Assembly: GCA_030452455.1 (NCBI GenBank)
Contig: JAKDMF010000002.1
Span: 1-33,629, forward strand
Direction: 5' to 3'
DNA length: 33,629 nt
Source: a bacterium
Lineage (GTDB): Bacteria > Patescibacteriota > Saccharimonadia > Saccharimonadales > Saccharimonadaceae
Of the stretch, positions 1-33,629 are shown piece by piece; the stretch's first letter is position 1, and every line of letters starts with the position of its first letter. The notes below the pieces were generated by a model. It searched no databases. It had not been told where the DNA came from and saw only the letters and a program-made list of their open reading frames with translations. A program made the translations under genes and the position numbers.

Positions 1-9
1 CCAATGTCA

Positions 10-48
10 GGCGGATATATAGTAAACAATGTTTACTGTATATCCGCC
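10..48. terminator. Strong hairpin terminator, probably bidirectional
   Basis: ggcggatatatagtaaac (10-27) / gtttactgtatatccgcc (31-48): 18-bp stem with one G.U, 3-nt loop, followed by attttaatttt on the + strand; lies just past the stop of the minus-strand ABC gene. Confidence 0.8.
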
Positions 49-51
49 ATT

Positions 52-1833
52 TTAATTTTCGATGCCAAATTTTTTGAAACGTTTTTGACTAGCTTCAGTA
101 TCGAGTTGTTGTAGCTGCAGTAGCTCAGCGTAGATACCATTTGACCTAGCCAGCTCTTTCGGTGAACCGACCTCATCAACTTGACCACTCCGAATTGTAA
201 TCACTTGGTCAACCGACTGAATAGTACTCAATCGGTGGGCGATAATTAGTGTTGTTCGGTTTTTCATAAGTTCTTCTAGCGCGTCCTGAACTAGTTTTTC
301 GCTCTTGGTGTCAAGACTAGACGTCGCCTCATCGAGGATTAGGATCGGTGCATTTTTTAGCAGTGCTCGAGCGATAGCTATTCGCTGTTTTTGCCCACCA
401 GACAACTTCAGGCCCCTTTCGCCTATCTCGGTATCATAGCCGTGGTCAAACTTGGTTATAAAGCTGTCGGCGTTGGCACTCATGGCGGCTGATTCTATCT
501 CCTTTTTGGTAGCCTCCGGTTTTCCGTAGGCGATGTTTTCACGGATCGTACCTGAAAACAGGGCTGCTTCTTGAAAAACCACGCCGATATTCTGGCGCAA
601 GCTAGATTGAGTCACCTCAGCTATATCTTGTCCGTCGATGTTTATATGACCATCATCAATCGAGTAGAGTCGGAGCAGGAGGTTTGATATTGTCGTCTTA
701 CCTTCGCCGCTCTCGCCCACCAGGGCATTTTTGCTACCAGGCTCCAGGCTGAAATTCAAACCAGTAAATATAGGGTTTTCTTTGCTATAGCCAAATTTAA
801 CATCTTTAAACTCAATGCTGCCAGTTTTCAGCTTGAGTGCCTTGGCATTTGGCGCATCGACTATATCAGGCGTAACGTCCATCACCTCAAAGTAGTCTTT
901 GGTGTTGGCGATAGCTCGCTGGGTCTGGTCGACGATGAAGCTGATACTAAATAGGGGCATCCGGATATTGCTGGCGTACATAATAAGCAGCACCATAGTA
1001 CCAACACTATATTGTCCGGTCGCAGCGGCCACAAATATGTACGAATAAACACCCAGGAATATGACGTTGAGCGCTAAGCGGCGATAGACATCACGTTGAT
1101 GCCAGTATTTACTTTGGGGGCGAGTTAAGGCAATTACATTCGAGAAGCGATCTTTGAATATAGTCAGTTCACTGACGGACTGGCGGAAACTTTTGACAAC
1201 TTTGATTTGGTTGATGACTTCGGCGAAGCGACCGGTGGCGACATCTTGCTGGTGATTTATCTCGTGTTGGTATTTTTGCCATTTGCCAGAGGTCTTAGCG
1301 GTCAAATATATAAATACCGGGTATAGCAGCGTCAGCATCAGGCCAACTTGCCATGAAAATATATATATAATTATGAGCGACAAAGTTGAACTAAATAGAA
1401 ACTGCAAGAAGTTATTACTGAGCGCGCGCATGTAGTTGGCGATCTGGTCTAAGCCGCGATTTAGGCGGTTTAATATTTTTCCAGACAGCTCATTATCGAA
1501 ATATCCCTGCGGTAAGGTCAGCAGATGTTTGTAGTAGCGCTGGCTCATTAATTTTTTAAGACGAGCCGATAGGACGTCACCTATATAGCCACCAATGTTT
1601 GAAAACAGCGTATCGAAAACGTCTGACGTGAAGACTAAAATAGCCAGCATGGCCACAAAAAGCACTCGGACGTCATCACCCTGAACGGCCTTGGTTATTT
1701 CGTCAATAGCCGCCCGGATAAGTAGCGGTTGAACCTGGGCCGTCGCCGCAACCATAATTGCGAAGACACCAACAGCTATATATAGCGGCCAGAGCTCGCG
1801 CGTAAAACGTATTATTCTCCAAATTTGCTTCAT
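52..1833 (-). CDS. ABC transporter, fused permease/ATP-binding protein (MsbA/LmrA-type exporter)
   Basis: N-terminal TM domain; Walker A GESGEGKTT, signature LSGGQKQRIAIARALL, Walker B ILILDEATSSLD, H-loop AHRLST. Confidence 0.95.
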   Translation of the reverse strand: MKQIWRIIRFTRELWPLYIAVGVFAIMVAATAQVQPLLIRAAIDEITKAVQGDDVRVLFVAMLAILVFTSDVFDTLFSNIGGYIGDVLSARLKKLMSQRYYKHLLTLPQGYFDNELSGKILNRLNRGLDQIANYMRALSNNFLQFLFSSTLSLIIIYIFSWQVGLMLTLLYPVFIYLTAKTSGKWQKYQHEINHQQDVATGRFAEVINQIKVVKSFRQSVSELTIFKDRFSNVIALTRPQSKYWHQRDVYRRLALNVIFLGVYSYIFVAAATGQYSVGTMVLLIMYASNIRMPLFSISFIVDQTQRAIANTKDYFEVMDVTPDIVDAPNAKALKLKTGSIEFKDVKFGYSKENPIFTGLNFSLEPGSKNALVGESGEGKTTISNLLLRLYSIDDGHINIDGQDIAEVTQSSLRQNIGVVFQEAALFSGTIRENIAYGKPEATKKEIESAAMSANADSFITKFDHGYDTEIGERGLKLSGGQKQRIAIARALLKNAPILILDEATSSLDTKSEKLVQDALEELMKNRTTLIIAHRLSTIQSVDQVITIRSGQVDEVGSPKELARSNGIYAELLQLQQLDTEASQKRFKKFGIEN

Positions 1834-1876
1834 CTGTTTCTAGCTTAGCACTTGAATATAAAATTACATAGAAAAA

Positions 1877-1901
1877 CCCCGCATACATAGTATATGCGGG
1901 G
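1877..1901 (-). terminator. Rho-independent terminator of the 81-aa gene
   Basis: ccccgcata ... tatgcgggg stem with a T-run (aaaaa on + strand) on the minus-strand 3' side. Confidence 0.75.
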
Positions 1902-1917
1902 GTCGAGCAGCTGTAAA

Positions 1918-2163
1918 TTAGCTGTCCAGGTCTGCCCTATGTCTTTTCAGTTTGCTCAGCTTTACTCCACCGCTTTGATAGTTGTCCCGTGCAATGTTCT
2001 TGAGCTTCAACAGTCGGCTTATTCGCGATTCATCTGTCTCTGCTCTGGCATGGTTCAAGGATTCGGATATCTCCTCAAAGTCCTGCTTGGCGCGAGCCAG
2101 ATTCATTTCCGCGGCTTCGATCAGTAGGTCGAGCATTTTTACTGAATCACCGTAGCTTACCAT
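1918..2163 (-). CDS. Small helical hypothetical protein
   Basis: 81-aa ORF with its own terminator; N-terminal helix resembles that of the 22260-22775 product. Confidence 0.7.
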   Translation of the reverse strand: MVSYGDSVKMLDLLIEAAEMNLARAKQDFEEISESLNHARAETDESRISRLLKLKNIARDNYQSGGVKLSKLKRHRADLDS

Positions 2164-2251
2164 GATAGATCAACTCTTCTCTTCTAGGTAGGTCCAGTCT
2201 CGTGTAGACTACTATATTATACTATAATAATTCAGTTTAAGCAAGTAGTGG

Positions 2252-2992
2252 TTAGGCTTGGCTTGTTTTGTCGCGGCTGGCTTTGATGCGTTTGAACGCT
2301 TCGCCGACATGTTTGCCGTGGCGTCGTTCTATGTAGTCGGCCATAGCGTAGAGGGCGATTGTAGAGCCAAGTAGCTCCATGCCCTCTTCCATGGCGACTA
2401 GAATCCCTTCTGATGTAAAGGCGTTGAACGTCATGGCGTTAGTAATCACCTCCACGCCCATCGATCCGGCTAGGAATACAAAACCAGCTGTGGCTAGAAG
2501 TATGAAAGTTCGTTTCGGTACCATTCTAAAAATCCACCAGACTAAAGCTATGCCGATAGCTAGCACAAACGGTGCAACTATAATCCAGCCATTTTGCAGT
2601 AGGGTCGAGTCTGAGTTGCCATAGGCGGCGACGTGTAGCTGCGTCAGGACGAACTCGTGGGTTGTTGCAACTTCGTCGATCGAAAATACAGTGGCGATTA
2701 TAGCCAAAGTTGACCAGAGAGCACGACGCGGTTTGCTTGACGTTTCAAGCCAAGCCGCTAGCAGCCCAGTCAAGGCGATACCGATAAACAGAAACTGTGA
2801 ATACCAGGTTGCAACACTCTCCTCGTCATCGAGGTCGAATCGATTTGATAACTCGAAAATAGCAAAATTATCTCCCTTGAAAACTAACAAATTAAGCACC
2901 TGTAAAAACAGGTGCAGTCCAACCACAACGGCTAGGGCTACTAGGGTATATTTAAATATTTTTTTGGCGACGGTTTTTTTAGAATGTTTCAT
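2252..2992 (-). CDS. Polytopic integral membrane protein, unknown function
   Basis: 246 aa with multiple hydrophobic segments; TGCTACAAT extended -10-like element 9 nt before the ATG. Confidence 0.8.
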   Translation of the reverse strand: MKHSKKTVAKKIFKYTLVALAVVVGLHLFLQVLNLLVFKGDNFAIFELSNRFDLDDEESVATWYSQFLFIGIALTGLLAAWLETSSKPRRALWSTLAIIATVFSIDEVATTHEFVLTQLHVAAYGNSDSTLLQNGWIIVAPFVLAIGIALVWWIFRMVPKRTFILLATAGFVFLAGSMGVEVITNAMTFNAFTSEGILVAMEEGMELLGSTIALYAMADYIERRHGKHVGEAFKRIKASRDKTSQA

Positions 2993-3024
2993 AATAATTC
3001 TATTGTAGCATTTATTTACTAAAG

Positions 3025-4005
3025 CTAGGCTAAAGCTAGGTCCTGCTGGGTGCTTTTTAGTAACATATTTGGCATTTCTTGATATTCCGGAATGACGGCA
3101 TGCGATTTTTCTGGTCGGGATGAATCTATGATGTGGATTATTTTTCGACCAAAAGCCGCTTCGTAGGCCTTGACTGATTGCTCGGTTTGGACGACTGGAT
3201 CGTTCTCAGAACTGATGTAATAGATTCTATTAATATCTAGGTGTTCAAGTGACCGCTCCGGTACGGTCGAGGCTTCGATGAATTTTGCTTGGTTATGGAC
3301 TGTATTAAGTGACACATTAGCAGTGGTTTTCAGGTGTTGCATGGTTTGTTCGTCGGTGACATGTTCGTCGTGGGACGCCTCACCGTTTCGAATCGCTCGC
3401 TGTAGCATTGCCCAGCTCGATATTTTCGACACAGAATAGCTCGAGCGAAGCGTTGAGGCTGCCCGGATAGCCCGACGTGATGATGGCTTGATATCCTCAA
3501 TTCCACTCGGTGACGAGTCTAGTATCAGGCTATCAATTGGTCCAAATTTTTCTGCAAATTCCGGATCACGAAAGGCTTCGGCTACCACCAGTCCACCCAT
3601 CGACATGGCTATTACTGAAGCTCGCTCACCGTTGTCAGCCTGTCTGGCTTCTAAGAGGTGTTGCTTGACGGAATCAATCTCAATTTTCCCCTCACCGTAG
3701 GATAGATTATGGGTGTTACCGAGCTTAGCTAGCTGTGGCTCTAGCATGTCGCCGACGACCTCGCCGTCGGTTCGGCAACCTGGTAGCGTGTAAGTTGTGT
3801 GGTCTCCCTCGTGCAAGTCGGTTCGGACTGAAGCTGGAGTGTAATTTCGGCGTCGATTTATATATCCTGCTCCGGCATCGGCCATGAATGTCAGGGCGGC
3901 GGTGGCGGCTATTCCCAGAGCGTAGCGCAGCGCAGGCTTAACTTGCTGAGAGAGCTTTTCAGCCAGTTGTGGTTTTAGAATGTCTGCGTTTGCGATATGA
4001 GTCAT
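3025..4005 (-). CDS. Alpha/beta hydrolase-like protein
   Basis: Ser nucleophile elbow MSMGGLV and hydrolase-like layout. The ORF-track start (GTG, 4029) directly abuts a TATAAT box, so the ATG at 4005 (MTHIANAD...) is the likelier start. Confidence 0.75.
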   Translation of the reverse strand: MTHIANADILKPQLAEKLSQQVKPALRYALGIAATAALTFMADAGAGYINRRRNYTPASVRTDLHEGDHTTYTLPGCRTDGEVVGDMLEPQLAKLGNTHNLSYGEGKIEIDSVKQHLLEARQADNGERASVIAMSMGGLVVAEAFRDPEFAEKFGPIDSLILDSSPSGIEDIKPSSRRAIRAASTLRSSYSVSKISSWAMLQRAIRNGEASHDEHVTDEQTMQHLKTTANVSLNTVHNQAKFIEASTVPERSLEHLDINRIYYISSENDPVVQTEQSVKAYEAAFGRKIIHIIDSSRPEKSHAVIPEYQEMPNMLLKSTQQDLALA

Positions 4006-4029
4006 TTTATTATCTCTTATCTTTGCCAC

Positions 4030-4058
4030 ATTATACTACTTGTGGTTATAAAAGTCAA
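4030..4058 (-). promoter_or_regulatory. Sigma70-type promoter for the hydrolase gene
   Basis: Minus strand TTGACT (4058-4053) - 17 nt - TATAAT (4035-4030). Confidence 0.8.
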
Positions 4059-4064
4059 TAGCAA

Positions 4065-4096
4065 AATTTACACCGGTAGATTTACCGGTGTAAATT
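4065..4096 (-). terminator. Hairpin terminator of the 190-aa gene
   Basis: aatttacaccggta / taccggtgtaaatt, perfect 14-bp stem. Confidence 0.7.
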
Positions 4097-4112
4097 AAGG
4101 GCCAGAGTCAGG

Positions 4113-4685
4113 CTATGGATTATATTTAGCTAGAATAGTTTTTGCGAAACTTAGTTGATCTTCGACGGTTGTGTCTTCAGCTGATTCAGCTAGTCCGTAG
4201 CTAAATATAAAGCGTGTGTTTTTATATAAAACGTTTAATTGACCGAGAGATTTGTTAAAAAATGCACTGTCACCAATATCGCGGACGGCTTGAACGTTGC
4301 TACTAGATTTATCGGACTTAAAGACGGCATTGATCTCAGTTTCACCACTGGCGTTACGTGGCGACATAACTAGAAGCGCGGCTATTTTCATCTCGGTTTC
4401 AACCGGGTTGAGGTCAGTGTAGCTACAGTCGCTAGTCGATACATCGCCATCAGTCACCGGCTTTTCCGACGAGGCAATACCATTAACTTTGTCGCCCAGC
4501 ATTGCCTTAGCGGTAGCTTCGGTCAGTAGATTGCAGGCCTCGACTGCTGGATAGGCTAAACGGTGTGACTGGTAGATAGAGACTGCCGCGCCGAGACAGA
4601 CTAGGGCTATTATGGCTGCTACGGTAATCACCTGCGCTAAGTTGCGCGAGATAAATAGTTTGATTCTTTCTAGAAAATCTTTCAT
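4113..4685 (-). CDS. Membrane-anchored hypothetical protein
   Basis: 190 aa with a single N-terminal TM segment (VITVAAIIALVCLGAAVSIY). Confidence 0.75.
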   Translation of the reverse strand: MKDFLERIKLFISRNLAQVITVAAIIALVCLGAAVSIYQSHRLAYPAVEACNLLTEATAKAMLGDKVNGIASSEKPVTDGDVSTSDCSYTDLNPVETEMKIAALLVMSPRNASGETEINAVFKSDKSSSNVQAVRDIGDSAFFNKSLGQLNVLYKNTRFIFSYGLAESAEDTTVEDQLSFAKTILAKYNP

Positions 4686-4726
4686 TGTCTGCTCAGTATA
4701 TCAAAAAAATCGCTGAGGTAAGAATT

Positions 4727-5269
4727 TTAAATAACTTTATCGAGCTGAGCTAACTCGTCCAGGACCTGTTGGCAATCATAGACGGTCATGCGACGGCTAC
4801 TATAGATTGGTGCAGCTTCGTCATCTCCGATCAGGCCGACCGTTAGGTCCATGGACTCGACATTAGCAACAGTTGACTGTCCATGTTGGCCGTAATAACT
4901 TATTTCATAACGGGCGACGACTGGTAGCTTGTCGACACCCAGCTGATTGATTGTGTAGCTGACAATAACTTCATAATTTTCGACCGTCAAGCCACGAGTC
5001 GCCCGGTCGTAGTGGATAGTCAGGGATTTACTTATCGACGATTCGTTTTCATCAATTTCAGAGGTGCCTAGGTCGTATCGCTTCGATAGATAAACTCCGT
5101 TTTGGTCGCAGCTTATATCGGACAGGGTTGAGCTTTTAAACTCGCTGTTTAGCAGTGTGCTGTCGAGTACATCAGTAAATAGGCGCCGGCTGTCGTTATC
5201 GAGGCTTTCGAATAAATTGTAGTCCTCGCGAGCATCTATCTCGCCGCTGCAGTAGAAATCTTTTTCCAT
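4727..5269 (-). CDS. Hypothetical protein
   Basis: 180-aa ORF in a collinear gene run; no family recognised. Confidence 0.65.
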   Translation of the reverse strand: MEKDFYCSGEIDAREDYNLFESLDNDSRRLFTDVLDSTLLNSEFKSSTLSDISCDQNGVYLSKRYDLGTSEIDENESSISKSLTIHYDRATRGLTVENYEVIVSYTINQLGVDKLPVVARYEISYYGQHGQSTVANVESMDLTVGLIGDDEAAPIYSSRRMTVYDCQQVLDELAQLDKVI

Positions 5270-5351
5270 AAACTTACCTTACAACTAAATAGTCAGCTTG
5301 TCACTCGCCTAACCTGGCCAGGGTCCTCCGAAGTGTCCACGGACAAATAAA

Positions 5352-5384
5352 AGTCACCGTTCGGATAGGAGGTGAACGGTGACT
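5352..5384 (-). terminator. Terminator downstream of the greA-like gene
   Basis: agtcaccgttc / gaacggtgact 11-bp stem followed on the minus strand by tttattt. Confidence 0.7.
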
Positions 5385-5420
5385 CTTGTAGAGATGGGGG
5401 TTTGGCGGTCGGGGTAGTTA

Positions 5421-5888
5421 TTACATAATACCGACCAACTGAAGTTTGTTGTGGCGATCGGCCCTACCCCAGGTGATGGTCTCTTGGAGTTTGCGTCCGA
5501 TCAGGCTTTGTCCGAGTGGACTACTGGTTGATATACGACCATCGCTCGGGTCGGCTTCGATGCTGTCCACTATCTGGTAGCGGATGATTCGGCCCTGGAT
5601 GTCGATTAGGTCGACGATAGATCCGGCGGCAACCTTAAAGGCATCGCGCCTACGCGGGTATAGCTTAGCATTTTCTATGTAGTGCTCTTTTTCGGCTAGC
5701 TCGGCTTCGATTATATCGAGATTTTCGAGCTGATCAATCCGCTCTAGTCGGTTGTCGCGCGTTGATGTTTTGTCGGCTTCGCGCAGCGCCAGAATTGTTG
5801 ATTGCCGCTCTCTTTGCAATTTAGATACTCGTTTTTTAAGCTCCTTGATTCCCTTTTTACTTAGATATATAGTGTTGTCCGCTGTCAT
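5421..5888 (-). CDS. greA: Transcription elongation factor, GreA/GreB family
   Basis: N-terminal coiled coil plus C-terminal domain with the typical SPLGQSLIGRK segment. Confidence 0.85.
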   Translation of the reverse strand: MTADNTIYLSKKGIKELKKRVSKLQRERQSTILALREADKTSTRDNRLERIDQLENLDIIEAELAEKEHYIENAKLYPRRRDAFKVAAGSIVDLIDIQGRIIRYQIVDSIEADPSDGRISTSSPLGQSLIGRKLQETITWGRADRHNKLQLVGIM

Positions 5889-6011
5889 GATAGGCCCCTC
5901 CTTATTTGGTTAAAACCCGTTTGATAACCTGTTGTTGTTATCTAACTACAGTTTCGCAAATGAACCTTAAAAGAGACTTAAAATAGATTTAGTTTGTATA
6001 TTGTACAACGT

Positions 6012-7016
6012 TTAACTGTATAGCGGCAGGCTGACTGTAAAGGTAGTTTTGTTTTTGGCGCTGGAGCAGCCTATAGATCCATTGTGTCGATCGACCAGTT
6101 GCTTGGCTAGCGACAGTCCGAGCCCGTAGCCACTGGTGCTCCGAGACGAATCGCCTCTATAAAAGCGGTCGAATATACGATCTATGTCACTCGGGGATAT
6201 GGTCGGTCCACTGTTGGTGATATACATTTTGGCGTACTTTCGGGAGCGCGATAGCTTGATCTGGACAGCTGTTTTGTTGTCGCTATATTTCAGGGCGTTA
6301 TCAACTAGTATGTTAGCAATCTCATCGATGGCTGGCTTGTTGGCGTTAATAGAAATATCTCTTCGAGGCTTAGTCAGGGCGATATGGGATCCAGTCGATG
6401 CTTGGCGAGATGATACCATCTCGCGGATAGATTTAGACAAGTTAACCTTCGACTTGTCGAGTCTCAGGTTCGACTGACTAGATAGCTGCAGCAGCATATG
6501 CGACAGGACGCTCAATCGGTCAACTTCCTCTAGATTGCTTTTAATGACATCTTTTAGGTCATCCTTGGTAGCTTTTTTGTCACGGAGGATTACTTCGTTC
6601 TCGGCTTTGATGCTGGCCAGCGGAGTTTTTAGTTCGTGGCTAGCGTTGCTGACGAAGCGGCTTTGATTCTCGTGGGCTTTCTCGACTGGTAGCAGCGTAA
6701 ATCGAGCTAAGGCATAGCACCCCATGGTGCCAGCGATGAATATAAATATATTGACGTAGACCAGACCCATAATAATCGACTGAGTTGCATCCTGACTCTG
6801 AGTTATAGCGAAAGTTTGAAAATAATCATCGGAAACGTTTAACATCGCCGATTGACTGATTTGATCGCGGAGACTTTCTAGTCGGGCGTTGACCTCACTA
6901 ATACTGACCTGGTAGATGACGGTACTGAAGACGATACTAATCGTCATCAAAATGGCGATATACCAAACGGTCAGCTTGAGGGTGGCTGATTCAAACATTG
7001 TCTTCATATTTTTCAT
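6012..7016 (-). CDS. Sensor histidine kinase
   Basis: Two TM segments; H-box FVSNASHELKTPLASI; N/G boxes DNALKYS and GYGLGLSLAKQLVDRH. Confidence 0.93.
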   Translation of the reverse strand: MKNMKTMFESATLKLTVWYIAILMTISIVFSTVIYQVSISEVNARLESLRDQISQSAMLNVSDDYFQTFAITQSQDATQSIIMGLVYVNIFIFIAGTMGCYALARFTLLPVEKAHENQSRFVSNASHELKTPLASIKAENEVILRDKKATKDDLKDVIKSNLEEVDRLSVLSHMLLQLSSQSNLRLDKSKVNLSKSIREMVSSRQASTGSHIALTKPRRDISINANKPAIDEIANILVDNALKYSDNKTAVQIKLSRSRKYAKMYITNSGPTISPSDIDRIFDRFYRGDSSRSTSGYGLGLSLAKQLVDRHNGSIGCSSAKNKTTFTVSLPLYS

Positions 7017-7018
7017 AT

Positions 7019-7693
7019 CTACTGTCCTTCGATTTTATAGCCAAAGCCACGGACGGTTTTGATGAGTGGCCTATCAAAACCTTCATCTAATTTCGTTCGG
7101 AGGTATTTTATATAGACCTCGACTGTGTTTGGCAGTATGTCGGCGTCGTAATCCCAAACGTGGGCAATAATTTTATCTTTTGATAATGGTCGGCCTTGAT
7201 TCCGTAGCAAGTACTCGAGTAGGGCGAACTCTTTGCTAGTTAGTTCAATCGTTTGGCCGGCGCGTGAGACGTGAAGATTATTTAGATCGAGCTTTAGGTC
7301 GTCGGCTTTTAGGACTGAAGTGTGGCTAGCTGGTTGACGCCGGCGTAGGGCCCGGACTCTAGCTAGGAGCTCTTCGATAGCAAACGGTTTTGTTAAATAG
7401 TCATCGGCACCAGAATCAAGCCCGTCAGTCCGGTCGCGGACAGTGCTAAGGGCGGTTAGCATTAGGACTGGCGTGTGGATGCCCTGGCTTCGCATTTGCT
7501 TGATAATATCGACGCCGTCGTACTCACCGGGAAGCATGCGGTCAACTATAGCTATGTCATATGGCTCGGTCGTAGCCATGGCATAGCCCTCATCGCCGTC
7601 GTAACAGACATCAACAGCGTGATGCTCCTGCTCCAGGGCACGCTTTAAGGCTCGGGCTATCTTGTGTTCGTCTTCTATTACAAGCACTCTCAT
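7019..7693 (-). CDS. OmpR/PhoB-family response regulator
   Basis: Receiver domain (VDRMLPG, KPF) and winged-helix C-terminus (TVRGFGYKI); adjacent to the kinase. Confidence 0.93.
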   Translation of the reverse strand: MRVLVIEDEHKIARALKRALEQEHHAVDVCYDGDEGYAMATTEPYDIAIVDRMLPGEYDGVDIIKQMRSQGIHTPVLMLTALSTVRDRTDGLDSGADDYLTKPFAIEELLARVRALRRRQPASHTSVLKADDLKLDLNNLHVSRAGQTIELTSKEFALLEYLLRNQGRPLSKDKIIAHVWDYDADILPNTVEVYIKYLRTKLDEGFDRPLIKTVRGFGYKIEGQ

Positions 7694-7734
7694 GTAACTA
7701 TAGTATACCTATGTTCTTAGTTTTTGCTTAAAAA

Positions 7735-8055
7735 CTACTTAGAGGCGTACTGGTCGGACCAGGCTTGCATACTGCGCAGAACCGGCATCAGGTCGCGGCC
7801 TTTTTTAGTTAGCTGGTAGTCACAGCGACTATTGAGTGAGTTAGTTTTAGTTATGATGTCCTGTTCCTCGAGGTGAACTAAGCGGGCCGATAGAGTCCGT
7901 GGATTGACGCCGCCGACTAGGTTCTGGAGCTGACAAAACCGGACGGTGTCTTCGTTCATGAAGAAGCGAAGCAACTGTGGCGTCCATTTGTCGCCAATTA
8001 TTTCGGTGGCTGTTTTTACACAGCCGACGCTGCTTTTAACGGTATCCATATACAA
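7735..8055 (-). CDS. HxlR/MarR-type winged-helix regulator
   Basis: GDKWTPQLLRFF...RTLSARLVHLEEQDII is typical of HxlR. The track start is TTG; an in-frame ATG follows at 8049. Confidence 0.85.
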   Translation of the reverse strand: MYMDTVKSSVGCVKTATEIIGDKWTPQLLRFFMNEDTVRFCQLQNLVGGVNPRTLSARLVHLEEQDIITKTNSLNSRCDYQLTKKGRDLMPVLRSMQAWSDQYASK

Positions 8056-8096
8056 ATACTATACATTGTCTAGCGGAAAAAGTCGACAGATTATAC

Positions 8097-8125
8097 TTGC
8101 TTATGGTTTAAGATTGGGTTATAGT
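8097..8125 (+). promoter_or_regulatory. Promoter of the 50-aa membrane protein
   Basis: TTGCTT (8097-8102) - 17 nt - TATAGT (8120-8125); ATG begins 6 nt later. Confidence 0.65.
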
Positions 8126-8131
8126 ATTCTT

Positions 8132-8284
8132 ATGCCAAAGAAAACTGACAAAAAAAATTCAGCAAAACAGACAGAACGCCACGAAAACATACCAGGTTTT
8201 GAGCCATTTAAGATAACTCTTGTAGTATCTATTATCGGTGGAGTCACCTTAGTAGTGTTTGCAATCGCATCCTACTATCTATAA
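8132..8284 (+). CDS. Small single-TM membrane protein (50 aa)
   Basis: MPKKTDKKNSAKQTERHENIPGFEPFKITLVVSIIGGVTLVVFAIASYYL; the ORF-track start (7946) overlaps the opposite hxlR-like gene, so the start was moved to the ATG behind the promoter. Confidence 0.65.
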   Translation: MPKKTDKKNSAKQTERHENIPGFEPFKITLVVSIIGGVTLVVFAIASYYL

Positions 8285-8294
8285 AACAGACGGT

Positions 8295-9509
8295 CTAGCT
8301 TTTTTTACTAGGAAACAGTGATTTCAGGCTGATTCGCTTTGAGTATTCAAGTGCCCCGAAGCGGAACATACGAATAGCAATACCAAGGGCTAATATAGCA
8401 CTTACTGCGAGGATTGCGATTCCGAGTACCGCCTCAGCTGGGTCTAAGTTGCCAATAGAGTTTCGCAAGAGTAGTGGGATTGGTGCTGTCAGTGGGAAGA
8501 ACGATAGAATCTTGACTAGCATGGCCTCGGGCGATGAAACAAATAGTGTCACGGCGTAGAGCGGGCCAAATATTAAGACCATGACGACACCGAAGAATCC
8601 ACCAGCTTCTTTGGCGGTTGGTGTTGCGGCACCGATCGCTACCAGCAACCCTGTAAATAGCAGGAAGCTAAATACGAACAGTACGGCGCCGATAGCGATT
8701 CGCGCTGGGTCAAGTGGGATGTTTGATAGGTCAAGCTCTGGCAGGCCGATGTTCTCGCGCAGGAATATAAAGGCTATGACGACTGGTATTAAGGTTATGA
8801 TAATTTGTATCAAGGCTAGGACCAGTAGCGATAATATTTTGCCAATAATCAATGTCCTTGGTTTGATAGTGGTCAAGATCATCTCGATAACGCGGTTTTC
8901 TTTTTCCTCGGTGGTGCTAGTCAGCATCTGGTTACCGAACATAATTATCAAAATATAGAACAAGACTAGGAATAGACCGGGTGCGATTAGCTGCTTGAAG
9001 CCGTTATACTCGGCCCCGTCTTTATAGGTTGTCGAGCTAAAGTTAACCTGTCCCTGTAAAATAGCCGTAAACTCAACACCGGCCTTGCTAGCGGCTGAGG
9101 CGGTTAACATTTGCTCAGCGGTCGATTGATAGCGACTGTTATCAAATAGACCGACGTCGTTAGCGTAGACTTCGACATTTTGCTGTTTAATGTCCGGCGG
9201 ATAGTAGAAGTAAGCATCAATTTTGCCGGTCTTAACATCAGCGATGCCCTGGTGTTTGTCTTTGATTTCTTTTGCTTTGAGAGATTTCAAGATGTTTGGT
9301 GAGATATGGTCAGACTTATCGGTCACTTCGACCGTAAACTTTTGATCGCCAACTGATTTAGCGGCTTCATTTGTGGCTTGATTCGAGAAAAAGACGACGA
9401 CAAAAATAAAACCAATAATGACTGGAAAAGACAGGGCCATAATCCAAAAAGTTTTCTTTTTGAGGGTTCGAATTATTTCAAATTTGAAAACAGTGTCTAG
9501 ATTATGCAT
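8295..9509 (-). CDS. ABC-2 type transporter permease (NatB-like)
   Basis: N-terminal TM, large extracytoplasmic loop, C-terminal TM cluster; overlaps its ATPase gene. Confidence 0.88.
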   Translation of the reverse strand: MHNLDTVFKFEIIRTLKKKTFWIMALSFPVIIGFIFVVVFFSNQATNEAAKSVGDQKFTVEVTDKSDHISPNILKSLKAKEIKDKHQGIADVKTGKIDAYFYYPPDIKQQNVEVYANDVGLFDNSRYQSTAEQMLTASAASKAGVEFTAILQGQVNFSSTTYKDGAEYNGFKQLIAPGLFLVLFYILIIMFGNQMLTSTTEEKENRVIEMILTTIKPRTLIIGKILSLLVLALIQIIITLIPVVIAFIFLRENIGLPELDLSNIPLDPARIAIGAVLFVFSFLLFTGLLVAIGAATPTAKEAGGFFGVVMVLIFGPLYAVTLFVSSPEAMLVKILSFFPLTAPIPLLLRNSIGNLDPAEAVLGIAILAVSAILALGIAIRMFRFGALEYSKRISLKSLFPSKKS

Positions 9510-10287
9510 GGTTGACCTCGTCTTTGTTGTCGTATATTTTTACAAAAATATCATCGAGACTAGCGCCACCGAATTTATTTTTGACATCTTTGATTGTTCC
9601 ATAGGCCTCAGCCTTACCGTTTTTAAGTAAGATGATTCGGTCGCACAGCTTCTCAACTTCTTCCATCTGGTGAGTCACGAATATAACAGTTGCCCCGCCC
9701 CGGCGGTGTTCATCGATAATATCCATCAAAAGTCGGCGATTAACCGGGTCAAAGCCCTTGGTCGGTTCGTCGAGTATCAGCAGCTCCGGGTCGTTCATGA
9801 CCGTGATACCTACTTGGATTTTCTGCTGCTGGCCACCAGATAGTTTATCGAGACGAGTTGTCGCCTTATCGCCAAGGTCGACTTTTTTAAGGTAGTCAAG
9901 TGACCACTGCTTGGCGTCAGCTTTAGCCATGCCTTTTAGCTGACCAAAGTAGACCATGGTGTCAATGACCGACTCTTTTTTGTAGAGACCACGCTCTTCT
10001 GGCAGGTAGCCAAGCTTAATGTCGCTATCGACGCTGAAGGTTTTGCCGTCGATTAGGAGCTGGCCAGAGTCGGCCCCGTAAATTCCGAGCAGGCTCCGGA
10101 TAGTCGTGGTTTTACCGGATCCGTTGCTACCGAGAAAGCCAAATACCTCACCTCGATTTACTTCAAAAGATAGCCTATCGATTATTTTTTTCTTGCCAAA
10201 AGATATCGAAAAATCTTTCACAGTTACCATGGGTGTTGCTGGTGATTTTGCCATTACTCTCCTTATGTCTTTATAAAATTTAAACAC
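9502..10287 (-). CDS. ABC transporter ATP-binding protein (NatA-like)
   Basis: Walker A GSNGSGKTT, LSGGQQQKIQVG signature, LLILDEPTKGFDP. Confidence 0.93.
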   Translation of the reverse strand: MFKFYKDIRRVMAKSPATPMVTVKDFSISFGKKKIIDRLSFEVNRGEVFGFLGSNGSGKTTTIRSLLGIYGADSGQLLIDGKTFSVDSDIKLGYLPEERGLYKKESVIDTMVYFGQLKGMAKADAKQWSLDYLKKVDLGDKATTRLDKLSGGQQQKIQVGITVMNDPELLILDEPTKGFDPVNRRLLMDIIDEHRRGGATVIFVTHQMEEVEKLCDRIILLKNGKAEAYGTIKDVKNKFGGASLDDIFVKIYDNKDEVNHA

Positions 10288-10342
10288 ATTTAGCTCAAGA
10301 TGGTCAACGTTTATAAGACTTCATCGTGGTAAACTTAGGTCA

Positions 10343-11545
10343 ATGAGTTCAGCAAATTATTTTTCTATTAAAACTAGAATTCCGGGGCGTCATGGCCGAA
10401 CGGGGGTTATTAAAACTCCACATGGTGAAATCGCGACCCCAGCTTTTATACCGGTCGGCACCCAGGCTAGTCTAAAGTCCCTAACGCCCGAGCAGCTAAA
10501 AGCGACCGGTGCTCAGGCGGTGCTAGTTAATGCCTATCACTTGTACTTACGACCCAGCGCACCACTAATTGACGAAGCTGGCGGCGTTCATAAATTCATG
10601 AACTGGAGCGGCCCAATCTTTTCTGACAGCGGCGGATTTCAGGTTATGTCGCTCGGAGTTGGTTTTAAGAAAGTGATTGATATGTCCGGTGAGCTGCCTG
10701 ATAAAAAATTAGGCAAAAAAGACAAGCTGGCCTGGATTACAGACGAGGGCGTGACTTTTAAGTCGCACCTTGATGGCAGCATGCACCTATTTACGCCAGA
10801 AAAATCTATGCAAATCCAGCATGAAATCGGGGCTGATATTACATTCGCTTTTGACGAACTGACAACGCTGCATCATAGTTATAACTACCAGCTGGAGTCG
10901 CTTAATCGTCGGACGCATCCATGGGCCGAGCGAAGTTTGTTAGAGCACAAGCGGCTCAATAGCGAGCGGTCGCATCGACCACCACAGGCTCTATTTGGTG
11001 TGGTTCAGGGCGCTAATCATGAAGATCTACGCCGTAAGTCGGCTAAGTTTCTAGGTAGTCTTGATTTCGATGGCTACGGACTGGGCGGCGCACTTGAGAA
11101 GTCGAAGATTGGTGAGATTGTTTCCTGGATGGCTGATGAACTACCCGAAGACAAGCCACGGCACATGCTCGGTATATCAGAGCCCGACGATATATTTGCT
11201 TGTATCGAAAACGGCGCCGATACCTTTGACTGTGTCTCACCAGCCCGGGTCGGACGTAACGGCGCGCTGTATACCCGCCACGGCCGAGTTAATATAACTA
11301 ATCAACGCTTCCAGAGAGACTTCTCACCATTTGACGAAGACTGTAGCTGCTACACCTGCCAGAATTTTTCCCGGGCTTACCTGCGCCATTTGTTCAAGGC
11401 TAACGAGCTTCTATCTAACACTCTAGCCACTATTCATAATGAGCAATTTATCGTTGAGTTAGTCGATAATATACGAGATTCAATCGATAATGGAACTTAC
11501 GAAGTTTTTAAACAAAATTTTTTGTCCGACTATTACAATAAATAG
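10343..11545 (+). CDS. tgt: tRNA-guanine transglycosylase
   Basis: NAYHLYLRPS, FSDSGGFQVMSL, GVVQGA, zinc site CSCYTC...H. Confidence 0.97.
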   Translation: MSSANYFSIKTRIPGRHGRTGVIKTPHGEIATPAFIPVGTQASLKSLTPEQLKATGAQAVLVNAYHLYLRPSAPLIDEAGGVHKFMNWSGPIFSDSGGFQVMSLGVGFKKVIDMSGELPDKKLGKKDKLAWITDEGVTFKSHLDGSMHLFTPEKSMQIQHEIGADITFAFDELTTLHHSYNYQLESLNRRTHPWAERSLLEHKRLNSERSHRPPQALFGVVQGANHEDLRRKSAKFLGSLDFDGYGLGGALEKSKIGEIVSWMADELPEDKPRHMLGISEPDDIFACIENGADTFDCVSPARVGRNGALYTRHGRVNITNQRFQRDFSPFDEDCSCYTCQNFSRAYLRHLFKANELLSNTLATIHNEQFIVELVDNIRDSIDNGTYEVFKQNFLSDYYNK

Positions 11546-11570
11546 CTTGGTCAACCTAAATAACTAGTGC

Positions 11571-11576
11571 TATAAT
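11571..11576 (+). promoter_or_regulatory. -10 element (TATAAT) of the AI-2E permease gene
   Basis: TATAAT ends 8 nt before the ATG at 11585; a weak TTGGTC lies 18 nt upstream. Confidence 0.55.
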
Positions 11577-11584
11577 GACAACAT

Positions 11585-12715
11585 ATGAAGGTACGTATTG
11601 AGATCGACACAAAAACTTTTGTCCGCTTCTGGCTAGTTGTAATCGCCTTTGCGCTTGCCGCGCTAGCTATTTACAGCGCCCGGACCGCTCTATTGATTGT
11701 CGGTATCTCATTTTTCCTAGCTCTAGCGCTTAACCCGCCGGTCAACTGGATAGCTAAGCACATGCCAGGTCGAAGCCGCGTCGGCGGCACTGCCATCGCC
11801 TTCGTGCTGGTTGTCTTGGTGCTAAGTACATTTTTGGTACTGGTCACGCCGCCGATCGTGGAGCAGACAGCTAAATTCGCCCAAGCGGCACCTGGCTTTG
11901 TGGATACGGCGACGGATAAGTACAAGGCGCTAGACGATGTAATCCAGCGCTACGACCTGCAGCCGCAAGTTGATAGTGCCGTTAATTCAATCAAGAACAA
12001 TGCCACATCGTGGGCAGCCGACTTCGGTCAGATCCTCGCAACCGGCGTCGGATCGGCCATGAAATTCCTGGTAGCAGCTCTTATCGCCCTAGTCATGTCG
12101 TTTTTAATGCTGGTCGAAGGTCCAGCTTGGCTAGAGAGACTTTGGCGACTCTATCGTGACGAAAAGAAAATGAAGCAGCACCGGAAGCTTTTGACGAAAA
12201 TGTACTCGGTTGTGTCTGGCTACGTAAATGGTCAGCTGATGGTTTCAGCTATCGGCGCTGGCATGTCGGCCTTGACGGTCTTCGTACTTAGCCTGTTCTT
12301 CGATATCCCAGCCGGCCTAGCTATGCCAGTCTTCGCAATCACCTTTGTGCTGTCACTTATTCCGATGTTCGGTGCCACAATTGCCGGCGTCATCATCACG
12401 CTGCTACTGGCCTTCAATAACCTAACAGCCGCCATCATATTCATCATATTCTTTGTCATCTACCAGCAGGTTGAAAATAACTTCGTATCGCCAGTCGTTC
12501 AATCAAAAGCAATCGAACTATCAGCCCTAGCGGTCTTAATCGCGGCCACGGTCGGTATTTACATATTTGGAATCCTCGGTGGTATTATAGCTATTCCGAT
12601 TGCTGGCTGTATTAAAGTCGTGCTTGAAGAGTACTTGAATACGCGGCCCGATGGACCAAAGTCCAAGAAGCCAATTCTTAAAAAACTAGCCCACAAAGCA
12701 ACCGAAAGTAACTAG
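11585..12715 (+). CDS. AI-2E family transporter (PerM/YdiK-like)
   Basis: Multi-TM protein with the typical C-terminal QQVENNFVSPVVQSKAIELSALAVLIA motif. Confidence 0.92.
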   Translation: MKVRIEIDTKTFVRFWLVVIAFALAALAIYSARTALLIVGISFFLALALNPPVNWIAKHMPGRSRVGGTAIAFVLVVLVLSTFLVLVTPPIVEQTAKFAQAAPGFVDTATDKYKALDDVIQRYDLQPQVDSAVNSIKNNATSWAADFGQILATGVGSAMKFLVAALIALVMSFLMLVEGPAWLERLWRLYRDEKKMKQHRKLLTKMYSVVSGYVNGQLMVSAIGAGMSALTVFVLSLFFDIPAGLAMPVFAITFVLSLIPMFGATIAGVIITLLLAFNNLTAAIIFIIFFVIYQQVENNFVSPVVQSKAIELSALAVLIAATVGIYIFGILGGIIAIPIAGCIKVVLEEYLNTRPDGPKSKKPILKKLAHKATESN

Positions 12716-12732
12716 AAAAATCCAAACAAAAA

Positions 12733-12752
12733 AGTCGTCTCGAGGGACGACT
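12733..12752. terminator. Shared terminator between convergent genes
   Basis: agtcgtc tcgagg gacgact, flanked by A-run on the left and attttag on the right. Confidence 0.75.
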
Positions 12753-12763
12753 ATTTTAGTTAC

Positions 12764-14188
12764 CTAAATATATTGCCAGTAGGTAGCGTCGGACGAATCT
12801 TTGAGCTGGATGCCGCGCTCGGCTAGGGCGTCGCGAAGTCGGTCAGCCTCCTGCCAGTTTTTGTCAGCTCGGGCGCTTTGACGGTCGGTGATTAGTTGCT
12901 TTACGTCATCGTCGATATCGGGTGTGGAGTCCATAATACCAAGACCGAGTAGCTCGTCGATAGCTTTGACCGTCGACTCGATCGCTTGAGTGGTCGACTT
13001 CAGTGCAATACTGGACAGGTGCGCATCAACTACCTGGAGCGCTCCAGGTGTGTTTAGGTTGTCATTTAGTGCAGTTATCATGTCCTGGCGAAGCTCATGA
13101 CTTGGAATATCTGTACCGGTCTGCATGTCCTGTCGCTGGTGCCTGATGGCGGCTAGGTTGCGCCAGTTGTTCAGATGGTTCTTGGCTGCTTCGAGGTTCT
13201 CGAAGCTGAAGTTACCTTCGCTTTGATATTGGCTCTGCAGAACAAGCATTCGATAGTCCATTGGGCTGTAGCCTTTAGACTCTATGTCGGACAAAGTGTA
13301 GCCATTGCCGAGGCTCTTGCTGATCTTAGTACCATTAACTTTTAGGTGATTGTTGTGTAGCCAAAAATTTGAGAATGTTTTACCGGTGGCCGCCTCCGAC
13401 TGCGCTATCTCGTTGCTGTGATGAACGGGGATGTGATCGATCCCGCCAGTATGGATGTCGATGGTATCGCCTAGCAGTGTTAGCGCCATCGCGCTACACT
13501 CGAGATGCCAGCCCGGAAAGCCCATCTTGTCACTGGCTGAGGGATCGTCTAGAACGTCAGTTGGTGTCACCCACTCCATGTCACGAGTTTGACCCTGAGG
13601 TGTAAACTTCCAGACGGCGAAATCGCTGATATTACGTTTGTCGGAGTTGAAGTCAACTCGGGCACCAGCTCTCTGAGCTTCGAGGTTGAGATGAGCAAAA
13701 TCAGCATAAGTCGGAAATAGTGACGTATCAAAATAAATACCATCGTCGATTTGGTACAAATAGCCGGTCTGTTTGAGGCGTCGGATTAGATCAAGCTGCT
13801 CGTCGATGTAGTTAGTCGCCTTTGTGATGTGAGCTGGCGGCAGCAAGTTTAGTTTATCCATGCCGCCTAGAAAGTCCTCTGTATAGAACTCGGCAACTTC
13901 CCAGGCAGTTTTACCCTCGCGCTTGGCCCCCTTTTCTAGCTTGTCCTGGCCATCGTCGGCATCGCTAACTAAGTGGCCGACGTCAGTTATGTTCATGACG
14001 CGTTCGACCTTATAGTCGTTAGCTATCAGAGTTCGTACTAGAATATCCCAGTAAATGTAGGCGGCCCAGTTACCGACGTGTAGGTAGTCATAAACTGTCG
14101 GTCCACAGGTATAGAGTCGAACCATATCATTATAGATCGGTGAAAACTGATCACTACTGCGAGTCAGTGTGTTATAGAGCTTAAGCAT
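12764..14188 (-). CDS. cysS: Cysteinyl-tRNA synthetase
   Basis: [34 protein letters not shown]...[11 protein letters not shown]. Start set at MLKLYNT rather than the track's upstream start. Confidence 0.95.
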
Positions 14189-15158
14189 CGCCAAGGGCCT
14201 TATTGGTGGCATCAATTAGCTCTTTGACGACAACATCATAGCTATCGTAAACCCGGAAACCAGCTGCGTACTCATGTCCACCGCCACCGAAGTAGCCAGC
14301 AACTGATGTTGAGACCGGTAAGTTGGAGCGTATTTTTCCGGTTAGCTTGCCGTCGGGGTATGTCTTGAGAGCGACGGCTATATCGACACCTTCGACTAAG
14401 CGCATCTCATCGAGCACCAAAACACTTGGATTGTATTGGTCGCTGTATTTTTGGATATCTTCCCACGGAATGTGAACGGTGGCTAGTTTGCCGCCCAAGA
14501 AGTATTCGATACGGCCGATCAGCTGGCCTTTATAGGTTAAAATTTCGGGAGATTTTTTCATAAATTCACGGCGTCGTTCTTCGATGTCGGCCACTTTGGC
14601 GCCGAGCTCAGTTAGTTTGCCGGCCGTAAAGTAGCTGCTAGGTGAAACACTTTGAGTGGTTAGCCCCAGGCTATCCGATAGCAGCGCCGCTAGCATGCTC
14701 TCGGCGGCTGATTTATTGATTGCCCAACCAGCCTCAACCGCTAGCTCGTAGACGACCTGACTGGCCGACACGACCGGTAGGATGACCGACTCGAAGTCGA
14801 ATTCCAACGTTGGTTTGGTCTCGTGATGATCGATTACTAGTACCGGGTGAGACTCTAGGAAGTGTCGGACACCGGGAGTGTTTAAAACTTTACTGAGCAG
14901 TACTTCGCTGCTGGTGTCGACGATTATGGCCATATCAGCCGATGTATCGAAGTCTTGCACTACCCTATCCCAGCCGCTCATATAGCGCATGTATTTAGGC
15001 ATTTCAACCGGGCAATATAGAGTAACATTTTTGCCAAGATCACCGAGAATTTCTTCCAGGGCTAGACTGCTGCCCAGCGAATCACCGTCTGGATTTTCGG
15101 CCTGGATAACGATAATATTTTGGGCTGAATTAATTAGTTCTGTCGCGTTGGTATGCAT
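14181..15158 (-). CDS. DHH/DHHA1 family phosphoesterase (NrnA-like)
   Basis: NPDGDSLGSSLAL, VIDHHETKP and C-terminal GGGGHEYAAGF motifs. Confidence 0.9.
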   Translation of the reverse strand: MHTNATELINSAQNIIVIQAENPDGDSLGSSLALEEILGDLGKNVTLYCPVEMPKYMRYMSGWDRVVQDFDTSADMAIIVDTSSEVLLSKVLNTPGVRHFLESHPVLVIDHHETKPTLEFDFESVILPVVSASQVVYELAVEAGWAINKSAAESMLAALLSDSLGLTTQSVSPSSYFTAGKLTELGAKVADIEERRREFMKKSPEILTYKGQLIGRIEYFLGGKLATVHIPWEDIQKYSDQYNPSVLVLDEMRLVEGVDIAVALKTYPDGKLTGKIRSNLPVSTSVAGYFGGGGHEYAAGFRVYDSYDVVVKELIDATNKALGDA

Positions 15159-15191
15159 ATACTCTTAGTTTACCACAACGGATACGATAGA

Positions 15192-15236
15192 TTGACAGTC
15201 TAGCGAGTTATATTGTAAGATATAGCCAATCTTACA
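15192..15236 (+). promoter_or_regulatory. Promoter with overlapping inverted-repeat operator candidate
   Basis: TTGACA (15192-15197), TAAGAT (15216-15221); perfect TGTAAGAT-N7-ATCTTACA at 15214-15236. Confidence 0.55.
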
Positions 15237-15287
15237 GAACGTGAGATAGTCGTGATACACCATCACGTTAATAGACAGGAGATGGCG

Positions 15288-15644
15288 ATGACGCTATCAA
15301 CCCGCACTGAGGAACACATCAACAGCTTCAATCCGCTGTACTTGATTCATTCTGTCGGTGACGACAAATTGGTCGAGGAGATAGCCGATATCAAGCGAAG
15401 AGTTCGGCGAATTCTGCTGACTCGCAGTGATCCAACCTACCGAAGCTTCAATAAAGTAGCTCGGGCTTACCGGCGGATCATTCGACTCGGTAAATACACC
15501 TACAGCGATCAACTACTAGCTGCAGTCCAGTTGTGGAAAACCGAACGTCAGATGAGGTTCGGCGACTACGTCTACTACGATATGCATATGAAGGCTTTGA
15601 AACTGTTCGAATCCGAGCAGCCGATGGCCGACACATCTCAGTAG
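15288..15644 (+). CDS. Hypothetical basic protein
   Basis: ORF with a caggag Shine-Dalgarno before ATG ACG CTA; the track start at 15252 is probably too far upstream. Confidence 0.65.
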   Translation: MTLSTRTEEHINSFNPLYLIHSVGDDKLVEEIADIKRRVRRILLTRSDPTYRSFNKVARAYRRIIRLGKYTYSDQLLAAVQLWKTERQMRFGDYVYYDMHMKALKLFESEQPMADTSQ

Positions 15645-15694
15645 CCGGTAGTTTTTAGCAAAGTTTTGCAGCGATTCGGGTCATCTCCTGTCTC

Positions 15695-15735
15695 GCTGAC
15701 TAAGTACTCGAGTATCTCGAATATTTAGTCAGCGC
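15695..15735. repeat. Inverted repeat with an internal palindrome
   Basis: cgctgactaa ... ttagtcagcg with tactcgagta inside. Confidence 0.6.
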
Positions 15736-15742
15736 CAAAAAA

Positions 15743-16357
15743 TTAAATAGTTTTACGACCTTCTAGGGCGTGAGTTAGCGTAATTTGATCGGCATATTCG
15801 AGGTCGACGCCGACTGGTAATCCACGGGCCAAGCGACTCATTTTTACTACGACACCCTGCTCACTCAAGTAGCGCTGCAGGTATAACGCCGTCGACTCAC
15901 CTTCGACGCTAGCGTTAGTGGCGATAATAACTTCAATGACCTGATCGGACTTAATTCGCTCGACCAGTTCAGGGATATGGAGTTGTTCTGGTCCAATTCC
16001 ATCAATCGGTGAGATCGCCCCGCCTAGCACGTGGTAGGTGCCCATGTATTGATTAGTCCGCTCGAGCGCGACTATGTCGAGTGGTTCTTCCACTACAGCA
16101 ATTAGCGACTTATCACGGTCGCTATCGCTATAGAGTGGCGAGACGGTTTGGTCGTCGTTGATATAGGCAAAAGTAACCGGGCAATATTTGACCTTTTTAT
16201 GCAGAGTCGCCAGTGAGGCGGCTAGTTTTTGGACATTCCGATCGTCGGCCCGCAGTAAGTGCGTGGCGTAGCGTTCGGCGGTTCGAATACCTACCCCGGG
16301 CAAGTTACCGAGCTGCTCGATAACGTCCTCGAGCGCATTTGGTAGCAGTTGTCTCAC
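15743..16357 (-). CDS. recR: Recombination mediator RecR (zinc cysteines mostly missing)
   Basis: HhH LGNLPGVGIRTAERYATHLL, Toprim LIAVVEEPLDIVALE, YHVLGGAISPIDGIGPEQL, GVDLEYADQITLTHALEGRK. Confidence 0.93.
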   Translation of the reverse strand: MRQLLPNALEDVIEQLGNLPGVGIRTAERYATHLLRADDRNVQKLAASLATLHKKVKYCPVTFAYINDDQTVSPLYSDSDRDKSLIAVVEEPLDIVALERTNQYMGTYHVLGGAISPIDGIGPEQLHIPELVERIKSDQVIEVIIATNASVEGESTALYLQRYLSEQGVVVKMSRLARGLPVGVDLEYADQITLTHALEGRKTI

Positions 16358-16648
16358 CTAGAGTCCTAGGTTGCCAAGGCCGCCCATTAGTGGTTTCATT
16401 TTTTCAGCGGCAACTTCCTGAGCTTTTGTCATGCCGTCACGGACTGCAATCTCTACCCAGTGCTCAAGCTCAGAGATATTTTCAAGATCAACCTGCTCTG
16501 GGTCGATTTTTACACTCTTAACTTTAAGTTCGCCGTTGATCTGGACGACAACTGCGCCGTCGCCGGCCTCAACTTCGATAATTTGTTTAGCTAGGTCTTT
16601 TTGCGCTTTACGCATCTGGTTTAGCATTTTCATTTGGTCAAAAGCCAT
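16358..16648 (-). CDS. YbaB/EbfC family nucleoid-associated protein
   Basis: MLNQMRKAQKDLAKQ...; 96 aa; abuts recR; aggagg Shine-Dalgarno. Confidence 0.9.
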   Translation of the reverse strand: MAFDQMKMLNQMRKAQKDLAKQIIEVEAGDGAVVVQINGELKVKSVKIDPEQVDLENISELEHWVEIAVRDGMTKAQEVAAEKMKPLMGGLGNLGL

Positions 16649-16683
16649 AATATTCTCCTCCTATGTATTAGTTCTAGTATACG

Positions 16684-18171
16684 TTATTTAGAGGTGTTTT
16701 TGTAGATGTAAAATCGGTCGGCTTGCTGGCTGGTTGTCGATGTTATGATTTCTTTGATGTCGGCCCCATTTAGATTGAGCTTTTCTTTAGCGGCTCGACT
16801 TATTATGAAGCTATTCGATTGTGTATCGATCGAGACGCTTGATTTTACAGATATACCATCAGGCGCTTTAGCGGCGAAGGTTTTGTAGAAGTCATACTCC
16901 GACCGTGAGACAACCAAGCTATCGACACTTGGGTTCTGTCGAAGTGTGTTTGAAACTAGCGATAAGTCAGTTGTGAAAACTTTGGCGGTGGCTGGGTTGT
17001 AGTGATAGCCATAATTATATATCTCCAGGCCGGATAGGATCATACCGCAAACCAATATACCGAGCGGGAAAAGTCCGGCGATTCGAGCGTAGGGGTTTTT
17101 CGGAAATAGTCTGTACCAGTAGCGGAAGAGAAAATCTAATCCAAAAGCGATGAATATCAGCGATGGTATAAACGTCACAGTAATATAGACCGGCTTAAAT
17201 ACCAGTACAGCTACAAGTAAGATAACCCACGTGAATAGCAGATAGCTTTTAGCGCTGTAATGAGAAGTGGCCAATCGGATAATACCGAGCACCAGTAGAC
17301 CAATAGTGCCTAGCCCAAAGACTGGTAGCATGAAGCCGGCGTCTGATATCGACGGTGATGCCACGTATTGATGGGCTAGCTGGCTGAGGCTAGCTACGAT
17401 GTCTGGCATTTTATCGGGTATACCGAGTAGCCGTAAACCTATCTCGGGCGACTGGTAGACTCTCCAGCCGAGGGGCGCTACAAGCGCTAGCAGGGCGACG
17501 ACGGCTATCCAGAGCTGGGATTTTGACAAGCGCTTGAATACGTAGCGCAGATGCGGATGGAATATTGTCGCGATAGCTAATGACACGAGGAGGTAGATAC
17601 TAAGTGGCGTGTAGAGACTCATGGCAACTAGCAGGCACAATACGATCTTCCATAGTAGAGTCGGACCGCGTCGGCGCACTACCATGGTGGAAACTAGCAG
17701 TATCCAGACTGCCCAGAAAATGTACATAATTGAGGCGGTGCCGTTCTGAGCTATAAACAAGAACTGGCCGGTTGTGATGGCTAAGAGCGTTGCCAAGACA
17801 GCGACGTTGTGATGAAACCAGCGCCGGAGTAAAAAGACCATGCCGACAGTTGACAGAAGCGCCAGTAGTAGCGACGGTAGCTTGATCGATATTTCACTCA
17901 GGCCGAACAGGTTGATACTAGCCTGTTGCAGCAGTTGGTACGGTAAATTAACGAGTGATAAGTTTTTATAGTCAGCCAGATTGACGCCGACACTGGCAAT
18001 AGCGGAATTCATTTCCTGTTGAGTTAGACCAGCTGGTACGTATAGACCAGCTAGAATTAGTAACCAGACTAATACTACTAGTACTAAGCCGTATCCTATC
18101 CAGAATCTTTTTCTGTACAGGAAGTAATCTGTGACTTTTTTTCTACTCATGAACTTATTTGATTGTACCAT
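16684..18171 (-). CDS. Membrane glycosyltransferase, GT39/ArnT-PMT-like
   Basis: Around 10-12 TM segments with an ArnT/PMT-like N-terminal region (EISIKLPSLLLALLSTVGMVFLLRRWF). Confidence 0.75.
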   Translation of the reverse strand: MVQSNKFMSRKKVTDYFLYRKRFWIGYGLVLVVLVWLLILAGLYVPAGLTQQEMNSAIASVGVNLADYKNLSLVNLPYQLLQQASINLFGLSEISIKLPSLLLALLSTVGMVFLLRRWFHHNVAVLATLLAITTGQFLFIAQNGTASIMYIFWAVWILLVSTMVVRRRGPTLLWKIVLCLLVAMSLYTPLSIYLLVSLAIATIFHPHLRYVFKRLSKSQLWIAVVALLALVAPLGWRVYQSPEIGLRLLGIPDKMPDIVASLSQLAHQYVASPSISDAGFMLPVFGLGTIGLLVLGIIRLATSHYSAKSYLLFTWVILLVAVLVFKPVYITVTFIPSLIFIAFGLDFLFRYWYRLFPKNPYARIAGLFPLGILVCGMILSGLEIYNYGYHYNPATAKVFTTDLSLVSNTLRQNPSVDSLVVSRSEYDFYKTFAAKAPDGISVKSSVSIDTQSNSFIISRAAKEKLNLNGADIKEIITSTTSQQADRFYIYKNTSK

Positions 18172-18202
18172 ATTGAGTAGTTAGGCGCGCAAAATGCCGC
18201 CG

Positions 18203-19549
18203 CTAATCGTGCTTACGGTCAAGCGACATAAATCGGAGTCGTTCTGGGTGGAAGTAGAGCTCAACTTTACCGGTCGGACCGTTACGGTGCTTAGAGATAA
18301 TCAGATCGGTCAGATTCTCGCGATCGGTGTCAGGATTGTAGTAAGCTTCGCGGTAGATGAACATGACGATATCGGCATCCTGCTCAATCGAGCCGGACTC
18401 ACGCAGGTCAGATAGCTGTGGAATTTGCGGAGTTCTGGTTTCGACACTACGCGATAGCTGACTAAGAGCGATGACCGGTACATTCATTTCGCGGGCAATT
18501 AACTTCAGGCCACGCGAGATTTCACTGACCTCTTGGACACGGTTGCCATCACTTCGTGGTGAGCTCGACTGCATGAGCTGCAAGTAGTCGACGATAATCA
18601 GACCGAGCTCATTTTCGTGGGCGGCGCGGCGGGCTTTGGTCCGCATCTCGAGCACTGATAGTCCTGGCGTGTCATCGATAAAGATTGGTGCTTCGGCCAT
18701 TTCACCCATGGCCTCAGATAGCTTAGCAAAGTCATCGTCGGACAAATTACCAGTTCGGATATTCCAGGCATCAACGCCGGCAGCATCGGCTAGCATACGG
18801 TCAACCAGCTGGTCTTTGCTCATCTCGAGGCTGAAGAATATGACGGACTTTTTCTCAATTGTGGCGACGTTATAGGCTAGGTTTGTGACTAGTGTCGTCT
18901 TGCCCATGGCTGGTCGGGCGGCGAGGATTATTAGGTCGCTTCGTTGTAGGCCGGCCGTCATGTTGTCCAGGTCGCGATAGCCGGTTTTCACGCCGCGCAG
19001 GGCACCCTTATTTTTATGGAGCTCTTCCATGCGGTCAAAGCTGTCGGTTAGGACGGACTCGAGGCTAACCAAGTCGGTTTTTAGTGACTGATCACTGACC
19101 GAGAAAATCTCAGCTTCAGCTTTTTCTAGAAGCTCACCGGTTGTGGTGTCTTCGTCGTAGCCAAGTTCAGAGATGTCGCCGCTGGCCTTGATTAGCCGGC
19201 GCCGGATGGCTTTTTGTGAAACAATTTCAGCGTAGGACCGAGCATTAGCAGCTGTCGGTACGTAGTTAGTCAGTTCCGACAGAAAGGCCGATCCGCCAAC
19301 TGTTTCAAGCTGGTCTTTTTTGGTTAACTCCTCAGTTAGGGTTAGTAGATCGACCGGTTTGTGTTTTTCATAGAGCCGCATCATAGCTCCGTAGACTGTG
19401 CTGTGGCGTTTGTCGTAAAAGTCTTTTTCGGTTACTTCCTCTGACGCATCAGCAATAACATCATCGTTAATAAGCACCGCACCTAGCAAGCTTTTTTCAG
19501 CATCTAGGTTCTGTGGTGGGATCTTGGCTTCAACTTTTTTGGTGGCCAT
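18203..19549 (-). CDS. dnaB: Replicative DNA helicase DnaB
   Basis: IPPQNLDAEKSLLGAVL, AARPAMGKTTLVTNLAYN, LIIVDYLQLM, SQLSRSVETR. No intein. Confidence 0.97.
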   Translation of the reverse strand: MATKKVEAKIPPQNLDAEKSLLGAVLINDDVIADASEEVTEKDFYDKRHSTVYGAMMRLYEKHKPVDLLTLTEELTKKDQLETVGGSAFLSELTNYVPTAANARSYAEIVSQKAIRRRLIKASGDISELGYDEDTTTGELLEKAEAEIFSVSDQSLKTDLVSLESVLTDSFDRMEELHKNKGALRGVKTGYRDLDNMTAGLQRSDLIILAARPAMGKTTLVTNLAYNVATIEKKSVIFFSLEMSKDQLVDRMLADAAGVDAWNIRTGNLSDDDFAKLSEAMGEMAEAPIFIDDTPGLSVLEMRTKARRAAHENELGLIIVDYLQLMQSSSPRSDGNRVQEVSEISRGLKLIAREMNVPVIALSQLSRSVETRTPQIPQLSDLRESGSIEQDADIVMFIYREAYYNPDTDRENLTDLIISKHRNGPTGKVELYFHPERLRFMSLDRKHD

Positions 19550-20994
19550 TATATAGTAACCTCTTCTCCTCCACCCATAATAGCAGCTACTGCAGCTGCA
19601 GTGCCATCTTTTATCGGTGCTGGAGTTGGAATAGTCTCGATGTCGATTTCAGGTACACCAATTGCTTCCAGCGATTTATGGAGGCTGGTTCGGTACTTCG
19701 GATCATCCAGCTTCTTTTTGTAGAAGGCGCTACTAGTATAGATATTCAAGGTTCCATCGGCTAGCTGATAGCTACATTTATTGAGGACGCTGTAGATGGC
19801 GACATAATTTTTCTTGGTATATTGAATCAACTCGTTCCAGTCGATTGATTCGATATCGACCGACTTTTTGGTAGTCGGCTGTGTGGTCGGTGTTTCTGCA
19901 TCGTCTATCTGAACCGGTGCAATTTCCTGAACCATAGTTTCACGCGGTTTTGGCTCGACCGCTTTGGCTGTTAGCTCGTCGACCGGATTCGGTAGAGTGA
20001 CTGTCGCGTTTGAGACCGCTAGCGCAGCTGTCGACTGCCTGCGGGGCTTCATACAGCTAGCCAGGGCTGTTAGAAGCTTGTGCTGTGGGTACGGTGAGCT
20101 GGCTACTTCTAGCAGAGCGCTAAGCAAGGCTATGTAGATGTCTGATTTGGCGGCCGACAGGCGAGCAGCCGCAACAAGTTGCTCGAGTAGGATTGAAGTC
20201 TGAACGCCAGACTGCTCTAGACTGTCGAGGGTGGTCACTAGTCGGCTGAGGTCGCTTCTTTTGACACAATCGATTAGATCTTCAATTGACTGGAGCGGTG
20301 CTAGGCCGAGCGAGGCCTCGACAAGATCGGCTGTGATTGTCATGTCGCTACTTGAGGCTAGTCCCGCCATTTGGTCCAGTAAACCAACTGCATCACGGAA
20401 GCTGCCGTCGGCTCGGACAGCAAGCATGGCTATGGCATCAGTTTCAATGTCGATTTTCTCGGATTTGGCCAGTTCGGCTAGATGCTTTTCGATATCGTCG
20501 GGCTGGGCGCGGTGAAAGTTAAACCGCTGAGTACGGCTGATGATGGTATCCGGTAGCTTGTCGGCATCAGTTGTTGCTAGTATGAAAACAACGTGCTCTG
20601 GCGGCTCCTCGAGAGTTTTGAGCAGAGCGTTAAAGGCCGAGTTTGACAGCATGTGAACCTCATCGATGATGTAAATTTTTTTGGCAGCCGCCACTGGTGC
20701 GATCTGGGCTTTTTCGCGTAAGCTACGGATGTCTTCAACACCGTTATTACTAGCGGCGTCGATCTCGATGATATCTAGATGGTTGGTGGTTTCGTCGTAT
20801 TTAAACTTGTTTATTTCGTAGGCTAGGATGCGAGCAACTGAAGTTTTGCCAACTCCGCGCGGACCGGTAAATAAATAGGCATGCGCGATTCTACCCTGCT
20901 TGATAGCCCGGCTTAGAATCTTGGTAATATGGTCTTGGCCAACTACCTGATCAAGACTTTTTGACCTGTATTTACGGTACAGCGCTTGTGCCAC
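19549..20994 (-). CDS. dnaX: DNA polymerase III subunit gamma/tau (no zinc module)
   Basis: LYRKYRSKSLDQVVGQDHI, GPRGVGKTSVARILA, IIDEVHMLS, ATTDADKLPDTIISRTQRF. Confidence 0.95.
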   Translation of the reverse strand: MAQALYRKYRSKSLDQVVGQDHITKILSRAIKQGRIAHAYLFTGPRGVGKTSVARILAYEINKFKYDETTNHLDIIEIDAASNNGVEDIRSLREKAQIAPVAAAKKIYIIDEVHMLSNSAFNALLKTLEEPPEHVVFILATTDADKLPDTIISRTQRFNFHRAQPDDIEKHLAELAKSEKIDIETDAIAMLAVRADGSFRDAVGLLDQMAGLASSSDMTITADLVEASLGLAPLQSIEDLIDCVKRSDLSRLVTTLDSLEQSGVQTSILLEQLVAAARLSAAKSDIYIALLSALLEVASSPYPQHKLLTALASCMKPRRQSTAALAVSNATVTLPNPVDELTAKAVEPKPRETMVQEIAPVQIDDAETPTTQPTTKKSVDIESIDWNELIQYTKKNYVAIYSVLNKCSYQLADGTLNIYTSSAFYKKKLDDPKYRTSLHKSLEAIGVPEIDIETIPTPAPIKDGTAAAVAAIMGGGEEVTI

Positions 20995-21077
20995 TGTTTG
21001 TCCTCCTATATCCCTGTTGTCTATAGTATACGATAGTTTGGTCGGTATTACCGTTGTAAAATCAGTAGAATTAAAAT

Positions 21078-21107
21078 GCCCTATCTCTATTTAGTTAGAG
21101 ATAGGGC
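21078..21107 (-). terminator. Terminator of the first paralogous membrane gene
   Basis: gccctatctct / agagatagggc 11-bp stem; T-rich on the minus-strand 3' side. Confidence 0.75.
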
Positions 21108-21121
21108 CTAGTTCTTTTTGG

Positions 21122-21559
21122 TTAGTACTTGAGTAGTGTCAGGCGGTACTGATTGTGGCCGGTTTCAGTCACCTGAGCTTCGATTAACTTGCCATGTCGG
21201 TCAGTGGCGGTGAAACCGTTTTGAATCGAATCATCGATTACAATAACCTCGTGCAATTCAACCCGGGTGCCGATTTGATGAGAGAGCCGGTGATCAATAG
21301 TGTCCTGGACTTGCTGCGGCAGGACGATGCCCGTCACTAGTACGCCAAATATAATCGAGATACCGATCGATATTACAGACATGAACATCACAGTAGTTCG
21401 GGTCGCAAAAAATTTACGATCGACACTATCTAGATGGTTCAGTATGGCGACAGCAACAATTATGATCAGGCCAGCAGCCACAATAATAAGCGCGTACATG
21501 TAGCCCATCTCAACCGGCGCAATCGTAATATCATACGTCGTCGTGCTCGACGGCTCCAT
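21122..21559 (-). CDS. Small membrane protein, paralog A
   Basis: MEPSSTTTYDITIAPVEMGYMYALIIVAAGLIIIVAVAIL...; start moved from the track's 21607 to the ATG behind the aggag SD. Confidence 0.75.
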   Translation of the reverse strand: MEPSSTTTYDITIAPVEMGYMYALIIVAAGLIIIVAVAILNHLDSVDRKFFATRTTVMFMSVISIGISIIFGVLVTGIVLPQQVQDTIDHRLSHQIGTRVELHEVIVIDDSIQNGFTATDRHGKLIEAQVTETGHNQYRLTLLKY

Positions 21560-21562
21560 GTT

Positions 21563-21609
21563 AACTCCTAATCCAAAAAAGAACGCAGGTAACGAATTGT
21601 TACCCACGT
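21563..21609 (-). promoter_or_regulatory. Conserved leader, copy A
   Basis: About 45 nt nearly identical to 22165-22209; contains a GGTAAC-AATTC-GTTACC hairpin. Confidence 0.6.
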
Positions 21610-21731
21610 TTAGTTCGCTAACCTGTGTCCTGACTATAGTATGTATTCGGTAGGATTACAAGTGATAGAGCGGCTTGTTCGGCAATTAAAATACCCCACT
21701 TTTTTAGAAGTGGGGTTTAGGTTATTTTGGA

Positions 21732-22160
21732 TTACTTGTATTCGTAGAGAATTACATCGTATCTATCATGACCGGTCTCTTCGACGACACCGCGGACAGA
21801 CTGGCCGTCGTTCGTGACAGCGATGAATCCGCTACTGACGTGTGAACCGTTGGTCGCGATGATGCTATGCAAGCCGACCGATTGCTCGAGCTGTTGCTCA
21901 ATGCGGTCATTGACGGTGCTATAATAGGCCGAACTCAGACCAGCATAGCCCCAAAAGAGGAGACCGAGTAGCCCTACGCCCGCAGAGACCACGCCAATAA
22001 TAGTACCGGCAGACTCCGTGTCGTCGGTTTTGATATAGCTGACAATAGCCAGGACTATACCGCCGATCAATAAAACACCGCAGACGATGAACATCAACGT
22101 GTAGTGCCCGCTCATGTCGACCGGTTCGATCGTGATCTCGTAAGGTGTGCCTATCTTCAT
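21732..22160 (-). CDS. Small membrane protein, paralog B
   Basis: MKIGTPYEITIEPVDMSGHYTLMFIVCGVLLIGGIVLAI matches the layout and C-terminal region of paralog A. Confidence 0.75.
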   Translation of the reverse strand: MKIGTPYEITIEPVDMSGHYTLMFIVCGVLLIGGIVLAIVSYIKTDDTESAGTIIGVVSAGVGLLGLLFWGYAGLSSAYYSTVNDRIEQQLEQSVGLHSIIATNGSHVSSGFIAVTNDGQSVRGVVEETGHDRYDVILYEYK

Positions 22161-22164
22161 GACA

Positions 22165-22209
22165 AACTCCTAATCCAAAAAGAACGCAGGTAGCGAAGTG
22201 TTACCCACA
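22165..22209 (-). promoter_or_regulatory. Conserved leader, copy B
   Basis: aactcctaatccaaaaagaacgcaggtagcgaagtgttacccac; about three differences from copy A. Confidence 0.6.
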
Positions 22210-22259
22210 TATTCGTATACCTACTGTAGTAGTATACAACTTTTTGCTAAAAAATCAAC

Positions 22260-22775
22260 CTAAAGTGAGGCTTCGACAGCTGCCCAGGTGGCTTCCTGGT
22301 TGTCAGTTGGGACGATGATTGTCACTTGGTCGCCAAGATTTATTTTGAAGTACGTCACGCTGGCTAGCAGGATACGATATTCGCGCCCGTTAGCTTCGAC
22401 GTAGTATGACCCATCGTGGTTGACTAGTGTGCCGATAACCTGGGTTCGGTCAGTTGGGCCAATCTGTTTGTAGACAAAGCCACCGTCATCGGCGATAGTC
22501 AGCTTCAGGATATCGCCCTCGACTAATTTCGATTTTGAGGCGTAGTTGGCTGGAACTGGATAGTTCTTGCCATCTGGACCAATCATTAGCTGGCCGTCAA
22601 AGACACCCTCGACAACTTTGCCGGTCGCGTCAACCTGACTATCACGCGGCGTGACAACCTGTCCGTCGTCGCCGACAATACTAATAAGCAACTCCTTAGC
22701 CGCAGCTAGGTTTGTTTCAGCTTCTTGAATCAATGATTTAAGTCGTTTTACTTGTTTTTCTGGTAATTCAGACAT
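22260..22775 (-). CDS. Hypothetical protein, helical N-terminus plus beta-rich domains
   Basis: 171-aa ORF with SD; no family recognised. Confidence 0.75.
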   Translation of the reverse strand: MSELPEKQVKRLKSLIQEAETNLAAAKELLISIVGDDGQVVTPRDSQVDATGKVVEGVFDGQLMIGPDGKNYPVPANYASKSKLVEGDILKLTIADDGGFVYKQIGPTDRTQVIGTLVNHDGSYYVEANGREYRILLASVTYFKINLGDQVTIIVPTDNQEATWAAVEASL

Positions 22776-22845
22776 GCTCGCATTTCCTTGTCTGTTTTTG
22801 TTATATCACTTAATATATATCAGTTTCACGTCACTACGTCAAGAT

Positions 22846-22863
22846 TTATCCAACTTATCCACA
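22846..22863 (+). promoter_or_regulatory. Two abutting DnaA-box-like 9-mers
   Basis: TTATCCAAC (22846-22854) followed by consensus TTATCCACA (22855-22863). Confidence 0.45.
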
Positions 22864-22914
22864 CGGATATATGAGGTCGTCGGAAATTTGTTGTCAAAAA
22901 TATTAACAATAAAA

Positions 22915-22940
22915 ATAGTACTCGCCAGGGCGAGTACTAT
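22915..22940 (-). terminator. Terminator of rplJ-rplL
   Basis: atagtactcgcc / ggcgagtactat stem followed on the minus strand by tttttattg. Confidence 0.8.
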
Positions 22941-22977
22941 TTCGGATCAACAATCGGTTGAATACTAGGTTCTGAAA

Positions 22978-23358
22978 CTAGGCAAGTTCGACTGAAGCGC
23001 CAGCTTCTTCAAGCTGCTTTTTAACAGCTTCAGCTTCGTCTTTAGCAACCTTCTCTTTGATAGCACTTGGTGCTTCATCAACTAGAGCTTTGGCTTCACC
23101 AAGACCAAGTCCGGTAATCTCTTTGACTGCCTTGATGACAGCAACCTTAGATGCACCGGCGTCAGATAGAGTAACTGTGAATTCAGTTTTCTCATCTTCG
23201 GCAGCACCAGCGTCACCGCCAGCAGCTGGTCCGGCAACAACAGCTGCGGCTGCAGCTGGCTCAATGCCGTATTCGTCTTTTAGAATGTTTTTTAGTTCGT
23301 TTACTTCAAGTACTGTAAGTCCGGTAAGACTTTCAGCTAGTTTTTTCAAATCAGCCAT
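22978..23358 (-). CDS. rplL: 50S ribosomal protein L7/L12
   Basis: [42 protein letters not shown]. Confidence 0.98.
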
Positions 23359-23407
23359 GTTAAATCCTCTCTATTGGATAGTTTATTAAATATTTACTGA
23401 TTGCAGG

Positions 23408-23932
23408 TTATGCAGTCGCTTTTTCTGATATACCATCGAGCAATGCGTGTAGATTGCCTGATAGACCGTTTGTAATATCGTGAACTGGTGACAGTAGCTG
23501 ACCGATAGTCTGAGCGATAAGCTGTTCCTTGCTAGGTAGACCAGCAAGAGCTTTAACGTCATCAGCTGATAGGTTGGCACCTTCGCCAGAAAACGCACCA
23601 GCAAACAGTAGCTGCGGGTGTTTTTTAGCAAATGTATCTAGTACCTGAGCTGGTGCAACTTCGTCATCGCTGCTGGCAGCGTATAGGAGTTGGCCAGTTA
23701 GGGCACTTGTATCAGTGTCTTTGTAGGTATCAACAGTCGACATGGCCACACGGACTAGTCGGTTTTTGACAACCTTGATTGTTACGCCAGCTTCACGAGC
23801 AGATCGTCGTAGTTCCTGAATATCAGTCACTGACAATCCCTGGTAGTGGGCGTAAACAGTCATTTTTGCACTAGAAAAAGTTTCTGTAATATCTGCAACC
23901 AAAGCTTGTTTTTTATCGCGTGAAATAGCCAT
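23408..23932 (-). CDS. rplJ: 50S ribosomal protein L10
   Basis: MAISRDKKQALVADITETFSSAKMTVYAHYQGLSV...; immediately upstream of rplL. Confidence 0.96.
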   Translation of the reverse strand: MAISRDKKQALVADITETFSSAKMTVYAHYQGLSVTDIQELRRSAREAGVTIKVVKNRLVRVAMSTVDTYKDTDTSALTGQLLYAASSDDEVAPAQVLDTFAKKHPQLLFAGAFSGEGANLSADDVKALAGLPSKEQLIAQTIGQLLSPVHDITNGLSGNLHALLDGISEKATA

Positions 23933-24050
23933 AAATAACTCCTTTGATTATGTGATAATGTGTATTCAACCGAATTGTCAATGAACGGTAATGAGAGATC
24001 AAATAATTGATTCTCGCATCACCAAAGACTAGATTGAAAATAGAGTATAT

Positions 24051-24104
24051 TCTCACCTCGGCTGTATAATTAAGTGTTTCCACGGCAGCTATCTCTGGCA
24101 ATGT
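24051..24104 (-). ncRNA. Ribosomal protein L10 leader (rplJL autoregulation)
   Basis: Minus-strand acattgccagagatagctgccgtgga...acagccgaggtgaga fits the L10-leader pattern (GCCaaAGACAGC...GCCGAGGU) at the predicted 5' end of the transcript. Confidence 0.75.
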
Positions 24105-24112
24105 CTAGCTGT

Positions 24113-24141
24113 ATTATAGCAAAACTCTCGCCTCTGGTCAA
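24113..24141 (-). promoter_or_regulatory. rplJL promoter
   Basis: Minus strand TTGACC (24141-24136) - 17 nt - TATAAT (24118-24113). Confidence 0.8.
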
Positions 24142-24179
24142 TAAATTAAATTGTCCCGCTAGCGCTACGACCTAAAAAC

Positions 24180-24208
24180 TTGCAATTAGAGGCTTGTCGT
24201 AGTATAAT
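24180..24208 (+). promoter_or_regulatory. Promoter of the 24218 gene
   Basis: TTGCAA (24180-24185) - 17 nt - TATAAT (24203-24208). Confidence 0.75.
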
Positions 24209-24217
24209 ATGGCTTTG

Positions 24218-25231
24218 ATGTACGAATATAAATCTTACACATCTCCAGAGGGAAATCAGCAGCACGTTGAGGACAAATTGTTTGGTCCAGTCCCCTATAC
24301 GGATGGTATAGTCTCACTCGAAAGGCTAAATCCGGTTCTTCATGGCAAGCCAACGCCGCTGGACCCCGAATCGGTTTACGTCATCGGTTCTCCGCAGCAA
24401 GGCGGACTTGATTATCGGGCCTACGCTGAGCTAGAAATCATGGACAGACTGGGTGTCGCCACCGAGTCACTTAATATGCAAAACGACCTGCACTTATCTG
24501 TCGCTAGCGAGTTAGAGCGCCGACTAGAAGTCATGGTGGCCCGTAACCAGACATCATACAATCGCCTGCTGAAGGTTATCGAGGCTGAAGATAATGTCGA
24601 TGATTCAATGCTAGATATAATCAACCGCGCCCGGCAGTCTGATGCCAGCGTCGGTGAGCTGGCCATGTTGCTCAACGCCTACCCCGATATGATATCGGTC
24701 GAATTCTATAAATTTACTAATCCGTTTAATAACGAATCTATCGCCCAGGCTATCCACTGTATTGAGCAAGATGTAATCTCAATTGACCATACCGTCGAAC
24801 AGCGCCATGCCGACTACGACGCAACGCTGTATGAGGATCCAAGCTTTATCAGCCAAGATATCAACGACGCCACAATCGAGGGCATAAAGGTTCACATCGT
24901 GAAGCACAAAATCGGTGATATTCAGTTTGATAAAAATAATATCGAGATAATAACCAAACAAGTTAGCGTCGAGGACCGTGACGGCACCAAGTATCAGATC
25001 GGTGTATCGAGCTATTTGCGGGCGTCTGACTACCCGGCCCGACTACAACAAATCGAAGACTCGCCTACCCTGTTGAAGCGTGAGCTAAGCCAGCGTCAGA
25101 AAAAACTAAGCAACCTCGCCATCGATATGGATATGCTCAGTCAAGCCATCCAGCCCCAGCTTGAAGCCAGCGGTGTTAGCCTCGAAGATTATTTGGCTAA
25201 GGTCAAGCAAGCCCTAGACGCTGACGACTAG
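24218..25231 (+). CDS. Hypothetical protein with C-terminal helical region
   Basis: Long ORF. The track ATG (24209) abuts the -10 box, so the ATG at 24218 (MYEYKSY...) is preferred. Confidence 0.75.
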   Translation: MYEYKSYTSPEGNQQHVEDKLFGPVPYTDGIVSLERLNPVLHGKPTPLDPESVYVIGSPQQGGLDYRAYAELEIMDRLGVATESLNMQNDLHLSVASELERRLEVMVARNQTSYNRLLKVIEAEDNVDDSMLDIINRARQSDASVGELAMLLNAYPDMISVEFYKFTNPFNNESIAQAIHCIEQDVISIDHTVEQRHADYDATLYEDPSFISQDINDATIEGIKVHIVKHKIGDIQFDKNNIEIITKQVSVEDRDGTKYQIGVSSYLRASDYPARLQQIEDSPTLLKRELSQRQKKLSNLAIDMDMLSQAIQPQLEASGVSLEDYLAKVKQALDADD

Positions 25232-25869
25232 TCCAACAGTTTAAGTAAATCTTGGTAGACCGCATCGACAGTCTGAGTGGCGTCGATGACCGGTATATCG
25301 TATTGTTCGGCCAGCGATAGATAGGCCTGGTCGACTTTGGTTTGGAAATCATCGCCCTTTGATTCAAATGTGTCGGGATTTTCCAGCTCTCCCCGGCCGT
25401 CAATTCGGCGGAGTCGCTCCGATGTGTCGTCAAGTGTTAGGACGACCATGATGTCCGGGTTCATGTAGGTTTCGTCGGTAAATAGTCTGGTCGTGTCAGC
25501 TATCTCTTCAGCTGAAACACCGTCACCGCCACCTTGATAGGCTAGCGTTGATAAGTAATTACGGGCGCTTAAAACAAAGACACCTTTGGCCAGATTGGGA
25601 ATTATTTTTTGCTGCAGTAGTTCGCGACGAGCGGCGCTAAACAGAGCGACGTCAATTTCCGGTGCACGCTCTAAGTTAGCGTTTTTGATAACTTGTCGCA
25701 AATAGGCGGCAACCGGAGTTGTTAGTTCCGGGTCGTCACTGCCCGGCTCTTCGATCATGATGGCCGGTTGACCGGATTGGTTCAGGTATTCGGTTAATCG
25801 CTTGACCTGAGTTGATTTACCTGTACCGTCGTGGCCCTCAATGACGATGTACTTACCGCGGGTTTCCAC
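25228..25869 (-). CDS. tmk: Thymidylate kinase
   Basis: GKYIVIEGHDGTGKSTQVKRLTEYL; LSARNYLSTLAYQG. Confidence 0.93.
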   Translation of the reverse strand: METRGKYIVIEGHDGTGKSTQVKRLTEYLNQSGQPAIMIEEPGSDDPELTTPVAAYLRQVIKNANLERAPEIDVALFSAARRELLQQKIIPNLAKGVFVLSARNYLSTLAYQGGGDGVSAEEIADTTRLFTDETYMNPDIMVVLTLDDTSERLRRIDGRGELENPDTFESKGDDFQTKVDQAYLSLAEQYDIPVIDATQTVDAVYQDLLKLLD

Positions 25870-26589
25870 TTATTTAATTCCCTTAGATAATCCCGGGACG
25901 ATTTCTGGTGTTTCGCGCCTATCTTTATAGCCGCGCGGTAGCATGCTGACTGGCTGCCAGGTGCTAATTAGTTCGTCGAGATCGTCGGTGTGTTGGTACT
26001 TGCCGCTCATTCCGTCGCGGCCGTCGCTGTAGTCGCCTTCGACCGGTCCGGTCCGGTGGAAGACTAGCTGCCCCATACGCTCGCCGACTGGCAGCACGAC
26101 ACTCTCGTGCATATTAAGGTTATAGATTTCGAGCGTGATGCGGTTGATGTAGCCCGGGTCAATCCAGCCGGCGTCAAAACAGACCGCTACGCCGTTGCGC
26201 CCCCATGAACTACGGGCTCTGACCTCGCAGGCGCCGCCATGAGCTCGGATACCGATAAACTCGTGTGTGTGCGCCAAGATTCGTTCGCCTGGCTTCAGGA
26301 CGATAATCGGATGATCCTTTGGTATATTTTCAAACAACGTGTGGCTATTTTCTTGGCACCACTTTTCATGCGGCATAGCCTCGAGCGGCCCCTTGAAATA
26401 GCCGGCGACGTCATGAGCGTCAAACGGATTGTAAACTCGGTTGTCCTCGCGGTATTCTTGCTTATAAAAATAATGACCGAGCGTGAAGTCGAGGCTGGCC
26501 TCGGAGACATGCGCGGCTTTAAATGGGACACTTACGATAGTGCCGTCTTTGATTGCGTTTTTTATTTCTGTATTACTATATACACCCAT
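25870..26589 (-). CDS. dcd: dCTP deaminase/dUTPase family protein
   Basis: ARSSWGRNGVAVCFDAGWIDPGYINRITLEIYN is the conserved Dcd core. Confidence 0.88.
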   Translation of the reverse strand: MGVYSNTEIKNAIKDGTIVSVPFKAAHVSEASLDFTLGHYFYKQEYREDNRVYNPFDAHDVAGYFKGPLEAMPHEKWCQENSHTLFENIPKDHPIIVLKPGERILAHTHEFIGIRAHGGACEVRARSSWGRNGVAVCFDAGWIDPGYINRITLEIYNLNMHESVVLPVGERMGQLVFHRTGPVEGDYSDGRDGMSGKYQHTDDLDELISTWQPVSMLPRGYKDRRETPEIVPGLSKGIK

Positions 26590-26623
26590 TACTCTCTCCT
26601 GCGATTTATTGTATCATAGCTAT

Positions 26624-27115
26624 ATGAAGTTCTTAGTTGTTGCCTATGACAAAAAACGCGGTATCGGCACCGGTGATGATTTGCCATGGGGGCGCGACTT
26701 GCCGGCCGACCTAGAGCATTTCAAGCAGCTGACAGTGGCTAAAAGTGTCATCATGGGACGTAAAACATATCAGTCGATTGGACGGCCGCTACCGAACCGG
26801 CAGAATATTGTCTTATCGAGCGGTCCATCAGTCTCGGGTGATGTGCTGGTGGCCTCCTCGCTCGATCAGGCCTATCAGGTAGCTAGCTCTGAAGACGTCG
26901 CTATCATTGGTGGCCAGTCAGTTTTCGGCGAAGCGCTTGGCTTAGCTGATCGGATATATGCAACCGAAGTTGATGCTGAGTTTTCGGGCGTCACGGTGTA
27001 TTTTCCGGCAATTGACCAATCTTGGCAAGAAATCTCGCGTGTCCATAATAAGTCAGATGACGTAAACCTGTATGACTTTGATTTCGTGACTTACCAAAGA
27101 AAAACCGCCTCTTAG
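26624..27115 (+). CDS. folA: Dihydrofolate reductase
   Basis: MKFLVVAYDKKRGIGTGDDLPW, VIMGRKTYQSIGRPLPNRQNIVLS, IIGGQSVF. Start revised from the track's 26483. Confidence 0.95.
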   Translation: MKFLVVAYDKKRGIGTGDDLPWGRDLPADLEHFKQLTVAKSVIMGRKTYQSIGRPLPNRQNIVLSSGPSVSGDVLVASSLDQAYQVASSEDVAIIGGQSVFGEALGLADRIYATEVDAEFSGVTVYFPAIDQSWQEISRVHNKSDDVNLYDFDFVTYQRKTAS

Positions 27116-27125
27116 TAGAGGCGGT
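27104..27125. terminator. Terminator overlapping the folA stop codon
   Basis: accgcctc ttagta gaggcggt. Confidence 0.65.
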
Positions 27126-27140
27126 GTGGGTGTCAACCTA

Positions 27141-27395
27141 TTAGCTCATGTGCCAGGCGATCCAGTAGGCTCGCCCCTGCACTAACTTGTAGGTCGACAG
27201 GTTGAAGTCTTCGACTACGGTCAGGTTTTGACTGGGGTCGACCTGGCGAAATCCGCCAGATTTAATCAGAAATAGGGCGCCAGTGTGGTCGCCTGTGACG
27301 ACTTCGACAAAGCTACTGCCTTCTTCCCGGTAGACGACATATTCTCCTCGTGCGAGGACTGTTTTTTTACCAAATGACATTGCTCCACCTTCCAT
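27141..27395 (-). CDS. Small hypothetical protein
   Basis: 84-aa ORF (possible internal start MSFGK). Confidence 0.6.
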   Translation of the reverse strand: MEGGAMSFGKKTVLARGEYVVYREEGSSFVEVVTGDHTGALFLIKSGGFRQVDPSQNLTVVEDFNLSTYKLVQGRAYWIAWHMS

Positions 27396-27461
27396 AGTCG
27401 GATTCGGTCTATTTGGGTAATTATATTATATAACATATACTTATAAAAAGCAATTAAAAAC

Positions 27462-27487
27462 CCCTCTAGCCTAAAAACTAGAGGGGG
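27462..27487 (-). terminator. Terminator of the 241-aa gene
   Basis: cccctctag / ctagagggg followed on the minus strand by tttttaatt. Confidence 0.8.
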
Positions 27488-27493
27488 TAGAAC

Positions 27494-28219
27494 TTAATTC
27501 AGAACTCGGATTCGGGGTAGCGCATAATTTTCGCTTGTCATGTCCATCGGATAGACTTCGATATTTATCCAGCCGGTCTCGACAAATGTCTGACGATCGA
27601 AGCAGAGCGTGATCGGGTTATTATTGCCGTCACCGAGTTGATAGCCACTAATGACTGGCATCGGCGCACTCTGGAGCCAGGTTTTGGGCCAGTCCGGGAA
27701 CTGAATCAAGGCTGACATGATTTCCGGTCCGACCGTTCGTGAGTCTTCAGAAGTCGACAGTGGCATTTTGCCGACTCCATACTTCGGGTCAAAGCCAAGC
27801 CAGACAGGTCTGGTATGAACCTCTTTGTACGGATTTGTATAGATCGGTTCCAGGACGTTGATATTGCCAAAATTAACAAAATTTCGGGCAATATCACGAA
27901 ACTTCATCAGTGTCGTCGGCATATGTAGTAGCAATACCTCGGACTCGGTCCGCGGTATGAAATCATCCGGCGGCTGCGGGATGTAATCATACTTCCAGAT
28001 TTTGCTGGCCCGCTCGATCTGCTCCTGGGCCGAGCGCCAAGGATTGACCAAGGCTGTCGGTTTTGCCAAGTCGATCGAACTTTCGTCGGCATCACTGGTA
28101 TCAATGATTTGTTGCAGCTGTTTGCTGACTGATTTGGCGTCGAGTGTTCCATCGGCGATCAAATCAGCAATCTCGTCACAGCGAACTGTCACAGAATTCA
28201 TCTTTTTAGTCTCGACCAT
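27494..28219 (-). CDS. Hypothetical protein
   Basis: 241-aa ORF with a dedicated terminator; family not recognised. Confidence 0.7.
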   Translation of the reverse strand: MVETKKMNSVTVRCDEIADLIADGTLDAKSVSKQLQQIIDTSDADESSIDLAKPTALVNPWRSAQEQIERASKIWKYDYIPQPPDDFIPRTESEVLLLHMPTTLMKFRDIARNFVNFGNINVLEPIYTNPYKEVHTRPVWLGFDPKYGVGKMPLSTSEDSRTVGPEIMSALIQFPDWPKTWLQSAPMPVISGYQLGDGNNNPITLCFDRQTFVETGWINIEVYPMDMTSENYALPRIRVLN

Positions 28220-28322
28220 CGTGATAACACCTACTTAACTGTAGATAATCGGGTTCTGAATTTTAAGGTTCATTGCATATTTTACAATGTTTAAGCATAA
28301 ATATCAAGTTTTGAATATGAAA

Positions 28323-28353
28323 AACCCCATAGAGCACGTAGCTTTATGGGGTT
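28323..28353 (-). terminator. Terminator downstream of the post-thyA ORF
   Basis: aaccccata / tatggggtt; minus strand continues tttttc. Confidence 0.75.
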
Positions 28354-28361
28354 AGTTGTAC

Positions 28362-28583
28362 TTATATATCAGCCGACAAGCTGTTGATGCGCACCAGCAT
28401 GATTGCAGCGCTATCGGATTCAGCTCGAGCCAGTAGTGCCCTGACTACTTCAGAGAGGGCTTCATATTCACCCGGTCCGGCACTAGCACCGATATCATTG
28501 AATTCCCGGTTGAATCGCATGACGATATCGCGGGCTTCGTTATGATGCCGCTCGATCCAGCTTTTCGTTTCTTCCGACGCTAC
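28362..28583 (-). other. Open frame without a canonical start (73 codons), in frame with thyA after stops
   Basis: VASEETKSWIERHHNEARDIVMRFNREFNDIGASAGPGEYEALSEVVRALLARAESDSAAIMLVRINSLSADI*; the first ATG is at 28520. Confidence 0.45.
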
Positions 28584-28592
28584 CTATCAATA

Positions 28593-29513
28593 CTAGACGG
28601 CGATCGGGGCTTTGATTGGCGGGTGGGATTCGTAACCTTCGAGGCGGATATCATCAAAGGTGAAATCATCGATTGACTTGATGTCAGGGTTGAGCCAGAG
28701 CTCTGGTAGTTTCATTGGCTGGCGCGAGAGCTGCTCTTTGACCTGCTCGACATGGTTGCTGTAGATATGCGTATCGGCGAGAGTGTGGATGAACTCGCCT
28801 GGCTCGTAGCCGGTCACCTGAGCCACCATAGCGAGTAGTAGCGAGTAACTGGCGATATTAAACGGTACGCCGAGGAAAGTGTCGGCTGAGCGCTGATAGA
28901 GCTGTAGGCTGAGCTTACCACCGGCGACATAGAATTGAAACAGACTGTGACATGGCGGCAGTCCACCGGTTTCGATGATTTCATCTAGCTCGCTCGGATT
29001 CCAAGCACTAACTATAATCCGCCGCGAGTCTGGGCTATTTTTGATAAGATCTATGGCGCTGGCGATCTGGTCGATAGGCTGGCCGTCGGCACCGGGCCAC
29101 TGGCGCCACTGGACACCATAGACTGGTCCGAGGTTGCCCCACTTCATGGCGAAGTCGTGATCAGACGCTATACGCTGGATGAATTCATTTTTTTGAGTCG
29201 TCCACTCATCGCTACTGGTGTCGGGTAGCGGCAGGTTATTTTTCTCGAGGTAGGCTTTGAACGGCCACTCGTCCCAGATATGGACGTTGTTTTGGGCCAG
29301 ATATTCAATATTACCGCTACCGCTCAAGAACCATAGTAGTTCGTGCACGACACTGTTGAAATAGAGTTTCTTGGTCGTGACGGCTGGAAAGCCAGCGGCT
29401 AAATCGTAGCGGACCTGGCGACCGAAGACACTTTTGGTACCGGTGCCAGTTCGGTCGCCTTTTTCGGCACCGTTTTCTAAAATATCCTCCAGTAGCGATA
29501 AATATTGTCTCAT
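28593..29513 (-). CDS. thyA: Thymidylate synthase
   Basis: [49 protein letters not shown]. Confidence 0.97.
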
Positions 29514-29570
29514 AACACCCCTCGTTAGTATGATTTAAGTATGGCGGGTTGTGCTAAAAAGCTCAAGCAA

Positions 29571-29600
29571 AATAGCCTAAACTACAACGTCTAGGCTATT
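29571..29600 (-). terminator. Terminator downstream of rplA
   Basis: aatagccta / taggctatt stem; minus strand continues ttgctt. Confidence 0.65.
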
Positions 29601-29624
29601 TGGTACTTCCGGAGATTCGAACTA
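29601..29624 (-). other. tRNA 3'-end-like fragment fused to the rplA stop codon
   Basis: Minus strand TAGTTCGAATCTCCGGAAGTACCA: T-loop-like TTCGAAT and CCA-like end, no D/anticodon arms. Confidence 0.4.
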
Positions 29625-30614
29625 GTTAATTGAGTTTTCTAGTTTTATACCTGGGCCCTGAGTGGCTGACATGCTGATTGATTTAACATATCCACCCTTT
29701 AGGCTGGTTGGCTTCTGAGATTTTAGGCTATCTAGGAAGGCGTTAGCGTTCTGAGTAAGTTTAACGGCGCCAAACGATACCTTACCGATACCGATATGGA
29801 CGATAGCTTGCTTGTCGACGCGGTACTCGACCTTGCCGGCTTTAGCTGCGGTCACAGCATCAGCAACGTTCGGTGCAACTGTACCAGATTTTGGATTTGG
29901 CATCAGGCCACGTGGCCCAAGTAGACGAGCGTATTTACCAAGTTTTGGCATCATCTGAGGTGTAGTAACTAGGATATCGAAATCAAGTTTTTCTTTATCA
30001 AGTTGCTTCAAGAACTCGTCATCACCGACTAGGTCAGCGCCAGCGTCTTTGGCGGCTTTATGCTCCGCTTCAGGTGCAAATACTGCCACGCGGATAGTTT
30101 TACCTGTACCGTTTGGAAGTGTTACGGTCGTGCGAATATTTTGGTCAGCCTGACGTGGATCAACGCCAAGTCGGACGTGCATTTCAACCGTTCCGTCGAA
30201 TTTAGAAGTACTAGTCTTAACTGCAAGATCAGCCGCATCTTCTAGGCTGTATGACTTAGAGGCGTCAACTAGCTTGGCAGCTTCTTGATACTTCTTGCCA
30301 CGACGCTCTAGACGAGGACGAGTAATTGGCTTCGGGCCTTTTTTAACATCTGGTTCGCTACCATCTAGTGGCGTAGTGTCGCCAGCTTCTTTGCGAGCTT
30401 CTTTGTCAGCTTTTTCTTCAGCTTCTTCAATAGCCTTAGCACTTCGCTTGCCGGCCTTGGCAAGTGGCTTTTCCTCAGTCGCCGGCTTCTCAGTTGGTGC
30501 CTCGGCTTTTGGAGCTTCAGCAATCGCAGCCTCGATCTGGGCGATTGTGTTTTTCTCGGTAACTTCTAGACCAAGCTGCTTAGCCTCGGCCAGTAAATCG
30601 GCTTTTTTAGCCAT
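29622..30614 (-). CDS. rplA: 50S ribosomal protein L1 with ~100-aa N-terminal extension
   Basis: L1 core from about [47 protein letters not shown]; extension [34 protein letters not shown].... Confidence 0.95.
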
Positions 30615-30690
30615 AGATTATGAATCCTTTCTGTGGTTTTAGCGGTATAGCTCTAGGGCTAATACCTCCCATCTGGTTAATTATGTTTTT

Positions 30691-30719
30691 ATTATAGCAT
30701 TATTACCCTAGCCTGTCGA
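30691..30719 (-). promoter_or_regulatory. rplA promoter
   Basis: Minus strand TCGACA (30719-30714) - 17 nt - TATAAT (30696-30691). Confidence 0.65.
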
Positions 30720-30755
30720 CAGACTCATAGTGCTAATGATCGTCATCTATTATAT

Positions 30756-30784
30756 TTGACATGGCTGGCGATGTTTGTTATTTT
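30756..30784 (+). promoter_or_regulatory. Promoter of the LysM-CHAP gene
   Basis: TTGACA (30756-30761) - 17 nt - TATTTT (30779-30784). Confidence 0.7.
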
Positions 30785-30882
30785 CGGTCTTGTGTCTAAA
30801 AAAATGAGAGATTTGTGACACAGCCCCCACGAAGCATAAGTACCCAAATACAAATACCCGTGGGATTTAAGGAGGAAAATTA

Positions 30883-31692
30883 ATGCGTGCACCTGCACAC
30901 ATCGCCACAGTTTTCGCTGTCGGTATGTCGTTGTCGATGTTGACTGACCCAGTTTCATCGTCACTTACACATAACAATAACAAATCAACATTTAACATCA
31001 GCTTGCCTGGTCCAATGAACCTTGCGAATGTATCGAAAGTTTCAGCGACTCAAGGTGATAAGGCTGATGTCAAAACAGAAAAATCTGAAGAAAAAGAAAA
31101 CAAGCCAGAGCCTAAAAAAGAAGTCATCAAAATTAAAGCTGGTGACTCCCTGGCGGCTATAGCCAAGGCTCATGACACTACTTGGGTGCGACTTTTTAAC
31201 GCCAATAAGTATGTTAAGGATCCAAATATAATTCACCCGAACAAAAAGCTGACAATTCCGAATGAAGGCGATAAATTACCTAATCGCTACAAGAAATTGA
31301 CAGAATCGCAGGTTAAATCAATGCCTCGTCTCAGCTCAAAGCAGATAACTAATGCCACCTCACCAGCTCGAGTCGTCGCTAGGTCTAGTTCGGGCGGAGC
31401 CAACAAATACACGGCCGGTCAATGCACCTGGTATGTTAAAAACAAGCGACCTGATATTGGTAATATGTGGGGTAACGGTGGCTACGGCTGGCTGTCGTCC
31501 GCTCGGAGCGCCGGCTTCTCGACCGGTAGCAAGGCTCGACCAGGTGCCGTCGCTGTCATGAGTGGCCACGTGGCCTACGTCGAATCAGTCTCTGGCGGCA
31601 AGGTTCACCTATCCGAAATGAACTATGGCGGCCGACCAGGCGTGGTTCACAAGCGCGTTGCCTCAGCTGGTAACTTCAAATACATCTATTAG
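30883..31692 (+). CDS. Secreted LysM-CHAP peptidoglycan hydrolase
   Basis: N-terminal signal-like segment; LysM IKAGDSLAAIAKAHDTTWVRLFNANKYVKDPNIIHPNKKLTIP; CHAP AGQCTWYVKNKRPD...GHVAYVESV. Strong aaggagg SD. Confidence 0.93.
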   Translation: MRAPAHIATVFAVGMSLSMLTDPVSSSLTHNNNKSTFNISLPGPMNLANVSKVSATQGDKADVKTEKSEEKENKPEPKKEVIKIKAGDSLAAIAKAHDTTWVRLFNANKYVKDPNIIHPNKKLTIPNEGDKLPNRYKKLTESQVKSMPRLSSKQITNATSPARVVARSSSGGANKYTAGQCTWYVKNKRPDIGNMWGNGGYGWLSSARSAGFSTGSKARPGAVAVMSGHVAYVESVSGGKVHLSEMNYGGRPGVVHKRVASAGNFKYIY

Positions 31693-31703
31693 CACCCGCA
31701 TGG

Positions 31704-31745
31704 ATACATAAAATAACGCGCATTACAGCGCGTTATTTTATGTAT
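31704..31745. terminator. Perfect 18-bp hairpin terminator
   Basis: atacataaaataacgcgc-attaca-gcgcgttattttatgtat. Confidence 0.85.
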
Positions 31746-31831
31746 AGCTCTTAACGGGATAGGCACGATAAAGCCCCGCACTAGCCACGCTTTCTTGACG
31801 GCATCACTCTGTACGCGTCAGATTATATATA

Positions 31832-31860
31832 TTGACTTATTTCATATTAAATGCTATAAT
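31832..31860 (+). promoter_or_regulatory. Near-consensus sigma70 promoter of the repeat-protein gene
   Basis: TTGACT (31832-31837) - 17 nt - TATAAT (31855-31860). Confidence 0.85.
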
Positions 31861-31913
31861 TATACAAATATAAGTACAGTGTGTGAATAACTAACGATAA
31901 TCTAGGTAGCGAC

Positions 31914-33629
31914 ATGTTAGAAAACATTAGACCGGACGTGACACTACATCATGAGGCTATGTCGACTCAAGAGGTCGTCGCTCAGAAAACTCAGCTACAG
32001 CCTGAGCTAGGTAGTCGTGCCCTCAAGCTTGTCGAGATCGAACGACAGGAGCAGGAGCGCCAACGTAATATTAGCCAAAACGCCAATCGGATTAAGAAAA
32101 GATTCGGTGAAACTTTTGTTAAGGGTGAGAAACTTCAAGATGGCGGCTACGCTGGCGGCGCAGCTCGCGAATTGCTGGCGGACTACATGGAAAAGTCGAA
32201 CTTCTCGGATGAATTAAAGCGTCTTATCCCCAACAAACACGGCGCTTTAGATACACTTCGTGATAACCAAGACTATATACGACACCAGCTAGCGGAGCTC
32301 TATGCCGGCAATGAAGCGGTAGAAAAAGACGTACCACAGGATCCATACGAGTTGGCTCAGATTGCCAGCTATGAGCTGACCGGTCCGTTTAATAGTGTCG
32401 ATGAGTTTATTGATCGAAAAAATGATTTTCGTTCGCACGAAGTTCTGTGTACTTTTAATAGCCCTCAGGATAGGCTCGACTATTACCATATTATGTGGCT
32501 CCGCCATGATAGTGCAGATAGCACCTTGCCGGCTGATGAGCTGACCGAAGAAAATCTGAATGAGCCATGGAAAAATCATTTACGTCAAACTGGCCGATAT
32601 GATGAAACTACTAATAAGTACGATCTAGCCGACCTGTCACCTACTCGTGAGGACCCTTACGGCGTATCCAGTATGTCAGTTCAGGTCAGTCGCACGGGCA
32701 ACCATGTATCTGTTAAAAATCGTTACAATCATACGGTTGGAAGCCCGGACAGTACCCACAAAAACGACCTCGACAATCTAGTACCTGGCTTGCGTCTAGC
32801 TACCTATCATAAAGTTGATCGCGACGACCTGATGTATGAAGATTTAGAGCTTAGTCTCCAGGAGGGCTACGTACTAGACAACGACAGTGGTATTCATAGG
32901 TATTTGGTAGAGCACAACAATTTCTACCTCGGTGACTATGAGTATGTTAAAAACGGTGAATTAACCACTATCGATCGTGGTAAATACGATATGTTATCGC
33001 CTAAACTGTATCTCAAAAAAGATACCAGCGGAGAGGCTATCACCGTGGCCTACGACGAAGATATTCGCACAGAGTTTGAGGTGCTAGATAGCGGCGCTAA
33101 AAAGGTAGACCTGTATATAGATAAGCAGTTGCAGTCGACCTATGTCTACGCATACGGGGATGATCAGCCGCCGAAAATTGAGCTAAAGGTGCATAAGTAT
33201 GATCTTGTAAGTAGCAACCCAGCCCTAACTAGCCTAACCATCGCCGAAGGTGCCTCGCCCAGCCTTATTACAGACAACCCAGCCCTAACTAACCTAACCA
33301 TCGCCGAAGGAGCCTCGACCGGCGGTATTGTAGACAACCCAGCCCTAACTAACCTAACCATCGCCGAAGGTGCCTCGACCCGCTATATTGTAAACAACCT
33401 AGCCCTAACTAATCTAACCATCGCCGAGGGTGCAACGACCGATGGTATTGAAAACAACCCAGCCCTAACTAACCTAACCATCGCCGAAGGTGCCTCGACC
33501 GGCTATATTCAAGACAACCCAGCGCTAACTAACCTAACCATCGCCGAAGGTGCCTCGGTCAGTTCTATTCGATTCAACCTAGCCCTAACTAACCTAACCA
33601 TCGCCGAAGGTGCTTCGACCGTTGGTATT
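31914..33629 (+). CDS. Orphan modular repeat protein, 3'-truncated by the window
   Basis: ATG at 31914; 572 codons open to the window end with no stop. Missing from the ORF track presumably because no stop is reached. Translation MLENIRPDVTLHHEAMSTQEVV...SVQVSRTGNHVSVKNRYNHTVGSPDST...YDLVSSNPALTSLTIAEGAS.... Confidence 0.88.
   Translation, partial: MLENIRPDVTLHHEAMSTQEVVAQKTQLQPELGSRALKLVEIERQEQERQRNISQNANRIKKRFGETFVKGEKLQDGGYAGGAARELLADYMEKSNFSDELKRLIPNKHGALDTLRDNQDYIRHQLAELYAGNEAVEKDVPQDPYELAQIASYELTGPFNSVDEFIDRKNDFRSHEVLCTFNSPQDRLDYYHIMWLRHDSADSTLPADELTEENLNEPWKNHLRQTGRYDETTNKYDLADLSPTREDPYGVSSMSVQVSRTGNHVSVKNRYNHTVGSPDSTHKNDLDNLVPGLRLATYHKVDRDDLMYEDLELSLQEGYVLDNDSGIHRYLVEHNNFYLGDYEYVKNGELTTIDRGKYDMLSPKLYLKKDTSGEAITVAYDEDIRTEFEVLDSGAKKVDLYIDKQLQSTYVYAYGDDQPPKIELKVHKYDLVSSNPALTSLTIAEGASPSLITDNPALTNLTIAEGASTGGIVDNPALTNLTIAEGASTRYIVNNLALTNLTIAEGATTDGIENNPALTNLTIAEGASTGYIQDNPALTNLTIAEGASVSSIRFNLALTNLTIAEGASTVGI
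33216..33629 (+). repeat. Tandem array of 60-bp modules (7 seen, last truncated), 20 aa each
   Basis: Starts at 33216, 33276, 33336, 33396, 33456, 33516, 33576; framework aacccagccctaactaacctaaccatcgccgaaggtgcctcgacc plus a variable 15-nt segment around att. Confidence 0.97.

What the first reader, a model, noticed from the sequence alone, without database searches (positions are those of the whole stretch)
33216..33629. Array of near-identical 60-bp coding modules with a four-residue hypervariable window
Seen directly: seven consecutive modules of exactly 60 bp encode NPALTNLTIAEGAST-x-x-I-x-x. The first 15 codons are nearly identical at DNA level between copies, including third positions, with about ten scattered single-base changes. 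Changes are concentrated around a fixed ATT (Ile) codon: (P)SL-I-TD, GG-I-VD, RY-I-VN, DG-I-EN, GY-I-QD, (V)SS-I-RF, VG-I-.... Most changes there alter the amino acid. The spacing (LxxLxIxxG...IxxN) fits a 20-residue LRR-like or beta-solenoid coil. The variable residues flank the second hydrophobic position, not the LxxLxL strand that varies in classical LRR receptors. Inference: this is a recombinationally expanded or homogenised scaffold displaying a string of variable surface residues, loosely like TALE RVDs or variable lymphocyte receptors. It could be a recognition, adhesion or host-interaction protein, or a diversity system. The array continues past the window, so its length is unknown.
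Basis: partly seen in the sequence, partly recalled or inferred. Interest (0 to 1): 0.88.

Follow-up and report, generated by a model that had tools for sequence, protein, structure and literature searches.

The report
Near-identical LRR-like array, hypervariable stripe
A tiny host-dependent bacterium carries a gene whose end is a string of nearly identical 20-amino-acid coils that differ almost only at four neighbouring residues, and the same pattern recurs in phage relatives sharing its unnamed front domain, so it looks like a binding surface kept uniform in scaffold but pushed to vary in specificity.

Summary
In detail: seven exact 60-bp units (33216-33629) end gene 31914-33629+, which runs off the contig. 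Fifteen codons are nearly fixed; change is concentrated at codons 16, 17, 19 and 20 around an invariant Ile. Third positions of codons 17, 19 and 20 never change; pN/pS is about 2.6 there and 0.46 elsewhere (suggestive; few codons). Residues 1-430 are an unnamed conserved domain with invariant CT, RxDxYGxS and SxKNRYNHxV motifs and no Pfam, NCBIfam or PDB-fold match. It recurs in other Saccharimonadia-type genera, a Clostridiales MAG, 56 of 184 genomes of one reduced-genome Alphaproteobacteria family, and inside ~3,500-residue viral proteins, one with a PBECR5 nuclease. In most members read it is followed by a solenoid array, mostly BspA-type LRR (Pfam LRR_5); the window unit is best read as a shortened 20-residue version. 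Two viral arrays are independently homogenised and vary at matching positions. AlphaFold2 gives a confident two-strand-per-coil solenoid with the stripe on the second strand. Best reading: an intracellular or injected recognition protein with a unit-duplicated, diversifying binding surface. New variant of a known kind, plus an uncharacterised domain family.

The parts
31832..31860 (+). promoter-like site TTGACT-17-TATAAT with extended TG, 53 bp before the ATG
   Evidence: consensus scan, (11 of 12 matches); not evidence of function by itself
31914..33629 (+). the gene: 572 codons seen, open at the contig end; no Pfam, NCBIfam or PADLOC family reaches a cut-off
31914..33059 (+). conserved N-terminal domain (residues 1-382); invariant C179-T180, R187, R245xDxYGxS252, Q257, S266xKNRYNHxV275, D279xT281; helical N-terminal part and mixed alpha/beta core
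   Evidence: alignment A5 of 16 relatives; models (pLDDT 84-86); no PDB fold match
33060..33215 (+). beta-rich linker or cap between N-domain and array (residues 383-434)
   Evidence: predicted strands 384-390, 396-402, 405-413, 421-426
33216..33629 (+). array of seven 60-bp units (unit starts 33216, 33276, 33336, 33396, 33456, 33516, 33576), last one cut by the contig end
   Evidence: model pLDDT 91-98 with two strands per coil
33261..33275 (+). first hypervariable window (codons 16-20 of unit 1: S L I T D); the others follow every 60 bp (33321, 33381, 33441, 33501, 33561, 33621)

Best explanation
The gene encodes a non-secreted or injected recognition protein. A conserved N-terminal effector or adaptor domain (activity unknown) is fused to a C-terminal LRR-like solenoid of the BspA lineage, shortened to 20 residues per coil. 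Unit duplication and recombination keep the 60-bp scaffold nearly uniform. Selection for altered binding changes residues 16, 17, 19 and 20 of each coil, which stack into one stripe on or beside the second strand. Shown: the array, the codon pattern, the domain conservation, the recurrent fusion, and recurrence of the variable positions in independent arrays. Predicted: the fold. Inferred: that the stripe is exposed and binds a changing partner, and that the protein acts in conflict or host interaction.
For: Array and codon pattern. N-domain relatives with 41-50% identity: G012 has 8 diverged coils and G105 has 3 coils of 60 bp. G105 units 1 and 2 differ mainly at codons 15-20, four of these by replacement. 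Distant members carry LRR_5 arrays: L048 1.9e-11, L034 6e-45, L059 1.9e-88. A profile comparison links window-type coils to those arrays, E 7.7e-5, probability 62%, in the expected register with a two-residue deletion. Viral arrays L059 (81% unit identity) and L030 (88%) vary most around the matching positions 16, 17, 20, 21 of a 22-residue unit. The model gives two strands per coil, 14-19 being the second. Best PDB neighbours are 20-residue bacterial effector LRRs SspH1 and IpaH (E 0.05-0.3). Conflict link: L059 also holds PBECR5, the class described as polyvalent proteins in PMC5512222. In the Alphaproteobacteria family 56 of 184 genomes have the domain, up to 7 matches each.
Against: pN/pS above 1 rests on four codons in seven units; a codon bootstrap includes zero (5-95% -0.07 to 0.72). 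The window array reaches no Pfam LRR cut-off. The Foldseek hits are not significant. One ortholog (G111) has a different C-terminus without repeats. Viral members L040-L042 lack an obvious array. No partner, activity or localisation is known.
Confidence: 0.55

Rival explanations
1. Neutral or structural filler: a young tandem expansion in which codons 16-20 are simply tolerant, solvent-exposed positions, with no selected binding role.
For: Few units, and the bootstrap of pN-pS includes zero. Diverged LRR_5 arrays in relatives also vary at exposed positions, as any LRR does.
Against: At tolerant sites synonymous and replacement changes should rise together. Instead third positions of codons 17, 19 and 20 are frozen while 1st and 2nd positions vary widely (17:1 versus 6:6, p 0.009). 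pN exceeds pS at the matching positions in two viral arrays as well.
Confidence: 0.25
2. Surface adhesin or host-contact protein of the epibiotic bacterium, comparable in role to BspA of oral Bacteroidota.
For: The coil lineage is BspA-type LRR. Saccharibacteria live attached to host bacteria (general knowledge). The upstream gene 30883-31692 reads as a LysM-CHAP cell-wall protein (sequence).
Against: No signal peptide, lipobox or membrane segment is visible in the protein or its orthologs (sequence). The N-domain also sits inside phage polyvalent-type proteins, which act inside cells.
Confidence: 0.12
3. A programmed diversification system (diversity-generating retroelement or cassette shuffling) creates the variable codons.
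For: Variation is sharply localised. Retroelement diversification is known in Patescibacteria (general knowledge).
Against: No RVT_1 match in the genome, which is however 86% complete. All four bases appear at variable sites, without adenine bias. No second copy or template of the unit elsewhere in the assembly.
Confidence: 0.04

Closest known systems
BspA-type leucine-rich repeat (Pfam PF13306, LRR_5)
   Same: LxxLxI strand, second hydrophobic position, N before the next coil; LRR_5 arrays follow the same N-domain in viral and Clostridiales members, and similar coils in Alphaproteobacteria members
   Different: 20 residues instead of 22 or more, no LP or IGxxF signature, does not reach the Pfam cut-off, near-identical units
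20-residue LRRs of secreted bacterial effectors (SspH1, IpaH, YopM)
   Same: 20-residue coil (general knowledge) and best structural neighbours
   Different: E-values not significant; different consensus; the variable stripe lies away from the LxxLxI strand; no E3 ligase domain seen
Fungal HNWD NLR sensors with high internal conservation (het-d, het-e; PMC12222747)
   Same: works alike: repeats kept near-identical by concerted evolution with hypervariable, diversifying sites on the binding face
   Different: WD40 propeller in a fungal NLR; no homology; no NLR ATPase here
Phage and conjugative-element polyvalent proteins (PMC5512222)
   Same: the N-domain plus LRR module occurs inside ~3,500-residue viral proteins, one with PBECR5
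   Different: the window gene is a stand-alone chromosomal protein; the paper's main text does not mention LRRs
TALE repeats and lamprey VLRs
   Same: a repeated scaffold displaying a few variable residues
   Different: TALE is 33-35-residue helical DNA binding; VLR is assembled somatically and varies on the LxxLxL strand (general knowledge)

Membership tests
BspA-type LRR (Pfam LRR_5) | matches the curated LRR_5 profile above cut-off | tested here: not met
   window array has no LRR_5 hit; relatives sharing the N-domain do
BspA-type LRR (Pfam LRR_5) | homology of the coil to LRR_5 coils | tested here: inconclusive
   hhalign E 7.7e-5 but probability 62% over 28 columns, in the expected register
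BspA-type LRR (Pfam LRR_5) | solenoid with a stacked strand per coil | tested here: met
   AlphaFold2 pLDDT 91-98, regular strands every 20 residues; a prediction, not a solved structure
Effector-type 20-residue LRR (YopM/IpaH/SspH) | significant structural or sequence match | tested here: not met
   best Foldseek E 0.055; no LRR sequence match in PDB
Phage polyvalent protein | several conflict domains in one large protein of a mobile element | tested here: not met
   window gene is chromosomal with one N-domain; met only by relatives such as L059
Diversity-generating retroelement target | reverse transcriptase plus adenine-specific variation from a template repeat | tested here: not met
   no RVT_1 in the 86%-complete assembly; no adenine bias
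Surface adhesin | signal peptide or anchor | tested here: inconclusive
   none visible in the sequence; no predictor was run and the C-terminus is missing
NLR-type sensor with high internal conservation | NACHT/NB-ARC ATPase domain before the repeats | tested here: not met
   no such Pfam domain

The most novel reading that the evidence does not exclude
A widespread, unnamed bacterial and phage protein family in which a conserved, possibly catalytic domain (invariant Cys, Arg, Asp, Gln, Lys, Asn, His) is aimed by solenoid arrays whose specificity evolves by unit duplication plus positive selection on one stripe: a prokaryotic counterpart of high-internal-conservation immune sensors, used in conflict by phages, epibionts and reduced-genome gut bacteria.
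Probability: 0.25. Interest if true: 0.8.

Novelty: new variant of a known kind. Interest (0 to 1): 0.55.

Why it matters
If true, it shows that a repeat scaffold under concerted evolution with a selected hypervariable stripe, known from fungal immune receptors, also arises in bacteria and phages on an LRR-type coil. It also exposes a deeply conserved domain with no name in Pfam or NCBIfam and no known fold, shared by Saccharimonadia-type bacteria, reduced-genome gut bacteria and giant viral proteins. The variable residues could be read as a specificity code once one partner is known.

Tried and rejected
Single-sequence scan of genome contigs found no relatives; the profile scan did. No relatives in INPHARED phages or PLSDB plasmids by tblastn. 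PDB sequence searches gave only chance hits. PADLOC: nothing for the window protein. N-domain fold search: no match below E 3. Exact unit DNA in viral contigs: none. Weak hits of the coil profile in other genomes of the family were read: several are LysM/CHAP or translation proteins, L023 is an LRR-like pilin-type protein, L025 and L026 are other repeat proteins; none shows the N-domain. No shared neighbour gene was apparent at the orthologs, judged from ORF maps only. Similarity between units does not fall with distance along the L059 array, so no simple neighbour-duplication series. Diversity-generating retroelement, TALE and VLR membership rejected as listed.

Full report
CHECK OF THE OBSERVATION. 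Seven in-frame 60-bp units start at 33216 and run to the contig end at 33629. They close an open reading frame that starts at 31914. Units are 85% identical on average. Per-base difference is 0.078 in codons 1-15 and 0.39 in codons 16-20. A scan test for clustering of amino-acid changes gives p = 0.0006. Third positions of codons 17, 19 and 20 are T, A and C in every copy, while first and second positions show two to four bases. Minimal changes at positions 1+2 versus 3 are 17:1 in the four variable codons and 6:6 elsewhere (Fisher p 0.009); Nei-Gojobori-type pN and pS are 0.60 and 0.23 against 0.055 and 0.118. The codon bootstrap of pN minus pS still includes zero, so selection is suggestive, not proven. 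No further copy lies in the 673-kb, 55-contig assembly.

THE GENE AND ITS RELATIVES. The protein has no Pfam, NCBIfam or PADLOC family above cut-off. Its first 430 residues find three orthologs in 394 genomes of the same family, one of them in a record titled Candidatus Saccharibacteria (L043); two others are in records titled Nomurabacteria. The lineage of the window as Saccharimonadia-type Patescibacteria is inferred from this. G012 carries eight diverged coils of the same kind and ends in a short basic tail. G105 carries three coils of 60 bp, the first two 83% identical, which differ at codons 2 and 15-20. G111 has another C-terminus without repeats; L046 resembles it and is frameshifted. 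The gene is rare and patchy: 4 of 394 family genomes, only the window in 290 genomes across the phylum. No shared neighbour genes were apparent from ORF maps, which fits horizontal movement.

THE WIDER FAMILY. A profile of the N-domain reaches 16 IMG/VR loci, a Clostridiales and an Alphaproteobacteria MAG. In the family of the latter, 56 of 184 genomes of about 1 Mb hold it, up to seven matches each, some of which are pieces of one gene. Alignment of 16 members shows invariant C179-T180, R187, R245xDxYGxS, Q257, SxKNRYNHxV and DxT, a pattern that would fit an active site; this is inference. In most members read the domain is followed by a solenoid: LRR_5 arrays (L048 1.9e-11, L034 6e-45, L059 1.9e-88) or, in several Alphaproteobacteria proteins, a different repeat built on DLDFSGIxxLDL-like motifs. 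In many viral members the module sits inside proteins of about 3,100-3,750 residues. L059 also contains PBECR5, which places it with the polyvalent proteins of PMC5512222; that paper's main text does not mention LRRs. Other viral members (L040-L042) are stand-alone proteins of 560-577 residues without an obvious array.

THE COIL. Profile comparison aligns window-type coils with the LRR_5 arrays over 28 columns (E 7.7e-5, probability 62%), with a two-residue deletion between the LxxLxI strand and the second hydrophobic position. In this register window positions 16, 17, 19, 20 correspond to positions 17, 18, 20, 21 of the 22-residue unit; position 18 is conserved (S or F) in the viral arrays, so the match is close but not exact. 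The L059 array (20 units, 81% identity) has its highest entropy at 17, 20 and 21, followed by 12. The L030 array (88% identity) varies most at 16, 17, 20 and 21, again with third positions of codons 16, 17 and 21 frozen, pN/pS 0.33/0.17. The pattern therefore recurs in independently homogenised arrays. AlphaFold2 predicts the array with pLDDT 91-98, strands at unit positions 6-9 and 14-19. Closest solved folds are LRRs of SspH1 and IpaH, E 0.05 to 0.3. The N-domain model (pLDDT 86) has no PDB match.

MECHANISM. I take it as a recognition protein: a conserved N-domain aimed by a solenoid whose coils multiply by recombination while selection changes one stripe. No signal peptide is visible, and phage relatives would deliver the domain into cells, so an intracellular or injected role is more likely than adhesion. 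Partner, activity and localisation are not known.

COMPARISON AND NOVELTY. It works like fungal HNWD sensors, whose WD40 repeats are near-identical through concerted evolution and carry hypervariable, diversifying sites (PMC12222747), without being related to them. By descent the coil most likely belongs to the BspA-type LRR lineage, but the window array fails the LRR_5 cut-off, so I do not file it there. The N-domain family is unnamed in the libraries searched. Literature searches found no report of such arrays in Saccharibacteria or Patescibacteria, judged from titles and abstract starts, within a library that lacks most subscription journals.

Noticed in passing
L059:1390-12129: A 3,579-residue viral protein combines PBECR5 nuclease, the KNRYNH-type N-domain and an LRR_5 array of about 20 homogenised coils.
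   Followed up: partly
G553 family genomes, L070, L071, L074, L077-L087: Reduced-genome gut Alphaproteobacteria carry the N-domain gene as a multicopy family (56 of 184 genomes), some with LRR_5-like coils and some with a different DLDFSGI-type solenoid.
   Followed up: partly
L043 (G111) and L046: In two Saccharimonadia-type relatives the array is replaced by another unknown C-terminal region; L046 is frameshifted inside the N-domain.
   Followed up: no
L048:325-3588: Two tandem paralogs of the N-domain plus LRR gene in a Clostridiales MAG, the second with a degenerate KNRYNH motif (IISRYNH).
   Followed up: no
30883-31692: Upstream gene reads as a LysM plus CHAP cell-wall hydrolase with an N-terminal signal-like stretch; same strand as the array gene.
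   Followed up: no
30383-30427: Short 12-bp tandem repeat in the Ala/Lys/Glu-rich N-terminal extension of the ribosomal protein L1-like gene (29622-30614, minus strand).
   Followed up: no
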